Assembly: GCF_900129345.1 (NCBI RefSeq)
Contig: NZ_FQVK01000011.1
Coordinates: 1-64,000, forward strand
Length of the DNA stretch: 64,000 nucleotides
DNA from: Ruegeria intermedia
GTDB taxonomy: Bacteria; Pseudomonadota; Alphaproteobacteria; Rhodobacterales; Rhodobacteraceae
Direction of reading: 5' to 3'
Shown: in pieces, positions 1 through 64,000 of the stretch
How positions within the stretch are numbered: position 1 is the stretch's first letter
Layout of the letters: each line of letters starts with the position of its first letter
Notes under the pieces: generated by a model
The model's input: the letters and a program-made list of their open reading frames with translations, nothing else
Databases searched by the model: none
What the model was told of the DNA's origin: nothing
Translations under genes and position numbers: made by a program

Positions 1-21
1 TTCATAGCGACGTTGAGACAT
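1..21 (-). CDS. 5' end of an unidentified gene leaving the window
   Basis: Only the first seven codons (MSQRRYE) lie in the window, read leftwards from an ATG at 21. A good ribosome binding site (GAGGAG) precedes it at about 28-33, so this is a real translation start. Seven residues are too few to assign a family. It is divergent from the zinc-finger gene at 125, and the roughly 100 bases between them should hold both promoters. Confidence 0.55.
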
Positions 22-124
22 GCTGCTCTCCTCTTTCACAGAAGTGAATCAGAAACCCTCAAACGCCGATAGCGATTTATGAGTGTGTGACCTAGACTGG
101 CTGGCGGCTGAAACGGAGGAGACC

Positions 125-394
125 ATGGCCGGAGGCTGGGCGCGTGACGGCGCGGTAAGCGAACAGATCGAAGCGTCGATTTCCGACGAGCTTGCCCGGA
201 TGCAGGCGCGCAAACGCCCCGTGGGCGACAGCCTGACCCATTGTGCGGAATGCGAGGAACCGATCCCGGAAAAACGGCGTCAGGCCATTCCCGGCGTCAA
301 GCTGTGCCTGGACTGCCAACAGGAGCGCGACGGAACCTACAAGGCCCGAGGCGGGATCAATCGGCGCGGATCGAAAGACAGCCAGCTGAAATAG
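125..394 (+). CDS. DksA/TraR-type C4 zinc finger protein
   Basis: Small (89 aa) DksA/TraR family protein. The C-terminal half has the paired cysteines CAEC and CLDC that bind zinc in this family, with the linker motif IPEKRRQAIPGVKLC between them. The N-terminus is helical but much shorter than the coiled coil of full DksA (about 150 aa), so it is a TraR-like short member. Such proteins act through the RNA polymerase secondary channel; whether this one does is inference. The ATG at 125 is chosen because GGAGGA lies at 115-120; an upstream in-frame start at 83 lacks such a site. Confidence 0.85.
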   Translation: MAGGWARDGAVSEQIEASISDELARMQARKRPVGDSLTHCAECEEPIPEKRRQAIPGVKLCLDCQQERDGTYKARGGINRRGSKDSQLK

Positions 395-410
395 GGCGGC
401 ACGGGCCCGG

Positions 411-659
411 TCAGCGGGGCCGCCTGCGCTGACGCGTTCGCCACCAGCGTATCAACAGCCGCACGTCCATCGCGGCGACCATGATTCCCAGCGGGATCAT
501 CCAGAACCCCACCACCGGCAGGAATCCGAAGATTCCGCCGATGATCAGCAGGATGCCCACGACGAACCGCAACCCGCGCGGAACCTTCTGGCGGATGCGG
601 GCCAGAACCGGGCGCAGCTGCGCCTTCAGCGCGGCCCAGCGCCCGATCTTGGGTGTCAC
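411..659 (-). CDS. small two-helix membrane protein (PGPGW-like)
   Basis: An 82-residue protein with a basic N-terminus, two hydrophobic stretches (about 30-47 and 50-65) separated by a tight turn, and a basic Arg-rich tail. The pattern resembles PGPGW-type small transmembrane proteins of alphaproteobacteria, whose function is unknown. It starts with GTG overlapping the TGA of the oligoendopeptidase gene (GTGA), so the two are translationally coupled. The last gene of a leftward operon SCP2 - hydrolase - pepF - this gene. Confidence 0.7.
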   Translation of the reverse strand: MTPKIGRWAALKAQLRPVLARIRQKVPRGLRFVVGILLIIGGIFGFLPVVGFWMIPLGIMVAAMDVRLLIRWWRTRQRRRPR

Positions 660-2476
660 TCTTCCATTGCCTCCAACTCGTCGATGAAGCCCGAGATCAT
701 CGACAGGCCCTTGTCCCAGAATTTCGGGTCGCTGGCATCCAGCCCGAACGGGGCCAGAAGCTCTTTGTGGTGTTTGGAGCCGCCCGCGCGGAGCATCTCG
801 AAATATTTGTCTTCGAACCCGTCCGCGCCGCTTTCATAGACCGAGTACAGCGCGTTCACCAACCCGTCGCCGAATGCATAGGCATAGACGTAGAAGGGCG
901 AGTGAACAAAGTGCGGAACATAGGCCCAGAAGGTCTCGTACCCGTCCATGAATTCAAACGCCGGGCCAAGGCTTTCGGCCTGAACGCTCATCCACAGGGC
1001 GTTGATGTCGTCCGGCGTCAGTTCGCCCTCGCGGCGGGCGGCGTGCAGTTTGCATTCAAAGTCGTAGAAGGCGATCTGGCGGATCACCGTGTTGATCATG
1101 TCCTCGACCTTGCCGGCCAGCAGAACCTTGCGCTGCTCGGGCGTTTCGGCCTGATCCAGCATCTTGCGGAAGGTCAGCATCTCGCCGAAGACGCTGGCGG
1201 TCTCAGCCAGCGTCAGGGGCGTCGAGGACAGCATCTCGCCCTGACCGGCAGCCAGCACCTGATGCACGCCGTGGCCCAACTCGTGCGCAAGCGTCATCAC
1301 GTCGCGCGGTTTGCCCAGATAGTTCAGCATCACATAGGGGTGCACATCGGTAACGGTGGGGTGCGCAAAGGCACCCGGGGCCTTGCCCGGTTTCACTGCC
1401 GCATCGATCCAGCCTTTCGAAAAGAACGGTGCCGCGATGCCGGCCATGCGGGGATCGAAGGCGGCATAGGCCTCCATCACCGTCTTCTCGGCGTCTTCCC
1501 ACGATACGGTGCGGGTGTCTTCCATCGGCAGCGGCGCGTTGCGGTCCCAGACCTGCATCACATCCAGCCCCAGCCATTTGCGCTTGAGCTCGTAGTAGCG
1601 GTGACTAAGTTTGGGATAGGCGGCCACGACTGCTTCGCGCAGGGCTTCGACCACCTCGGGTTCGACATCATTCGCCAGATGCCGCGCGGTCTGTGGGGTT
1701 GGCATCTTGCGCCAGCGGTCGATGATTTCCTTTTTCTTGGCCTGGGTGTTGTGGACGCGGGCAAAGGTTTTGACGTTGTCCTGAAATACGCGGGCCAGTT
1801 CGCGGGCCGCGGCCTCGCGCCTGGACCGGTCCTGTTCGGTCAGCAGGTTCAGAGTGCCTTCGATGTTCAGCTCTTCGCCGTTCACGGTAAAGGTCAGCCC
1901 GGCGATGGTTTCGTCGAACAGCCGTTCCCACGCGTCGCCGACCACCCCCAGATCATGCAGGAATTTCTCCAGCTCGTCCGACAATTGGTAGGGCTTCATC
2001 GCGCGGATGCGGCGGAAGACGGGCTCGTACCGGGCCAGGTCCGCGTTGGCCTTGAAATGAGCGGCCAGCACGTCGTCGTCGATGCGGTTGATCTCGAGCG
2101 TGAAGAACACCAGCGGCGTGGTGAACAGAGTGACCTTTTCCTGCATGTCCGACAGGAACTTGGCGCGCTCGGCATCGGTGGTCAGCTGGTAATAGCGCAG
2201 CCCGGCAAAAGACATGATGCGCCCCGCGACGGCGTTGATCTTTTCGTTGCGCTGGACACAGGTCAGCAGGCCCTGCGCATCCAGATCGGCCAGCTTGCCT
2301 TCGTAATCGGCGGCGAAACCCGCGCATTCCTGCTCCAGCCACTCAAGATCGCGGGTCAGTTCCGGCGCGTCCTGCCCTTTGTACAGATCGTCCAGGTTCC
2401 ATTCCGGCAGGTTGCCAAGATTGTCGGCGCCGCCACCGGAATTTGCGTCTCGGACGGGGAAGGGAAGCTCGTGCAT
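656..2476 (-). CDS. pepF: M3 family oligoendopeptidase (PepF-like)
   Basis: Cytoplasmic zinc metallopeptidase of 606 aa that trims short peptides. The gluzincin motif HELGHGVHQ is present in the C-terminal half with a downstream Glu in the ETASVFGE segment, as expected for M3 ligands. The N-terminal M3 helical domain (EWNLDDLYKG onward) is complete. I chose the ATG at 2476 because GAGGTG lies six bases upstream; a GTG thirty bases earlier lacks a site. About 70 bases separate it from the upstream hydrolase gene and it overlaps the next gene by 4 bases. Confidence 0.9.
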   Translation of the reverse strand: MHELPFPVRDANSGGGADNLGNLPEWNLDDLYKGQDAPELTRDLEWLEQECAGFAADYEGKLADLDAQGLLTCVQRNEKINAVAGRIMSFAGLRYYQLTTDAERAKFLSDMQEKVTLFTTPLVFFTLEINRIDDDVLAAHFKANADLARYEPVFRRIRAMKPYQLSDELEKFLHDLGVVGDAWERLFDETIAGLTFTVNGEELNIEGTLNLLTEQDRSRREAAARELARVFQDNVKTFARVHNTQAKKKEIIDRWRKMPTPQTARHLANDVEPEVVEALREAVVAAYPKLSHRYYELKRKWLGLDVMQVWDRNAPLPMEDTRTVSWEDAEKTVMEAYAAFDPRMAGIAAPFFSKGWIDAAVKPGKAPGAFAHPTVTDVHPYVMLNYLGKPRDVMTLAHELGHGVHQVLAAGQGEMLSSTPLTLAETASVFGEMLTFRKMLDQAETPEQRKVLLAGKVEDMINTVIRQIAFYDFECKLHAARREGELTPDDINALWMSVQAESLGPAFEFMDGYETFWAYVPHFVHSPFYVYAYAFGDGLVNALYSVYESGADGFEDKYFEMLRAGGSKHHKELLAPFGLDASDPKFWDKGLSMISGFIDELEAMEE

Positions 2477-2546
2477 GAAACACCTCGATTGTCTGCGTTG
2501 GATCACATCTAGGCGCAGGGCGCGCGGATCACAAGCAGCCGAGGTG

Positions 2547-3524
2547 TCAGCGCGTCATCGCAAGCGCGGGTGTCTGTCCGTTGGCGGCGGCCGAGAAATG
2601 CGCGGCCATCTCCTCGAATACGGGGCCGCGGACCTCGGGCGGTTCCATCATCACCTCGTGTTCGCCGTCGGGGATCTCGACCAGTTTACCGCTGGGCCAG
2701 TTCGCCATCCGCGCCCGGATCGCCTTTCGGTCCACGATCTGCTCGTGGCTTCCCAGATAGGTCAGGCAGGGAAGGTCGGGCGCGGTCTGCGCCATCAGCC
2801 AGGCGCATTCGTCCAGTGCCTCGCGCAGCCAGATGGTGGACGGCGCGCCCAGGGCCAGTTCGGGATGCGCTTTCAACTGATCCTGCATCATCCGGTACAT
2901 TCCCGGATCGCGGGTCAGTACGTTGCCTTCGAACGGCTGGGTCAGCACATAGCTGTCCAGCGAGGTCGTGGGCGGCGTGCGTTCACCCAGCCCGAATCGC
3001 GGCCCCCAATAGGCCGTCAGGCGGCTGAGCGGTTTCATCAGCGGCGTGAAGAAAATGCCCCACATCGGACCGGTGAAGGCACAAGAGGCAAACCGGCCGG
3101 TCTCAAGAACCGCGCGCAACCCGATCGCGCCGCCCATCGAATGCCCGATCACGTGCCAGGGCTTCGGCAGGCCCAGCTGCTCGGCCAGTTTCAGCGTTTC
3201 GCGTACGTCCTGCTGATAGTCGGTGAACTTGTCCACATGGCCGATGCGCGGATCTTCCAGCAACCTGTCGGCCAGACCCTGTCCGCGCCAGTCCACGGCC
3301 AGTACGGCAAAGCCGCGCCGCACGAACTCGCCCGCCGCATTGCCATATTTTTCAATGTATTCAGTGCGGCCGGGAAAGATCATCACCGTCCCGGTCGCCT
3401 CGCCCTCGGGGCGCCAGTGGCCCACGCGGATGCGTGTGCCGTCGCTGGTGGTCAACCAATGCGCGGCGCCGCCGGCGGGTCCGCCGGCCACGTCTTCAAA
3501 GAAAGGGGCCGGCGACAGTTCCAT
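2547..3524 (-). CDS. alpha/beta hydrolase, monoacylglycerol lipase/PldB-like
   Basis: A 325-residue alpha/beta hydrolase with the nucleophile elbow GHSMGG, oxyanion region FPGRTEYIEKY and a late His in DGEHEVM, completing a Ser-Asp-His triad. The layout matches lysophospholipase L2/monoacylglycerol lipase proteins; no signal peptide is seen, so it is likely cytoplasmic. Its ATG overlaps the TGA of the SCP2-domain gene by one base (ATGA type). The pairing with a lipid-binding SCP2 protein suggests a lipid ester substrate, which is inference. Confidence 0.82.
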   Translation of the reverse strand: MELSPAPFFEDVAGGPAGGAAHWLTTSDGTRIRVGHWRPEGEATGTVMIFPGRTEYIEKYGNAAGEFVRRGFAVLAVDWRGQGLADRLLEDPRIGHVDKFTDYQQDVRETLKLAEQLGLPKPWHVIGHSMGGAIGLRAVLETGRFASCAFTGPMWGIFFTPLMKPLSRLTAYWGPRFGLGERTPPTTSLDSYVLTQPFEGNVLTRDPGMYRMMQDQLKAHPELALGAPSTIWLREALDECAWLMAQTAPDLPCLTYLGSHEQIVDRKAIRARMANWPSGKLVEIPDGEHEVMMEPPEVRGPVFEEMAAHFSAAANGQTPALAMTR

Positions 3525-3814
3525 CAGGCCAGCACCGAGGCAAGTTTCATGGCAATTCCCATGTCGCCGTCCACGCTCAGCTTGCCGGCCATGAACGCAC
3601 CCGTGGGGTTCAACTCGCCGCTCAGGATCTGTTCGAACGTGTCCGCGTCGGCGCTCAGAATGACGTCGGCGTCCTCGTCGCTGACCCGCGCGCCATTCGC
3701 GTCCAGCACAATCGAGCCCAGATCGGCAATGGCGAATTTCGCCGACGAATCAAATTCGCCACCCGCCAGTTTTTCGTTCAGCGCGGCTGCGGCTTTTTCA
3801 AGAGTGTCGCTCAT
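3524..3814 (-). CDS. SCP2 sterol-binding domain protein
   Basis: A 96-residue protein consisting almost wholly of an SCP2 domain: helix LEKAAAALNEKL, beta strands around IVLDANGARV, and the closing segment GKLSVDGDMGIAMKLASVL typical of the family. These small proteins bind lipids or acyl compounds. The start MSDTLEK is preferred because GAGGAAG lies 4-10 bases upstream; a start four codons earlier would bury that site. First gene of the leftward operon and divergent from the TPR gene. Confidence 0.85.
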   Translation of the reverse strand: MSDTLEKAAAALNEKLAGGEFDSSAKFAIADLGSIVLDANGARVSDEDADVILSADADTFEQILSGELNPTGAFMAGKLSVDGDMGIAMKLASVLA

Positions 3815-3882
3815 GGTCTTCCTCATTTGTTGGTGCGCCGTGAATGGACATCCGCGGTCGCAACGCTACACTGAACATTGTT

Positions 3883-4452
3883 ATGGGCATTGCAATCGAC
3901 AATCTCAAAGGTACCGTTGCGGCATTTGCGGTCCTAGTCACGTTTTCCACCAGTGGCGGCGCGCAGCAGGCCGACCTGCGCGACGAGGCGGAACTGCTGC
4001 GGCAACTGGCCGAGGCGACCCCGCAGCAGGCCATCGGCCTGGATCGGCAGTTGCAGGCGCTGTGGTCGCAATCCGGCTCGGCCTCGGCGGATCTGCTGTT
4101 GCAACGGGCGCTCGACGCGGTGGAGCGGGGAGACATCGACGCCGCGCTGGATCACCTGACAGCCCTGACCGACCACGCCCCCGATTTTGCCGAGGGCTGG
4201 CATGCGCGCGCCTCGGTCTTCTTCGGATTGGAACGCTTCGGCATGGCGGCGGCGGATCTTGAACATGCCCTGACCCTGAACCCGAACAATTATCAGGCAA
4301 TTTACGGGCTGGGTCTGATCTTCGAGGTTTTGGGTCAGCCCGACCGCGCCTATGAGGCCTATTCCCGCGCGCTGGCTATACATCCTCATCACGAAGAAGT
4401 AACCAATGCCGTGAATCGGCTGAAACCGCAGATCGCGGGCAAGGCGCTCTAA
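3883..4452 (+). CDS. exported TPR-repeat protein
   Basis: About 189 aa with a signal-peptide-like N-terminus (hydrophobic stretch after DNLKG, ending near GGAQQA) and at least three tetratricopeptide repeats (ADLLLQRALDAVERGDIDAA, AEGWHARASVFFGLERFGMA, YQAIYGLGLIFEVLGQPDRA). Probably a periplasmic scaffold; the partner is unknown. No clear ribosome binding site exists at either candidate ATG (3844 or 3883); I chose 3883 because it gives a more normal signal peptide. It precedes the helicase gene by 20 bases. Confidence 0.75.
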   Translation: MGIAIDNLKGTVAAFAVLVTFSTSGGAQQADLRDEAELLRQLAEATPQQAIGLDRQLQALWSQSGSASADLLLQRALDAVERGDIDAALDHLTALTDHAPDFAEGWHARASVFFGLERFGMAAADLEHALTLNPNNYQAIYGLGLIFEVLGQPDRAYEAYSRALAIHPHHEEVTNAVNRLKPQIAGKAL

Positions 4453-4472
4453 GGTCCGGGCAGGGGGCAAAG

Positions 4473-7283
4473 GTGAACGGGTCATCCCGAATCGTGGCCG
4501 TACTTGGCCCGACCAATACAGGCAAAACCCACTATGCTATCGAACGCATGCTGGGGCACCGGACCGGTGTCATCGGCCTGCCGCTGCGGCTGCTTGCGCG
4601 CGAGGTCTATGACAAGATCGTCGCCACCCGCGGCCCCTCGGTGGTGGCGCTTGTGACGGGCGAAGAACGCATCGTTCCGCCGCGCACGCAATACTGGGTC
4701 TGCACGGTTGAGGCGATGCCCGAGGGGATGGGCGCCGATTTTGTGGCCATCGACGAAATCCAGCTGTGCGCCGACACCGAGCGCGGTCATGTCTTTACCG
4801 ACCGGCTGCTGAGAATGCGCGGCACGCACGAGACGCTGTTTCTGGGCGCCGACACGATGCGCGGCCCGATCGCGGCGCTGGTTCCGCAGGCGCAGTTCGT
4901 CCGGCGCGAGCGGATGTCGCAACTGGTCTATACCGGGTCCAAGAAGATCAGCCGCATGCCCCCGCGCAGCGCGATCGTCGGGTTCTCGGTCGAGAACGTC
5001 TATGCCATTGCCGAACTTCTGCGGCGGCAGAAGGGTGGGGCGGCCGTGGTCATGGGCGCTCTCAGCCCGCGCACGCGGAATGCGCAGGTCGAGCTGTACC
5101 AGAATGGCGAGGTCGACTATCTGGTCGCCACCGACGCCATCGGTATGGGTCTGAACCTCGATGTGAACCATGTGGCGTTTTCGTCCCTGTCCAAATTCGA
5201 TGGCCGGCGTATGCGGCCGCTGGCTCCGAACGAACTGGCCCAGATCGCCGGGCGCGCCGGGCGCGGCATGTCGGATGGCACCTTCGGCGTGACGGGCGAG
5301 GCATCGCCGCTGGACGAAGGCGTGGCGCAGGCCATCATGGACAGCCGCTTCACGCCGATGAAAAAGCTGAACTGGCGGAATGCGGCCTTGCGGTTCGGCT
5401 CGGTCGATGCGCTGATCGACTCGCTCGAGGCCAGCCCGGACAACGAGCATTTGGTCAAGGCCCGGCCCGCCGACGACCTGAACGCGCTGAAATCGCTGGC
5501 CCAGGTGCCCGAGGTTGCGGCCCGTGCCAGTGACGGCCCGTCGATCCGCCTGTTGTGGGATGTCTGCCGAATCCCCGATTTTCGCGGCATCAGCCACGCC
5601 GAACACGCCAGCCTGCTCGAATCGATCTTCGGGCATCTGCACGAACGCGGCACGATCCCCGAGGATTTCCTGGCGCGACAGATCCGCCGGATCGACCGAA
5701 CAGACGGCGATATTGATGCGTTGTCCAAAAGGTTGGCGTATATTCGCACCTGGACATATGTTGCGCAACGAAACGGCTGGGTGCGCGACGAATCCCATTG
5801 GCGCGCGGAAACCCGCGCTGTAGAAGACAGGGTGTCGGACGCTTTGCATGAACGTCTGACGCAGAGATTTGTGGACCGGCGTACATCTGTTCTGCTGCGC
5901 CGGCTCAAACAGAAGGAGGCCCTTTTGGCCGAAGTGAATGACAAGGGTGAAGTGACCGTCGAAGGCGAATTCGTTGGTCGTTTGGAAGGGTTCCGGTTCA
6001 TCCCGGACAAAAGCGCGCAGGGAACCGAGGCGAAAGCGCTCAAATCGGCCTCGCTGCAAGCGCTCGCGCCGCAATTCCATCTGCGTGCCGACCGCTTCTA
6101 CAATGCGCCCGATACCGAAATTGATTTTACCGAACAGGGTGGCCTGATGTGGGGCGAATATGCCGTCGGCAAGCTGGTTGCCGGGGCCGAACCGCTCAAG
6201 CCGATGGTCGAAGTGTTCGTGGACGAGGCCGCAGGGCCGGAGGTCGAACAGAAGGTGCAGCGCCGCCTGCAGCACTTCATCGACCGCAAGATCGCAGCGC
6301 TGTTCGAACCGCTGCTGAACCTGTCGCGCGACGAAGAGCTGACGGGCCTTGCCCGGGGCTTTGCCTTCCGCATGGTCGAGGCGTTGGGCATCCTGCCGCG
6401 CGCCGGTGTCGCGCAAGAGGTCAAGGATCTGGACCAGGACGCCCGCGGCGCGCTGCGCAAGCATGGCATCCGGTTCGGCCAGTTCACCATTTTCATGCCG
6501 CTGCTGCTGAAGCCTGCACCGACGCGCCTTCGTCTGGTGTTGTGGGCCTTGGCCAACGGCCTGCAGGAATTTCCCGAAGCTCCGCCGCCGGGCCTGGTGA
6601 CGGTCCCTGTCGCCAAGGGCGCGCCCGAGGGCTATGACACCATGTGCGGCTACCGCAACGCGGGCGAGCGTGCGATCCGCATCGACATGCTGGAGCGTCT
6701 GGCCGACATGCTGCGCGCCGAAGACAGCCGGGGCGGCTTCGAGGCCAAGCCCGACATGCTGTCGATCACCGGCATGACGTTGGAGCAATTCGCCGATCTG
6801 ATGCAGGGGCTGGGCTACAAGGCCGAGCGCGGTGAGCGCGTCAAGGTCCGGCCGGTTGCAGCCGAGCCTCAGCCAACGGCCGAATCCGACGCGCAGCCGG
6901 CGGAAACCGGACCCGAAGCGACTGATGTCCCGGCGGATGCGGCAGGCGTACCTGCCGAGGCGTCAGCCGAGGCCACCGAAAGCACCGAGGCGCCCGACGA
7001 GGCCCCGGCCGCCGAACCGGCCTCGGACGAGCCCGAGATCGAGGTATTCTATACCTTCACCTGGGGCCGTCAGCGTCAGGGCCATCGCGGCCCGCGCCGG
7101 GATGCACAGCAGCCGCGCGGCAAGGGCAAGCCGCGCGAGGGTCGTGGCAAACCGCAAGGCAAGAAGGGTGGCAAGCCGCAGGGGACCAAGACCTTCTCGT
7201 CGCGCCCCCCGAAAAAGGAAAAGGCCATCGATCCCGACAACCCCTTCGCCGCGGCGCTGATGGGGTTGAAGGAAGGCAACTGA
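4473..7283 (+). CDS. SUV3-like DEAD/DEAH RNA helicase with charged C-terminal tail
   Basis: A 936-residue superfamily 2 helicase. Walker A is GPTNTGKT near residue 12, motif II is DEIQ near 92, LGADTMRG follows, and motif VI is QIAGRAGRG. The DEIQ box and layout match mitochondrial SUV3 and its alphaproteobacterial relatives, which unwind RNA in decay or ribosome-related processes. From about residue 790 the protein changes to an Ala/Glu/Pro-rich acidic stretch followed by a Lys/Arg/Gly-rich tail (GKGKPREGRGKPQGKKGGK), likely disordered and nucleic-acid binding. GTG start at 4473 with GGGGG six bases upstream. The S4 protein gene follows after 6 bases. Confidence 0.88.
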   Translation: MNGSSRIVAVLGPTNTGKTHYAIERMLGHRTGVIGLPLRLLAREVYDKIVATRGPSVVALVTGEERIVPPRTQYWVCTVEAMPEGMGADFVAIDEIQLCADTERGHVFTDRLLRMRGTHETLFLGADTMRGPIAALVPQAQFVRRERMSQLVYTGSKKISRMPPRSAIVGFSVENVYAIAELLRRQKGGAAVVMGALSPRTRNAQVELYQNGEVDYLVATDAIGMGLNLDVNHVAFSSLSKFDGRRMRPLAPNELAQIAGRAGRGMSDGTFGVTGEASPLDEGVAQAIMDSRFTPMKKLNWRNAALRFGSVDALIDSLEASPDNEHLVKARPADDLNALKSLAQVPEVAARASDGPSIRLLWDVCRIPDFRGISHAEHASLLESIFGHLHERGTIPEDFLARQIRRIDRTDGDIDALSKRLAYIRTWTYVAQRNGWVRDESHWRAETRAVEDRVSDALHERLTQRFVDRRTSVLLRRLKQKEALLAEVNDKGEVTVEGEFVGRLEGFRFIPDKSAQGTEAKALKSASLQALAPQFHLRADRFYNAPDTEIDFTEQGGLMWGEYAVGKLVAGAEPLKPMVEVFVDEAAGPEVEQKVQRRLQHFIDRKIAALFEPLLNLSRDEELTGLARGFAFRMVEALGILPRAGVAQEVKDLDQDARGALRKHGIRFGQFTIFMPLLLKPAPTRLRLVLWALANGLQEFPEAPPPGLVTVPVAKGAPEGYDTMCGYRNAGERAIRIDMLERLADMLRAEDSRGGFEAKPDMLSITGMTLEQFADLMQGLGYKAERGERVKVRPVAAEPQPTAESDAQPAETGPEATDVPADAAGVPAEASAEATESTEAPDEAPAAEPASDEPEIEVFYTFTWGRQRQGHRGPRRDAQQPRGKGKPREGRGKPQGKKGGKPQGTKTFSSRPPKKEKAIDPDNPFAAALMGLKEGN

Positions 7284-7289
7284 TCCGTC

Positions 7290-7661
7290 ATGGCCCAGAC
7301 GCTGGCCAAGCTGCGGATCGACAAGTGGCTGTGGCAGGCGCGGTTCTTCAAGACCCGCAGCCTGGCCGCCAGGCAGGTCAGTGCCGGCCATGTGCGCGTG
7401 AACGGAGACCGGGCCCAGAAACCGGCGCAGACCGTCGGGCCCGGAGATGTCCTGACCTTTGCGCAGGGGCGGGTGGTCCGGGTCGTCCGCGTGGAAATCC
7501 TGGGCGAGCGTCGCGGCCCCGCGCCCGAGGCGCAGACGCTGTACACCGACCTGACGCCCGCGCAGAACGCTCCGCCCGGAAATCCGGGTTTCGAGGGAAA
7601 AGGTCGTCCGACCAAGAAGGATCGGCGGGCGCTTGATCTTTCTCGCACCCCAAGGGGGTGA
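7290..7661 (+). CDS. hslR: S4-domain RNA-binding protein (Hsp15-like)
   Basis: A 123-residue protein. Residues about 8-66 form an S4 domain (LRIDKWLWQARFFKTRSLA, VSAGHVRVNG), as in Hsp15, which binds stalled 50S subunits carrying nascent chains. The C-terminal part is basic with PGNPGFEGKGRPTKKDRR, a usual tail for alphaproteobacterial members. Six bases after the helicase stop, so the two are co-transcribed, consistent with RNA-linked roles. The gene symbol reflects family likeness, not proven orthology. Confidence 0.82.
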   Translation: MAQTLAKLRIDKWLWQARFFKTRSLAARQVSAGHVRVNGDRAQKPAQTVGPGDVLTFAQGRVVRVVRVEILGERRGPAPEAQTLYTDLTPAQNAPPGNPGFEGKGRPTKKDRRALDLSRTPRG

Positions 7662-7668
7662 TCTTCTC

Positions 7669-7697
7669 TTGAAGCCCGGGGCGGGTTGAATTAGCTA
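7669..7697 (+). promoter_or_regulatory. predicted sigma-70-type promoter for fdxA
   Basis: TTGAAG at 7669-7674 and TAGCTA at 7692-7697 are separated by 17 bases and lie about 30 bases before the fdxA start. Prediction from spacing and box likeness only. Confidence 0.4.
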
Positions 7698-7726
7698 GTC
7701 GCCGAAACCGATATGGGAATTCGACC

Positions 7727-8065
7727 ATGACCTATGTTGTCACCGAGAACTGCATTGCCTGCAAATACACCGACTGCGTCGAGGTTTGTCCGGTCGATTG
7801 CTTCTACGAGGGCGAGAACACGCTGGTCATCCATCCCGACGAATGCATCGACTGCGGCGTGTGCGAGCCGGAATGCCCCGCTGACGCGATCCGCCCCGAT
7901 ACCGAGCCGGGCATGGAAGAGTGGGTCGAATTCAACCGGAAATACGCCGAGATCTGGCCGGTGATCGTGTCGAAGAAGGATCCGCTGCCCGACGCCGAGA
8001 AGCACGACGGCGAAGAGGGCAAGATGGAGAAGTATTTCTCGGAAGCCCCGGGCGAAGGCGGCTAG
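7727..8065 (+). CDS. fdxA: 7Fe-8S ferredoxin FdxA
   Basis: A 112-residue ferredoxin with the cysteine pattern [18 protein letters not shown] for the mixed [3Fe-4S]/[4Fe-4S] pair and [12 protein letters not shown] for the second cluster, then the long C-terminal extension ([14 protein letters not shown]) normal in FdxA. It is a soluble electron carrier. GGGAA precedes the ATG by 7 bases. Position directly upstream of carD is common in this lineage. Confidence 0.93.
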
Positions 8066-8334
8066 GCGATTCGGGTCTCGCAATCGCGGCTCTCGGGTCA
8101 TCAAAACCCTGTAAAACTTCGATATCTTGCCTGTCGCTGCTGCGCCGGCTTCCAGATGTCGTATTTTTGTGATATGATCAAACCCGGAAATCGACCGAGA
8201 TGGGGATGACTCCGTAAGTATGTTCGCTTTGGAGTGCTGAAATCAGTAAAGCCGGCAACCCGACGGGGGTCATGACAGGCCCCGGCTGGGTTTTTTGCCG
8301 TTTGTTCCCGCTCTGAAACCAAGGAAACAAGTGC
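8066..8334 (+). other. fdxA-carD intergenic region, possible small RNA
   Basis: These 269 bases contain no convincing protein gene. A TATGAT box sits at 8173-8178. ACTCC near 8209 can pair with GGAGT at 8231-8235. A strong intrinsic terminator closes the region only about 40 bases before carD. Either fdxA has a structured 3' tail of about 230 bases, or a transcript of roughly 110 nt starts near 8185. No matching -35 box was seen, so the small RNA idea is tentative. Confidence 0.3.
8257..8296 (+). terminator. intrinsic terminator upstream of carD
   Basis: AACCC (8257-8261) pairs with GGGTT (8288-8292), and CGGGG (8264-8268) with CCCCG (8280-8284), around an 11-base loop that contains GTCATGAC. 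Six T residues follow at 8291-8296. Confidence 0.8.
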
Positions 8335-8844
8335 ATGTCAAAATCGAAGAAGCTCGAGTTTCGCCCGAACGATTTTGTTGTCTACCCGGCCCATGGGGTG
8401 GGGAAGATCATATCGATCGAAGAACAGGAAGTGGCGGGATTCAAGCTGGAACTGTTCGTGATCTCGTTCGAAAAGGACAAGATGACCCTGCGGGTGCCGA
8501 CCAACAAGGCCACCGAGTCGGGGCTGCGGTCGCTGAGCTCGCCCGACGTGATCAGCCAGGCCATGAAGACCCTGAAGGGCAAGGCCAAGGTGAAACGGGC
8601 CATGTGGTCGCGCCGGGCGCAGGAATACGAACAGAAAATCAATTCCGGGGACCTGATCTCGATCGCCGAAGTGGTCCGCGACCTGCACCGGACCGACGAA
8701 CAACGCGAACAGAGCTACTCCGAGCGTCAGCTGTACGAGGCCGCGCTTGACCGGCTGACCCGCGAAGTGGCGGCGGTCTCGGGATCGGACGAGATTGCCG
8801 CTGCCAAGCAGGTTGACGAGGCCTTGACCTCGCGCGCAGCCTGA
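8335..8844 (+). CDS. carD: CarD family transcriptional regulator
   Basis: A 169-residue RNA-polymerase-binding protein. The N-terminal Tudor-like RID domain starts FRPNDFVVYPAHGVGKIISI, and the C-terminal helical DNA-binding part contains AKVKRAMWSRRAQEYEQKI. CarD stabilises open promoter complexes; in alphaproteobacteria it is broadly conserved. AAGGAA lies about nine bases upstream of the ATG. Since a terminator lies just ahead, its promoter must be very close (within about 40 bases), or transcription must read through from fdxA. Confidence 0.92.
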   Translation: MSKSKKLEFRPNDFVVYPAHGVGKIISIEEQEVAGFKLELFVISFEKDKMTLRVPTNKATESGLRSLSSPDVISQAMKTLKGKAKVKRAMWSRRAQEYEQKINSGDLISIAEVVRDLHRTDEQREQSYSERQLYEAALDRLTREVAAVSGSDEIAAAKQVDEALTSRAA

Positions 8845-8867
8845 TCCGATGTGATCCGACGGATGTG

Positions 8868-8894
8868 ACCGCTCCGGTTCCGGGGCGGTTTTTT
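8868..8894 (+). terminator. carD intrinsic terminator
   Basis: ACCGCTCC (8868-8875) and GGGGCGGT (8882-8889) form an 8-bp stem with one G-T pair and a six-base loop, followed by a T run to 8894. Confidence 0.88.
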
Positions 8895-8966
8895 CACGCG
8901 TGCGCCTTGGTCGGGCGACCGGCTGCGGGTTAGGTTTTCGGGGATGGCACTGATCGAGAGGCGGTG

Positions 8967-9728
8967 ATGAAACAAGCGGTTCGGGCACTGTATGTCGGTC
9001 GCGCGGCAGTTTCGGTGTGGTTTCGGTATTTCCTCATCCTGTTCGATTTCGCCTCGATCGTGTTCTTCGTGTCCACGGCCAACATGCCCCACGGGCCGGG
9101 GCTGATCGCAGTCAGCTGGGCGGTTGGGTTGATCATCCTGCTGGATTTCCTGGCCCGGTTGTGGATCGCCAAGGATCGCCGGAAGCTGTTGTTCAAGATC
9201 TACACGATGGCCGATCTGGTGGTGATCGTGTCGGTCATCCTCGATCCGTTTCTGACCGGCAGCCTGGCCTTCCTGCGGGTCCTGCGGGCGCTGCGACTGA
9301 TCCATTCCTACCATCTGCTGCGGGATCTTCGGCGCGACAGCAGGTTCTTTCGCACGCATGAAGATGCGGTGATCGCGGCGGTGAACCTTCTGGTCTTCGT
9401 GTTTGCCACATCGACCGCCGTTCTTGTGTTCTTCATCCCGTCCAGCAGCGAAACCCCCTATATCGACGCGCTGTATTTCACGATGGCAACCCTGACCACC
9501 ACGGGGTTCGGAGACATCACCCTGCCCACGCCGGGCGGCAAGCTGTTTTCGGTGTTCATCATGGTGGTCGGGGTGGCGCTGTTCGTTCGTCTGGCGCAGG
9601 CCGTCTTCATGCCGCAAAAGGTCCGGTACAGGTGCCGCAGCTGCGGATTGTTCCGGCATGACCCGGATGCGGTGCACTGCAAGCATTGCGGCGCAACCCT
9701 GCGGATCGAAACCGGAGGCGTGACCTAG
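8967..9728 (+). CDS. voltage-sensor-type potassium channel with C-terminal zinc ribbon
   Basis: A 253-residue six-helix channel. Helices S1-S3 span roughly residues 20-100. The S4-like segment FLRVLRALRLIHSYHLLRDL carries repeated arginines. The pore helix and selectivity filter read TTTGFGD, a variant of the usual TVGYGD. After S6 there is a four-cysteine zinc ribbon (CRSCGLF near 222, CKHCGATL near 238), which is not a standard part of such channels. ATG 8967 is chosen, with GAGAGG upstream; a GTG lies 3 bases earlier. The 3' end overlaps the convergent cobS by 4 bases. Confidence 0.82.
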   Translation: MKQAVRALYVGRAAVSVWFRYFLILFDFASIVFFVSTANMPHGPGLIAVSWAVGLIILLDFLARLWIAKDRRKLLFKIYTMADLVVIVSVILDPFLTGSLAFLRVLRALRLIHSYHLLRDLRRDSRFFRTHEDAVIAAVNLLVFVFATSTAVLVFFIPSSSETPYIDALYFTMATLTTTGFGDITLPTPGGKLFSVFIMVVGVALFVRLAQAVFMPQKVRYRCRSCGLFRHDPDAVHCKHCGATLRIETGGVT

Positions 9729-10489
9729 ACCGCCGCGGCCAGGACCAGAAGAAACACGATTTCGGACACTTGCTGGGTGGCGCCCAGGATGTCGCCGGTC
9801 TGGCCACCGATCTTCGCCTTGGCAATGGCTGCGACCGCCACCGCCGACAGGCCCGCGCAGAGCGTCGCGGCGATTGCGGGCCAACCCGCCAGGACCACGC
9901 CCAGACAGCAGGCCAGAACCAACCCCGCGATCACCGCCGAGCCCGGAGGCGTTCCGACCCGATGGCTCAGCCCCGCGCCGCGCGCATTGGGCAGCCCCGC
10001 CATCACCGGCGGCATCATCGCGCGCGAGACCACCGCCGCGGCCACGAGGCCCGCAAGCCCACCGCCGGTCAGAAGGGCGACGATCGCCGCCACCCGCAGG
10101 AACTGCGAAAAAACCAACGCCAACACACCGAACGTGCCGATGTGGCTGTCCTTCATGATCTCGAGCCGCCGCTCGGCCGCGTAGCCGCCCCACAGTCCGT
10201 CAGCGGTGTCGGCCAACCCGTCTTCGTGCATGGCACCGGTCACGATGGTCAGGGTTGCGGCGATCAGGGTGGCCGTGCCCCAGGGCGGCAGACCGGCACC
10301 AAACGCCACCCAGCCGACCAGACCGGCCAGCAGGCCAACGATCAGCCCAGCAAGGGGAAAGGCCCAGACCGCCTGCGCCTGGCGGGCGAAAACCTCGTCC
10401 GGCAGCCGGGGCTGGGGCAACCGCGTCAGAAGAACCAGCGCCAGCGGTATGTCCCGGGGCGAAAACAGCCGTGTGTCGTTTTTGTGCAC
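9725..10489 (-). CDS. cobS: adenosylcobinamide-GDP ribazoletransferase (cobalamin synthase)
   Basis: Integral membrane enzyme of 254 aa that joins adenosylcobinamide-GDP to alpha-ribazole in late cobalamin assembly. The family motif MHEDGLADTADGLWGG and the following KDSHIGTFG are intact, with several hydrophobic helices after them. The GTG at 10489 is used because the frame stays open into the divergent cobT gene and an earlier start would overlap it; family length is about 250. Divergent from cobT across 79 bases. Confidence 0.9.
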   Translation of the reverse strand: MHKNDTRLFSPRDIPLALVLLTRLPQPRLPDEVFARQAQAVWAFPLAGLIVGLLAGLVGWVAFGAGLPPWGTATLIAATLTIVTGAMHEDGLADTADGLWGGYAAERRLEIMKDSHIGTFGVLALVFSQFLRVAAIVALLTGGGLAGLVAAAVVSRAMMPPVMAGLPNARGAGLSHRVGTPPGSAVIAGLVLACCLGVVLAGWPAIAATLCAGLSAVAVAAIAKAKIGGQTGDILGATQQVSEIVFLLVLAAAV

Positions 10490-10568
10490 CTGCGCGCCTT
10501 TCAAGGGGTTGTTGGAGCCTCGCGTTCGGTTAAACACGCAGGACCACTGTGATGCAACGAGGCTTTGA

Positions 10569-11582
10569 ATGCTGCCCGAACTCGATGATCTGAACACTTT
10601 CCGGGATGCTTTGCGTACTGCGCCCGGCCCGGACGGGGACGCGCTGCAGGGCGCTGCCGACCGCAACGGCCAATTGACCAAGCCGCCGGGGGCTTTGGGT
10701 CGGCTCGAGGAACTGGCGATCTGGTATGCCGGCTGGCGGGGCGACGCGCAGCCGCGGATCGAGGCGCCGCAGGTAATCGTGTTTGCCGGCAATCACGGGG
10801 TGACGGCACAGGGGGTTTCGGCGTTTCCGCCCGAAGTCACCGCGCAGATGGTCCTGAATTTCGAACATGGTGGCGCCGCGATCAACCAACTGGCCAAGGC
10901 GGCCGGGGCCAGGATGACGGTGCAGGCGCTGGATCTCGATCGACCGACGGCGGATTTCACGCAAGGCCCGGCCATGACCGAGGCCGAACTTCTGGACGCG
11001 CTGCGCACCGGGTGGCGGGCGGTCGATCCTGACGCCGATCTGCTGGTGGTCGGTGAAATGGGGATCGGCAATACAACCCCGGCGGCGGCGATAGCCTGTG
11101 CCCTGTTCGGCGGAGAGGCCGCCGACTGGACCGGGCGTGGCACCGGTGTGGACGATGCCGGGCTTGCCAACAAGACGCGCGTCGTGGCCGAAGGGGTTGC
11201 ACTGCACGGGGGCTCTGGTGACGGGCTCGAGATCCTGCGCTGCCTGGGTGGGCGGGAACTCGCGGCCATGGCCGGGGCGATCGCGGCGGCACGGGTGCTG
11301 CGGATACCTGTCATTCTGGATGGGTTCATCTGTACGGCGGCCGCCGCCTGTTTGGATCGTGTGGCGCCCGGCGCGCTGGATCACGCCGTGGCCGGCCATC
11401 AAAGCGCCGAAGGCGCTCACGCTGCCATGCTGGGCAAGCTGGACAAGGAGCCCTTGCTGAACCTCGGGCTGCGGCTGGGCGAAGGGTCGGGGGGCGCGCT
11501 GGCGATCAACATCCTGAAAAGCGCCGTCGCCTGCCATTCGGGCATGGCCACCTTTACCGAGGCCGGCGTGTCGGAAGGATGA
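10569..11582 (+). CDS. cobT: nicotinate-nucleotide-dimethylbenzimidazole phosphoribosyltransferase
   Basis: A 337-residue CobT that makes alpha-ribazole phosphate, the lower-ligand precursor used after dephosphorylation by Cob[14 protein letters not shown] (near residue 77) and the closing [10 protein letters not shown] region with the catalytic Glu are present. Divergent from cobS, so both late steps share one control region of 79 bases; no cobalamin riboswitch can fit there. Confidence 0.92.
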
Positions 11583-11590
11583 CGCCCATC

Positions 11591-11613
11591 TGATCCGGCC
11601 CCGCGCCGGATCA
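11591..11613. terminator. bidirectional hairpin between cobT and kef gene
   Basis: TGATCCGGC (11591-11599) and GCCGGATCA (11605-11613) form a perfect 9-bp stem with a five-base loop between two convergent genes. A T-rich stretch follows on the + side only after GGCGGA, so termination strength is uncertain. Confidence 0.6.
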
Positions 11614-13488
11614 GGCGGATTTCTTTTCCTTCTTCTCGGCCAGCTCCAGCAGCGCGGTTTCCAGGTCCTTCTCCAGTTCGCGCGCCTTTTCGATGTATTT
11701 CTTGTTCTCGGCCGTCGGCTGGCCGGGAACCCACAGCTCGGCCAGTTCGCGGATCGCCTGCCGGTCGTGGTGATAGAATGTCTGTTGAGCCTGCGCGGCT
11801 TCGTATTCGCTCAGCCCGATATTTTCCAGCACATAGCGGCCCGCCCGCAGCGAACTGTCGAACAGCTCGCGGACGATATCATCGGCGCCGGCCTGGTACA
11901 GCTCGTACACATGGGTGCGGTCGTGGGCGCGCGCGACGATGTGCAGATCGGGGCGCTGCCGCCGGGCATAGGCGACCAGCCGCGTCACTTCCTTGGGGTT
12001 GTCCATCGCGGCCACCAGAACCGAGGCCTTTTCCAGCCCCGCCGCCCGCAGCAGTTCCGGCCGCGTGGGGTCACCCAGAAACCCCTTGACGCCAAAGCGC
12101 CGCATCAGCTGGATGGTCTCGATGTTGTGGTCCAGAACCACCGTCTTGAATCCGCTGGCGCGGACCAGGCGGTTGACGATCTGGCCGAACCGGCCGATCC
12201 CGGCGATGATGACAGGCCCCTGTTCGTCGATGTCCTCGGGTTCGACCTGAGGGGCCCGGTCGCGGATGCGGCGCGACAAGACATCATACAGGATGAACAG
12301 CAGCGGCGTGATCAGCATCGTCAGGGCGATGATCATCAACAGCTTTTGTCCAAGGGCCGGCGGGATCACGCTCTGCTTGGTCGAAAAAGCCAGCAGCACG
12401 AAGCCGAATTCACCCGCCTGTGCCAGGCCCAGCGTGAACAACCAGTGGTCGCGTCCACGCAGCTTGAAGGCGCGCCCGACGATGAAGAGGATGATTCCCT
12501 TGACCAGGATCACCAGCAGCGCCAGCCCGATCAGGTCGAAGGGATCGTTGAAGAAATACCCGATGTCGATTCCGGCCCCGACGGTGATGAAGAACAGACC
12601 CAGCAGCAACCCCTTGAACGGCTCCAGGTCGCTTTCCATCTCGTGCCGGAACTCGGAACTGGCCAGGACGACGCCCGCCAGAAAGGCCCCCAGCGCCGGC
12701 GACAGGCCCACCAGCGTCATCAGGAACGAGATCCCGACCACGATCATCAGGGCCAGCGCCGTGTACATCTCGCGCAGGCGGGTCGCGTGGATGAACCGGA
12801 ACAGGGGGCGGGTCAGATAGACGCCCACCAGGATCACGACCGCGATCGCGCCCAATGTCACCAGCGTCACCGCCCAGCCGGGCAGGCCGTCGACCAGCGA
12901 CAGCGTATGATGCGCGTCGCCGTGCCCGCCGTCACCGCGCGTGATCGAGCCATCATCCTCGATGAAGATGCTGGCCGGCATGGCCAGCAGCGGCAGAAAG
13001 GCCAGGATAGGGATCACCGCGATGTCCTGCGTCAGCAGAACCGAGAACGTCGCCCGGCCACCATTGGTGCGCATCAACCCCTTTTCGGACAGGGTCTGAA
13101 GCACGATCGCCGTCGATGACAGCGACAAGGTCAACCCGACCGCCAGCGCGACCGTCCAGGGTTGCCCGGTGAAATAGGTCACGGCCGCGATGGCCGCGGT
13201 CGAGATCGAAATCTGCAACCCGCCCAGCCCCAGCAACTTGTGCCGCATGTCCCACAGGGCGCGGGGTTCCAGTTCGAGGCCGATCAGGAACAGCATCATG
13301 ACCACGCCGAATTCGGCCACATGCTGCAGGTCTTTGGTTTCGGCCCCCACCAGGCCCAGAACCGGGCCGATGGCAAGGCCGGCGGCGAGGTAGCCCAGAA
13401 CCGACCCCAGCCCCAACCGCGCCGACAGGGGCACCGCGATCACCGCCGCCGCCAGATAGATCGAGGCCTGGTACAGAAATTCGTTCAT
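11611..13488 (-). CDS. Kef-type CPA2 cation:proton antiporter
   Basis: A 625-residue CPA2 family protein. About 380 residues of hydrophobic helices (family signature GYLAAGLAIGP, FLIGLELEP, LGAFLAGVVLA) are followed by a Rossmann RCK/TrkA-N domain starting GPVIIAGIGRFGQIVNRL, and a helical tail rich in Lys/Glu. This is the architecture of KefB/KefC glutathione-gated potassium efflux systems; the gating ligand here is not known. AAGGAACGAG precedes the ATG. Convergent with cobT. Confidence 0.87.
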   Translation of the reverse strand: MNEFLYQASIYLAAAVIAVPLSARLGLGSVLGYLAAGLAIGPVLGLVGAETKDLQHVAEFGVVMMLFLIGLELEPRALWDMRHKLLGLGGLQISISTAAIAAVTYFTGQPWTVALAVGLTLSLSSTAIVLQTLSEKGLMRTNGGRATFSVLLTQDIAVIPILAFLPLLAMPASIFIEDDGSITRGDGGHGDAHHTLSLVDGLPGWAVTLVTLGAIAVVILVGVYLTRPLFRFIHATRLREMYTALALMIVVGISFLMTLVGLSPALGAFLAGVVLASSEFRHEMESDLEPFKGLLLGLFFITVGAGIDIGYFFNDPFDLIGLALLVILVKGIILFIVGRAFKLRGRDHWLFTLGLAQAGEFGFVLLAFSTKQSVIPPALGQKLLMIIALTMLITPLLFILYDVLSRRIRDRAPQVEPEDIDEQGPVIIAGIGRFGQIVNRLVRASGFKTVVLDHNIETIQLMRRFGVKGFLGDPTRPELLRAAGLEKASVLVAAMDNPKEVTRLVAYARRQRPDLHIVARAHDRTHVYELYQAGADDIVRELFDSSLRAGRYVLENIGLSEYEAAQAQQTFYHHDRQAIRELAELWVPGQPTAENKKYIEKARELEKDLETALLELAEKKEKKSA

Positions 13489-13507
13489 CTCGTTCCTTTC
13501 GGGGCCG

Positions 13508-13963
13508 TCAGGTGGGCAGCGGGGCGTCGCGCTTGAGCTGATCCATCACGATCTGGCTTTGCACCCGTGCCACGGCAGGATGCGGCAGGATCACCTCGTG
13601 CAGCAAGGCGTTGAGCGCGGAAAGATCCGCACAATAGACGTGCAGCAGGTAATCCGCCTCGCCGGTCATCGTCCAAGCGCTGGTGATCTCGGGGCGGGAA
13701 TCGACCATGCGGGCAAAGCTGGCTGATTGCTCGGGGCCGTGCGTGCCCAGGTGAACCTGGATGAAACCCTGCACGTGCAGGCCCAGTTTCAAGGGGTCCA
13801 GCTTGGCCGCATAGCCGGTGATATAGCCCTCGGCCTCCAGCCGCTGACGACGGCGCCCCGCCTGGCTGGGCGACAGGTTCAGCAACTCGCCCAACTGATG
13901 GGCCGTCAGATGGGCATCCTTTTGCAGGGCAGCCAGCAGGCGTGTGTCGATAGCGTCCAGCAT
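13508..13963 (-). CDS. Lrp/AsnC family regulator divergent from hppD
   Basis: N-terminal winged HTH (IDTRLLAALQ..., LSPSQAGRRRQRLE) and C-terminal RAM/AsnC ligand domain (TGEADYLLHVYCADL). Family length is about 150-165. The start is uncertain: MLDAIDTRLL at 13963 gives 151 aa and matches usual family N-termini, while an in-frame ATG at 14011 would add a basic 16-residue extension; neither has a clear ribosome binding site. It is divergent from hppD and 19 bases after the kef start, so control of hppD is likely by position. Confidence 0.83.
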   Translation of the reverse strand: MLDAIDTRLLAALQKDAHLTAHQLGELLNLSPSQAGRRRQRLEAEGYITGYAAKLDPLKLGLHVQGFIQVHLGTHGPEQSASFARMVDSRPEITSAWTMTGEADYLLHVYCADLSALNALLHEVILPHPAVARVQSQIVMDQLKRDAPLPT

Positions 13964-14032
13964 GTGCGAGGTTTTTTCAGCCTTTTTCGATTTCGCGCGA
14001 ACTTCACGCATCAACCATTAGTTTACATGAAA

Positions 14033-14067
14033 AATATGCGCAAAAACAGTGTGGAAAAATGCGTATT
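14033..14067. promoter_or_regulatory. candidate Lrp/AsnC site before hppD
   Basis: AATATGCGCA at 14033-14042 and TGCGTATT at 14060-14067 are near-complementary arms separated by an A-rich 17-base spacer, in the divergent control region. Its role as a binding site is inference. Confidence 0.3.
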
Positions 14068-14109
14068 CTTGAATCAGCAAAGAAATTCCTTTCGTCGAGG
14101 AGACACGCC

Positions 14110-15207
14110 ATGGGTCCTTTCCCCCACAATGCCCCGAAATCCGTCATCAGCGCAGAAAACCCCGCCGGGACCGACGGCTTCGAATTCGTCGAATTCGCCC
14201 ATCCCGAGCCGCAGGAGCTGCGAGATCTTTTCGCGAAAATGGGTTTCGAAATGGTTGCCCGCCACAAGGACAAGCCGGCAATCGAACTGTGGCAGCAGGG
14301 CGACATCACCTACATCCTGAACGCTGATCCCGACAGCTTTGCCGCGAAATTCGTGGTCGAGCACGGCCCCTGCGCTCCGTCGATGGGGTGGCGCGTAGTG
14401 GATGCGCAAAAGGCGTATGACCATGCGGTGTCGAAGGGGGCCGAGCCCTATGACGGCGCCGACAAAACCATGGACGTGCCCGCGATCAAGGGCATCGGCG
14501 GGTCGCTGATCTATTTCATCGACCAGTATTACGAAACCTCGCCCTACAACGCGGAATTCGAGTGGTTGAAGCAGTCCAAGCCGCGCGGCGTCGGCTTCTA
14601 CTACCTCGATCACCTGACCCACAATGTCTACAAGGGCAACATGGACAAGTGGTTCAAGTTCTACGGCGACCTGTTCAATTTCCGTGAAATCCGCTTTTTC
14701 GACATCCAGGGCAAATACACCGGTCTGTTCAGCCGCGCGCTGACCTCGCCCTGCGGGCGCATCCGCATTCCGATCAACGAAGACCGCGGCGAGACCGGGC
14801 AGATCGTGTCTTACCTCAAGAAATACAAGGGCGAAGGCATCCAGCACATCGCCGTCGGCACCGAGAACATCTATGACTCGACCGATGCGATCGCTGAACG
14901 CGGCCTGAAGTTCATGCCCGGCCCCAACGATGCCTATTACCAGATGTCCTTCGACCGCGTGAAAGACCATGACGAGCCGGTGGACCGGATGAAGAAGCAC
15001 GGCATCCTGATCGACGGAGAAGGGGTCGTCGATGGCGGCGAGACCAAGATCCTGTTGCAGATCTTTTCGAAAACCGTGATCGGCCCGATCTTCTTCGAGT
15101 TCATCCAGCGCAAGGGCGACGACGGGTTCGGCGAGGGCAACTTCAAGGCCCTGTTCGAATCGATCGAGCGCGAACAGATCGAGTCCGGCGAAATCTCGGC
15201 CGCCTGA
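14110..15207 (+). CDS. hppD: 4-hydroxyphenylpyruvate dioxygenase
   Basis: A 365-residue non-haem iron dioxygenase that converts 4-hydroxyphenylpyruvate to homogentisate in tyrosine breakdown. Iron ligands are seen in LDHLTHNVYKGNMDKW (first His), GEGIQHIAVGTENI (second His) and FFEFIQRKGDDGFGEGNF (Glu plus the conserved C-terminal motif). GAGGAG at 14096-14101 sets the ATG at 14110; an ATG 51 bases earlier has no such site. Next to an Lrp-type regulator; no other tyrosine genes are in the window. Confidence 0.95.
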   Translation: MGPFPHNAPKSVISAENPAGTDGFEFVEFAHPEPQELRDLFAKMGFEMVARHKDKPAIELWQQGDITYILNADPDSFAAKFVVEHGPCAPSMGWRVVDAQKAYDHAVSKGAEPYDGADKTMDVPAIKGIGGSLIYFIDQYYETSPYNAEFEWLKQSKPRGVGFYYLDHLTHNVYKGNMDKWFKFYGDLFNFREIRFFDIQGKYTGLFSRALTSPCGRIRIPINEDRGETGQIVSYLKKYKGEGIQHIAVGTENIYDSTDAIAERGLKFMPGPNDAYYQMSFDRVKDHDEPVDRMKKHGILIDGEGVVDGGETKILLQIFSKTVIGPIFFEFIQRKGDDGFGEGNFKALFESIEREQIESGEISAA

Positions 15208-15224
15208 TTTAAGGCGGCAGGCCT

Positions 15225-15253
15225 TCCGGAACCCGCCGAGGGTTCCGGATTTC
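15225..15253. terminator. bidirectional terminator after hppD
   Basis: TCCGGAACCC (15225-15234) pairs with GGGTTCCGGA (15240-15249), a perfect 10-bp stem with five-base loop, followed by TTTCCC. It lies between two convergent genes. Confidence 0.75.
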
Positions 15254-15261
15254 CCGATTTC

Positions 15262-17319
15262 TCACCCCTTGGGCATTGTCAGCTTCAGGTTGCGCCCCTT
15301 CTTCTGATAGCGAAGCTCGCTGTCGCCGATCGCGACGACCTTGCCGCCGTCGATCCGGTCTCCGACCTTCAGCTTCTTGTACCGGCCGCTGGGCAGCCGG
15401 ACCAGGGCGCGGCGGTTGGCCGGGGTGCCATAGACCCCGATCAGGTTCAGGCGTCTGAGGTTGATCGCGTTGTCCATCGTCGCCTGCCGGGCAACCGATG
15501 CGGTGCTGGGGATCTTCGGCGCCACGGATTTCGGCTGGAACGATCCGTCATCGTCATCCGACTTTTTCACCGAAGCGACCGAACCCAGCGGGGCGCTGCC
15601 GGGCTTTTGCCGTTGCGCGGCCAGGGCGGCAACCGTCGATGGGCGCGCCCGTGGGCGCGGGACCCGGACCACCGCCTGTGCGGTGGGGGTGTGATCGGTC
15701 TGCGCCCGGTCCTGGACGGACTTGGGGCGGGCCTTGGGGCGTATGCTGGCCAGTTCGGTCAATGACCGCCCACCAAGCTGTTCCCGCTCGAACCTGTCAA
15801 TCAGATCGGCCGGGCGCGCCTTGGGGCGAAGGCCGGCCAGCCGTTCGTCGGCCTGGGTGGCCGTCGGGGCGGTCTCGAAACGGACGGGCACCGCCGGTGG
15901 CACCCGTGCTGGCCGTCCCAGATACACCATGACGCCATCCTGGTTCAGCGTCCCCTCGGGGGTCGGCGTCACCAACCCGCGCGCGTCCAGCGCGAACCGC
16001 GTGCCCGGCGCCGCGGGAGGGCTGACCTGATCGACCGGCGCGTCGGATGCGAAACTCAGAACATCAGGCAGTGCAATCGCATCCTGTGACAGGTCGGTCG
16101 AGTCGATGGATGCAAGATAGAGCTCGTCCGGGTCCTCCAGTGGCGGTGTCGGCGGGGCGTCCGGCGCAACGATGGTCAGGCCGGTGACCTCTTGGAACAC
16201 CTCCTGGCTTTCGGGGTCGCGCTGGACCTGTTCGACCGGCGACGGGGCGACCGTCAGCGCATCCAGAACGGCGGCGTCGATCGAGGCCGGCCCAGATGTG
16301 GGCGCGTCCGGGGTTTCAACCGGCGCCGAGGCCAGATCGGCCAGGGCCTCGGGGTCGGTTTCGGCCGGAACCGCGGGCAGTTCGACGGGTGCACGTCCGG
16401 GTCCCGTGGTCGCCGCCTGCTCGACCGGCTCCGCTGGCCTGATCTCGGACGCGACGGTCTGAGGGGCCTGATCGTCGGGTTGGGCCGGCACGGGGGCTTC
16501 GGCAACCACAGGCGCGGGGATTTCAGGGCCCGGGGCGTCCCCCGAGCGGTTCAGAATGCCAAATGCCACGCCGGCCAGTACCGCAACGACGGTCACCGGC
16601 ACCGCGCGGCGCAGGTGGCGGACGCTCCACAAGCTGCGTGCCATGGGTCCGTCCAGGGTGTTCTGCGGGTGAAACGTCGCCGCGCCGTCCGGATCAGCAA
16701 CGGGGTGGATTGCGACCGAGGGCGCCGCGGCGGTCACTTCGACCGGGGGCGCCGGTGCCGGTTCCGGCTCGGTCGGTTCCCTGCCATCTAGTGGCGCGGA
16801 CAGGTCGGTTGCAGCCGACGTGGGTTCCGCCGTCGCATGGCCGGGTGCGTCGTCGAAACGAAATTCGAAGGATCCGGGCCAGGTTTCGCCCTGTGGAGGG
16901 GCTGCAAAACACAAGGGCACGAACCCGTATTGAACGGTAAATCTTCGCGCCTCGTCCACAGTTTCGCGGGCGATTGCGGCCACTTGCAGAACACCGTCCC
17001 GACGCTGAAGATCATGGAGCAGCTCGCTTGCTGCATAGGGCGTCGTCGCGGCCAGTTCGGCCTCGATCCGCGCGGTCGGGTCGTCTGCACCGGCGTCATC
17101 GGCGGGAACCGTCAGATAGCGGACATGCTCGGCCGGGATCACGACGATGCAGCTCAGGTCGTTGGCCAGGGCAAAGGCCCGTTTGCGCAACTCGGTCAGG
17201 TTGTCGGAAAAATCCGGATCGTCCAGCGTGACGGATCCGATCTCGAACCATTCGCCATCGGACTGGTGCAGAAGCGTGATGCCGTTTTCCGAAAGGGACA
17301 ACGCGAAGGCGGGTGTCAT
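15262..17319 (-). CDS. large PilP/GspC-like protein with RPKARP repeats
   Basis: A protein of 685 aa. The N-terminal 170 residues resemble the cytoplasmic actin-like part of pilus/secretion assembly proteins (FALSLSENGITLLHQ). One membrane helix follows (near AVPVTVVAVLAGVAFGIL). Then comes a long Pro/Ala/Glu-rich linker with LRPKARP, IRPKARP and PRPRARP repeats. The C-terminal domain (LIGVYGTPANRRALVRLPSG, KLKVGDRIDGGKVVAIGD) resembles PilP/GspC homology regions that contact an outer-membrane secretin. Often labelled hypothetical. No pilus genes are nearby, so its system is unknown. Confidence 0.7.
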   Translation of the reverse strand: MTPAFALSLSENGITLLHQSDGEWFEIGSVTLDDPDFSDNLTELRKRAFALANDLSCIVVIPAEHVRYLTVPADDAGADDPTARIEAELAATTPYAASELLHDLQRRDGVLQVAAIARETVDEARRFTVQYGFVPLCFAAPPQGETWPGSFEFRFDDAPGHATAEPTSAATDLSAPLDGREPTEPEPAPAPPVEVTAAAPSVAIHPVADPDGAATFHPQNTLDGPMARSLWSVRHLRRAVPVTVVAVLAGVAFGILNRSGDAPGPEIPAPVVAEAPVPAQPDDQAPQTVASEIRPAEPVEQAATTGPGRAPVELPAVPAETDPEALADLASAPVETPDAPTSGPASIDAAVLDALTVAPSPVEQVQRDPESQEVFQEVTGLTIVAPDAPPTPPLEDPDELYLASIDSTDLSQDAIALPDVLSFASDAPVDQVSPPAAPGTRFALDARGLVTPTPEGTLNQDGVMVYLGRPARVPPAVPVRFETAPTATQADERLAGLRPKARPADLIDRFEREQLGGRSLTELASIRPKARPKSVQDRAQTDHTPTAQAVVRVPRPRARPSTVAALAAQRQKPGSAPLGSVASVKKSDDDDGSFQPKSVAPKIPSTASVARQATMDNAINLRRLNLIGVYGTPANRRALVRLPSGRYKKLKVGDRIDGGKVVAIGDSELRYQKKGRNLKLTMPKG

Positions 17320-17483
17320 GATCCGAAGATGCCGTAATTGCCAGAACCAAAGCAAACGCCCATGCGTTCGCCCAACGAGGTTAGAGCAGGAACCTGCCGA
17401 GGGAAAGGCAAAGCCGGATTCTCCCCTTGCTCGGCAAGGGTCTGCCGGCCCATTGTCTGAAACAGGAAACCGGAGGGATCACC

Positions 17484-18179
17484 TTGAAGACATTTGCTTT
17501 TTTGGCCGCAATGCTGGCGGCGACCGCGGCCGGCGCCGCCCATGCGGAAGAACGTCGCATCCGTGTGTCCGCGACCGGAACGGCCGAGGCCGCGCCCGAC
17601 ATGGCCACCATCGTGCTGGGGGTCACGAACGAGGACAAGGCGGCCTCGGCCGCGATGCGCGCGACATCCGCCGCCGTCGCGAAGGTTCTGGCCCGGCTGG
17701 ACGACATGGGCATCGCGCCGCGTGACGTGCAGACGCGCGACCTGTCGGTATCGCCGGTCTGGAGCGGGCGGGGCTATTCGGGCGACGGCACCCCACGGAT
17801 TACCGGCTTCGTGGCCTCGAACCGGGTGTTCGTGCGGGTACGCGATCTGGGCGCGTTGGGCGCGATTCTGGACGGGGTCATCGACGATGGTGCAAATGAT
17901 TTCGGTGGCCTGAGCTTTGGCCTGCAGGAGCCTGAACCGCTGCAGGCCGAAGCGCGGGCCGAGGCCGTGGCCGACGCGATCGAGAAAGCCCGGCAACTGG
18001 CGCAGGCCGCCGGCGTTGCCCTGGGGCCGGTTCAGTCGATCGACGAGCAGAGCGGCGGCGTTCGGCCGGTGATGCAGATGCGCGAGATGGCCATGGCCGA
18101 TTCGAGCGGGGTCCCGGTCGCCGGTGGCGAGGTTTCGGTTTCGGTCACCGTGTCGATGGAGTTCGATATTTCCGAGTGA
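17484..18179 (+). CDS. SIMPL (DUF541) periplasmic protein
   Basis: A 231-residue SIMPL domain protein with a clear signal peptide (KTFAFLAAMLAATAAGAAHA). The body follows the family: RRIRVSATGTAEAAPDMATI at the start and repeated Ala-rich helices after ARAEAVADAIEKARQLA. Family members are linked to oxidative stress tolerance and outer-membrane topology, but the biochemical role is unclear. The start is a TTG at 17484, supported by GGAGGG at 17472-17477; with it the signal peptide begins correctly. The leader holds a GC-rich CCCTTGC-TCG-GCAAGGG hairpin (17424-17440). Confidence 0.85.
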   Translation: MKTFAFLAAMLAATAAGAAHAEERRIRVSATGTAEAAPDMATIVLGVTNEDKAASAAMRATSAAVAKVLARLDDMGIAPRDVQTRDLSVSPVWSGRGYSGDGTPRITGFVASNRVFVRVRDLGALGAILDGVIDDGANDFGGLSFGLQEPEPLQAEARAEAVADAIEKARQLAQAAGVALGPVQSIDEQSGGVRPVMQMREMAMADSSGVPVAGGEVSVSVTVSMEFDISE

Positions 18180-18181
18180 CG

Positions 18182-18892
18182 TCAGCTTTCGCAGCAGGCC
18201 ATCAGCGGTTTCCGCTGTTGGCCCGTGGCGTCGAAATTCTCGGGTGACAGCCAGGTCTCGAACGCCTGACGGATGCGTGGCCAGTCCGTATCGATGATCG
18301 AAAACCACGCCGTGTCGCGGTTGCGCGCCTTGTAATGGGTGGCTTGCCGAAATTCGCCTTCGAAGACAAAACCCAGCCGTTCGGCGGCCCGGCGCGACGG
18401 GGCATTCAGCGCATCGCATTTCCATTCGTAGCGGCGATAGCCCAACTCGTCGAACACGCGGCGCATCATCAGGAACATCGTTTCGGTCGCGACCGGAGTA
18501 CGCTGCATCAGCGGCGAGAAATGGATGTGTCCCACCTCGATCGCGCCGGCATTGCGGTCGATACGCAGGTAGGACGCCATCCCGACGGGCTGGCCGCCCT
18601 GGTCCAGAACCGTATGGAACAGCGGATCGTCCCCCGTGCAGGTCTGGGCCAGCCAGGCGGCGAACTCGGCTTGCGAGTCGAACGGGCCGTAGGGCAGGTA
18701 GGTCCAGTTGCGGCCGTCGGTATCCGCGGCAAACGCCCGGAACAGGCCGGGCGCATGCGCATTCACATCCAGGGGCACCACGCGGCAGAACCGCCCCTGC
18801 ATGGGCGCGCGCGGCGGGGCCGGGCGCGGGAACTCGCCCGCAACCGGCAGGCCCACGGGCTGGCCCAACGCGTTGATCCTGTGCCCCGGCAT
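18182..18892 (-). CDS. GNAT acetyltransferase, RimJ/RimL type
   Basis: A 236-residue GNAT protein. The acetyl-CoA region is seen at AIEVGHIHFSPLMQRTPVAT and the terminal motif at CDALNAPSRRAAERLGFVFE followed by GEFRQATHYKARNRDTAWFS, as in RimL/YjdJ-like N-acetyltransferases. The substrate is unknown. It ends MACCES, with two adjacent cysteines. It lies six bases after the O-acetylhomoserine sulfhydrylase stop and is probably co-transcribed with it. Confidence 0.82.
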   Translation of the reverse strand: MPGHRINALGQPVGLPVAGEFPRPAPPRAPMQGRFCRVVPLDVNAHAPGLFRAFAADTDGRNWTYLPYGPFDSQAEFAAWLAQTCTGDDPLFHTVLDQGGQPVGMASYLRIDRNAGAIEVGHIHFSPLMQRTPVATETMFLMMRRVFDELGYRRYEWKCDALNAPSRRAAERLGFVFEGEFRQATHYKARNRDTAWFSIIDTDWPRIRQAFETWLSPENFDATGQQRKPLMACCES

Positions 18893-18898
18893 TTCGGT

Positions 18899-20191
18899 TC
18901 AGGCGCAGGCTTTGGACAGCGCCTGATCGAGATCGGCGATCAGGTCGTCGGCATCCTCGATCCCGATCGACACCCGCACCACGTTCGGCCCGGCACCGGC
19001 GGCCTCTTGCTGTTCGGGGGTCAACTGCCGGTGCGTGGTCGAGGCCGAATGGATGATCAGCGACCGCGCATCGCCCAGATTGGCGACGTGGCTGAAGATT
19101 TCCAGCGCGTTCACCAGCTTGACGCAGGCGTCATAGCCGCCCTTGACCGCAAAGGTGAACAGGGCCCCGGCGCCCTTGGGGTAATATTTCTTGACCCGCT
19201 CGTAATAGGGCGACGAGGGCAGGCCCGCATAGGTCACATAGTCCACGCGGTCGTCTTTCTCGAGCCAGGCGGCGATCTTCTCGGCGTTTTCGACATGGCG
19301 CTGCATGCGCAGGCTCAGCGTCTCGATCCCCATCAGCGTGTAATGCGCTGCCTGCGGGTTCATCGTCATGCCCAGGTCGCGCAGGCCCACGGCGATACCG
19401 TGGAAAGTGAAGGCCAGCGGGCCAAAGGTTTCGTGGAACTTGAGGCCGTGATAGGCAGGCTCCGGCGCGCTGAGCGAGGGGAACTTGTCATTGGCGGACC
19501 AGTCGAACTTGCCCGAATCCACGATGCAGCCGCCGGTGACGGTGCCGTTGCCGGTCAGGTATTTGGTGGTGGAATGCACGACCAGCGTGGCGCCATGCTC
19601 GATCGGGCGGCACAGATAGGGCGTGGCTGCGGTGTTGTCGACGATCAGCGGAATGCCGGCGGCGTCGGCGACATCGGCCAGCGCGCGGATGTCGGTGACG
19701 TAACCGCCCGGGTTGGCGATGGATTCGCAGAACACCGCGCGGGTATCGTCGTCGATGGCGGCCTTCACCGCATCCAGATCATCGGTATCGACGAACTTGG
19801 CCGACCAGCCAAAGCGCTTGATGGTCTGGCTGAACTGCGTGACCGTCCCACCATACAGCCGGGTCGAGGCGACCACGTTGCAACCCGGACCCATCAGCGG
19901 GAACAGCGCCATGATCTGCGCCGCGTGACCCGAAGAGCAGCACACCGCGCCAACGCCACCTTCCAGCGTCGCAACACGCTCTTGCAGAACTGCCACCGTG
20001 GGGTTGGTCAGGCGCGAGTAGATATAGCCGACCTCTTGCAGGTTGAACAAAGCGGCCGCGTGATCGGCATCGCGGAACACATAGGCCGTGGTCTGATAGA
20101 TCGGGGTCTGGCGCGCGCCGGTCGCCGGGTCGGGGCGGGCGCCCGCGTGAATTTGCAGCGTATCAAAACCATAGGTGGGGCCGTCGGACAT
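18899..20191 (-). CDS. metZ: O-acetylhomoserine aminocarboxypropyltransferase (sulfhydrylase)
   Basis: A 430-residue Cys/Met-metabolism PLP enzyme. The PLP lysine is in VVHSTTKYLTGNG, and SSGHAAQIMAL and NPGGYVTDI are typical of homocysteine-forming sulfhydrylases, which use O-acetylhomoserine and sulfide (or methanethiol). Length and the DTLQIHAGARPDPATGARQT N-terminus match MetY-type enzymes; the symbol metY is equally used. The leader is too short (72 bases) to hold a SAM riboswitch. Confidence 0.88.
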   Translation of the reverse strand: MSDGPTYGFDTLQIHAGARPDPATGARQTPIYQTTAYVFRDADHAAALFNLQEVGYIYSRLTNPTVAVLQERVATLEGGVGAVCCSSGHAAQIMALFPLMGPGCNVVASTRLYGGTVTQFSQTIKRFGWSAKFVDTDDLDAVKAAIDDDTRAVFCESIANPGGYVTDIRALADVADAAGIPLIVDNTAATPYLCRPIEHGATLVVHSTTKYLTGNGTVTGGCIVDSGKFDWSANDKFPSLSAPEPAYHGLKFHETFGPLAFTFHGIAVGLRDLGMTMNPQAAHYTLMGIETLSLRMQRHVENAEKIAAWLEKDDRVDYVTYAGLPSSPYYERVKKYYPKGAGALFTFAVKGGYDACVKLVNALEIFSHVANLGDARSLIIHSASTTHRQLTPEQQEAAGAGPNVVRVSIGIEDADDLIADLDQALSKACA

Positions 20192-20263
20192 CCGTCACTC
20201 TCCTGTTGGGTATAAGCGTTGCAGAATCTCTAGTCGATTGCCGGGCCCGGCACAATGTCCGCG

Positions 20264-21259
20264 TCAGCGCAGCCACAGCCCCTTGTTCTTGATGACCTTG
20301 CGGATGGCCTGCTCGCGCTGGGGCAGGTTGTCCCGGTCGAACATGGCGCGGATCTTGGAACCTTTGCCCTGATAGACCAGCCGTTTCAGCGGATCATAGT
20401 TCTTGAGCACCTTCTTGACCTTGTTGGGCGCGGCAACGGTTTCCAACACCTCGACCACCCGGTCGCTCTCGCGGGCATAGAGCAGCGGGAACAGGCGATA
20501 GTGGCAGCTGACCGAGCCATCCAGCAGGCCCGCGGGCAGAACATCGCGCCCGCCGCCAAGCGCGTGGATGACCAGCGGCAGCGCCGCCTGGTCCAGCCAC
20601 GGGTCCAGGTTCTGGCCGGTCAGGGCGGGGATCTCTTCATCCCGGATGGTGCGGGCATAGTCCAGAAACCGTGCGCCGAATTGGCGGGGGCATTTGTAGA
20701 AGAAATAGCCCGCATTGAAATACAGATACCGCCGCCAGTATTCCGCCGGTTGGGAGGGGTCGATCGAGCTTTGGAAATCCAGCCCGAACCGGTCATAGAG
20801 CGCCCGCCAGATGCCGTCGAACCCCGGCCCGTACAGGGTGGGCTTGGGCCAGGTGCCCTCGACCTTCTGCGATGCGCCGGGCCGGTCGAAATCGAACGGC
20901 ACCGCGGCCAGGTCGCCGGTGATCAGCGTGTCGGTGTCGAAGAACACAAAGGGCTCACCCTCGGGCAGGGCGGCCAGCGCCTCGATCTTGTTGCCATAGG
21001 GATAGCTTTCGCCGAACGCCTCGGACGAAAAGGGCAGAATCTCGGCATCAAGCTGTTTCAGCGCCTTCAGAACATCCTCGTTGCGGATGCTCGGGTCCTG
21101 GCTCCAGCGCGGGCCGGGTTGCGGAACGCCCACGAACAGGCGACCCGAAAATCCGGGCGCGGAATGGCGCAGCGAGGCGGCGAACAGGACGGCTTCGTAT
21201 TGCAGGCGGTTGTTCTGCCCGATGATCAGGATGTTGAATTTCTGCCGGTCTGCCTGCAT
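20264..21259 (-). CDS. glycosyltransferase-like protein of unknown role
   Basis: A 331-residue protein with a nucleotide-sugar transferase look: ILIIGQNNRLQYEAVLFAAS at the N-terminus, a DxD-like motif in PFVFFDTDTLITGDL, and YLYFNAGYFFYKCP downstream, as in GT-8 or related GT-A folds. No membrane helix or signal peptide. Acceptor and donor are unknown. Start 21259 is supported by GGAAGG five bases before the ATG; an ATG 30 bases upstream lacks one. Confidence 0.62.
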   Translation of the reverse strand: MQADRQKFNILIIGQNNRLQYEAVLFAASLRHSAPGFSGRLFVGVPQPGPRWSQDPSIRNEDVLKALKQLDAEILPFSSEAFGESYPYGNKIEALAALPEGEPFVFFDTDTLITGDLAAVPFDFDRPGASQKVEGTWPKPTLYGPGFDGIWRALYDRFGLDFQSSIDPSQPAEYWRRYLYFNAGYFFYKCPRQFGARFLDYARTIRDEEIPALTGQNLDPWLDQAALPLVIHALGGGRDVLPAGLLDGSVSCHYRLFPLLYARESDRVVEVLETVAAPNKVKKVLKNYDPLKRLVYQGKGSKIRAMFDRDNLPQREQAIRKVIKNKGLWLR

Positions 21260-21410
21260 TTGCGCCTTCCGATCGGGGCCTTTGCGCACCCCTTGCTGTT
21301 GGTTTCGACCTATAGCATCGCTGAGCCTGCGTCAAAACCGTTGACGCCGCGTGTTTGAAATCGGGCCCGGCGCGCCCATGTTGATGGAGACGATCAGACA
21401 GGAGCGCGAC

Positions 21411-22043
21411 ATGCGGATCAATGCGGATTTCACCCAACGGGTGGCGGTTCACTTCGACCAGACCGAGTGGGTGGCCTCGCCCGCCACGGGGGTCGAGCGC
21501 AAGATGCTGGACCGGATCGGCGACGAGGTGGCGCGTGCCACCACCATCGTGCGCTTTGCCCCCGGTAGCGCCTTTGCCGCCCACACCCATGACGGGGGCG
21601 AGGAATACCTGGTTCTGGACGGCGTGTTCCAGGACGAGACCGGAGATTTCCCGGTGGGCAGCTATGTCCGCAACCCGCCGGCCTCGTCGCATACGCCATC
21701 GGCCAGCCAGGGCGCGACGATCCTGGTCAAACTGCACCAGTTCGACCCGAACGACCGCACCACCGTGCGCCGCTCGATCAACGGTGCGGACCACGTGCCG
21801 CTGTTCAAGGACGACCATGAAACGGTCGAAATGCGCAGTTGGCCGCCCGGTCAGGTCGTGCCGATTGACGCACCCGGTGGGGCCGAGGTCTTCGTGATCG
21901 ACGGCGGCTTCACCGAACAAGGCGAGGAATTTGCCCGGTGGGATTGGCTGCGGCTGCCGCCCGGAACGCGCACCGAATTGCGGGCAGGACCGGATGGCGC
22001 CCGCGTCTGGATGAAATCAGGGCACCTGTCCGGCATGGTCTGA
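21411..22043 (+). CDS. ChrR-type cupin protein
   Basis: A 210-residue protein with a cupin fold; the metal-binding His/Glu set is visible in FAAHTHDGGEEYLVLDGVF, followed by the family GSYVRNPPASSHTP. A second, degenerate cupin half occupies the C-terminus (GGAEVFVIDGGFTEQGEEF). This resembles the C-terminal cupin of the anti-sigma factor ChrR, but the zinc-binding N-terminal anti-sigma part is absent and no ECF sigma gene is adjacent. AGGAG sits six bases before the ATG at 21411. Confidence 0.78.
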   Translation: MRINADFTQRVAVHFDQTEWVASPATGVERKMLDRIGDEVARATTIVRFAPGSAFAAHTHDGGEEYLVLDGVFQDETGDFPVGSYVRNPPASSHTPSASQGATILVKLHQFDPNDRTTVRRSINGADHVPLFKDDHETVEMRSWPPGQVVPIDAPGGAEVFVIDGGFTEQGEEFARWDWLRLPPGTRTELRAGPDGARVWMKSGHLSGMV

Positions 22044-22082
22044 TGCCGGTTTCGCCTGAAAAACGGGCAAATACCACCAAAG

Positions 22083-22115
22083 AACCGGGTCATTCGGCCC
22101 GGTTTTCGCTTTTTT
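22083..22115 (+). terminator. terminator after the cupin gene
   Basis: AACCGGG (22083-22089) pairs with CCCGGTT (22098-22104) across an eight-base loop, followed by TTCGC and a T run to 22115. The T run abuts the candidate RutR site before preT. Confidence 0.75.
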
Positions 22116-22129
22116 GACCATTTGGCAAA
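22113..22129. promoter_or_regulatory. candidate imperfect RutR operator before preT
   Basis: TTTGACCATTTGGCAAA matches the left half of the RutR consensus TTGACCA-nn-TGGTCAA exactly; the right half lacks one T. It lies about 75 bases before the preT start. The same half-site occurs in the perfect copy at 25670-25687. Function is inferred. Confidence 0.5.
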
Positions 22130-22147
22130 TTTTACCAATTGATAAAA
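22130..22147. promoter_or_regulatory. A/T-rich near-palindrome before preT
   Basis: TTTTACCAATTGATAAAA is self-complementary in 8 of 9 pairs and directly adjoins the RutR-like site. It also contains TAAAAT, which could be a -10 box (TTGGCA at 22122-22127 would be a 15-base-spaced -35). It may be a second operator or simply the promoter core. Confidence 0.35.
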
Positions 22148-22203
22148 TTTTTGTTTGTGGCAAGCTGGTCTCAATAACAAACATATCTACAGGGAGTAGA
22201 GTG

Positions 22204-23538
22204 ATGGCACAGGGCCAGATGGCACCCGGCATCGTCGCCGGGCGGCTTTCCAGCGATGAGCTGACCTCGAATTTCACCGATCTGCATCCGCCTCTGGCGC
22301 CGCACGAGGCCGCCGTGGCCGCCGATCGGTGTTATTTCTGCTATGACGCGCCGTGCGTGACGGCCTGTCCGACCGACATCGATATTCCGCTGTTCATCCG
22401 GCAGATTCAGGCAGGACAACCGGAGTCGGCGGCCAAGACGATCCTCGATCAGAACATCCTGGGCGGTATGTGCGCCCGTGTGTGTCCGACCGAAACGCTG
22501 TGCGAGGAAGCCTGCGTGCGCGAAACGGCCGAGGGCAAGCCGGTCGAGATCGGGCGCTTGCAGCGGTATGCGACCGACACGCTGATGCAGGCCGGTGTGC
22601 ACCCGTTCACGCGCGCGGCCCCCACCGGCAAGACTGTGGCCGTGATCGGGGCAGGGCCGGCGGGGCTGGCCTGTGCGCATCGTCTGGCGATGCTGGGCCA
22701 TGACGTGGTGATCTTTGAGGCCAAGCCCAAACCCGGCGGGCTGAACGAATACGGGATCGCCGCCTACAAGGCGACCAATGACTTTGCCCAAGCCGAGGTG
22801 GACTGGCTGCTGAAGATCGGCGGTATAACCATCCGAACCGGCGAGGCGCTGGGCCAAACGGTCACGCTGGACAGCCTGCGCAACGACTATGATGCGGTGT
22901 TTCTGTCGATCGGTCTGACCGGGGTGAACGCGCTGCGGGCCCAAGGCGAAGACCTGCCGGGCGTGCGCGACGCCGTCGATTTCATCGCCGAGGTCCGGCA
23001 GGCCGAAGATTTGGCGCAAGTTCCGGTCGGTCGGAACGTGGTGGTGATCGGCGGCGGGATGACGGCGGTCGATGCCGCGGTCAAGTGCAAGCTGCTGGGC
23101 GCCGAGAACGTGACCATCGCCTATCGGCGCGGGCGCGCGGCGATGAGCGCCAGCAGATACGAACAGGACCTGGCGGCCTCGAAAGGGGTATGCATCCTGT
23201 GCAACGTCCAGCCCGTCGCCATCCACGGCAACGGGGCAGCGGCCGAGATCGAATTGGAGTATACTGCCACGATCGATGGCAAGCTGACCGGCACGGGCGA
23301 GACCATCCGTCTGGCCGCCGATCAGGTGTTGAAGGCCATCGGCCAGACGCTGAACGGCGCGCCCGAGGGGCTGGCGCTTGACGGCAACAAGATCGCCGTT
23401 GACGCAACCGGGCGCACCTCGGTTCCGGGGGTCTGGGCCGGCGGAGACTGTGCCGCGGGCGGCGAGGATCTGACCGTGACCGCCGTGGCCGAGGGCCGCG
23501 ATGCCGCGATGGACATTCACGCCAGCCTGAGCGCCTGA
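22204..23538 (+). CDS. preT: NAD-dependent dihydropyrimidine dehydrogenase, PreT subunit
   Basis: A 444-residue flavoprotein subunit. N-terminal cysteines for Fe-S clusters (CYFCYDAPCVTACPTDID and CARVCPTETLCEEAC) are followed by the FAD motif VIGAGPAGLACAHRLA and the nucleotide motif VVIGGGMTAVDAAVK. It passes electrons between NAD(P)H and PreA, reducing uracil and thymine to dihydropyrimidines. GGGAG precedes the ATG; the gene follows a RutR-like site. preA starts 69 bases downstream. Confidence 0.93.
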   Translation: MAQGQMAPGIVAGRLSSDELTSNFTDLHPPLAPHEAAVAADRCYFCYDAPCVTACPTDIDIPLFIRQIQAGQPESAAKTILDQNILGGMCARVCPTETLCEEACVRETAEGKPVEIGRLQRYATDTLMQAGVHPFTRAAPTGKTVAVIGAGPAGLACAHRLAMLGHDVVIFEAKPKPGGLNEYGIAAYKATNDFAQAEVDWLLKIGGITIRTGEALGQTVTLDSLRNDYDAVFLSIGLTGVNALRAQGEDLPGVRDAVDFIAEVRQAEDLAQVPVGRNVVVIGGGMTAVDAAVKCKLLGAENVTIAYRRGRAAMSASRYEQDLAASKGVCILCNVQPVAIHGNGAAAEIELEYTATIDGKLTGTGETIRLAADQVLKAIGQTLNGAPEGLALDGNKIAVDATGRTSVPGVWAGGDCAAGGEDLTVTAVAEGRDAAMDIHASLSA

Positions 23539-23607
23539 GGGAGGCGTCGGCGCGTGAATTTGTGTGACAAGACGAAGATGCATCTTCGCATCAGGGAGGC
23601 CGGATAA

Positions 23608-24912
23608 ATGGCTGATTTGAAGACGAACTTTCTGGGCATCGAAAGCCCCAACCCCTATTGGCTGGCCTCGGCGCCGCCGACCGACAAGGAATACAACGTC
23701 CGCCGCGCCTTCGAGGCCGGATGGGGTGGCGTCGTGTGGAAAACGCTGGGGTCCGAAGGGCCGCCGGTGGTCAACGTGAACGGCCCCCGGTACGGGGCGA
23801 TCTACGGGGCCGACCGGCGTCTGCTGGGCCTCAACAACATCGAACTGATCACCGACCGGCCGCTCGAGGTGAACCTCGAGGAGATGGCCCGCGTCAAGGC
23901 GGATTACCCGGATCGCGCCCTGATCGCCTCGATCATGGTGCCGTGCGAAGAGGAGGCGTGGAAAGCCATCTTGCCGCGCGTCGCTGAAACCGGCGCCGAC
24001 GGGATCGAGCTGAACTTCGGCTGCCCGCACGGGATGAGCGAGCGCGGCATGGGCTCGGCCGTGGGGCAGGTGCCCGAATACATCGAAATGGTCACCCGCT
24101 GGTGCAAGAAATACTATGACCGCCCGGTGATCGTGAAGCTGACGCCCAACATCACCGACATCCGCAAGCCGGCGGCTGCGGCCAAGAATGGCGGGGCCGA
24201 TGCGGTGTCGCTGATCAACACGATCAACTCGATCACCAGTGTCAATCTGGACACGTTCAGCCCCGAGCCCTCGATCGACGGCAAAGGCAGTCATGGCGGG
24301 TATTGCGGCCCGGCGGTCAAGCCCATTGCCCTGTCGATGGTCTCCGAGATCGCCCGCGCCGAGGCGACCCACGGTCTGCCGATCTCGGGCATTGGCGGGG
24401 TGACCACATGGCGCGACGCGGCCGAGTTCATGGTGCTGGGCTGCGGCACGGTGCAGGTATGCACGGCGGCGATGACCTATGGGTTCAAGATCATCGACGA
24501 ACTGACGGCGGGCCTGTCGCAGTGGATGGACGAAAAGGGCTACTCCAACGTCTCGGAAATCGTCGGGCGGGCCGTCCCGAACGTGACCGACTGGCAGTAT
24601 CTGAACCTGAATTACGTCGCCAAGGCCAAGATCGATCAGGATCAGTGCATCAAATGCGGCCGTTGCTATGCGGCCTGCGAGGACACCAGCCACCAGGCGA
24701 TTTCCATGTCGCCCGACCGCGTGTTCGAAGTGAAGGACGAGGAATGCGTGGCCTGCAACCTGTGCGTGGATGTCTGCCCGGTCGAGGGGTGCATCTCGAT
24801 GGTGCCGATGGCTGCGGGTGAGGTCGATCCGCGCACCGGCAAAGTGGTGCAGCCGGACTATGCCAACTGGACGACCCACCCGAACAACCCGATGGCCAAG
24901 GCCGCCGAGTGA
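23608..24912 (+). CDS. preA: NAD-dependent dihydropyrimidine dehydrogenase, PreA subunit
   Basis: A 434-residue catalytic subunit. The FMN barrel resembles dihydroorotate dehydrogenase (IELNFGCPHGMSERGMGSAV, VKLTPNITDI, GIGGVTTWRDA). Two [4Fe-4S] clusters sit at the C-terminus (CIKCGRCYAACEDTSH and CVACNLCVDVCPVEGC). Together with PreT it reduces the pyrimidine ring, the first step of reductive uracil/thymine breakdown, or acts in reverse. It ends just before a strong terminator shared with rutR. Confidence 0.94.
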   Translation: MADLKTNFLGIESPNPYWLASAPPTDKEYNVRRAFEAGWGGVVWKTLGSEGPPVVNVNGPRYGAIYGADRRLLGLNNIELITDRPLEVNLEEMARVKADYPDRALIASIMVPCEEEAWKAILPRVAETGADGIELNFGCPHGMSERGMGSAVGQVPEYIEMVTRWCKKYYDRPVIVKLTPNITDIRKPAAAAKNGGADAVSLINTINSITSVNLDTFSPEPSIDGKGSHGGYCGPAVKPIALSMVSEIARAEATHGLPISGIGGVTTWRDAAEFMVLGCGTVQVCTAAMTYGFKIIDELTAGLSQWMDEKGYSNVSEIVGRAVPNVTDWQYLNLNYVAKAKIDQDQCIKCGRCYAACEDTSHQAISMSPDRVFEVKDEECVACNLCVDVCPVEGCISMVPMAAGEVDPRTGKVVQPDYANWTTHPNNPMAKAAE

Positions 24913-24928
24913 TCGGCGTCAGATCACC

Positions 24929-24956
24929 AAAAGGGGCCGCGCCGCGGCCCTTTTTT
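24929..24956. terminator. bidirectional terminator between preA and rutR
   Basis: AAAAGGGGCCGC and GCGGCCCTTTTT form a 12-bp stem with one G-T pair and a three-base loop. A runs on one side and T runs on the other let it work for both convergent genes. Confidence 0.88.
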
Positions 24957-25564
24957 CATGGGGTCAGCAGTTTTCGGTACAGGGTGTCGATGAAGGGTGC
25001 GGCCCCTTCGAACGGATCTTCGTCGCCCAGGATCGCGCGCACCTGAACATCGAAATCCGCGTAATGCTGGGTCAGCGCCCAGATCGAAAAGATCAGGTGA
25101 TGCGGGTGCAGGCGTGCGATTTTGCCCTGGTCCATCCAGTGCGTCAGAACGGCCGCCTTCTGATCGACCAGCGCCTTCAGATCGTTCGACAGGGCGTCAT
25201 GGATACGGGGTGCGCCCTGCACCAGCTCGTTCGCGAACAGGCGGCTTTCACGCGGCAGCTCGCGGCTCATCTGCAGCTTGCGTGTGATGTACGAGAGGAT
25301 CTCCTCCATCGGCTCGCCGTTTTCGTCAAGATCGTGCAGCGGCGCCAGCCAGGTGTCCAGCAGGCCGGACAGAAGCGCTGTGTGGATCGCCTCTTTGGAC
25401 GGGAAATAATACAGAAGGTTCGGCTTGCTCAGCCCGGCCTCGGCCGCGATCTGATCGACGGTCGCCCCGCGAAAGCCGTGGGCCGAAAACACGTTCAGCG
25501 CGGCCTCGAGAATCGCGGCGCGGTTCTTTTTCTGAATTCGGGTCGGGGCGCGGTCTTTGGGCAT
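24956..25564 (-). CDS. rutR: RutR-type TetR family regulator of pyrimidine catabolism
   Basis: A TetR-family protein of 202 aa (family about 210). HTH: NRAAILEAALNVFSAHGFRG then TVDQIAAEAGLSKPNLLYYF, with the FPSKEAIHTAL exit typical of RutR. The C-terminal ligand domain has RLFANELVQGAPRI and FSIWALTQHYADF, as in the uracil/thymine-binding RutR of E. coli. A perfect RutR palindrome lies in the divergent region. ATG 25564 is preferred; an in-frame ATG at 25621 would add 19 residues, and neither has a strong ribosome binding site. Confidence 0.86.
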   Translation of the reverse strand: MPKDRAPTRIQKKNRAAILEAALNVFSAHGFRGATVDQIAAEAGLSKPNLLYYFPSKEAIHTALLSGLLDTWLAPLHDLDENGEPMEEILSYITRKLQMSRELPRESRLFANELVQGAPRIHDALSNDLKALVDQKAAVLTHWMDQGKIARLHPHHLIFSIWALTQHYADFDVQVRAILGDEDPFEGAAPFIDTLYRKLLTP

Positions 25565-25638
25565 GTATGCAGAACGTCTCTTTTTCGAACAAGCAGGTGT
25601 TGAATATGCCGATTTCTTCATCGGTGCGATGCAATTTC

Positions 25639-25666
25639 TTGACTGGTGTCGAACCCGTGATAGCGT
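25639..25666 (+). promoter_or_regulatory. predicted promoter of the carbamoylase-dihydropyrimidinase operon
   Basis: TTGACT (25639-25644) and TAGCGT (25661-25666) are 16 bases apart. The perfect RutR palindrome begins four bases after the -10 box, so bound repressor would cover the start site. Prediction by inspection. Confidence 0.4.
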
Positions 25667-25669
25667 GAG

Positions 25670-25687
25670 TTTGACCAGATGGTCAAA
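25670..25687. promoter_or_regulatory. perfect RutR-type operator
   Basis: TTTGACCAGATGGTCAAA is a perfect 8+2+8 palindrome equal to the E. coli RutR consensus TTGACCA-nn-TGGTCAA with one extra matching pair at each end. It lies between rutR and the carbamoylase gene, 49 bases before the latter's start. Confidence 0.82.
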
Positions 25688-25735
25688 TCAAGACACCAAA
25701 AGCGAGCCAAATCGCAAGCAACAGGGAAGACGAAC

Positions 25736-26986
25736 ATGGCAGCTCCGGCGCAGAATCTCAGGATCAATGGCGACAGGTTGTGGGACAGCCTGATGGAGAT
25801 GGCCAAGATCGGCCCGGGCGTTGCCGGCGGCAACAACCGTCAGACCCTGACCGACGAAGACGCCGAGGGCCGCGCGCTGTTCCAGAAATGGTGCGAAGAA
25901 GCCGGGTGCACCATGGGCCTTGACCAGATGGGCAACATGTTCGCCATGCGCCCCGGCACCGACCCCGATGCGCTGCCGGTCTATGTCGGCTCGCACCTGG
26001 ATACGCAGCCGACCGGCGGCAAGTATGACGGGGTGCTGGGGGTTCTGGGTGCGCTCGAGATCATTCGCACCCTGAACGATCTGGGCATCAAGACCAAACA
26101 CCCGATCGTGGCCACCAACTGGACCAACGAGGAGGGCACGCGCTTCGCCCCCGCCATGCTGGCGTCGGGCGTGTTCGCAGGGATTCACACGCAGGACTGG
26201 GCCTATGACCGCGAAGACGCCGAGGGCAAGAAGTTCGGCGACGAATTGCAGCGCATCGGCTGGCGCGGCGACGAAGAGGTCGGGGCCCGCAAGATGCATG
26301 CCTTCTTTGAGCTGCATATCGAACAGGGCCCGATCCTCGAGGCCGAGGGCAAGGATATCGGCGTCGTCACCCATGGGCAGGGCCTCAGCTGGACCCAGGT
26401 GACCGTGACCGGCAAGGACGCGCATACCGGATCGACCCCGATGCCGATGCGCAAGAATGCCGGGCTGGCGATGGCGCGCATTCTCGAAAAGGTGGACGAG
26501 ATCGCCTGGTCGCACGCGCCCCATGCGGTGGGGGCTGCCGGGCATATCGACGTCTATCCGAACTCGCGCAACGTGATCCCGGGCAAGGTGGTTTTCACGG
26601 TCGATTTCCGCTCGCCCGAGTTGGATGTCATCAAGGACATGGAGAACCGCCTGCGTGTCGCCGCCGAGGACATCGTGGATGAGATGGGCCTGCAGGTCGA
26701 GTTCGAGAAGGTCGGCGGGTTCGACCCGGTGAAATTCGACGAAACCTGCGTCGCCGCCGTGCGCAACGCGGCCGAGCGGCTGGGCTATTCGCACACCAAC
26801 ATCATCTCGGGTGCGGGGCACGATGCCTGCTGGATCAACCGCGTGGCGCCGACCGCGATGGTGATGTGCCCATGCGTGGATGGCCTGAGCCACAACGAGG
26901 CCGAGGAAATCAGCAAGGAATGGGCAACCGCCGGGGCGGATGTCCTGTTCCACGCGGTCGTCGAAACCGCCGAGATCGTGGAGTAG
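25736..26986 (+). CDS. Zn-dependent hydrolase, N-carbamoyl-beta-alanine amidohydrolase
   Basis: A 416-residue M20-family amidohydrolase. Metal ligands are seen in VGSHLDTQPTGGKYDGVLG and TNEEGTRFAPAM, followed by HIEQGPILE and SGAGHDACWINRVAPTAM. It matches HyuC/beta-ureidopropionase enzymes that remove the carbamoyl group from N-carbamoyl-beta-alanine (third step of the reductive pathway). Neighbours preTA and dihydropyrimidinase support this substrate over hydantoin-derived ones. AGGGAAG precedes the ATG. Confidence 0.88.
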   Translation: MAAPAQNLRINGDRLWDSLMEMAKIGPGVAGGNNRQTLTDEDAEGRALFQKWCEEAGCTMGLDQMGNMFAMRPGTDPDALPVYVGSHLDTQPTGGKYDGVLGVLGALEIIRTLNDLGIKTKHPIVATNWTNEEGTRFAPAMLASGVFAGIHTQDWAYDREDAEGKKFGDELQRIGWRGDEEVGARKMHAFFELHIEQGPILEAEGKDIGVVTHGQGLSWTQVTVTGKDAHTGSTPMPMRKNAGLAMARILEKVDEIAWSHAPHAVGAAGHIDVYPNSRNVIPGKVVFTVDFRSPELDVIKDMENRLRVAAEDIVDEMGLQVEFEKVGGFDPVKFDETCVAAVRNAAERLGYSHTNIISGAGHDACWINRVAPTAMVMCPCVDGLSHNEAEEISKEWATAGADVLFHAVVETAEIVE

Positions 26987-27056
26987 CCGGGGCCGCGCCC
27001 CCAATCCGCCGGAAAACCAACAGAGGCGCAACAGACGCGCCCGCAGGGAGTTGAAC

Positions 27057-28511
27057 ATGAGCACAGTCATCAAGAACGGAACCGTCGTCACCGCGGATCT
27101 GACCTACAAGGCCGATGTCAAGATCGAAGGCGGCGTGATCACCGAGATCGGGCCGGATCTGAAGGGGGACGAGCAACTGGACGCGACCGGCTGCTACGTC
27201 ATGCCCGGCGGGATCGACCCGCACACGCATCTGGAAATGCCGTTCATGGGAACCTATTCCAGCGATGACTTCGAAAGCGGCACCCGCGCGGCGCTGGCCG
27301 GCGGCACGACCATGGTGGTGGATTTCGCGCTGCCGAACCCGGGCGAAAGCCTGCTGGATGCGCTCAAACGCTGGGACAACAAATCGACCCGCGCCAATTG
27401 CGACTATTCCTTCCACATGGCCGTGACCTGGTGGGGCGAACAGGTGTTCGACGATCTGAAAACCGTGATCGAACAGCGCGGCATCAACACCTTCAAGCAT
27501 TTCATGGCCTACAAGGGCGCCCTGATGGTCAATGACGACGAGCTGTTTGCCTCGTTCAAGCGGCTGGCCGAGCTGGGCGGGATCGCGATGGTCCATGCCG
27601 AAAACGGCGACGTGGTGGCCGAGTTGCAGGCCAAGCTGCTGGCCGAAGGCAATACCGGCCCCGAGGCCCATGCCTATTCGCGCCCGCCGCAGGTCGAGGG
27701 CGAGGCCACCAACCGCGCCATCATGATCGCCGACATGGCCGGGGTGCCGCTCTACGTGGTGCACACCTCCTGCGAAGAGGCGCATGAGGCCATCCGCCGG
27801 GCCCGGATGCAGGGCAAGCGCGTCTGGGGCGAGCCTCTGATCCAGCACCTGACGCTCGACGACAGCGAATATGCGCATCCCGATTGGGACCACGCCGCGC
27901 GCCGGGTGATGAGCCCGCCGTTCCGCAACAAGCAGCATCAGGACAGCCTGTGGGCGGGGCTTCAGTCGGGCTCGCTGAGCGTGGTGGCCACCGATCACTG
28001 CGCCTTCACGACCGAGCAGAAGCGGTTCGGCGTGGGCGATTTCACCAAGATCCCCAACGGGACGGGCGGCCTTGAGGATCGGATGCCGATGCTGTGGACC
28101 CACGGCGTGGCAACCGGGCGGCTGACGCCGAACGAATTCGTGGCCGTGACTTCAACAAACATTGCCAAGATATTGAATTGCTATCCGAAAAAAGGCGCCG
28201 TTCTGGTCGGCGCAGATGCCGATCTGGTGGTGTGGGACCCTGAAAAGACCAAGACCATCAGCGCGGCGACGCAGCAGTCGGCGATCGACTACAACGTGTT
28301 CGAGGGGCACGCGGTCAAGGGCCTGCCGCGCTTTACCCTGACCCGTGGACAGGTCGCGGTGCACGATGGCGAGATCCGAACGCAGGAAGGCCACGGCAAA
28401 TTCGTCGCGCGCGAGGCCAACACCACCGTGAACAAAGCGCTGAGCACCTGGAAAGAGCTGACCGCCCCGCGCCCGGTTGAGAGGTCGGGCATCCCGGCGA
28501 CGGGGGTTTGA
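27057..28511 (+). CDS. hydA: dihydropyrimidinase
   Basis: A 484-residue cyclic amidohydrolase that opens dihydrouracil/dihydrothymine. Metal motif GGIDPHTHLEMPFMG, the carboxylated-lysine region FKHFMAYKGALMVND, and MVHAENGDVVAE and VVATDHCAF for later ligands are all present. AGGGAG lies before the ATG at 27057. It follows the carbamoylase in the same operon. Its TGA stop directly adjoins the GTG start of a low-G+C gene that does not belong to the pathway. Confidence 0.93.
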   Translation: MSTVIKNGTVVTADLTYKADVKIEGGVITEIGPDLKGDEQLDATGCYVMPGGIDPHTHLEMPFMGTYSSDDFESGTRAALAGGTTMVVDFALPNPGESLLDALKRWDNKSTRANCDYSFHMAVTWWGEQVFDDLKTVIEQRGINTFKHFMAYKGALMVNDDELFASFKRLAELGGIAMVHAENGDVVAELQAKLLAEGNTGPEAHAYSRPPQVEGEATNRAIMIADMAGVPLYVVHTSCEEAHEAIRRARMQGKRVWGEPLIQHLTLDDSEYAHPDWDHAARRVMSPPFRNKQHQDSLWAGLQSGSLSVVATDHCAFTTEQKRFGVGDFTKIPNGTGGLEDRMPMLWTHGVATGRLTPNEFVAVTSTNIAKILNCYPKKGAVLVGADADLVVWDPEKTKTISAATQQSAIDYNVFEGHAVKGLPRFTLTRGQVAVHDGEIRTQEGHGKFVAREANTTVNKALSTWKELTAPRPVERSGIPATGV

Positions 28512-29207
28512 GTGCCTGACGACATCGAAACGAAACGTTTCTTGGAATGCGCAAAGGACTATAGTCCAATCGGTTACTTTATTTCGGAGGTATCTGCGTT
28601 CGAACTTGAGATGGACAAGTTCATTTTCGAGTTTGCGCGCAGGAACAATGAATTGGCCCGAAAACTAACAAGTCGCTTCCCGAAAAAAGCAACGCTTGTT
28701 GGAGAAGAGCCAGAGCGCGAAACAACCAAAAAAAAGAAGACCAAGACCAAAGTGGAATTCGTCGTAGAAGCTTGCTGGACCACTCCACGCTTGCGAACGG
28801 TGCCGATGTTTAGGGACGGTTTTTTGTGCTTCAACTTCTTTTGTTATGCTGCAGAAGAAATTTTTGATGTGAGAAACCATGTCGCGCACGGCTCAATTGA
28901 TGCGATAATCCTTGAGGGAACTCGGTCTGGGTTTTGGGCTTCCAAACTGAAAACAGATGGAAAGACCGCATCAGTTCAACGGTATAGGTATACCGTCGGT
29001 CTCTTGGCCGAGTTGACCGGGAACGCATCAGCACTGAGAAAGTACTGTTTTCGACTGCGTGATGTGCTGGTGGGCAAATCCAGCGCCGAACAGGTATATC
29101 AGGACGAGAAGAAAGAAATCGAGACAAGAAGATACCTAGTATCGCAGAATTTACTTAGCCCGCTGATGAAGGGTTTTTTGGCGGGCGGCGTTGAAGGCAA
29201 TGGGTGA
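28512..29207 (+). CDS. HEPN-motif protein, low-G+C insert in the pyrimidine operon
   Basis: A 231-residue soluble protein of no family I can name. Residues 121-126 read RNHVAH, which fits the HEPN ribonuclease motif R-N-x3-H (Rx4-6H), inside a helix-rich context with an upstream helix near 26-45. It also has a Lys-rich stretch (KKKKTKTK, 73-80). Base composition is foreign: I count 25 G/C in the 60 bases from 28561 against 39 in the 60 from 27601. The GTG start abuts the dihydropyrimidinase stop, and the end overlaps possible starts of the ABC ATPase, so it sits inside the transcript. No transposase or direct repeat was seen. Toxin or defence function is inference. Confidence 0.65.
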   Translation: MPDDIETKRFLECAKDYSPIGYFISEVSAFELEMDKFIFEFARRNNELARKLTSRFPKKATLVGEEPERETTKKKKTKTKVEFVVEACWTTPRLRTVPMFRDGFLCFNFFCYAAEEIFDVRNHVAHGSIDAIILEGTRSGFWASKLKTDGKTASVQRYRYTVGLLAELTGNASALRKYCFRLRDVLVGKSSAEQVYQDEKKEIETRRYLVSQNLLSPLMKGFLAGGVEGNG

Positions 29208-29214
29208 AGCAAAG

Positions 29215-30009
29215 ATGAATTCTGAAGTTATGGGTTCAGTGATCGAGGCAAAGAACCTCGACCTGACCTTCCAAACCAATGACGGACCCGTGCACGCCCT
29301 CAAGGACGTGAACCTGGCCATCGACAAGGGCGAATTCGTCAGTTTCATTGGCCCTTCGGGCTGTGGCAAGACGACCTTTCTGCGCTGTGTCGCTGCGCTG
29401 GAAACGCCTACGGGCGGCACGCTGACCGTCAACGGAATGACCCCGGACGAGGCCCGCCGGAACCGGGCCTATGGCTATGTGTTCCAAGCGGCGGGCCTGT
29501 ACCCGTGGCGGACCATCGCCAAGAACATCAAACTGCCGCTCGAGATCATGGGATATTCGGCGCAGGAACAGGAAGAGCGTGTAAAGAACGTTCTGGAACT
29601 TGTTGATCTTGCAGGGTTTGGTGAGAAGTTTCCGTGGCAGTTGTCGGGTGGAATGCAGCAACGGGCCAGCATCGCCCGGGCACTGGCTTTCGACGCCGAT
29701 ATCCTGTTGATGGACGAGCCTTTCGGCGCGTTGGACGAGATCGTGCGCGATCACCTGAACGAACAGCTTCTGGCGCTGTGGGCGCGCACCGGCAAGACGA
29801 TCGGGTTTGTCACCCACTCGATCCCCGAGGCGGTGTATCTGAGCACCAAGATCGTGGTGATGAGCCCGCGCCCCGGGCGGATCACCGATGTGATCGACAG
29901 CCCTCTGCCCAAGGAACGGCCGCTGGACATCCGCGACACGCCCGAATTCATCGAGGTCGCGCATCGCGTGCGCGAAGGGCTGCGCGCCGGGCATGAGGAC
30001 GATGTGTGA
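29215..30009 (+). CDS. ABC transporter ATP-binding protein (pyrimidine uptake)
   Basis: A 264-residue NitT/TauT-type ATPase. Walker A is GPSGCGKTTFLRC, the signature LSGGMQQRASIARAL, Walker B DADILLMDEPFGALDE, and the switch His is in IGFVTHSIPEAV. It powers the two permeases downstream. Start is uncertain: ATGs at 29200, 29215 and 29230 and a TTG at 29191 are in frame without a good ribosome binding site; I use 29215, which avoids overlap with the upstream gene. Confidence 0.88.
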   Translation: MNSEVMGSVIEAKNLDLTFQTNDGPVHALKDVNLAIDKGEFVSFIGPSGCGKTTFLRCVAALETPTGGTLTVNGMTPDEARRNRAYGYVFQAAGLYPWRTIAKNIKLPLEIMGYSAQEQEERVKNVLELVDLAGFGEKFPWQLSGGMQQRASIARALAFDADILLMDEPFGALDEIVRDHLNEQLLALWARTGKTIGFVTHSIPEAVYLSTKIVVMSPRPGRITDVIDSPLPKERPLDIRDTPEFIEVAHRVREGLRAGHEDDV

Positions 30010-30440
30010 TGGGCCGGGATGACATCAGACGCGCGACCGAGGCGGATGTGCCGGCCTGCGCGGCGGTGGTCTCGGCTTGGGTCCGCCAGACCGAGTGGAT
30101 GACGGATGAACTGCCCCGGCAGGAATTGGAGGCGCTGATCGCGCAGGCTTTCCCGGACCGCGAGATGTGGGTCGTGGGTGAACCCGTCGATTGCTACATG
30201 TCGGTCGATCCCGAGGCGCAGAAGGTCGGCGCGCTGTATTGCCTGCGGACCGGGCAGGGCATCGGCAAGCGCCTGCTGGACCGGGCAAAACAGGGGCGCA
30301 GCTTTCTGTGGCTGACGGCCCATCAACCGAATGCCGCCGCGCAACGGTTCTATCGCCGCGAGGGCTTTGTCGAAACCGGGGCCGAGGCCGCAACGCCGCC
30401 CGAGACCGTCCCCGTGGTGCGGATGGAGTGGCACGCATGA
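30009..30440 (+). CDS. GNAT N-acetyltransferase inside the ABC operon
   Basis: A 143-residue GNAT protein: RRATEADVPACAAVVSAW at the N-terminus, the acetyl-CoA loop GQGIGKRLLDRAKQ, and the closing AAQRFYRREGFVETG. ATG overlaps the ATPase stop (TGATG), and its TGA overlaps the permease start (ATGA), so it is translated as part of the transporter operon. The substrate is unknown; acetylation of an amine made in the pathway, such as beta-alanine or 3-aminoisobutyrate, is only a guess. Confidence 0.82.
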   Translation: MGRDDIRRATEADVPACAAVVSAWVRQTEWMTDELPRQELEALIAQAFPDREMWVVGEPVDCYMSVDPEAQKVGALYCLRTGQGIGKRLLDRAKQGRSFLWLTAHQPNAAAQRFYRREGFVETGAEAATPPETVPVVRMEWHA

Positions 30441-31357
30441 AGCAGCTTGTTGCCGTTTTGACCGTTTTGCTGGCCATCGTCGTCATCTGGTACGCGGCCT
30501 GCATTCCGATGAACATCAAGGGCGTTCTGACCGAACAGGAACGCGCCGGGGCCGAAGTGGTTCCACCCTCGGCCAAAGACCGCCGCGATATGGGGGAAAT
30601 CGGTCTGGCGCTGCGCAACAGCTTTGCCATTCCGGCGACCTGGGCGCAGGACCGGCCGCGTCTGCCCGCGCCGCATCAGGTCGCGATCGAGCTGTGGGAG
30701 ACCACGGTTCAGAAGAAGATCACCTCGAAACGGTCGCTGGTCTATCACGGCTGGGTGACGCTCAGCGCGACGATCTTGGGCTTTGCCATCGGTACGGGGC
30801 TGGGCATCCTGCTGGCGGTGGGGATCGTGCACAGCCGGGTGATGGACCTGTCGGTCATGCCCTGGGCTATCGTCAGCCAGACCATCCCCATCATCGCGCT
30901 GGCGCCGATGATCATCGTGGTGCTGTATTCTATCGGCATTCAGGGGATCATCCCCAAGGCGGTGATCTCGGCCTATCTGAGTTTCTTCCCAGTGGTCGTG
31001 GGCATGGTCAAGGGCCTGCGCAGCCCTGACGCGATGCAGTTGGACCTGCTGCGCACCTACAATGCCAGCAACAGCCAAGTGTTCTGGAAACTGCGCCTGC
31101 CGGCCTCGATGCCCTATCTGTTCGCTTCGCTCAAGATCGGGATCGCCGCGTCGCTGGTGGGGGCCATCGTCGGCGAATTGCCGACCGGCGCCGTGGCGGG
31201 GCTGGGCGCGCGTCTGCTGGCCGGCAGCTATTACGGCCAAACGGTGCAGATCTGGTCGGCGCTGTTTGCCGCGGCCATTCTGGCGGCCTGTCTGGTGGGC
31301 CTGCTGGGGCTGATTGAACGCGCGGTGTTGAAACGCATGGGGATGGCGCAAAGATGA
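30437..31357 (+). CDS. ABC transporter permease 1 (pyrimidine uptake)
   Basis: A 306-residue binding-protein-dependent permease. One N-terminal helix (4-22) and a charged stretch of about 75 residues precede the usual helices (GWVTLSATILGFAIGTGLG). The EAA loop region is seen in RTYNASNSQVFWKLRLPASM. Overlaps both neighbours (ATGA at each end). Paired with a second, non-identical permease, so the channel is likely a heterodimer. Confidence 0.87.
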   Translation: MKQLVAVLTVLLAIVVIWYAACIPMNIKGVLTEQERAGAEVVPPSAKDRRDMGEIGLALRNSFAIPATWAQDRPRLPAPHQVAIELWETTVQKKITSKRSLVYHGWVTLSATILGFAIGTGLGILLAVGIVHSRVMDLSVMPWAIVSQTIPIIALAPMIIVVLYSIGIQGIIPKAVISAYLSFFPVVVGMVKGLRSPDAMQLDLLRTYNASNSQVFWKLRLPASMPYLFASLKIGIAASLVGAIVGELPTGAVAGLGARLLAGSYYGQTVQIWSALFAAAILAACLVGLLGLIERAVLKRMGMAQR

Positions 31358-32196
31358 TGGTCGGTCTGGCAATCCTTCTATGGCTGGCCGGTTGGTGGCT
31401 GAACACCCGCCTGGCCAGCGGACCCTATGCCGACACGCGGGCGGTGCGTATTCTGGCGCCGCTGATCTTCGGCCTGACCGTCATCGGGGTGTGGGAACTG
31501 CTGGTGCGCGGGCTCGAGGTGCCTCTGGTCATCCTGCCCGCGCCTTCGGTGATCTGGGACCGGTTCTGGGACAGCCTGCCGATCCTGTGGGCCGATTTCG
31601 TGCAGACCATCATCAAGGGCGCGCTCAGCGGCTATGTCATCGGATGCGGCGCCGCCTTCCTGATGGCAATCGCCGTGGACCGGTGGGACTTCCTGCGCCT
31701 GGGCCTGCTGCCGGTGGGCAATTTCGTGGCCGCGCTGCCGATCGTGGGGACCGCGCCGATTCTGGTGATGTGGTTCGGGTTCGACTGGCACTCGAAGGCG
31801 GCCGTGGTCGTGGTGATGGTCTTTTTCCCGATGTTGGTCAACACGGTGGCCGGCCTGCGCGAGGCCACTGCGATGCAGCGCGACCTGATGGAGACCTATG
31901 CCGCAACCTATTGGCAAAGCTTTCTGAAGCTGCGTTTGCCTGCGGCCATGCCGTTCATTTTCAACGGGTTGAAAATTTCCACCACGCTGGCCCTGATCGG
32001 CGCTATCGTGGCAGAGTTCTTCGGCTCGCCCACTTTGGGCATGGGGTTCCGGATCTCGACCAGTGTCGGGCAATTGTCGCTGGACATGGTCTGGGCGGAA
32101 ATCGTGGTCGCGGCGCTGGCCGGGACCGCGTTTTACGGTCTGGTCGCCATGATCGAGAAACTGGTGACCTTCTGGCACCCTTCGCAGCGGGGATAA
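31354..32196 (+). CDS. ABC transporter permease 2 (pyrimidine uptake)
   Basis: A 280-residue permease with helices spaced as in the TauC/SsuC group and an EAA loop at ETYAATYWQSFLKLRLPAAM, clearly paralogous to the first permease, whose equivalent segment reads RTYNASNSQVFWKLRLPASM. Its ATG overlaps the first permease stop by 4 bases. Partner of the ATPase and binding protein in the same operon. Confidence 0.88.
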   Translation: MMVGLAILLWLAGWWLNTRLASGPYADTRAVRILAPLIFGLTVIGVWELLVRGLEVPLVILPAPSVIWDRFWDSLPILWADFVQTIIKGALSGYVIGCGAAFLMAIAVDRWDFLRLGLLPVGNFVAALPIVGTAPILVMWFGFDWHSKAAVVVVMVFFPMLVNTVAGLREATAMQRDLMETYAATYWQSFLKLRLPAAMPFIFNGLKISTTLALIGAIVAEFFGSPTLGMGFRISTSVGQLSLDMVWAEIVVAALAGTAFYGLVAMIEKLVTFWHPSQRG

Positions 32197-32249
32197 ATCA
32201 TTCAAAAGACCCCGAAAACGGGGCGCAACAACAACTAGGAGAAATGAAG

Positions 32250-33239
32250 ATGAAGAAGTTTATCAGCGGGGCAATCACGGCCCTGGCCCTGACCGCCGGA
32301 TCGGCCTTTGCGGCGGATGAGGTGACGCTGCAGTTGAAATGGGTCACCCAGGCCCAGTTCGCGGGCTACTACGTCGCGAAGGACAAGGGGTTCTACGAAG
32401 AAGAGGGGCTGGACGTCACCATTTTGCCCGGTGGCCCCGACATCGCGCCCACGCAGGTGATCGCGGGCGGTGGCGCCGACGTCACCGTGGAATGGATGCC
32501 CGCCGCGCTGGCCGCGCGCGAAAAGGGCCTGCCGCTGGTCAATATCGCGCAGCCGTTCAAACGCTCGGGCATGATGCTGACCTGCTGGAAGGATGCGGGC
32601 ATTTCCTCGCCCGAGGATCTGAAGAACCGCACGCTGGGCGTCTGGTTCTTCGGCAACGAATTCCCGTTCATGAGCTGGATGAGCCAGCTGGGCATCGACA
32701 CCAGCGGCAAGAGCGAGAACGGCGTCGAGGTTCTGAAGCAGGGCTTCAACGTTGACCCGCTGCTGCAGCGTCAGGCCGATTGCATCAGCACCATGACCTA
32801 CAATGAATACTGGCAGGTGATCGACGCCGGCGTCAGCCCCGACGAGCTGGTGACCTTCAAGTATGAAGACCAGGGCGTGGCCACGCTGGAAGACGGGCTC
32901 TATGTGCTCGAGGACAACCTGAGCGACCCGGCCTTCGTCGACAAGATGGTCCGCTTCGTGCGCGCCTCGATGAAGGGCTGGAAGTACGCCGAGGAGAACC
33001 CGGACGAGGCCGCCGAGATCGTGCTGGAAAACGATGCCACCGGCGCCCAGACCGAGGAACATCAGAAGCGCATGATGCGCGAGATCGCCAAGCTGACCGC
33101 GGGCTCGAACGGCGCTCTGGACCCGGCCGATTTCGAGCGCACGGTGAACACCTTGCTGGCCGGCGGCTCGGATCCGGTGATCACCAAAAAGCCCGAAGGT
33201 GCCTGGACCCACCAGATCACGGATGCGGCTCTGAACTGA
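32250..33239 (+). CDS. NMT1/THI5-like substrate-binding protein (pyrimidine uptake)
   Basis: A 329-residue periplasmic protein with signal peptide KKFISGAITALALTAGSAFA. The mature start VTLQLKWVTQAQFAGYYVAK and the PGGPDIAPTQVIAGGGADV segment match NMT1/THI5-like proteins that bind hydroxymethylpyrimidine-like ligands. Context with preTA, dihydropyrimidinase and carbamoylase argues for a pyrimidine or its breakdown product as ligand; a thiamine precursor is the main alternative, but no TPP riboswitch is seen. AGGAG at 32237-32241 favours ATG 32250 over 32244. Confidence 0.87.
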   Translation: MKKFISGAITALALTAGSAFAADEVTLQLKWVTQAQFAGYYVAKDKGFYEEEGLDVTILPGGPDIAPTQVIAGGGADVTVEWMPAALAAREKGLPLVNIAQPFKRSGMMLTCWKDAGISSPEDLKNRTLGVWFFGNEFPFMSWMSQLGIDTSGKSENGVEVLKQGFNVDPLLQRQADCISTMTYNEYWQVIDAGVSPDELVTFKYEDQGVATLEDGLYVLEDNLSDPAFVDKMVRFVRASMKGWKYAEENPDEAAEIVLENDATGAQTEEHQKRMMREIAKLTAGSNGALDPADFERTVNTLLAGGSDPVITKKPEGAWTHQITDAALN

Positions 33240-33260
33240 TCCGCCGAACGCTCGGGATGA

Positions 33261-33288
33261 AAACGCGGCCCTTGGCGGGGCCGCGTTT
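33261..33288 (+). terminator. hairpin terminator after the pyrimidine operon
   Basis: AAACGCGGCCC (33261-33271) pairs perfectly with GGGCCGCGTTT (33278-33288) around TTGGCG. The following T tract is broken (TTTGTCGTTGT). Confidence 0.75.
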
Positions 33289-33321
33289 GTCGTTGTGAAT
33301 GTCGGATTTCTGTGGGGCCGA

Positions 33322-33375
33322 AGCGCCATTTGCGCTAGTATTCTTCTGTAATTCCCCGAGTTTTCTACGAAACTC
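33322..33375. promoter_or_regulatory. two inverted repeats before tupB
   Basis: AGCGC-CATTT-GCGCT at 33322-33336 and GAGTTT-TCTACG-AAACTC at 33358-33375 are both perfect inverted repeats within the 95-base tupB leader. Neither resembles the E. coli ModE site. They are candidate operators for the regulator at 35675-36547; that link is inference. Confidence 0.35.
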
Positions 33376-33383
33376 AGACCGGG

Positions 33384-34106
33384 TTGGAGAAAGTGCAAAA
33401 CTTTGCATCAGAATTCAGTCGCGCAGCGCAGCTTGTCCTGACAGGAGACCCCGACCTGTGGGCGATCGTGGTCTTGTCTCTGCAGGTGTCGGTCTGTGCG
33501 GTGCTGATTTCGGCCGTGATCGGGATGCCGGTCGGGGCCGCTCTGGCCGTGGCGCGGTTTCCCGGGCGGCGGGCGCTGATCATTCTGATGAACGCGCTGA
33601 TGGGGTTTCCGCCCGTCGTCGTCGGTCTGCTGGTCTATCTGATGCTGTCACGGTCCGGCCCGCTCGGCGTGCTCGAGCTTTTGTACACGCCGACCGCGAT
33701 GATCATTGCCCAGACCGTGCTGGTCACGCCGATCATCGCGGCGCTGACGCGGCAGGTGGTGGAATTGCTGGCCGAGGAATATTCGGAACAGCTGCGGTCG
33801 CTGGGGGTGTCGCGGCTGGCGTCGGTTCCGACCCTGTTGTGGGACGCGCGGCTGGCGCTGGTCACCGCGCTGCTGGCCGGGTTCGGTCGAGCGATTGCCG
33901 AGGTCGGCGCGGTGATCATCGTGGGCGGCAACATCAATCACGTGACCCGTGTGATGACGACGACGATCGCGCTCGAGACCTCGAAGGGCAACCTGGCCCT
34001 GGCGCTGGCGCTTGGTGCGATCCTGATCGGGATTGCAGTGGCCGTGAATGCCATGGTCAGCGCCCTGACCCTGCGGGCCGAACAGGAAGGGCTGCGCCAT
34101 GCGTGA
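33384..34106 (+). CDS. tupB: tungstate ABC transporter permease TupB
   Basis: A 240-residue permease of the TupB/ModB group: PVVVGLLVYLMLSRSGPLG and LRSLGVSRLASVPTLLWDAR (EAA loop) with ALLAGFGRAIAEVGAVIIVG, all typical of tungstate permeases. The start is TTG at 33384 or GTG at 33393; GGAG lies between them and neither fits perfectly. It overlaps tupC by 8 bases and forms an uptake operon tupBCA. Confidence 0.85.
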   Translation: MEKVQNFASEFSRAAQLVLTGDPDLWAIVVLSLQVSVCAVLISAVIGMPVGAALAVARFPGRRALIILMNALMGFPPVVVGLLVYLMLSRSGPLGVLELLYTPTAMIIAQTVLVTPIIAALTRQVVELLAEEYSEQLRSLGVSRLASVPTLLWDARLALVTALLAGFGRAIAEVGAVIIVGGNINHVTRVMTTTIALETSKGNLALALALGAILIGIAVAVNAMVSALTLRAEQEGLRHA

Positions 34107-34833
34107 CCTGATGCCCGACATGCCGAACCGGCTGGAAATTTCGGGCCTTGCTATCGAACGCAAGGGGCGGGTCCTGCTGGATGTTCCCCGGCTGTCGCTG
34201 GACGGGCCCGGGCCGACGCTGATCCTGGGGCCGAACGGAGCGGGCAAAAGCCTGCTGTTGCGCTGTCTGCATGGGCTGATCCAGGCCGACAGGGGTCGGG
34301 TCCTGCAGGACGGTCTGGACCTGACCGCCGATCACAAGGCCCGGCAAGCCATGGTGTTCCAGCAGCCGGTTCTGCTGCGCCGATCGGTTGCGGCCAATCT
34401 GGATTTCGTTTTGAAACGCAAGCGGCTGGGCCGTTCTGCGCGCAAGGCGCGGATTGCCGACCTGCTGGCCGAAGGCGGGCTGGACGGCAAGGCCCGGCAA
34501 TCGGCGCGGTCTCTGTCGGGGGGCGAGGCGCAGCGTCTGGCCATCCTGCGCGCGCTGGCGCTGGACCCCGAGACGCTTTTTCTGGACGAGCCCACCAGCG
34601 CGCTAGACCCCAGCGCCACGCAGGCGATCGAGGCGATGATCCTGCGCGCGTCAGACCGTGGGGTGCGGATCGTGATGGTCACGCACGACGTCGGGCAGGC
34701 CCGGCGTCTGGCGGCGGACATCGTGATGATGCAAGGCGGGCGCGTCGTCGAACACGGCGCCGCCAGACAGGTGCTTGAGGCGCCGAAATGCCAGGCCTCG
34801 CGCCAGTATCTGGCGGGCTGGTTGGTCACTTAA
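34099..34833 (+). CDS. tupC: tungstate ABC transporter ATPase TupC
   Basis: A 244-residue ATPase: Walker A GPNGAGKSLLLRCL, signature SLSGGEAQRLAILRAL, Walker B LDPETLFLDEPTSALDP and switch His VMVTHDVGQARRLA. It lacks the MOP (molybdate-sensing) C-terminal domain of ModC, as expected for TupC. The start overlaps tupB by 8 bases, and tupA follows after 18 bases. Confidence 0.87.
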   Translation: MRDLMPDMPNRLEISGLAIERKGRVLLDVPRLSLDGPGPTLILGPNGAGKSLLLRCLHGLIQADRGRVLQDGLDLTADHKARQAMVFQQPVLLRRSVAANLDFVLKRKRLGRSARKARIADLLAEGGLDGKARQSARSLSGGEAQRLAILRALALDPETLFLDEPTSALDPSATQAIEAMILRASDRGVRIVMVTHDVGQARRLAADIVMMQGGRVVEHGAARQVLEAPKCQASRQYLAGWLVT

Positions 34834-34851
34834 AAAAACTGGAGGCAATCC

Positions 34852-35667
34852 ATGTTTCGCGCAGCCCTCACAAGCGCCCTGGTCCTGTTCGGACTTGTCG
34901 CCAACTTTGTGGCGGCCGACGAGCCGTTCATCATCGTGCAATCCACGACCTCGACGCAGAACTCGGGCCTTCTGGACTTCATCCTGCCGGGTTTCGAGGC
35001 CGAAACCGGAATCGAGGTGCGCGTGGTGGCCGTGGGAACGGGGCAGGCGATCCGCAATGCCAGGAACGGCGATGGCGACGTTCTGCTGGTGCATGCCAAA
35101 CCGGCCGAGGAGGCCTTCGTGGCCGAAGGCTGGGGAATCGAGCGCCGCGACGTGATGTACAACGATTTCGTCATCGTCGGCCCCGGATCCGACCCGGCGC
35201 ACATCAAGGGCATGACCGATGCCGCCGCTGCCCTGGTCGCCATCGCGAATGCCGGGGCGCCCTTCGCCTCGCGCGCGGATGACAGCGGCACCCATCAGGC
35301 CGAATTGCGCCTGTGGCAAAGCGCCGGCCTCGACCCGACCGCTGACTCGGGCACCTGGTACCGCGAGACCGGCTCGGGCATGGGCGCCACGCTGAACCTG
35401 GCGGCGGGGATGGGGGCCTATGCGCTGACCGACCGGGCAACATGGCTGGCTTTTGCCAACAAGGGCGACCTGGCGATTCTGGTCGAGGGGGATCCGCGTC
35501 TGTTCAACCAATACGGCGTGATCCTCGTGAACCCGGAAAAACATTCCGGCGTTCGTGCTGGCGCGGGCCAGAGGTTCATCGACTGGCTCACCGGACCGGA
35601 TGGTCAGGCGGCCATCGCGTCCTATCGGTTGGAGGGGCAGCAGCTGTTCTTTCCCAACGCCAGGTGA
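34852..35667 (+). CDS. tupA: tungstate-binding protein TupA
   Basis: A 271-residue periplasmic protein with signal peptide FRAALTSALVLFGLVANFV. The TupA hallmark TTSTQNSGLLDFILPGFE (32-49), GTGQAIRNARNGDGDVLLVH, and the closing RFIDWLTGPDGQAAIASY are intact. Members bind tungstate tightly and discriminate against molybdate to varying degree. Immediately convergent (7 bases) with the HTH/PBP regulator and next to formate dehydrogenase, a known tungsten or molybdenum enzyme. Confidence 0.9.
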   Translation: MFRAALTSALVLFGLVANFVAADEPFIIVQSTTSTQNSGLLDFILPGFEAETGIEVRVVAVGTGQAIRNARNGDGDVLLVHAKPAEEAFVAEGWGIERRDVMYNDFVIVGPGSDPAHIKGMTDAAAALVAIANAGAPFASRADDSGTHQAELRLWQSAGLDPTADSGTWYRETGSGMGATLNLAAGMGAYALTDRATWLAFANKGDLAILVEGDPRLFNQYGVILVNPEKHSGVRAGAGQRFIDWLTGPDGQAAIASYRLEGQQLFFPNAR

Positions 35668-35674
35668 CCGGCCC

Positions 35675-36547
35675 TCAGCCGCTGGCGCCGTTGTGGTGGA
35701 TCGCGCCCAGATCGGTCAGGTCATAGCCGCCCATCTCGGCCGCGCGGGCGGCAAACCCGTCCGAGCGCAGAAAGGACAGCAGCTTTTGCAAGGGCGGGTC
35801 GAAATACGCCCGACGCCAGATCGCCAGATCCAGGCGTTCGGAATGAGTCGGCACGAAGCCCAGCCCATAAAGGCGGGCCAGCGCCCCCAGCCCGAACCCG
35901 GCCTCTGCCTTGCCGTCGTGCAGGGCGATGGCCAGTTCTTCTTCGGTGCGGGCGCAATTGGGCAGGGTGTTAAGGTCGTCGCGGCTCAGGTCGTGTTCGG
36001 CCAGTTGCCGGTCGAACAGATGCTGGCTGGCGGCGCTGTCCTGTCGCAGTAGAACCCGGCGGCCCTTCAGGTCGGCAAACCCGCCGATGTCTTGCGTGCC
36101 GGGCGACAACAGCAGGCCGCGCTGGCGATGGGCGATCTGCACCAGAACCACGGGCGCTTCGCCCAGCGTGTCGCGCAGCGCGCCGGTGTTGAACCCGCCG
36201 GGTTCGTGAATATGCAGAACCGCGGCCTGCGCCGCGCGGTCGGCCAGCCGCCGCAGCCCGTCGAACGATCCGTCGTAATAGGTGGCCAGCCCCGAGCCGC
36301 TTTCGCGCAACGCCCAGTCCAGCAGCGGATCGTGGCTGCCGGCGACGATCGGGGGCAGGGGCGGCTCGGCCGTCTGCGGACCCGAGCGCGACGCATTCAG
36401 CCAAGCCAGCACCTCGGCCCGAGGAAACAGCAGCTTGCCCATGGCGCGCACGCAGGGCACCTCGCCCGATGCGGCCAGGTCATAGGCCTTGCGCTCGCCG
36501 ATGCGCAGCAGGTCGGCCAGCTCGCGCGTGGTCAGGAAGTCGGTCAT
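35675..36547 (-). CDS. HTH regulator with periplasmic-binding-like effector domain
   Basis: A 290-residue one-component regulator. An excisionase/MerR-type HTH occupies residues 1-55 (FLTTRELADLLRIGERKAYD, then FPRAEVLAWL). The rest is a PBP-like domain of the kind fused to HTH in molybdate/tungstate-linked regulators (GSHDPLLDWALRESG, FADLKGRRVLLRQDSAASQH, AELGFG-like KAEAGFGLGALARLYGLGFV). No signal peptide, so effector binding is cytoplasmic. Convergent with tupA and last gene downstream of the formate dehydrogenase operon, suggesting control of one or both by metal supply. Confidence 0.78.
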   Translation of the reverse strand: MTDFLTTRELADLLRIGERKAYDLAASGEVPCVRAMGKLLFPRAEVLAWLNASRSGPQTAEPPLPPIVAGSHDPLLDWALRESGSGLATYYDGSFDGLRRLADRAAQAAVLHIHEPGGFNTGALRDTLGEAPVVLVQIAHRQRGLLLSPGTQDIGGFADLKGRRVLLRQDSAASQHLFDRQLAEHDLSRDDLNTLPNCARTEEELAIALHDGKAEAGFGLGALARLYGLGFVPTHSERLDLAIWRRAYFDPPLQKLLSFLRSDGFAARAAEMGGYDLTDLGAIHHNGASG

Positions 36548-36667
36548 TCAGTCCAGCCGCACGGCCGCGCCGCGTTCGGCCGAAGACAGGCCCATCTGGG
36601 TCAGCACGAACGGAGCGGCGGCCGTCACGACAGCCATCGTGGCAACAGCGGCAAGAAAGGCTTTCAT
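36548..36667 (-). CDS. 39-residue membrane or secreted peptide in the fdh operon
   Basis: Reads MKAFLAAVATMAVVTAAAPF then VLTQMGLSSAERGAAVRLD and stops. A Lys2 and a hydrophobic stretch (4-22) suggest a signal anchor or cleavable leader, leaving a short tail with AERGAAVRLD. A very strong ribosome binding site (GGAGGA, four bases before ATG) supports real translation. It lies 13 bases after the WD40-cytochrome c stop and its TGA directly abuts the regulator ATG, so spacing fits an operon member. No family recognised. Confidence 0.6.
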   Translation of the reverse strand: MKAFLAAVATMAVVTAAAPFVLTQMGLSSAERGAAVRLD

Positions 36668-36680
36668 CTTATCCTCCGGC

Positions 36681-37943
36681 TTAGTCCGCGGGCGCCGTGG
36701 CGCTGCGCAGGAATTCGATCAGGTCGGCGCGGTCCTGCGCCTGCGTGATCCGCTGCATCGGCATCTTCGACCCCGGAATGTAGTGGTCCGGCCCTTGGTC
36801 GAAAAGAGCGTTTATCGTCTGTTCGTTCCAAACGATATCAGACCCTTGCAGCGTTTCCGAGTAGATGTAGCCGGGCAGTGTCCCGGCCTGACGCCCGAAT
36901 ACGCCATGCAGGGTCGGCCCGGCCCGGCGCTGATCGTCCGGCGTCAGGCTGTGGCAGATCGAGCATTTCCGGGCGAACTGGCGTTCTCCGTTTTGCATTT
37001 CGTCGGGGTCTTTCAGAAAACTCGGCTCTTGGCCGGCCATACGTTCCTGCGACCCCAAGGCGGCCACCGGCCAGCTGTACATGGCCTGATCCAGCCCGCC
37101 TGCGTGCAGGTTTTCACCATCGGGCGAAAAGGCCAGTGCCCAGACCGGGCCGCGCAGCGTTGCCCGGAAATCCTGCGCGATCCGCCAGTCCTGAGTGTCG
37201 ATGACCATGATGTAGCCCTCGCCATCGCCCACCGCCAGCAGCGACCGATCCGGGCTGAGGGCGAGCGCCAGGATCGGGCGGCGGTCCAGCGTGAAATCAC
37301 GCTCGGCCCCGGTGGTCAGGTCCAGAATGCGGGTCACGCCATCGACCGCGCCATAGGCGATCCAACCGTCTTGCGCGTTCAGGACCAGTTCGTTGATGCC
37401 GAAACCATGCTCGACCAGTCGCGCGGTTTCGGTGCCTGTGGTCACGTCCCAGATCCGCAAACTGCCGTCGACCCCGGCGGAATACAGCGTCCGCCCGTCC
37501 GGCGCGAAGGCCACCGCATTGACACCGCTGCCCGTGGGGCCCAGCAGCATGGCGGCCCCGCCCTCGGTGGGCCACAGGCCGATGGTCCCGTCCCAACTGG
37601 CAGTCGCAACGAGTTTCTTTGAGGCCGCGAGCCCGACGACCTTGCCCTTGTGCTGACCCACGACCTGACCACCGGGCCAACGGCGCAGGGTAAAGTCGTC
37701 GCCGGCCGAATAGATCGAGGTGCCGTTGAACACAACCGCGTTCACGGCAGCCTCGTGACCTTCCAGCCAGTCCGGCTGCTGCCCGGACCACAGGCCCACG
37801 GAATTGTCGAAACTGGCGGTGGCAATGCGCCCGTCCGGGGCGGCGGCGATGTCCATGATCGGTCCGCCATGGCCCTTGAGCGTGTAGAAATCCGCCGCCA
37901 GCGGCAGCGGCAGCAGGGCCAGCGCCAAAGCCAGCCCGCGCAT
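36681..37943 (-). CDS. periplasmic WD40-repeat protein fused to cytochrome c
   Basis: A 420-residue fusion. A signal peptide (RGLALALALLPLPLAA) is followed by about seven WD40-type blades (LKGHGGPIMDIAAAPDGRIA, GLWSGQQPDWLEGHEAAVNA, and others) and a class I cytochrome c domain from about 315, with haem motif CSICH (327-331), LHGVFGR and a Met ligand in PGSKMP (394). It adjoins fdhC with no gap and lies in the formate dehydrogenase operon. It could accept electrons from the membrane subunit or dock partners; both are inference. Confidence 0.83.
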   Translation of the reverse strand: MRGLALALALLPLPLAADFYTLKGHGGPIMDIAAAPDGRIATASFDNSVGLWSGQQPDWLEGHEAAVNAVVFNGTSIYSAGDDFTLRRWPGGQVVGQHKGKVVGLAASKKLVATASWDGTIGLWPTEGGAAMLLGPTGSGVNAVAFAPDGRTLYSAGVDGSLRIWDVTTGTETARLVEHGFGINELVLNAQDGWIAYGAVDGVTRILDLTTGAERDFTLDRRPILALALSPDRSLLAVGDGEGYIMVIDTQDWRIAQDFRATLRGPVWALAFSPDGENLHAGGLDQAMYSWPVAALGSQERMAGQEPSFLKDPDEMQNGERQFARKCSICHSLTPDDQRRAGPTLHGVFGRQAGTLPGYIYSETLQGSDIVWNEQTINALFDQGPDHYIPGSKMPMQRITQAQDRADLIEFLRSATAPAD

Positions 37944-39152
37944 CTATTCGGCAGGCGAGGCTGCGCCGTCGCTGGCCTGTTGCGCCTTTACCTCTTCCAG
38001 CCACAGCGAATGGTGCTCGCGCGCCCATTGCTCTTCGACCTCGCCGGTGCCCATGGCGTCAAACGCGCCTTCCATACCGACCGAGCCGAGGTAGATATGC
38101 GCCAGGATGATGGCGATGAAGGCATAGGCGACCATGACATGCCAGACCTGGGCATATTGCATCTCTTCCTGCGGAGACATCTGCGTGGGCAGGTCCAGCC
38201 CCAGCAGCTGCGGCAACCCGGTCGCGTTGGCGATTGAAAACGTCTTGGCGAACATCGGAAGCTCGAACGGGAACAGCAGCGACAGACCCGACAGGCTGAT
38301 CGAGACGCCAAGCAGGATGCACAGCCAGAAAATGATCTTTTGACCAGCGTTGAATTTCCTGGCCGGGGGGTGGCTGCCTTTGGTGAACAATCCGCCGCCC
38401 GCCGCCAGCCATTTCAGGTCGGTCCGGTCGGGGAGGTTGTAGGCAATCCAGTTCACCGTCACGATGACCAACCCCAGCATAAAGGCCCAGGCGATGTTGT
38501 TGTGCAGCCACTTGCTGCCCTGCGCGATGGTGGCGAACCCTTCCTTGCCGAACAGTGGGATCAGGAAATCGCGACCGTAGAGCGTCAGCAGGCCGGTCAG
38601 CCCAAGGATCAGGAACGAGCCGGCAAACAGCCAGTGCCCGAATCTTTCATATCCTGAAAACCGGGTGACCGTGCGGCCCGTTTTTTCGCCATCGATGCGG
38701 ATGCGCCCTCGGATCAGGAAAAACAGCAGCAGAACGACCAGCATTCCGCCCAGAACATAGGTTCCGTATTCGCGCAGCGGACCGGTGCGAAAAGTCCACC
38801 ACCACATGCCGCCATCCTGGATCAGCACGCCGGCAGCCGGCCCCTTGGTCGACACGGTGACATCGGCCGAGCCATAGCGGATGGCGCGATACACATCGCT
38901 GTCCGAGGCGACGCCGCGCGTGCCCAACTGACCCAGCAGCCCTTCGGCATTGCCTTGCCCGGTATTCTGTGCGCGATAGGTGTTGTCGACCTTCTCGCCG
39001 CGTTGTCGGGCCAGAATATCCTCGAGCGTCGTGGCGCCACCGGTCTGCGCGCGCGGGGCAGCGGCTGGTTCGTCCGTGCCGGTCGTGTCCTGTGCAAGCG
39101 CGCCCTGCGCGATCCCAAGTGTCAACGTCAAGGCCAGTAGAATGCGCAGCAT
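37944..39152 (-). CDS. fdhC: formate dehydrogenase gamma subunit (cytochrome b)
   Basis: A 402-residue membrane subunit. A signal peptide (LRILLALTLTLGIAQGALA) and a periplasmic stretch of about 100 residues with a Tyr/Arg-rich segment precede four or more helices carrying the haem-b histidines (RFGHWLFAGSFLILG, WLHNNIAWAFMLGLV, WHVMVAYAFIAIILAHIYLG). It passes electrons from FdhB to quinone. GAGG lies six bases before the ATG at 39152; an upstream in-frame start would mask the signal peptide. Confidence 0.9.
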   Translation of the reverse strand: MLRILLALTLTLGIAQGALAQDTTGTDEPAAAPRAQTGGATTLEDILARQRGEKVDNTYRAQNTGQGNAEGLLGQLGTRGVASDSDVYRAIRYGSADVTVSTKGPAAGVLIQDGGMWWWTFRTGPLREYGTYVLGGMLVVLLLFFLIRGRIRIDGEKTGRTVTRFSGYERFGHWLFAGSFLILGLTGLLTLYGRDFLIPLFGKEGFATIAQGSKWLHNNIAWAFMLGLVIVTVNWIAYNLPDRTDLKWLAAGGGLFTKGSHPPARKFNAGQKIIFWLCILLGVSISLSGLSLLFPFELPMFAKTFSIANATGLPQLLGLDLPTQMSPQEEMQYAQVWHVMVAYAFIAIILAHIYLGSVGMEGAFDAMGTGEVEEQWAREHHSLWLEEVKAQQASDGAASPAE

Positions 39153-39224
39153 CGAAAACCTCGGTATCAATCCAAAATCGGATGACCCACCTGCGCGGGT
39201 CACCCGTGTTGTCAGGCTGAGGTC

Positions 39225-39818
39225 TCAGCCGTCCTTCTGGTCGTAGGCCGTGCCCCAACCCCAGGCGCCCGAGCCGAACCCGCGCGCCACGACGCGTTCG
39301 CGGTAGATGGCCGAGACCACGTCACCGTCACCGGCGAGCAGGGCCTTGGTCGAACACATCTCGGCGCAGATGGGCAGTTTGCCCTCGGCGATCCGGTTGC
39401 GGCCGTATTTGGCGAACTCTGCGGTCGAGTGCGTTTCCTCAGGGCCGCCGGCGCAGAAGGTACATTTGTCCATCTTGCCGCGCGATCCGAAGTTGCCGGC
39501 CTGCGGGTATTGCGGCGCGCCGAACGGGCACGCATAGAAGCAATAGCCGCAGCCGATGCACAGGTCCTTGGAGTGCAGGACGACGCCTTCTTCGTTCTGA
39601 TAGAAGCAGTCGACCGGGCACACAGCCATGCAGGGCGCATCCGAACAATGCATGCAGGCGACCGAGATCGAACGTTCACCCGGTTTGCCGTCATTGATCG
39701 TCACCACCCGGCGGCGGTTGATACCCCACGGAACCTCGTGTTCGTTCTTGCACGCAGTCACGCAGGCGTTGCACTCGATGCAGCGTTCAGCGTCGCAGAG
39801 AAACTTTGCTCTAGCCAT
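39225..39818 (-). CDS. fdhB: formate dehydrogenase beta subunit (four [4Fe-4S])
   Basis: A 197-residue ferredoxin-like subunit with four cysteine groups: [55 protein letters not shown] and CTFC...CAEMC. It lacks the C-terminal membrane anchor of E. coli FdnH, so it relies on FdhC for docking. It lies 11 bases downstream of fdhA and is exported as a complex with it through the Tat leader of FdhA. Confidence 0.93.
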
Positions 39819-39829
39819 TGTCGTCCTCC

Positions 39830-42724
39830 TTACGCTGCCCAGATCTTGCAGAGAGTCGCTTTGGTCTCCTGCATCTGGGTCACTGAATCATAGCCATAGG
39901 TCTGGGCGGTGTTGGTGCTTTCACCCAGCACGTACGGGTCGGCGCCTTTCGGGTATTTCTCCCTCAGGTCCGCGCCCTGGAAATGGCCGCCAAAGTGGAA
40001 GGGCATGAAGGCCACGCCGGCACCGACCCTTTCGGTCAGCATCGCCATCACCTTGACCTTGCCACCCTCGGGACCTTCGACCCAGACCTGCGATCCGTCG
40101 CGAATGCCAAGGTTGTTGGCGTCACGCGGATTGATCTCGACGAACATGTCCTGCTGCAGCTCGGCCAGCCACGGGTTCGACCGTGTCTCGTCACCGCCAC
40201 CTTCATATTCGACCAGACGACCTGACGTCAGGATTATCGGGTAATCCTTTGAAAAGTCGTTCTTCTGGATCGAAGCATACAAGGTCGGAAGGCGATAGGC
40301 CTGGCGGTCCTCGTAGGTGGGATAGTCGGCCACCAGATCGCGCCGCGGCGTGTACAGTGGCTCGCGGTGCAGCGGGATCGGATCCGGGAAGGTCCAGACC
40401 ACGGTGCGGGCCTTGGCGTTTCCGAAGGGTGCACAGCCATGTTTGATGGCCACCCGCTGGATGCCGCCCGACAGGTCGGTCTTCCAGTTGGTCTTGGGCC
40501 CGGCCACGGCGTCGATGGCCGCGCGTTCCTCGGCCGTCAGGTCGCCATCCCAGCCCAGATCCATCAGCATCTGCATCGTGAACTCGGGGTATCCGTCCTG
40601 GATTTCCGAGCCGACGCTGTAGACCCCTTCGGCCAGCAGGTTCTGACCGTCACGCTCGACGCCGAAACGTGCACGGAAGGTCAGGCCACCCTCGGCCACC
40701 GGTTTGGACATGTCATAGAGGTTTGGCGTCCCCGGATGCCCCATCTCGGCGGTGCCCCAGCACGGCCACGGCAGACCGTAGTATTCGCCGTCATTCGGAC
40801 CGCCCACGGCCTGCAGCGTCGTTCTGTCGAACGTGTGCTGGTTGGCCATATGGCTCTTGATCCGCTCTGGCGACTGACCGGTATAGCCGATCGTCCACAG
40901 CCCCGCGTTGAACTCGCGCGTGATGCTCTCGACATTCGGGGTTTCGGGGTCCTCCATCTCGATATTGCGGAAGAACCGATCCGCCCAGCCGAACTTGTTG
41001 GCGAACTTGGCCATGATGACCTCGTCCGGCAGGCTTTCGAACAGCGGATCGACCACCTTGTCGCGCCACTGCAGCGAACGGTTCGACGCCGTGACCGAGC
41101 CACGGGTTTCGAACTGTGTACACGCCGGCAGCAGATAAACGCCATCAGTCCGGTCATGCAGCACGGCGGAAACGGTGGGATATGGGTCGATCACGACCAG
41201 CATGTCCAGCTTTTCCATCGCCGTCTTCATTTCGACCATCCGGGTCTGCGAGTTGGGCGCGTGGCCCCACAGAACCATGGCGCGGACGTTGTTGGGCTGA
41301 TCCATGTTCTCGGGATCTTCCAGCACACCGTCGATCCAGCGCGACACCGGAATGCCACGCTCGTTCATCAGCGGCTTGTCCTTGCCGTCCTTGTCCTTGA
41401 TCGTGTCGAACTGTCCTTTCAGCCAGTCCAGATCCTCGCCCCAGACCCGCGCCCAATGGCCCCAGGCCCCGGCCGACAGGCCGTAATAGCCGGGCAGGGT
41501 GTGGGACAGCACGCCAAGGTCGGTCGCGCCCTGCACGTTGTCATGGCCGCGGAAGATGTTCGTACCGCCGCCCGAGGTGCCCATGTTGCCCAGGGCAAGC
41601 TGCAGCACGCAATAGGCGCGCGTGTTGTTGTTGCCGTTGGTGTGCTGGGTGCCGCCCATGCACCAGATCACGGTGCCGGGACGGTTGTTGGCCAGCGTCC
41701 GTGCCACGCGTTTCAGCTGCGATCCCGGCACGCCGGTGACGCGCTCGGTCTCTTCGGGGGTCCAGTTGGCGACCTCTTCGCGGATCTGGTCCATGCCCCA
41801 GACACGGGTGCGGATGAACTCCTTGTCCTCCCAGCCGTTGTCGAAAATGTGCCACAGGATGCCCCAGATCAGCGCCACGTCGGTGCCGGGGCGGAAGCGG
41901 ACATATTCGTCGGCATGGGCCGCGGTGCGGGTGAACCGCGGGTCGCAGACGATCAGCGGGGCGTTGTTCTGCTCTTTCGCGCGCAGAACATGCAGCAGCG
42001 AGACGGGGTGCGCCTCGGCCGGGTTGCCGCCGATGATGAAGATCGCCTTGGAATTGTGGATGTCGTTGTAGCTGTTGGTCATGGCGCCGTAGCCCCATGT
42101 ATTCGCAACACCCGCAACGGTGGTCGAGTGGCAGATCCGCGCCTGGTGGTCCACGTTGTTGGTGCCCCAGTAGGCCGCGAACTTGCGGAACAGATAGGCC
42201 TGCTCGTTGTTGTGCTTGGCCGAGCCCAGCCAATAGACGCTGTCAGGCCCGCTTTCCTCGCGGATGCTCATCATGCCGTCGCCGATCTCGTCGATCGCCT
42301 GTTCCCAGCTGATGCGCTTCCACTCGCCACCCTCTTTCTTCATCGGGTATTTCAGGCGGCGTTCGCCATGGGCGTGTTCCCGGACCGAAGCCCCCTTGGC
42401 GCAATGGGCGCCCAGGTTGAACGGGCTGTCCCAACCGGGTTCCTGCCCGATCCACACGCCGTTCTGCACCTCGGCAACCACGGTACAGCCGACCGAGCAA
42501 TGCGTGCAGACGGATTTGATGTTCTCGACAGCCGTGTTGGCTGCGGTCTGGGCGCTGGCGGGCGACACGGTTCCACCCGTGGTGCTGATCGCGGCCAGGC
42601 CGCCGATCGTCAAGCCCGAGCCACGCAAGAACGCGCGGCGATCGACGCTTTTTTCGCCGATCCGGGACAGGATACTTGTCCGCTGGGGGCGTCTCGCAAC
42701 CCCGTTGGTCTTTTTCCTAAGCAT
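39830..42724 (-). CDS. fdhA: formate dehydrogenase alpha subunit, Tat-exported, Cys type
   Basis: A 964-residue bis-pterin (molybdenum or tungsten) catalytic subunit. Twin arginines at 29-30 in [12 protein letters not shown] give Tat export. The [4Fe-4S] motif is CTHCSVGC (73-80) with the fourth Cys at 108. The active-site metal ligand is Cys198 in [11 protein letters not shown], where E. coli FdnG has selenocysteine (ARVUHG); no in-frame TGA is used. Other pterin-binding motifs ([30 protein letters not shown]) are intact. GGAGGAAGG precedes the ATG. Tungstate uptake genes nearby suggest tungsten, not proven. Confidence 0.95.
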
Positions 42725-42853
42725 TTCCTTCCTCCCTTGCTGGCCATGTTGATAATGGCTGGCTTGGTGTTTCGAAATCGACGTCAGGGCCAATCGCAAC
42801 CGTCAGCCGAGTGTGACCACGTCCGGACCGATGCCGGGCGTCGCCGGGGCGCC

Positions 42854-43042
42854 CTAGAAGCGCGCGCTGTTGAAATAGGCGCGGGTATGCGCCGTGTCCT
42901 GAATGCGGGTCTCGTCCGAGGGTTGCTCGGCCGCTTCGGCCTCGGTTCCCAGGCTGGCCGCTGCAACGGCTGCCGGGGCCGCGGTGCCCGCCAGTTTCAG
43001 GAAGTCGCGGCGGCTGGCGCCGGTCTCCTTGGTCTTGCTCAT
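42854..43042 (-). CDS. formate dehydrogenase region Tat-leader protein
   Basis: A 62-residue protein with twin-arginine leader GASRRDFLKLAGTAAPAAVA and a short tail ending RAYFNSARF. It matches the small family of Tat targets found upstream of fdhA genes (TIGR02811 type). Its role is unknown; a chaperone decoy or a small structural partner has been proposed for such genes. AGGAGG sits before the ATG at 43042. About 130 bases without a gene separate it from fdhA. Confidence 0.83.
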   Translation of the reverse strand: MSKTKETGASRRDFLKLAGTAAPAAVAAASLGTEAEAAEQPSDETRIQDTAHTRAYFNSARF

Positions 43043-43103
43043 GGGATCCTCCTTTCCCATTTGCGGTTCAGCGCCCGTCGGGGCGCCAGCGAATGACGAC
43101 CGC

Positions 43104-43715
43104 CTAGTGCGTCGTCATGCGGAAGGCCTCGCGTTCGATCTCCATGAAGACCCGGCCGGCGGTGCCGACCGAGGCATAGAGAACCGAATGCTCGGCTGCT
43201 TCCAGGTCCGAGAAAAAGTGCTCGGCCCAGGGACCGATGTGCTTGTTCCAGAACGTCTTTTGATCTTCCAGCGTGGCCGGGCCGCCGAAACGGCCGACGA
43301 TCATGCCGCCCATCATCTCCATCAACGAGGCGATGTTGTCTTCGGGTTCGAACACGTTTGCCGCCCGGGTGATGCCCCGCGCTGCCATGTCGTTGCGCAG
43401 CTGCGCCAGCGGTTTCTCGTTCAGGAACCCGGTCAGGTAGAAGCTGGCATAAGGCAGCAGTTCTCCGCGCCCCAGCCCGATGAACAATGCGTTGAACTCG
43501 CGCTCGGCCGCTTCAGGCTTGGTCACTTTGGCCACGCGGGCCATGGCCTGAATGGCCTGGCCCAGATCGGTCTCGTCCCCTGACAGCGCGGCGATCTGGC
43601 TCAGCAGGGTCTGGTCCGGTGGCGTAGCCAGCAGAAGGCCCAGAAAGTTGTAGAAATCCGCGCGCAGACGGTCCTCGGGGGAAATTTCGAACGTCTGCGG
43701 GTCGCGAATGTTCAT
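43104..43715 (-). CDS. TorD/DmsD-family molybdoenzyme chaperone
   Basis: A 203-residue, all-helical cytoplasmic protein of the TorD superfamily: DRLRADFYNFLGLLLATPPD at the N-terminus, EREFNALFIGLGRGELLPYA (the family EYxxLFxGPGxxPxxPYxS-like motif) and a helical C-terminus. Such chaperones bind the Tat leader and help cofactor insertion into enzymes such as FdhA. Four bases downstream of DUF3306. Confidence 0.88.
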   Translation of the reverse strand: MNIRDPQTFEISPEDRLRADFYNFLGLLLATPPDQTLLSQIAALSGDETDLGQAIQAMARVAKVTKPEAAEREFNALFIGLGRGELLPYASFYLTGFLNEKPLAQLRNDMAARGITRAANVFEPEDNIASLMEMMGGMIVGRFGGPATLEDQKTFWNKHIGPWAEHFFSDLEAAEHSVLYASVGTAGRVFMEIEREAFRMTTH

Positions 43716-43719
43716 TGGG

Positions 43720-44289
43720 TCATCCTTCGAATTCGAATTTCATGCGCCGCGGGGCCGGGGGGCGTTCATCCTCATCCGGTTGGATGGCATCTGCCACTTC
43801 GACAGGGGGCGCGGGCTCGGCTTCAGGCTCGGGCGTTTCGGTTGCCGGCTCGGCTTCGGCCTCGACCGGGTGTCCTTCGGCTTCCGTCTGCTCGGCCAAC
43901 GCCTCGATATGGCGCAACATGCCTTTGCCCACCTGATACGCCGTCTGCAGGTTTTCGACCACGCAGGCGGCGTCGGTGTAATCCTCGCCGTAATCGACCA
44001 GCCCATCTACATTCGCCAGCACAGGGTTCAACCGCCACAAGCGCCGCAACGCGCGGCGGCGCAGACGGTCCGGCACGGCCTTGGCCATGAAGCCCGAAAC
44101 ATCGTCGCCCGCCTGCAGCAGGTCCGGGTCGGGCAGGTCAAGCTCGGCCAAAATCTCGGCGTCGGTCTTATTTTCCAGTTCGGCCTGCTGCGCGGCGATC
44201 TCCTGCGCGGTCAGGGCCTCTTGTTCGGCATGCGCTTCGGCCTGCACGGCGGCCTTGCGGCGAGACCAGAAATCCTGTCGGGCGCTCAT
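43720..44289 (-). CDS. DUF3306 protein
   Basis: A 189-residue acidic protein. The N-terminal part has QDFWSRRKAAVQAEAHAEQE and DLPDPDLLQAGDDVSGFM, the recognisable DUF3306 core; the C-terminus is Glu/Pro-rich. No catalytic motif seen. It is regularly found beside formate dehydrogenase maturation genes. Its start overlaps the DUF3305 stop by 4 bases. Confidence 0.83.
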   Translation of the reverse strand: MSARQDFWSRRKAAVQAEAHAEQEALTAQEIAAQQAELENKTDAEILAELDLPDPDLLQAGDDVSGFMAKAVPDRLRRRALRRLWRLNPVLANVDGLVDYGEDYTDAACVVENLQTAYQVGKGMLRHIEALAEQTEAEGHPVEAEAEPATETPEPEAEPAPPVEVADAIQPDEDERPPAPRRMKFEFEG

Positions 44290-44840
44290 TGCACGGCCCT
44301 CCGCGGGGCGCGGTAGACGTCCGAGGTCTGGCGGATGCGCGCATCGCCCTTGCCGTCTTCCACAAGATCCACCCGTTTCTTGTCGCGGCGGCGTTTGATG
44401 AACACCTCATCGCGGTGATGGGCCAGAGTGAAATCGCGCACCCAGGCAATCAGGCCTTCGGTCATCGGGATCTTTTCCACGATCTCTTCACCGGTATCGG
44501 CATAGTCCTGGCCTTCATAAGGTGAAGCGGTGATCAGAAACGCGTTCAGCGGGCGATCCCCTTCGGCATCGTCCCGCAGGACAAGATACAGCGATGGCTG
44601 GCTGTCCGAGAGATTGGCCATATAGGCCTCGGTTTCATCGGACCAGAGTTTCAAGGGCAGGGTGGCGGCGTGGTATTCGACCGCATCGCCCTCGCGGCGC
44701 AGTTCGACCCAGTCAGCGGGAGGGGCGCCGGGCAGCACCGCGACCGCGCGCCAATTCCACCGGGCCCAGCGCGTGACCCCCGGTGTCTTGCGCACGACGA
44801 CGCCAACCGGCATTTCGATCTGTTTTGCAGCCTCGGCCAC
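44286..44840 (-). CDS. DUF3305 protein
   Basis: A 184-residue protein: MPVGVVVRKTPGVTRWARWNW, then VELRREGDAVEYHAATLPL and PSLYLVLRDD match DUF3305. First gene of the leftward fdh operon. The start is a GTG at 44840, because GGGAGG lies nine bases upstream (44849-44854); the open frame continues upstream without a comparable site. Function unknown; conserved with DUF3306. Confidence 0.83.
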   Translation of the reverse strand: MAEAAKQIEMPVGVVVRKTPGVTRWARWNWRAVAVLPGAPPADWVELRREGDAVEYHAATLPLKLWSDETEAYMANLSDSQPSLYLVLRDDAEGDRPLNAFLITASPYEGQDYADTGEEIVEKIPMTEGLIAWVRDFTLAHHRDEVFIKRRRDKKRVDLVEDGKGDARIRQTSDVYRAPRRAVQ

Positions 44841-45092
44841 TTTGATCCTCCCCGGAAAAGCTCTGCCCTGCTTTCCCTTAGGTTCACTATGGTACACAAA
44901 AGGGCCATGTGCCAAGCCCGCGGCGGCCTGAAATGGTCGTGATCTGGAAAAAAGTCGTCGCAAATGGGTCGCGGCGGCGATCAGCCGACTTTGGCGGGCG
45001 ACACAGAGTTTCTGACCAGAACCGGCCGCCACACGTTGCATGGGCGGCGTTTGGGTCTAAGGTTGGGGGCAAGGGAGAGATGCGGGGGGAAC

Positions 45093-47048
45093 ATGGTCAC
45101 CAAATTGGTCTTGTGCGATTGCGCCGGAAGTCTGGCCCTGGACGGGCAGGGGATATCGGCTGCCTGCGGTGCTGAATGCAGCAGGGTTCACACGGCGCTG
45201 TGCACCACCGAACTGACCGCTGCGGCCAAGCTGCTGCAGTCGGATGACCAGATCGTCATCGCCTGTGGGCAAGAGGCCCAAGTGTTCCGCGAACTGGCCG
45301 AGGAACTGGGCGTGGATCACCCCGGCTTTGTCGATCTACGCGACCGGGCCGGCTGGTCCGAGCAGGGGCGCGCGGCGATGCCCAAGATGGCGGCGCTGGC
45401 GGCCGAGGCATTGTTGCAGCAGCCGATCACGCCCAGCGTGGATGTCATCAGCGAAGGCACCGCCTGCATCATCGGGCCGGGGGAGGTTGCGTTTGAGCTG
45501 GCCCACCGGCTGTCGGACACGATGGCGGTGACAGTGGTCGTCACCGAAGATGCGCAGCCTGACAGCCGGGCCTTTGACGTGGTGCGCGCGCGGGTCCGGT
45601 CGGTCTCGGGGGCGCTGGGCGGGTTCACCCTGCGGCTGGATGCGTTGCAGCAGATTGATCCGGCGGGGCGCGGTGCGTTTGCCTGGACCCCGCCGCGCGA
45701 CGGTGCGGTGTCGGCCTGCGATGTGCTGATCGATCTGGCGGGGGGTACGCCCTTCGTGACGGCCCCGGACAAGCGCGAAGGCTACCTGCGCGCCGATCCG
45801 CGTGATGCGGTGGCGGTTGCCCGGTTGGCCTTTGACGCGGCGCAGCTGGTCGGGACCTTCGAAAAGCCGCTGTATGTCCGGCTCGAAGAAACCCTGTGCG
45901 CCCATTCGCGGGCCGGGCAGGTGGGCTGTTCCAACTGTCTGGACATCTGCCCCACCGGGGCCATCACCCCGGTCGGAGATCACGTGGCCATCGACCCGAT
46001 GGCCTGCGCGGGCTGCGGTGAATGCGCGGCCCTGTGCCCCTCGACCGCGATCAGCTACGAGGATCCGCCGGTGGCGGCCCTGCTGGCGCGGATGCAGACC
46101 CTGGCGGCGACCTTCCGTCGGGCCGGAGGGAGCGCCCCGCGCCTGTTGGTGCATGATGCCCACGGGGCCGAGATGATCCGGCTGGCCGCGCGGTTCGGAC
46201 GCGGGCTGCCTGCCGATGTGATCCCTCTGGAACAGGGGGTGGTGTCCGGCTTTGGACATGCCGAGATGCTGGCTGCCTTGGCTCATGGCTTTGCCCGAGT
46301 CGACATCCTGCTGGCCCCGACGACCGAGCGGGATGCGTTGGAGCGCGAACTGCCGCTGGCGCTGGCAATCGCCGGCGCGGACGTCGTCGGAGTGATCGAC
46401 GAATCCGATCCCGATGCGCTGGCCGATCTGCTCTTTGCGCAGGACGTGCCGCAGCCACTGGCCCAGCCGGTTCTGCCGCTGGGCAACCGGCGCCAGATTA
46501 CGCGGTTGGCGGCGCAGGCGCTGCGCCCCGATGCGTCTCAGCCGCTGCCTCTGTCGGAACACGCACCCTATGGCGCGGTGGTGGTGGACACCGAGGCCTG
46601 CACCCTGTGCCTGAGTTGCGTGTCGCTGTGCCCGTCAGGCGCATTGATCGACAACCCCGACATGCCACAGCTGAACTTTCAACAGGATGCCTGCCTGCAA
46701 TGCGGGCTGTGCAAGACCATCTGTCCCGAAAGCGCGATCACCCTGGTGCCCGAACTGGACCTGTCCGACCGTGCGCTGTCGCCGCGTGTTCTGAACGAAG
46801 AAGAGCCCTTTGCCTGCATTGAATGCGGTGCTCTGTTCGGGGTGAAATCGACGGTCGAGCGGATCATGGAGAAGCTGGCGGGCAGCCACCCGATGTTCGC
46901 CTCGTCCGAGCAGGCGAAGATGATCCAGATGTGTGACGATTGCCGTGTGCAGGCGCAGTTCCACAGCCAGTACAACCCATTTGCCTCAAAGCCTAAGCCC
47001 AAGGTGGTCACCACCGATGACTACTTCAGCAAGCGCAAGGATCACTGA
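45093..47048 (+). CDS. multi-cluster 4Fe-4S ferredoxin-type protein
   Basis: A 651-residue protein with four [4Fe-4S] motifs: CSNCLDICPTGAI and CAGCGECAALCPSTAI in the middle, CTLCLSCVSLCPSGAL and CLQCGLCKTICPESAI near the C-terminus, plus a terminal CIECGAL...CDDC pair. The N-terminal half contains CDCAGSL and an A/G-rich Rossmann-like stretch. This type sits beside DUF3305/DUF3306 and formate dehydrogenase genes and may supply electrons during maturation. GGGGGG precedes the ATG. Divergent from DUF3305 by 252 bases. Confidence 0.86.
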   Translation: MVTKLVLCDCAGSLALDGQGISAACGAECSRVHTALCTTELTAAAKLLQSDDQIVIACGQEAQVFRELAEELGVDHPGFVDLRDRAGWSEQGRAAMPKMAALAAEALLQQPITPSVDVISEGTACIIGPGEVAFELAHRLSDTMAVTVVVTEDAQPDSRAFDVVRARVRSVSGALGGFTLRLDALQQIDPAGRGAFAWTPPRDGAVSACDVLIDLAGGTPFVTAPDKREGYLRADPRDAVAVARLAFDAAQLVGTFEKPLYVRLEETLCAHSRAGQVGCSNCLDICPTGAITPVGDHVAIDPMACAGCGECAALCPSTAISYEDPPVAALLARMQTLAATFRRAGGSAPRLLVHDAHGAEMIRLAARFGRGLPADVIPLEQGVVSGFGHAEMLAALAHGFARVDILLAPTTERDALERELPLALAIAGADVVGVIDESDPDALADLLFAQDVPQPLAQPVLPLGNRRQITRLAAQALRPDASQPLPLSEHAPYGAVVVDTEACTLCLSCVSLCPSGALIDNPDMPQLNFQQDACLQCGLCKTICPESAITLVPELDLSDRALSPRVLNEEEPFACIECGALFGVKSTVERIMEKLAGSHPMFASSEQAKMIQMCDDCRVQAQFHSQYNPFASKPKPKVVTTDDYFSKRKDH

Positions 47049-47770
47049 AGCTTGAGCGGTGCCCCCAGATCAGCCGCGCGGATGACCGAGACATAGGCGA
47101 GGATCGCCTCAAGCTCGTCCTGCGTCAGCCTCAGCGGGTGAATGGGCGGGGGGCGTTCGGGGTCGAAGGGCGCAGTGATCCCTTCGATCTGGGTAAAGGA
47201 TGGGTGTGGGTTCAGGGCAAAGAATGCCTGGAACCGGTTCGACCAGTCCGGCATCGCGCGCAGCACCGCGAAGGACGGCGTCGAGCCCAACCCGTTCATC
47301 CGGTTCTGCGGCCCGATCACATGACAGCGCCCGCAATGGGTCAGCGACAGCTTTTCGCCCAGCACCGCATCGCCTTCGATGGCATCCGACTCGGGCGCAG
47401 CAACCGTTTCGAAACTGGCCGAGAACGGGTCGCCCTCGGCCGGTGCAAAGCTTTCGACGGTGCGCTTGCCCACGTCGGACAACAGCCAGTCTTGAAAGCG
47501 GGCCTGCCGCGGGTCGTCCTGAATGCGCAGGTGATAGATGTCGCCGCCGCGCTGAAACACCGGCTGTCCCGGTGGCCCGCCCGCCAGAACCATCGCGCCC
47601 GCATCATCCGCGACAACGCGGATTCCGGTCTTGAGCGAGAAGCGCGGAAGAATATGTTTCAAAAGACCCGAGCGTGCGACATCGTCCGGCGCGGCCAGAC
47701 CAATCTCCTCCTGCGACCAAGAGGGGCTGGCGAAGAGCGTCAGGCTCAGGCACAAAAGAACAAAGCGCAT
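47042..47770 (-). CDS. cytochrome c with contracted TupA-like N-terminal segment
   Basis: A 242-residue exported protein (leader RFVLLCLSLTLFASPSWSQ). Residues 34-52 (SGLLKHILPRFSLKTGIRV) match TupA residues 38-56 at 12 of 19 positions, and QARFQDWLLSDVGKRTVESF (89-108) resembles the TupA C-terminal end RFIDWLTGPDGQAAIASY. The TupA middle is missing. A class I cytochrome c follows: haem CGRCH (146-150) and a helical end EAILAYVSVIRA. Convergent overlap of 7 bases with the ferredoxin gene. Function unknown. Confidence 0.78.
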   Translation of the reverse strand: MRFVLLCLSLTLFASPSWSQEEIGLAAPDDVARSGLLKHILPRFSLKTGIRVVADDAGAMVLAGGPPGQPVFQRGGDIYHLRIQDDPRQARFQDWLLSDVGKRTVESFAPAEGDPFSASFETVAAPESDAIEGDAVLGEKLSLTHCGRCHVIGPQNRMNGLGSTPSFAVLRAMPDWSNRFQAFFALNPHPSFTQIEGITAPFDPERPPPIHPLRLTQDELEAILAYVSVIRAADLGAPLKLQ

Positions 47771-47833
47771 GGCCCAGCCTAACGGCGACAGGGCGAATGC
47801 GTCAAATGAACGAACAAGACGGAGACAACGGCG

Positions 47834-48031
47834 ATGAGCGGCGATTACAACATGTCGATGCGCAAATTCCTCAAACAGGTTGGCGTGACCAGCCAGCAGG
47901 CCATCGAAGACGCGCTGCGCAAGGCGGGCGATCCGACGGGCAAAAGCTTTGAGGCCAAGATGGTCCTGACGATCGACGGTCTGGATGTCGAACACGTGGT
48001 GACCGGCCAGATCAAGGATGGCGACGCATGA
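47834..48031 (+). CDS. DUF6494 small protein
   Basis: A 65-residue protein (MRKFLKQVGVTSQQAIEDAL, then MVLTIDGLDVEHVVTGQI). It matches the DUF6494 pattern; no function is known. It is first in a tight operon with mrp, its TGA overlapping the mrp start. GGAG lies before the ATG. Confidence 0.75.
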   Translation: MSGDYNMSMRKFLKQVGVTSQQAIEDALRKAGDPTGKSFEAKMVLTIDGLDVEHVVTGQIKDGDA

Positions 48032-49089
48032 GCATCCGCGACGCGGTTCTGGCGAACCTGAAGAAGATCACCGACCCGGTTTCGGGGCAGGACATCGTCA
48101 GCGCGGGCGTGGTCCGCGCGCTGAATGTCGAGGGCGACACCGTGCGCTTCGTTCTCGAGATCGACCCCAGGAATGCCGACAAGATGGAGCCGGTGCGCGC
48201 CACTGCCGAAAAGGCGGCGCAGATGGTCGACGGGGTGGCTAAGGTCTCGGCCCTGCTGACAGCGCATTCCGACAAGGCGCCGCCGGATTTAAAACCCAAG
48301 CCCAAGCCCTCGCAGACCGGGCCGCAGGCGGTGCCGGGGGTCGACCGGATCATCGCCGTGGCCTCGGGCAAGGGCGGGGTCGGAAAGTCGACCGTTTCGG
48401 CCAACTTGGCCTGTGCGCTCGCGGCCGAGGGGCGACGGGTCGGCCTTCTGGATGCCGATGTGTACGGCCCATCGCAGCCGCGCATGCTGGGCGTGTCCGG
48501 TCGACCCGCCAGCCCCGATGGCAAAACCATCCTGCCGCTGCGCAATCACGGCGTCACCATGATGTCGATGGGGTTGATGACCAACGAAGGTCAAGCGGTG
48601 GTCTGGCGTGGGCCTATGCTGATGGGCGCGCTGCAGCAGATGATGAACCAGGTGCAGTGGGGCGCGCTGGACGTGTTGATCGTCGACCTGCCGCCCGGCA
48701 CCGGTGACGTGCAACTGACGCTGAGCCAGAAGTTCAAGGTGGATGGGGCCATCGTAGTCTCGACCCCGCAGGACGTGGCCCTGATTGACGCGCGCAAGGG
48801 CATCGACATGTTCCGCCAGTTGAAAACGCCGATCGTCGGCATGATCGAGAACATGTCCACGCATATCTGCTCGAACTGCGGGCACGAGGAACATGTGTTC
48901 GGTCATGGAGGCGTCGCCGCCGAAGCTGCCGAACTGGGTGTGCCGTTGCTGGGAGAAATCCCGCTGCATCTGGATATCCGCGTGGCCGCCGATGGCGGGG
49001 CGCCGATCGTGGTCAGCAAACCCGACAGCCCGCAGGCCGAGGCCTTCCGCAAGATCGCCCGCGATCTGATCGCCGCGGGCAAGGCATGA
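48028..49089 (+). CDS. mrp: Mrp/ApbC iron-sulfur cluster carrier
   Basis: A 353-residue P-loop ATPase. N-terminal MIP18/DUF59 domain (about 1-85), a linker, then deviant Walker A ASGKGGVGKSTVSANLA, DLPPGTGDVQLTLSQ and the cluster-binding CSNCGH (CxxC) near residue 280. It carries [4Fe-4S] clusters to apo-proteins. Overlaps both neighbours by 4 bases (ATGA). Its location in the formate dehydrogenase region suggests that FdhA/FdhB or the ferredoxin are clients; this is inference. Confidence 0.92.
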   Translation: MSIRDAVLANLKKITDPVSGQDIVSAGVVRALNVEGDTVRFVLEIDPRNADKMEPVRATAEKAAQMVDGVAKVSALLTAHSDKAPPDLKPKPKPSQTGPQAVPGVDRIIAVASGKGGVGKSTVSANLACALAAEGRRVGLLDADVYGPSQPRMLGVSGRPASPDGKTILPLRNHGVTMMSMGLMTNEGQAVVWRGPMLMGALQQMMNQVQWGALDVLIVDLPPGTGDVQLTLSQKFKVDGAIVVSTPQDVALIDARKGIDMFRQLKTPIVGMIENMSTHICSNCGHEEHVFGHGGVAAEAAELGVPLLGEIPLHLDIRVAADGGAPIVVSKPDSPQAEAFRKIARDLIAAGKA

Positions 49090-49784
49090 CGCAGCCGGTC
49101 TTTCCCCCGTTGCTGTCCGGGCACCCGGTGCAGGGTGGGGAAGACCCGTTCGACCATGCGCAGGCCATGGCGGCGCTGGGCTGCGATGCGGGCAGCGTCG
49201 TCTACAACATCCAGGCGGATCGCCTGCGCGCGGCCATCGTCTTTGCGCCCGAGGTGCCACTGCAGGACGCCATGACCATGCTGCCGCTGTGCACCGTCGG
49301 GTTCCAGAACGCGCTGGGCGCGCTGGCTCCGCCCGAGGTGGCGGTGCATCTGGGCTGGGATGGTCCGATTTTCGTCAACGGGGCCCGGTGCGGCCGGTTT
49401 CGTGTGGCCGCGTCGACCTCGGATCCGGAAACCGAGCCCGACTGGCTGGTCGTCGGCTGGGAACTGGCCTTGCTGCAAACCGGGGACGAGCCCGGCAAGT
49501 CGCCCGATGTGACGGCCCTGTATGACGAAGGCTGCGCGGACGTGTCCCCGGTGCAGCTGGTCGAAAGCTGGTCGCGCCACATGCTGACCTGGCTGAACCG
49601 CTGGTCCGAGGATGGCAACGCACCCCTGCACGGGGAATGGATGGGCTTGCTGCAGGGGGTGGGAGAGCCCTATGGTGATCGCGGCGTGTTTCTCGGGGCC
49701 GATGAGCGGTTCGGCATGCTGTTGCGGAACGGGGCGGACACGCAGATCGTTCCCTTGACCCATCTGCTGGAGGACGCCCATTGA
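49086..49784 (+). CDS. biotin/lipoate ligase-like protein with DUF4444
   Basis: A 232-residue protein with a lipoate/biotin ligase-like fold: AALGCDAGSVVYNIQADRLR, LGWDGPIFVNGARCGRFRVA and WLVVGWELALL. The C-terminal GEWMGLLQGVGEPYGDRGVF fits the DUF4444 tail. The usual GRGR biotin-AMP loop is not seen, so ligase activity is doubtful. Overlaps mrp and the next gene by 4 bases each. Confidence 0.75.
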   Translation: MTQPVFPPLLSGHPVQGGEDPFDHAQAMAALGCDAGSVVYNIQADRLRAAIVFAPEVPLQDAMTMLPLCTVGFQNALGALAPPEVAVHLGWDGPIFVNGARCGRFRVAASTSDPETEPDWLVVGWELALLQTGDEPGKSPDVTALYDEGCADVSPVQLVESWSRHMLTWLNRWSEDGNAPLHGEWMGLLQGVGEPYGDRGVFLGADERFGMLLRNGADTQIVPLTHLLEDAH

Positions 49785-50260
49785 ACCTGGCCCGCGCCAT
49801 CCATTTCGACGAAAGCGACCTGAACGTCTTCCACTCTCCAGCCCGAACGGGCGAGTGGTGCATCTCGGGCGGGTTCGAGTTTTCGAACTGGGGCGAGGCC
49901 GACCTGGCCGGCAAGGCGCGCCAGGCCTTTGCCAATGGGTGGCTGGGGCTTGAAACCTTCGGGCGCGTGACCTTCGTGGCGGTGACGCAGATCGAACCGG
50001 CCGAGATGGAGCGGCTGGCCACTAACCTGGCCGAGCATTTCGTGCGCCTTTACGGCGCGCCCTCGGTCGAGGTGGCGCTGGACGTGGCCCGGGCCGAGCT
50101 GGCCCATATGTCCGAGATGTGCGACGATCATCCCCCCAACACCCTGCTGACCGTCGCCCGCAGCCTGACCGAGTCCGGCGTTCACGAGGCTTTTCGCGTG
50201 ATCACGCCGCAAGAGGCCGAGTTGGAGGCCTTTGCCGTCCACGGGTCATTGGACGAGTGA
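49781..50260 (+). CDS. DUF6505 protein
   Basis: A 159-residue soluble protein (NLARAIHFDESDLNVFHSPA, ANGWLGLETFGRVTFVAVTQ). Matches the alphaproteobacterial DUF6505 pattern; no catalytic motif. It starts with TTG at 49781 overlapping the previous stop, with GGAGG seven bases upstream. End of the four-gene operon. Confidence 0.75.
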   Translation: MNLARAIHFDESDLNVFHSPARTGEWCISGGFEFSNWGEADLAGKARQAFANGWLGLETFGRVTFVAVTQIEPAEMERLATNLAEHFVRLYGAPSVEVALDVARAELAHMSEMCDDHPPNTLLTVARSLTESGVHEAFRVITPQEAELEAFAVHGSLDE

Positions 50261-50761
50261 TTACAAGAGGTCGGCAAAACCGCCGAACTGTCCGCGCTTG
50301 AAGATCAAGCCCTTGCCGGTGCGGTACATGACCTGTTCGACCTCTCCCACGAGAATCAGATGATCCCCGGCCTCGTGGCGGGCAGACAATGTGCAGTCAA
50401 ATCGGGCCAGACACTGGCTCAGCTGCGGCCGACCCTTGTGATCCGGGGACCAGTCTGCATGCGAGAAATCGAGGCCATTGCAGGCAAAACGAAGGGCCAG
50501 ATCCTGCTGATCCTCGGCCATGACATGGATTGCGTAGTGTTGCGCCGCTTGAAAGGCCCGGTAACGGTTCGATTCTTTTGCCAGACACCACAGGACCAAT
50601 GGTGGATCCAGCGACACTGATGCAAACGAGTTGACGGTGATGGCCGACGGCCCGTTCGGGGTGTTGGTCGTGACGACCGTCACACCAGTGCCAAAGCACC
50701 CCAAGGCCTCGCGGAAGGCCATGCTTTGATCGGGTCCGGGTTTGAATGTTCTTTCGGTCAT
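50261..50761 (-). CDS. flavin reductase family protein
   Basis: A 166-residue flavin-binding protein: MAFREALGCFGTGVTVVTTN and SAITVNSFASVSLDPPLVLW with the closing GDHLILVGEVEQ are typical of FMN-dependent flavin reductases (HpaC/DIM6 type). These supply reduced flavin to a partner monooxygenase, but no such partner is adjacent. Start at 50761 (MTERTFKPG) is chosen, with a weak ACGAG upstream; a 12-codon longer version has no site. It abuts DUF6505 convergently. Confidence 0.83.
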   Translation of the reverse strand: MTERTFKPGPDQSMAFREALGCFGTGVTVVTTNTPNGPSAITVNSFASVSLDPPLVLWCLAKESNRYRAFQAAQHYAIHVMAEDQQDLALRFACNGLDFSHADWSPDHKGRPQLSQCLARFDCTLSARHEAGDHLILVGEVEQVMYRTGKGLIFKRGQFGGFADLL

Positions 50762-50847
50762 CGCGCGCTCGTTTGGTGGCCGGGCACGGGGTGCCATGCC
50801 ACGGCGAATTTGTCCACGAAAAGCTGTCTCGCGTTCGACAGGTCGGG

Positions 50848-52260
50848 TCAGTTCAGGTCTTCCAGCAGCCGACCGTGCTTGCGGGTTTCCGCGATCACGT
50901 CCCCGAAGGTCCGCATGCCGCGCGCGGCCAGCATCGGCAGCATGCGCACCAACGCTTCAGCGGTCGCAACCGCATCCCCCAAGGCCGTATGACGGAGCGT
51001 CTCGGGGATTTCCACGCCAAGCCTTTCGCACAATGCGTCGAGCGTATGGGTTTCGCTGGCGCCGAACAGAACCGCCGACAGCAGAACCGTGTCAAGAATC
51101 GGGTGATCCCACTCGACCTGCATCCGCTTGGCGTGACGGCGCAGAAACGCCATGTCGAAGGGGGCGTTGTGCGCAACGATCACCGCGTCGCGGGCAAAAT
51201 GGTGGAACTTGCGGCCGGCGGTCACGATATCTGGCGCGTCCTGCACCATGTGGTCACTGACCTTGTGAACCTTGGTCGAAGCGGGTGGGATCGGAATGCC
51301 CGGATTGACCAGCGTGTCGAACTGCTCGCCCTCGACGATGCGCCCCTTGACGACACGGACGGCGCCGATCTGCACGATCTCGTCCTTGTGCGGCAGCAAC
51401 CCGGTGGTTTCGGTGTCGAAGACCACAAAGCACAGTTGCGACAGGGGGCGGTTTTCAAAGGCCTCGTCGCCGGGGGTGTCCAGAAGGTCGAAATCATAGA
51501 CCAGAGGGCGCGCGGCCTCGGGCGGGATGCGGGCGACGCTGTCCTCGAAGATCAGCATGTAGCCCGGCGCGTCGCCCAGCGGCTTCATGCGTGCGGTATA
51601 GGTCTGCCGCCCGTCCACGCTGGCCAGGGTGCAATAGACATCCATGCCGGCTTTCGCCAGCTTCTCGTAGGCGTCCAGCAAGGGTTTCCGCTCGAGATAG
51701 TCGAACAGCGAGGCGTTCAGGCGGGGATGGGCAATCTGCGCCAGAACCTCGGCGGCCTGCGCATCATACAGAACGATCTGGTGGTTTGGCCCCGCGAGCA
51801 GCATCGCGACAGGGATCTCGGACAAAAGCTCGGTCAGACGTTCCTTCTCTGACGCGAGATGCGCGGTTTCAGCAGCCACAGCCTCGGCCGTGGACAGGGC
51901 GGTGCTGGCCAGTCGTTCGGCAAGGCTGGCGGCGGCGGGGGCCAGATCACCCAAATAGCGTGCCGCCTGCAGGTCGAGATCGGTATCCACTCCCGCATGT
52001 GCACGTGCGCGCAGCTGCGCCGACAGGCGTTCGATCGGTTTGGCCACGTTGTCGTCGAACAGCAGCCAGACACCGGCGACCAGCCCCAGAAAGCCAAACG
52101 AGATCAGCAGGCCGCTGAACACGAAGGCGCTGGCCATGTCCGCGGTGTCGGCCCGGCGCAGCCCCAGCCACAGGGCGATCACGGTGATGGCGATGCCTCC
52201 CGCGGCAAGCAGGCAGAAGAACAGAAAAATTCTCAGGCGCAGGCTCAGGCGGGTCAGCAT
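50848..52260 (-). CDS. membrane-anchored DEDDh 3'-5' exonuclease
   Basis: A 470-residue protein. Two membrane helices (11-33 and 42-66) are followed by a HAMP-like segment, a coiled stretch, a PAS-like domain (LSEIPVAMLLAGPNHQIVLYDAQAAEV), and a C-terminal DnaQ-like exonuclease: FDTETTG, HNAPFDMAFLRRH and HTALGDAVATAEAL give the DEDDh residues. Part of a leftward run with the DUF294 gene and acetate symporter, a neighbourhood I recall from acetate-use loci elsewhere. Substrate unknown. Confidence 0.85.
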   Translation of the reverse strand: MLTRLSLRLRIFLFFCLLAAGGIAITVIALWLGLRRADTADMASAFVFSGLLISFGFLGLVAGVWLLFDDNVAKPIERLSAQLRARAHAGVDTDLDLQAARYLGDLAPAAASLAERLASTALSTAEAVAAETAHLASEKERLTELLSEIPVAMLLAGPNHQIVLYDAQAAEVLAQIAHPRLNASLFDYLERKPLLDAYEKLAKAGMDVYCTLASVDGRQTYTARMKPLGDAPGYMLIFEDSVARIPPEAARPLVYDFDLLDTPGDEAFENRPLSQLCFVVFDTETTGLLPHKDEIVQIGAVRVVKGRIVEGEQFDTLVNPGIPIPPASTKVHKVSDHMVQDAPDIVTAGRKFHHFARDAVIVAHNAPFDMAFLRRHAKRMQVEWDHPILDTVLLSAVLFGASETHTLDALCERLGVEIPETLRHTALGDAVATAEALVRMLPMLAARGMRTFGDVIAETRKHGRLLEDLN

Positions 52261-52262
52261 GG

Positions 52263-52781
52263 TCAGGCTCCGCAGGTGGCAGACACGACGGGATCATCCG
52301 GGCCAACGGGCACCCAATCGGCACCGACCAGACGCCCGTCATCCGAGAACTCGGCCCCATCCGCCAGACTTGCCCGGCTGTGCTCGGCGCAGTTCACCGC
52401 GATTGGCATCTTGGATACCGGCGCCCAGCGGCCAAAGAAGTACAGGTCGATCAGGCGCTGATCCGGCACCTGCGCATTGGTCCGCAGCGAGGCCGTATCG
52501 ACGGCCGCAAACCGGTCGACATAGGGCACCGCATAGGTCCAGGGGCGATAGAGCGCGCGGCTTTCGACCTCTTGCACGACGGTCAGGCCCTCGGGCAGGG
52601 CGTCACGGGTGCGGTCGTACCAGGAATACTCGCTGATGATCGTGACCGCGATCATGCCCAAACCGGCCGCAACCGGAGCCGACCATTTCGGCAGGCGGCC
52701 ACCGGTCAGCCGGTTCAGCCCCATCACGAGGCCCGCGATGGCAAAACCCGCGAAAATCGTGCCGATCAGCTCAAGAAACAT
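52263..52781 (-). CDS. membrane protein of unknown function
   Basis: A 172-residue protein with two N-terminal helices (LIGTIFAGFAIAGLVMGL and SAPVAAGLGMIAVTIISEY) and a periplasmic part containing two cysteines (VNCAEHS and the terminal TCGA), which could form a disulfide. No family recognised. It lies two bases before the exonuclease start and is surely co-translated with it. Confidence 0.7.
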   Translation of the reverse strand: MFLELIGTIFAGFAIAGLVMGLNRLTGGRLPKWSAPVAAGLGMIAVTIISEYSWYDRTRDALPEGLTVVQEVESRALYRPWTYAVPYVDRFAAVDTASLRTNAQVPDQRLIDLYFFGRWAPVSKMPIAVNCAEHSRASLADGAEFSDDGRLVGADWVPVGPDDPVVSATCGA

Positions 52782-52812
52782 CTTCCTCTTCCGTTCTTCC
52801 TGGCCTGGGTCT

Positions 52813-54636
52813 TTACCCCAGCATCCCTTTGCCGTGCCCGACCGCGGATTGCATCGTCTTTACCACGACAAACGCGTCCCGAAGATGACTTCGCTCAAAG
52901 TCCGACAGTTCCGACGGCGCAAGATAGTTGTCGGGCTTGTCGCCATTCCTGATCTGTTTGACCTGATGGTTCAACCGGGTTTCCGCGATCAGGTCATAGG
53001 CATCCAGCAGGTCCCGCGCGCCTGACGGGCTCAGCACGCCCGCGGCCTCGGCGGCCTTGAGGCGCGCGCGGGTGTTCACCCCGGTCAATTCACCCTGCAG
53101 GCTGTAGATGCGGCCCAGATCGACCACGGGAACCACGCCGTTGTGCTTGAGGTCCAGCGTGTTGCGATGCTCGCCCGAGCGGATCGTGGCGATCCCGCGC
53201 AGCAGGCCCAGCGGCGGCGTGTGCTTCAGAGAATTCGAGATCATGTGCGCGACGAAGATCGAATTCGCCCGCGCCGCGCGCAGGGTTTCGGCCTGCAGGT
53301 CGGAAAACAGCTCGAACCGGCCACCGATGGGGCGCAGGTCGAACATGACCGAGGCCAGCATCTGCGCCTCGGGGTTGGGCTTGGCGATCCAGCCGTTGAA
53401 ATAGTCGCGCCAGACCCGGACCGGCTGCCGCCAGCGCGGATTGGTCGCCATCATGTCGCCGGGGCAATGGAAATACCCGCAGCTATCCAGCCCGTCGGAC
53501 ACGAATTTGGCCAGCGCCTCGAAATAGGGCAGGTCGGCATCGGTGACGCTGTCATCCAGCATCAGGCAATTGTCCTGATCGGATACGCCCGTCTGCTCCT
53601 GCCGGCCTTGCGAGCCGCAGGCCAGCCACAGATAGGGCACGGGCGCCGGGCCGAGGTCGCGTTCGGCCAGCGCCAGCAACCGGCGCGTTGCGGCGTCGGC
53701 AATGTCGGTGATCAGGCGGGTGACGATCTCGTGCCGGTTGCCCGCCGCCACCAGTTGAACCAACAGGTTCGGGATCTCGGCCGTGACCGCGGCCATCTCG
53801 GTCGCCGACCCGGCTTGCGCGATGCGGCCGACCAGTTCGGCCGAGCTGACGGCCTGGAACCGGGTCAGGTCGGTCTGGGTGACGATTCCGACCAGACGCC
53901 CGCCCTCGGTGATGGGAATATGGCCGATGCCGCGTTCCAGCATCGCGTGCAGCACGTCCGAGCCGATGTCGCCGGGCGACAGGGTCAGCGGGTCCGGGGT
54001 CATGATCTGTGACACCGGGGTCGTCGGGGGCAGGGCGCCCGCCACGACCTTGCCCGACAGGTCCCGAACCGTGGCAATGCCGCGCAACGCGCCGCGCTGG
54101 GTGATGCAGACCGACGAAATGCCCCGGTCGCGCATCAGGCACGCGGCGTCCTGAACGCTCGTTTCCGGGGTGCAGGTGGCCGGCTTGCGCGCCATCAGAG
54201 TCTCGACCCGCGTGGTGGCCAGCGATTGCTGTTCGGGCCGCGCCGGGCGGGCCCGGTTGAAGAATTTGGCGACAACGACGTGACGCTTGAGCAGATCGGA
54301 AAACAGGTCGGAGGGGATGATCAGCAGAACCGAGGGCGCGTCAGCCGTGGCCGTGGTCACCGCGCGCCCGTCGCGCATCAGACCACGCTCGCCGAACGAG
54401 TTGCGCAGGCCCAGATGGGAAACAACCGCGCCGTTTTCGTCGGTGATCTCGACCTGGCCTTCGTAGATGATGAACAGGCCGGGCAACCGCGTGCCGCGGT
54501 GATAGATGACGGTGCCCTTTGCGATCTCGCGCGCTTCGATCCGGGCGGCGATGTCGGCCAGTTCCTCGACCGGCAGCGCGTCGTAGGGGTGCACGGATTT
54601 CAGGAATCGGGTGATCTGATCAGGTGAAAGCGCCAT
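52813..54636 (-). CDS. cNMP/CBS/DUF294 nucleotidyltransferase-like protein
   Basis: A 607-residue protein: cyclic-nucleotide-binding-like domain (1-130, GTVIYHRGTRLPGLFIIYEG), CBS pair (about 150-270, TCTPETSVQDAACLMRDRGI and LTLSPGDIGSDVLHAMLERG), DUF294 nucleotidyltransferase (about 300-440, ACGSQGRQEQTGVSDQDNCL, with the GS and D-x-D residues) and DUF294 C-terminal domain. GlnD-like in build. Such proteins commonly sit next to sodium:solute symporters and a DnaQ-like exonuclease, as here. They may regulate transport by modifying a partner; this is inference. Confidence 0.87.
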   Translation of the reverse strand: MALSPDQITRFLKSVHPYDALPVEELADIAARIEAREIAKGTVIYHRGTRLPGLFIIYEGQVEITDENGAVVSHLGLRNSFGERGLMRDGRAVTTATADAPSVLLIIPSDLFSDLLKRHVVVAKFFNRARPARPEQQSLATTRVETLMARKPATCTPETSVQDAACLMRDRGISSVCITQRGALRGIATVRDLSGKVVAGALPPTTPVSQIMTPDPLTLSPGDIGSDVLHAMLERGIGHIPITEGGRLVGIVTQTDLTRFQAVSSAELVGRIAQAGSATEMAAVTAEIPNLLVQLVAAGNRHEIVTRLITDIADAATRRLLALAERDLGPAPVPYLWLACGSQGRQEQTGVSDQDNCLMLDDSVTDADLPYFEALAKFVSDGLDSCGYFHCPGDMMATNPRWRQPVRVWRDYFNGWIAKPNPEAQMLASVMFDLRPIGGRFELFSDLQAETLRAARANSIFVAHMISNSLKHTPPLGLLRGIATIRSGEHRNTLDLKHNGVVPVVDLGRIYSLQGELTGVNTRARLKAAEAAGVLSPSGARDLLDAYDLIAETRLNHQVKQIRNGDKPDNYLAPSELSDFERSHLRDAFVVVKTMQSAVGHGKGMLG

Positions 54637-54660
54637 GGGTTCGCCCGTTCGCTTGAATGA

Positions 54661-54695
54661 AAAGCCCCGCCCGGGGTTCAGCCGGGCGGGAAAAG
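54661..54695 (-). terminator. terminator after actP
   Basis: CCCGCCCGG (54666-54674) pairs with CCGGGCGGG (54682-54690) on a seven-base loop. On the minus strand it is followed by GCTTTT, so it likely ends the acs-actP transcript. Confidence 0.75.
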
Positions 54696-54744
54696 TTGGT
54701 CGAGGGAAACGGCCCGTGATGGATCATCGCGGACCGCATCCGGC

Positions 54745-56529
54745 TCAGTGGTCCTGAGCCGCGCCCGCACCACGGGGAATGCGCACGCTTTCGACCAGAT
54801 CCTTGATCTCCTGCGGGGTTTCCTTGGTCATGCCGGCCACCACATAGGCGACGGCGAAGTTGACCATGGCGCCGATCGCACCGAACGAGGTCGATTTGAT
54901 CGGACCCAGCAGCGGGTCTGCATCGGTGAACGAGTTGGTGCCCGGAATGAACAGCCAGCCCTTGTGCAGGAAGATGTAGACCAGGGTGACGGTCAGACCA
55001 GCCAGCATGCCCGCGACCGCGCCGGTGTTGTTGATGCGGGTCGAGAAGATCCCCATCATCAGCGCCGGGAAGATCGAGGCCGCCGCCAGACCGAAGGCCA
55101 ACGCCACGGTCTGCGCCGCAAAGCCCGGAGGGTTGAGGCCCAGATAGGTGGCAACCACGATGGCCACGGCCATTGCGATCCGCGCCGCCAGAAGCTCGCC
55201 CTTTTCCGAGATGTTCGGGTTGATCGAGCCCTTGATCAGGTCATGCGACACCGCCGACGAGATCGCCAGCAACAGGCCCGCAGCGGTCGACAGAGCCGCC
55301 GCCAGACCACCGGCCGCGACCAGACCGATCACCCAACCCGGCAGGTTGGCGATTTCGGGGTTGGCCAGAACCAGGATATCGCGGTTGAACTTGGTCAACT
55401 CGTTGCCGACCCAGCCTTTTTCTTCGGCAAGCGCCTGCATTTCGGCGTTCTGATCGTTGTAGTACTGGATCTTGCCGTCGCCGTTCTTGTCTTCCCAGTC
55501 CAGCAGGCCGGTTTTCTGCCATGTGGCCATCCAGTCATAGCGCGCGTCATTGTCGATCTGATCGACGGTGACGGCGCCGCCTTCGATGCCGCCGTTGGGC
55601 CACATCATGTCGGTGATGTTCAGACGGGCCATGGCGCCAACCGCGGGGGCGGTCAGGTACAGCAGCGCGATGAACACCAGCGCCCAACCGGCCGACCAGC
55701 GGGCGTCCGACACTTTGGGAACGGTGAAGAAGCGCATGATGACGTGGGGCAGGCCAGCGGTACCGATCATCAGCGACAGGGTGAACAGAACCATGTTCAG
55801 CGTGTTCGCGTGATGGGTCGTGTATTCGGCAAAGCCCAGCTCGGCCACGATGGCATCCAGCTTGGTCAGCAGCGGCTCACCGCCGGCGGTGTCTCCGAAC
55901 AGGCCCAGGGCCGGGATCGGGTTGCCGGTCAGCTGCAGCGAGATGAAGATCGCAGGAATGGTGTATGCGGTGATCAGCACGCAGTATTGGGCGACCTGGG
56001 TGTAGGTCACGCCCTTCATGCCGCCGAACACCGCATAGGCGAACACGACGCCCGCGCCGATCAGCAGACCGGTGGTGTTCGACACCTCCAGGAACCGGCC
56101 AAAGGCCACGCCCACGCCGGTCATCTGGCCGATCACATAGGTGACCGAGGCCACGATCAGACAGATCACCGCCACGACGCGCGCGGTCTGGCTGTAGAAG
56201 CGATCGCCGATGAACTCGGACACGGTGAACTTGCCGAACTTGCGCAGATAGGGCGCAAGCAGCAGCGCCAGCAGCACGTAGCCGCCGGTCCAGCCCATCA
56301 GGAACGAGCTGTTGTCATAGCCGGTAAAGGCAATCAGGCCCGCCATCGAGATGAACGAAGCCGCCGACATCCAGTCAGCCGCCGTGGCCATGCCGTTGGT
56401 GACCGGGTGAACGCCGCGACCGGCGGCGTAGAATTCCGACGTGGACCCCGCGCGGGCCCAGATCGCGATGCCGATGTAGAGCGCGAACGACGCGCCCACG
56501 AACAGCAGGTTGATGGTAAACTGATCCAT
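54745..56529 (-). CDS. actP: ActP-type sodium:solute symporter
   Basis: A 594-residue SSS family transporter with about 13 helices. It has the family motif VSEFIGDRFYSQTARVVAVI and GMKGVTYTQVAQYCVL, and an extra hydrophilic stretch (about 315-380, containing the DWEDKNGDGKIQYYND calcium-loop-like segment) as in the VC_2705 subfamily. Context with acetyl-CoA synthetase and DUF4212 supports acetate or a related short acid as substrate. It is 15 bases after the DUF4212 gene. Confidence 0.87.
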   Translation of the reverse strand: MDQFTINLLFVGASFALYIGIAIWARAGSTSEFYAAGRGVHPVTNGMATAADWMSAASFISMAGLIAFTGYDNSSFLMGWTGGYVLLALLLAPYLRKFGKFTVSEFIGDRFYSQTARVVAVICLIVASVTYVIGQMTGVGVAFGRFLEVSNTTGLLIGAGVVFAYAVFGGMKGVTYTQVAQYCVLITAYTIPAIFISLQLTGNPIPALGLFGDTAGGEPLLTKLDAIVAELGFAEYTTHHANTLNMVLFTLSLMIGTAGLPHVIMRFFTVPKVSDARWSAGWALVFIALLYLTAPAVGAMARLNITDMMWPNGGIEGGAVTVDQIDNDARYDWMATWQKTGLLDWEDKNGDGKIQYYNDQNAEMQALAEEKGWVGNELTKFNRDILVLANPEIANLPGWVIGLVAAGGLAAALSTAAGLLLAISSAVSHDLIKGSINPNISEKGELLAARIAMAVAIVVATYLGLNPPGFAAQTVALAFGLAAASIFPALMMGIFSTRINNTGAVAGMLAGLTVTLVYIFLHKGWLFIPGTNSFTDADPLLGPIKSTSFGAIGAMVNFAVAYVVAGMTKETPQEIKDLVESVRIPRGAGAAQDH

Positions 56530-56544
56530 TGTCCCCTGGCTCCC

Positions 56545-56829
56545 TTATTCTTCGTCGACGCCGTATTCGGCATCCAGTTTGTTCATGCGCCAGGCGTAGA
56601 AGAAGATCAGCGCCAGAAAGACCAGGATCGAGCCTTGCTGCGCGAACCAGAAGCCCAGATCGGTACCGCCGACGGCGATGCCCGACAGCATCGGGCGCAG
56701 CAGAATGCCGAACCCGAACGACACCAGCGCCCAGATGACCAGGCTGATGTAGATGAGACGCAGGTTTGCCTGCCAATAGCCCTTGCCGGCTTCGGCAGTC
56801 TGCGCGGAGTTTGTTGAATGATCCGCCAT
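56545..56829 (-). CDS. DUF4212 membrane protein, symporter partner
   Basis: A 94-residue protein with two helices (RLIYISLVIWALVSFGFGIL and SILVFLALIFFYAWRM) and the family pattern (YWQANLRLI, FAQQGSILVF). It is the small partner usually encoded before VC_2705-type symporters. ATG 56829 is preceded by GAGG. It is separated from adk by 170 bases in which I see no gene. Confidence 0.87.
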   Translation of the reverse strand: MADHSTNSAQTAEAGKGYWQANLRLIYISLVIWALVSFGFGILLRPMLSGIAVGGTDLGFWFAQQGSILVFLALIFFYAWRMNKLDAEYGVDEE

Positions 56830-56999
56830 TGCGGTTTCCTCCTTGCTTCCTCCTGGGTGGTCCGTTGCCCTTGTCCTCCGAAACGCCGGGCCACCCTTCG
56901 ATTGGGCCTGACCGCCGGGGGCGGCGGCAGGCAAAGCTCCTCTGGTCCGCCAGGGCGGTTCCAGTGAAGAAACGTAATTTGGGGGCTTGCCTGTCCCCT

Positions 57000-57683
57000 T
57001 TAGCGCATCGCCTCCCCCACGATGCCTTCCAGACCGCGGGCGATCTCGTCGATCTGACCCATGGCATTCAGCCGCTTCAACACGCCCTGACGCTGGTAGT
57101 AGTCGATCAGGGGCGCGGTCTGTTCGTGATAGGCCGCCAGCCGCGAGGCGACGGTTTCCGCGTTGTCGTCGGCACGCCGGCTGAAGGCAGTGCCGCCGCA
57201 CTTGTCGCAGACGCCTTCGACCTTTGGCTGCTTGAACTGGTCGTGATAGCCCTCGCCGCAATTGGCGCAGGTATAGCGGCCGGCGATCCGGGCCACCATC
57301 TCGGCGTCTTCCACGTCGAGGCTGATGGCGGCGTTCACCTTCTGACCGTTTTCCGACAGCAGTTTGTCCAGCGCCTCGGCCTGCACCGTGGTGCGCGGAA
57401 ACCCGTCAAGGATGACGCCGCGCGCGCAGTCGGGCTCGGCCAGGCGGTCGCGCAGGATCGCGATGACGATGTCGTCACTGACCAGGCCACCGGCCTCCAT
57501 CACCGCCTTGGCGGCTTTGCCGGCCTCGGTTCCGGCGGCCACGGCGGCGCGCAGCAGGTCGCCGGTGCTCAGTTGCACCAGACCGAATTTTTCCTCGAGC
57601 ATGCGCGCCTGCGTGCCCTTCCCGGCGCCCGGAGGGCCGAGAAGGATCAGGACGGCGGGCTTGGTGATCGTATCAGCCTGCAT
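57000..57683 (-). CDS. adk: adenylate kinase
   Basis: A 227-residue adenylate kinase (AMP + ATP to 2 ADP). P-loop GPPGAGKGTQ, AMP motif GDLLRAAVAAGT and DGFPRTTVQAEAL are present. The LID domain carries four cysteines (CANC and CDKC) for zinc. It lies 7 bases downstream of acsA, so it can recycle the AMP made by Acs. ATG 57683 (with GAGGG before it) is preferred over the GTG three bases upstream. Whether it is the only adk of the genome cannot be judged. Confidence 0.92.
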   Translation of the reverse strand: MQADTITKPAVLILLGPPGAGKGTQARMLEEKFGLVQLSTGDLLRAAVAAGTEAGKAAKAVMEAGGLVSDDIVIAILRDRLAEPDCARGVILDGFPRTTVQAEALDKLLSENGQKVNAAISLDVEDAEMVARIAGRYTCANCGEGYHDQFKQPKVEGVCDKCGGTAFSRRADDNAETVASRLAAYHEQTAPLIDYYQRQGVLKRLNAMGQIDEIARGLEGIVGEAMR

Positions 57684-57690
57684 CACGCCC

Positions 57691-59655
<1,965 letters not shown>

Positions 59656-60084
59656 ACTGAGGCTCCTCCCTCTGACTGGATTTCGTGCGGATCAGAATTG
59701 CCCGATCTCTGGGCAGTGTCGATCCAGTTCCTCCCTTGGCGGGATAATACGGAATCGGGAAAAGAAAGAAATAAATTGCCGTAATCGCAGGATTTGTTTG
59801 TAAACAATTTTCTGAGAGCAGTCGAAACGTGTAAAGTTTGGGTTGACCTTCCAGGTCGAAGAGCGTGAAAAACAACAAGATGTGTCCAGTGACTTTGTAA
59901 ATGAGCCCATTGTGCAGTCTCTTCCCGCCATGGGGTCGCCTGCACAGGCGCATTTCCCGCACGGCGTGTCCATGGCCTGACAGCCGAGGTGCAGGCCGGA
60001 TCGGGGGCTTGGCACATTCGCATGTTGGCGCTAGCTTGACCCCCAAGCGCCCCGGGAGGGGGTGTGCCAAAGGGAGAGATCATA
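59656..60084. other. acsA-dctP divergent control region
   Basis: These 429 bases hold no convincing gene. A purine-rich, A/T-rich tract at 59760-59810 contains the inverted repeat TTGTTT-GT-AAACAA (59794-59807), a candidate operator about 140 bases upstream of the acsA start. No other structure stood out. Confidence 0.5.
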
Positions 60085-61101
60085 ATGAACAAGATGTTGA
60101 GCGGCGCAGCGATCGCCGCCCTGGCCGTGTCTTTCGTGACCGAAGCGGCGGCGACGGAATGGAACGCCTCGGTCTGGGGCAAGCGCCGCGCCTTCACCGA
60201 ACATGTGGAAAAGCTGGCCGAACTGGTCAGCGAGAAAACCGACGGCGCCTTCACCATCAACGTCAGCTATGGCGGCCTGTCCAAACCCAAGGAAAACCTG
60301 GATGGGATCGAGATCGGCGCCTTCGAGATGGCCCAGTTCTGCGCAGGTTATCACCGCGACAAGAACCGCGCGATCACGGTGCTGGAACTGCCGTTCCTGG
60401 GCGTGAACACGCTGGACGAAGAAGTCGCGGTCAGCCACGCGGTGTACGCGCACCCTGCGGTGCAGGAAGAAATGGCACAGTGGAATGCGCGTATCCTCAT
60501 GACTTCGCCGATGCCGCAGTACAATCTGGTCGGCAAGGGCGAGCCGCGCGACGAGCTGTCGGAGTTCGAAGGCATGCGCGTGCGCGCGACCGGCGGCATC
60601 GGCAAGGCGTTCGAAGCGGTGGGCGCGGTGCCCACGTCGGTTCCGGCCACCGAGGCCTACAACGCTATGCAGTCCGGCGTCGTCGATACCGTGGCTTTCG
60701 CCCAGCATGCGCATCTGTCCTTCGGCACCATCAACGAGGCCGATTGGTGGACCGCGAACCTGAACCCCGGCACGGTGAATTGCCCGGTCGTGGTGAATAT
60801 CGACGCCTACGAGGCGCTGCCGCCGGAACACCGCGAGGCGCTGGACAGCTCGATCGACGAAGCCATCGCGCATTACCTTGCCAACTATGGCGAGCTGCTC
60901 AAGAAGTGGGACAGCGTTCTGGAAGAGAAGGGTGTGCAGAAGGTGATGATCGACGACGCGGTCCTGGCCGAGTTCCGCGCCAAGGCGGCCGACCCGATCC
61001 GCGAACAGTGGATCGCCGACATGTCGGCCCAGGGTCTTCCGGCGCAAGAGCTGTATGACCTGGTGCAATCCACGCTCAAGCAGCAGCGCGGCGGCAACTG
61101 A
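60085..61101 (+). CDS. dctP: TRAP transporter substrate-binding protein DctP
   Basis: A 338-residue periplasmic DctP with leader NKMLSGAAIAALAVSFVTEA. The mature chain WNASVWGKRRAFTEHVEKLA, MRVRATGGIGKAFEAVGAVP (with the Arg that contacts the ligand carboxylate in this family) and FAQHAHLSFGTINEADWW are typical. The ligand is unknown; an organic acid is likely. GGGAGAG precedes the ATG at 60085. A strong terminator follows it before dctQ. Confidence 0.9.
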   Translation: MNKMLSGAAIAALAVSFVTEAAATEWNASVWGKRRAFTEHVEKLAELVSEKTDGAFTINVSYGGLSKPKENLDGIEIGAFEMAQFCAGYHRDKNRAITVLELPFLGVNTLDEEVAVSHAVYAHPAVQEEMAQWNARILMTSPMPQYNLVGKGEPRDELSEFEGMRVRATGGIGKAFEAVGAVPTSVPATEAYNAMQSGVVDTVAFAQHAHLSFGTINEADWWTANLNPGTVNCPVVVNIDAYEALPPEHREALDSSIDEAIAHYLANYGELLKKWDSVLEEKGVQKVMIDDAVLAEFRAKAADPIREQWIADMSAQGLPAQELYDLVQSTLKQQRGGN

Positions 61102-61109
61102 CGCCACTG

Positions 61110-61138
61110 ACCGGGGGCGCATCGCCCCCGGTTTTTTT
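61110..61138 (+). terminator. terminator between dctP and dctQ
   Basis: ACCGGGGGCG (61110-61119) and CGCCCCCGGT (61123-61132) form a perfect 10-bp stem with a three-base loop, followed by seven T residues. It lies within the TRAP operon, 8 bases after the dctP stop. Confidence 0.9.
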
Positions 61139-61157
61139 CCAGATAGGGGACGACCGG

Positions 61158-61787
61158 ATGGCAGGACAGGCCACGGTGCTGGAAGACGGCAGTCTGCTCA
61201 GCCGTCTTGATCGGCATTTGTTGAAACTCGAACGGTTCCTGGCTTTGCTCAGCGGGCTGGCCGTTTTCGGATTGATGGTTCTGGCGGTGATTTCCGTCGG
61301 TGGTCGCAATGCGATCAATGCGCCGCTGCCGGGCTATGTCGACTGGATCGAACAGGCCATGCCGCTGATCGCCTTCCTTGGGATCTCGTTTGTGCAGCGC
61401 GAGGGCGGGCATATCCGTATGGACATCGCTATCGCACGCCTGCACGGTCGGGCACTGTGGCTGTTCGAACTTGTCTCGGTCGTTCTGATCCTTTTGCTGA
61501 TGGCCGCGTTGGTCTGGGGTAGTTGGGCACATTTCGACCGGTCCTTCGATCTCGGCGCCCCGATGTGGAGCCGCGACAGTTCAATCGACATCGGCATCCC
61601 GATCTGGCCCGCAAAGCTGTTGGCGCCCGTTGCGTTCTCCGTCCTTTGCCTGCGGCTGTGTCTGCAGATCTGGGGCTATGGGCGCGCCTTCGTGCTGGGC
61701 CTTGATGCGCCTGCGGCGGTTCCGATGATTCAGGATGTGGCCGCGCAGGCCGCGGCCGAAGCCGAGCAGTTTGAGAAGCGGGACTGA
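61158..61787 (+). CDS. dctQ: TRAP transporter small permease DctQ
   Basis: A 209-residue protein with four helices: LALLSGLAVFGLMVLAVISV, AMPLIAFLGISFVQ, LVSVVLILLLMAALVWGSW, and the last near LLAPVAFSVLCLRLCLQI. It has the family QREGGHIRMD motif. It partners DctM to form the membrane unit. The basal transcript is reduced by the upstream terminator. dctM starts three bases after its stop. Confidence 0.88.
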   Translation: MAGQATVLEDGSLLSRLDRHLLKLERFLALLSGLAVFGLMVLAVISVGGRNAINAPLPGYVDWIEQAMPLIAFLGISFVQREGGHIRMDIAIARLHGRALWLFELVSVVLILLLMAALVWGSWAHFDRSFDLGAPMWSRDSSIDIGIPIWPAKLLAPVAFSVLCLRLCLQIWGYGRAFVLGLDAPAAVPMIQDVAAQAAAEAEQFEKRD

Positions 61788-61790
61788 CAC

Positions 61791-63194
61791 ATGGACACGA
61801 TTGACATCGGCCTCTGGGTCACGGGCGGTCTGCTGGTTCTGGTGGTTGCCGGAATGCGTGTGGCCTTCGCCGCCGGTTTGGCGGGGCTTGTCGGGTTGGT
61901 TTGGGTCTTCTGGGCCAAGTTCGGCTATGATCCGGACCGGTTCGGCAAGGCGCTGACCGTCGCGGTCAAGACGGCCGGACAGGTGCCGCATTCCAAAGTG
62001 GCGTCGCACACGCTCAGCCTGATCCCTACCTTCATCCTGATCGGATACCTCGCCTACTACGCAGGGTTGACGCGTTCCCTGTTCGAGGCCGCCAAGCGCT
62101 GGATCGCCTGGGTGCCCGGCGGTCTGGCGGTGTCCACGGTCTTTGCCACCGCGGGTTTCGCTGCGGTATCGGGGGCTTCGGTGGCCACCTCGGCCGTATT
62201 CGCGCGCATCGCCATCCCCGAGATGCTGGAGGTCGGTTACAATAAACGTTTCGCGGCCGGCGTGGTGGCTGCCGGTGGAACGTTAGCATCGCTGATCCCG
62301 CCTTCGGCGATCCTGGTGATCTATGCAATCATCGTCGAACAGGACGTGGGCAAACTGCTCTTGGCCGGCTTCATTCCCGGAGCCTTCTCGGCCCTGGTCT
62401 ACGGGATGTTGATCGTCGGCATCGCGATGGTTTTCAAGTCGGTCGGGCCTCCGGTAACGGGTTTCACCTGGAAGCAACGCTTTGCGGCGTTGCCGGGGGC
62501 CTTGCCGATCGTAGCAGTGGTCCTGATCATCATCTGCTTCGTCTACAACCCGTTCGGCGAAAAGGCGTGGGGAACACCGACCGAGGGCGGAGCCATCGGC
62601 GCATTCATCGTGTTCTGCTTCGCGGTTTTCAACGGCATGCGCTGGCAGCAACTGAAATCAGCGCTGCTGGAAACCGCCAAGCTGACGGCGATGATCTTCA
62701 CGATCATCTGGGGTGTTCTGATCTATGTCCGGTTCCTTGGTTTTGCCGATCTGCCCGGCGCGTTCTCCGATTGGATCACGTCCTTGCACATGTCGCCCAT
62801 GCTGATCCTGATCTGCATTTTGCTGGCTTACGCCGTGCTGGGCATGTTCATGGACGCGATCGGGATGCTCCTGCTGACACTGCCGGTTGTCTACCCGGCG
62901 GTCATGGCCCTGAACGGCGGAGAAGCGGTAAGCGCGGTCGACAGCACATTCGGCATGTCCGGACCGATGTGCGCGATCTGGTTCGGCATCTTGGTGGTCA
63001 AGATGGCCGAGTTCTGCCTGATCACCCCGCCAATCGGGTTGAACTGTTTCGTGGTGGCCGGTGTGCGCCCGGACCTGAGTGTTCAGGACGTGTTCAAGGG
63101 CGTGGCGCCGTTTTTTGTGGCCGATGCGGTCACGATAGCACTGCTGGTCGCGTTTCCGGCAATCGTTCTCTACTTGCCCTCTCTTGCCGGCTAG
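61791..63194 (+). CDS. dctM: TRAP transporter large permease DctM
   Basis: A 467-residue DctM with about 12 helices. Family features AAVSGASVATSAVFARIAIP, AGGTLASLIPPSAILVIYAI and GMFMDAIGMLLLTLPVVYP are clear. It drives uptake using a sodium or proton gradient with DctQ and DctP. No regulator is nearby; the next gene on the right, an ornithine cyclodeaminase, is convergent and hints that the substrate may be an amino-acid-related compound, but this is weak. Confidence 0.9.
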   Translation: MDTIDIGLWVTGGLLVLVVAGMRVAFAAGLAGLVGLVWVFWAKFGYDPDRFGKALTVAVKTAGQVPHSKVASHTLSLIPTFILIGYLAYYAGLTRSLFEAAKRWIAWVPGGLAVSTVFATAGFAAVSGASVATSAVFARIAIPEMLEVGYNKRFAAGVVAAGGTLASLIPPSAILVIYAIIVEQDVGKLLLAGFIPGAFSALVYGMLIVGIAMVFKSVGPPVTGFTWKQRFAALPGALPIVAVVLIIICFVYNPFGEKAWGTPTEGGAIGAFIVFCFAVFNGMRWQQLKSALLETAKLTAMIFTIIWGVLIYVRFLGFADLPGAFSDWITSLHMSPMLILICILLAYAVLGMFMDAIGMLLLTLPVVYPAVMALNGGEAVSAVDSTFGMSGPMCAIWFGILVVKMAEFCLITPPIGLNCFVVAGVRPDLSVQDVFKGVAPFFVADAVTIALLVAFPAIVLYLPSLAG

Positions 63195-63228
63195 GGGGCT
63201 GCTGACTCAGCGGCGACTGACTGTATGT

Positions 63229-63418
63229 GCGAGGCTCTGCCTCGCGCTCCGGGATATTTTGGGCCAGATGAAGTTTGCGGTTTATCAGTCCACACATTTC
63301 CCACCTTTAGCGCGGACGGAAAGGGATGGAGTATCGGCATTCCATTCGAGTGCGAGACTTTTCATCTGGCCAGAAATATCCCGGGGGGATCGTCGAAGGC
63401 GATGGGGGCAGAGCCCCC
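63229..63418. repeat. inverted pair of dispersed roseobacter intergenic repeats
   Basis: Left copy: hairpin GCGAGGC-TCT-GCCTCGC (63229-63245) then CCGGGATATTTTGGGCCAGA (63249 onward). Right copy, inverted: TTCATCTGGCCAGAAATATC (63361 onward), then hairpin GGGGGC-AGA-GCCCCC (63404-63418). The two lie about 90 bases apart in opposite orientation and can pair over about 24 bases with few mismatches. No protein gene lies in between; the 258 bases from 63195 to 63452 hold only this element. Confidence 0.8.
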
Positions 63419-63452
63419 GCTCAGCCCGCCGGCGAGACTGCGGCAAGGGGCT

Positions 63453-64000
63453 TCACTTGGCCCGCATCAGCATGCCGTAGAGATCGCGCGGATCGTCCGG
63501 GTCGGCCAGCATGTCCAGGGGCTCGAAGAACTCGGTCCCTTCGATCGCGCGCTTGACATAGCGCAGGGCCGAGAAGTCCTCGATCGCAAAACCGACGCTG
63601 TCGAACAGAGTGATCTGCCGGTCGTCACGGCGACCTTCGGCCTGACCGGTGATGACCCGCCACATCTCGGTGACCGGGTGGTCAGGGTCCAAGGCCTGAA
63701 TTTCGCCTTCGATCCGGGTCTGCTCGGGGTATTCCACGAAAATGTCGGACCGCAGAAGAATATCGCGATGCAATTCGGTCTTGCCGGGGCAGTCGCCTCC
63801 GATCGCGTTGATGTGCACGCCTGGGCCGACCATGTTGTCGGTCAGGATGGTGGCATATTTCTTGTCGGCGGTGCAGGTGGTGATGATCTGCGCGCCCTCG
63901 ATCGCCTCTTCGGCCGAGCGGCACGAAACCACCTTCAACCCGGTCCCTTGCAAGTTGGCCGCGCATTTCGCGGTGGCGGCGGGATCGATGTCATAAAGGC
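63453..64000 (-). CDS. ornithine cyclodeaminase family protein, C-terminal part
   Basis: The gene runs off the right edge; only the C-terminal ~180 residues are present. The Rossmann segment (LYDIDPAATAKCAANLQGTG, then EAIEGAQIITTCTADKKYAT) and HINAIGGDCPGKTEL match the ornithine cyclodeaminase/mu-crystallin family, which converts ornithine to proline and ammonia or reduces related imines. The GGDCPGKTEL motif favours a true ornithine cyclodeaminase. Convergent with the TRAP operon. Confidence 0.86.
   Translation of the reverse strand, partial: LYDIDPAATAKCAANLQGTGLKVVSCRSAEEAIEGAQIITTCTADKKYATILTDNMVGPGVHINAIGGDCPGKTELHRDILLRSDIFVEYPEQTRIEGEIQALDPDHPVTEMWRVITGQAEGRRDDRQITLFDSVGFAIEDFSALRYVKRAIEGTEFFEPLDMLADPDDPRDLYGMLMRAK

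Follow-up and report, generated by a model that had tools for sequence, protein, structure and literature searches.

How part of a tungstate-binding protein comes to stand at the front of a cytochrome c, and what it may do there, is the question raised by a gene at 47042..47770 (-) of the window, the 64,000-nucleotide stretch of Ruegeria intermedia DNA analysed here. An earlier note on this DNA had read the product as a cytochrome c fused to a contracted piece of TupA and encoded near formate dehydrogenase (FDH) and tup genes, and this core idea holds, in the profile match as in the predicted fold. The coordinates, strand and frame given for the gene were likewise correct, and it encodes an exported two-domain c-type cytochrome of 242 amino acids plus stop. 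The existence of 1823 related proteins at E<=1e-3 (the best 120 of the 1823 are all 237-278 amino acids long) and of 370 confirmed stretches in named genomes, 80 loci of which were kept as the named-genome set, rules out a sequencing or assembly artefact. Database records call the two-domain protein hypothetical protein, c-type cytochrome, cytochrome c or cytochrome c domain-containing.

All parts of the protein are encoded on the minus strand. A putative signal peptide at residues 1-20 (47711..47770), read by eye and modelled as a helix at 2-12, fits the note's view that the protein is exported. The TupA lobe-A domain follows at residues 21-122 (47405..47710), hereafter the N-domain; within it, residues 22-58 (47597..47707) are homologous to the opening segment of mature TupA, with A27-P28-D29-D30 in place of TTTS, and residues 88-120 (47411..47509) to the TupA C-terminal end, with the pattern F.DWL.S..G..I..F...G..LF. 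A linker of low model confidence and weak constraint (residues 123-132, 47375..47404) leads to the monoheme cytochrome c domain (residues 133-242, 47045..47374), which contains the haem motif C146-G-R-C-H150 (47321..47335) and, in a PHP motif, His189 (47204..47206), the predicted distal haem ligand.

At lower coordinates in the window lie tupB and tupC (33384..34833 (+)), named by position and by eye, with relatives located beside tupA, and tupA itself (34852..35667 (+); PF12849), the full-length two-lobe homologue of the N-domain. The gene for a WD40-cytochrome c protein (36681-37943) belongs to the same fdh operon as fdhA (39830..42799 (-)), which encodes the molybdopterin formate dehydrogenase alpha subunit and whose FDH3 type is taken from the name that two plasmid records give to the adjacent beta subunit. 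The cytochrome gene, 4 kb from fdhA and 11 kb from tupA, is convergent with a 4Fe-4S protein gene (44964..47048 (+)), their ends overlapping by 7 bases, and divergent from a gene for a small DUF6494 protein (47834..48031 (+)), so named from the gene at the equivalent place in plasmid records. An Mrp/NBP35-type ATPase gene comes next (48028..49089 (+)) and is close to the cytochrome gene in 38 of a diversity set of 40 loci; maturation factors in the cluster include TorD-like, DUF3305 and DUF3306 proteins. FdhA carries RRAFLRG, which we take to be a twin-arginine signal, so FdhA and the two-domain cytochrome probably share the periplasm. A scan of the window with Rfam returned nothing at gathering scores.

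Homology of the N-domain to TupA

The N-domain is homologous in sequence to both ends of TupA and is fused to a cytochrome c. When a profile of 39 diverse family members was compared by hhalign with a profile of 40 TupA proteins, two separate collinear matches were obtained, family residues 30-58 with TupA columns 11-39 and residues 88-120 with columns 214-247 of 248, at opposite ends of mature TupA. Tested singly, the segments scored 50.4 (P 3.1e-9) and 61.4 (P 3.7e-11), P-values that apply to one comparison. The maxima among 150 column-shuffled profiles per segment were 20.4 and 19.8, under half of the real scores, and the controls reached 16.7 (cytochrome domain) and 11.9 (reversed TupA).

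Genome searches recovered tupA unprompted. The family profile matched both ends of the window's tupA (34876-35067 and 35560-35667), and among 398 genomes of the phylum, with 6 candidates scored per genome, it found the first and last segments in the right order within one ORF in 34 genomes, the window's tupA included; 12 of these two-stretch ORFs were checkable against other searches, and all 12 were tupA. When the plain protein was searched against 292 genomes from the order and 289 from the class, 16 rows from outside the family covered the front part (5 from the order search and 11 from the class search), and every one lay in a tupA gene. This recovery and the column shuffles together rule out a chance match or artefact.

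Among proteins of solved structure, searched by sequence, the family profile matched 3muq (E 7e-4), 3cvg (1e-3), 3lr1 (9e-3), 5my5 (0.01) and 3kn3 (0.5); a part of PMC5517513 argues that 3muq and 3kn3 are TupA, and we infer that 3cvg is a TupA-type chain. What remained at E<=1 were cytochromes, cytochrome complexes, a plant RNase P (0.1) and two rows of IsdG (0.7). Pfam and NCBIfam, searched with the window protein at E<=10, gave no model for the N-domain; single members among the 39 match solute-binding models weakly, the best (one member) at 2.4e-4.

The earlier note had staked its proposal beforehand on two outcomes, a profile match to TupA and a fold of residues 20-115 like that of a periplasmic-binding lobe. 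The match is significant, both by hhalign and in the solved-structure sequence search, and the predicted model has the fold of such a lobe, namely TupA lobe A. As the note had claimed, residues 34-52 are identical to the window's TupA at 12 of 19 positions, and its match of RF.DWL....G to the last TupA segment is correct, at residues 91-101. Its contraction of about 185 residues was too large: 184 residues separate the motifs in TupA and 38 do so here, a net loss of about 146. These 38 residues contain strands, and structural alignment sets 101 residues of the two-domain protein (20-120) on TupA.

Losses, constraint and haem ligation

As described in a part of PMC5517513, lobe A of TupA comprises residues 2-76 plus 201-251 and lobe B residues 91-200, the latter contacting tungstate through Arg118, Thr124 and Asp170. 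Lobe B is missing from the two-domain family, whose matches stop at TupA column 39 and restart at 214, and the three contact residues fall within the deletion. A TTTS-like motif was found in 0 of 115 family members and TTS[TV] in 40 of 40 TupA proteins. Judged by these sequences, the segment would not function in tungstate binding as the note's wording implied, the binding residues being gone, and a metal-responsive carrier, another of its suggestions, is disfavoured by the same loss of TTTS and lobe-B contacts.

Several positions of the motif core are common to the family and TupA (G35, L41, P42, F44, W95, L96 and G101). Others are near-invariant in the family (Arg43 in 115 of 115 members, Lys47 and Ser98 in 114 of 115 each) and variable in TupA, which has Gly or Ser at 98. 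Positions 38, 47 and 51 are mostly acidic in TupA and mostly Lys or Arg in the two-domain family. Among 136 pairs of 17 close relatives, median dN/dS was 0.158 for the N-domain (129 usable pairs), 0.685 for the linker (82) and 0.055 for the cytochrome (109), with synonymous sites near saturation. The N-domain is under purifying selection and is constrained, though less than the haem part; a value of 0.16 against 0.69 for the linker means that it is not neutral debris, and the vestigial domain swap that the note had entertained is disfavoured accordingly. With its tungstate site lost and the domain yet under selection, it probably has a new job such as docking. The structure model gives both domains confidently, and its low pTM (0.53), together with pLDDT below 50 at residues 125-128, suggests a flexible tether between them.

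The cytochrome domain had been described as a class I cytochrome c with CGRCH, of which the haem motif stands, CxxCH being present in 124 of 124 domains compared, and the conserved distal Met expected of that class does not. No Met is invariant (Met158 occurs in 82 of 124), and the only histidines invariant across all 124 domains are His150 and His189, so bis-His ligation is predicted and the haem is probably held in this way. The window protein scores 19.5 bits against PF00034, whose curated cut-off is 21.3; across the family, 36 of 39 members match at E<=1, the best at 1.3e-5. Modelled in isolation, with modest confidence, the domain gave weak structural matches, and those listed were all cytochromes or cytochrome complexes.

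Linkage to fdhA and origin of the fusion

The family is present in 92 of 292 genomes of the order (95 at the cut-off minus 3 that matched only tupA), as the two-domain form in 90, one of them broken, and as the cytochrome alone in 2. With fdhA called at E<=1e-100 (147 of 292 genomes) and tupA at E<=1e-20 (194 of 292), the survey that the earlier note had suggested gave co-occurrence with fdhA in 91 of the 92 family genomes and with tupA in all 92, but the gene follows FDH rather than tup in itself. Among the 48 genomes that have tupA but no fdhA, one (G204) has the two-domain gene, broken there by an internal stop; similarity is lost near a contig end, so the absence of fdhA in that genome could partly reflect assembly. 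The cytochrome gene is missing from 56 of the 147 fdhA genomes. In all 11 fdhA clusters of this kind that were fetched, 110-393 bases separate the 4Fe-4S and Mrp genes on either side, which is too small a gap to hold it, and none of the 11 to 13 genomes whose fdhA matches only at about 61% identity has the gene. Kinship among the genomes means that Fisher values overstate the significance of this linkage, which is near-strict.

Individual loci give the same picture. Among the 40 diversity loci, 37 are two-domain, with fdhA within 20 kb in 35 of the 37 and elsewhere in the genome for the other two; tupA is in the same 20 kb in 16 of the 40. Named loci, among them one (L199) from Ruegeria pomeroyi strain SZCCDBG043, have fdhA in 77 of 80 cases. 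Copies occur on five plasmids from three genera; of three plasmid records opened, two have an annotated fdhA and the third starts mid-cluster beside DUF3305, DUF3306 and twin-arginine genes. Farther afield, the class sample (289 genomes) held one two-domain copy from outside the window's taxonomic family (G576), and in the phylum sample the protein is found in at least 7 of 398 genomes, all of that family.

In other alphaproteobacterial families, FDH clusters (loci L222, L223, L226 and L074) contain a bare cytochrome that has similar motifs and lacks the TupA part. In L222 the order is tupB, tupC, tupA, regulator, cytochrome, WD40 cytochrome, fdhC and fdhA. In L270 the gene for the bare cytochrome immediately precedes tupBCA on the same strand, and the stretch also has DUF3305, DUF3306 and a 4Fe-4S gene but no fdhA; the stretches fetched around four further bare cytochromes (L224, L225, L227 and L271) had no recognised FDH gene. 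The presence of the bare form in FDH or tup clusters of other alphaproteobacteria indicates that the fusion was probably the later event, and that the cytochrome gene probably already lay near tup genes when it happened. On a poorly resolved tree of cytochrome domains (65 rows, 111 columns) two changes are needed, and a single clade of fused forms was not rejected (p-AU 0.135, in a test that omitted the long-branched L226 and L227 and kept 30 of the fused rows). One fusion followed by one or two losses is the simplest account, and L074 might predate the fusion.

In many genomes a divergent type of TupA adjoins the two-domain gene. A recent fusion from the adjoining tupA is unsupported, as the N-domain profile favours canonical TupA: it scores 37-52 bits against 43 canonical TupA and 13-28 bits against 21 divergent TupA, a comparison in which the divergent type may just evolve faster. 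By these scores the donor looks like canonical TupA. No separate lobe-A protein was seen in genomes with a bare cytochrome: across the 18 genomes searched with the N-domain profile, the search returned the window's own gene and 19 further rows, all 19 from loci with tupA, and 7 of the 18 genomes were unmatched at E<=0.1. The N-domain was not recognised with other partners among the rows examined from the 398 phylum genomes (6 candidates scored per genome), and no protein of the size of an intermediate retaining lobe B was among the best matches listed (3 x 120 proteins of lengths 214-318) in a search covering candidates up to 1.75 times the query length.

Possible roles and known systems

In the reading that we prefer, a copy of tupA would have been fused to the gene for a periplasmic monoheme cytochrome c belonging to the FDH3 locus; the TupA part would then have lost lobe B and the tungstate site, leaving lobe A as one compact domain of about 100 residues, flexibly linked to the cytochrome. 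Of this structural half we are nearly certain. The N-domain probably acts between proteins: it would dock the cytochrome onto some periplasmic component of the FDH3 system and so let the haem take or deliver electrons, presumably with FDH3 as the electron partner. Candidates for the docking partner are FdhA, exported by Tat, together with the membrane and WD40-cytochrome c proteins that accompany it, and their assembly intermediates. For a haem domain tethered flexibly behind a lobe devoid of its ligand site, docking or assembly is a better fit than sensing, and we lean, with modest confidence, towards the account as a whole.

If the N-domain were instead a vestige, a shrunken tupA copy fused by chance and functionless save perhaps as a spacer behind the signal peptide, its dN/dS at about three times that of the cytochrome and the three genomes with a close cytochrome lacking it would be readily explained. 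We regard this as unlikely: the ratio is far under the linker's, near-invariant residues foreign to TupA arose (Arg43, Lys47 and Ser98), the model folds the domain confidently, and 90 of 92 family genomes have it. Rather improbable in our estimate is a lobe that still recognises the TupB permease or TupA, by which the cytochrome would tie tungstate uptake, or the delivery of tungsten to the enzyme, to the redox state of FDH3. The universal presence of tupA in family genomes, its proximity in 16 of 40 loci, and two cytochrome-only relatives, one directly upstream of tupBCA in the same direction (G614) and one a gene away from tupA (G397), speak for such recognition, but the gene tracks fdhA, tupA-only genomes hold a single broken copy among 48, and the change from acidic residues to Lys or Arg at positions 38, 47 and 51 argues against an unchanged docking face. 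The related notion of a one-lobe adaptor still touching tungstate uptake, by which a dedicated cytochrome would link tungsten-enzyme redox to metal supply, we rate as rather improbable too.

The setting of a molybdenum or tungsten enzyme, and a predicted fold that is that of an oxyanion-binding lobe, could also suit a carrier in which the haem is gated by a lobe that takes up tungstate, molybdate or formate as its ligand. This seems very improbable to us, given that TTTS is absent from all 115 members, that the contact residues named in part of PMC5517513 lie in the deleted part, that a single lobe forms no inter-lobe cleft, and that the model shows a loose connection between the two domains. 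An assembly role, in which the domain would for example hold FDH3 in the periplasm, or the cytochrome while its haem is being attached, draws on the location of the gene between those for an iron-sulfur protein and an Mrp-type ATPase, on the maturation factors in the cluster, and on XoxJ, a binding-protein-like neighbour of a dehydrogenase and a cytochrome c for which a part of PMC7391723 suggests enzyme activation. The haem domain is nevertheless the more conserved part, which points to electron transfer, and we think an assembly role improbable.

The usual picture of a substrate-binding protein is a clamp of two lobes, with the chain crossing from one to the other. In this family nature has removed one lobe and left the second as a conserved, confidently modelled stand-alone domain in a haem protein, a natural experiment in which a discontinuous domain was made continuous; to our knowledge such natural excision is unusual. 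The case points to an FDH3 accessory protein in marine roseobacters that has so far had only generic record names, and, if docking is true, to a metal-uptake part recruited to serve a metal-using enzyme.

A literature search, judged from listings and abstract openings and with subscription papers mostly outside its scope, yielded no recognised description of a TupA-cytochrome fusion. Fusions of a cytochrome cbb3-type domain to molybdoenzymes have been described, with no TupA fusion named in the available part of the source (PMC6147048). For Methylorubrum, tupBCA is placed beside molybdenum-cofactor genes in a text whose available part does not mention 'cytochrome' (PMC13197769), and the TorD, DUF3305, DUF3306 and fer4 genes of such fdh operons have been described with 'cytochrome c' absent from the main text as available (PMC4464133).

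Compared with TupA of TupABC (PF12849 PBP_like_2; 5my5, 3lr1 and 3muq), which is two-lobed and has TTTS and Arg118/Thr124/Asp170, the two-domain cytochrome is without lobe B, and so without a cleft, and without these residues; it is fused to a cytochrome c and follows fdhA rather than tup. The bare monoheme cytochromes (L222, L223, L226, L074 and L270) share CxxCH, the G(I)GSTPSF-like and PHP-like motifs and the genomic setting, but have no TupA lobe. The WD40-cytochrome c protein of the same cluster likewise adds a non-haem domain to a cytochrome c domain, although that addition is a beta-propeller and not a binding-protein lobe, and its cytochrome passes the Pfam cut-off at 39.3 bits where the two-domain protein falls short of it. 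XoxJ/MxaJ with XoxG/MxaG offer a likeness of another kind, a binding-protein-type protein serving a periplasmic dehydrogenase beside a c-type cytochrome (a part of PMC7391723). They are separate proteins of a PQQ enzyme and the analogy is functional only, but XoxJ with XoxG may serve as a working model for how a binding-protein fold could serve a dehydrogenase and its cytochrome.

Companions of the cytochrome gene

Genes for an Mrp-type ATPase, a biotin/lipoate ligase-like protein and a DUF6505 protein accompany the cytochrome gene in 38 of the 40 fetched loci, and a DUF6494 gene likewise accompanies it in several of the loci checked; in the window these genes occupy positions 47834-50260 (forward strand), and we know of no role for any of the four in formate dehydrogenase (FDH) function. 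Among the 292 Rhodobacterales genomes surveyed, only one (G204) carried a cytochrome-family gene without a detected fdhA, and this copy is broken and close to a contig end (L128:9500-10291).

Other genes of the FDH island

Immediately after the gamma subunit gene, the fdh operon encodes a fusion of a WD40 propeller with cytochrome c (36681-37943, reverse strand), which is also present in FDH clusters of other families (loci L222 and L226). High GC content probably accounts for the 909-aa open frame antisense to fdhA (40367-43096, forward strand). Adjoining tupA, the gene at 35675-36547 (reverse strand) joins a helix-turn-helix (HTH_17) to a binding-protein domain (PF12727 PBP_like); its product is a probable regulator, the second case of a reused binding-protein fold within the island of the TupA-lobe cytochrome.

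Tungstate transport genes near the cytochromes

TupA in Rhodobacterales falls into two types (L056, L059, L062, L083 and other loci), the canonical one, to which the window's TupA belongs, and a divergent one with 48-55% identity to canonical TupA, whose gene is part of a tupBCA set close to the two-domain cytochrome and Mrp-type ATPase genes. A bare relative of the cytochrome, lacking the TupA part, heads an apparent run of genes, cytochrome-tupB-tupC-tupA, in genome G614 (L270:9765-12443), with DUF3305, DUF3306 and 4Fe-4S protein genes close by.
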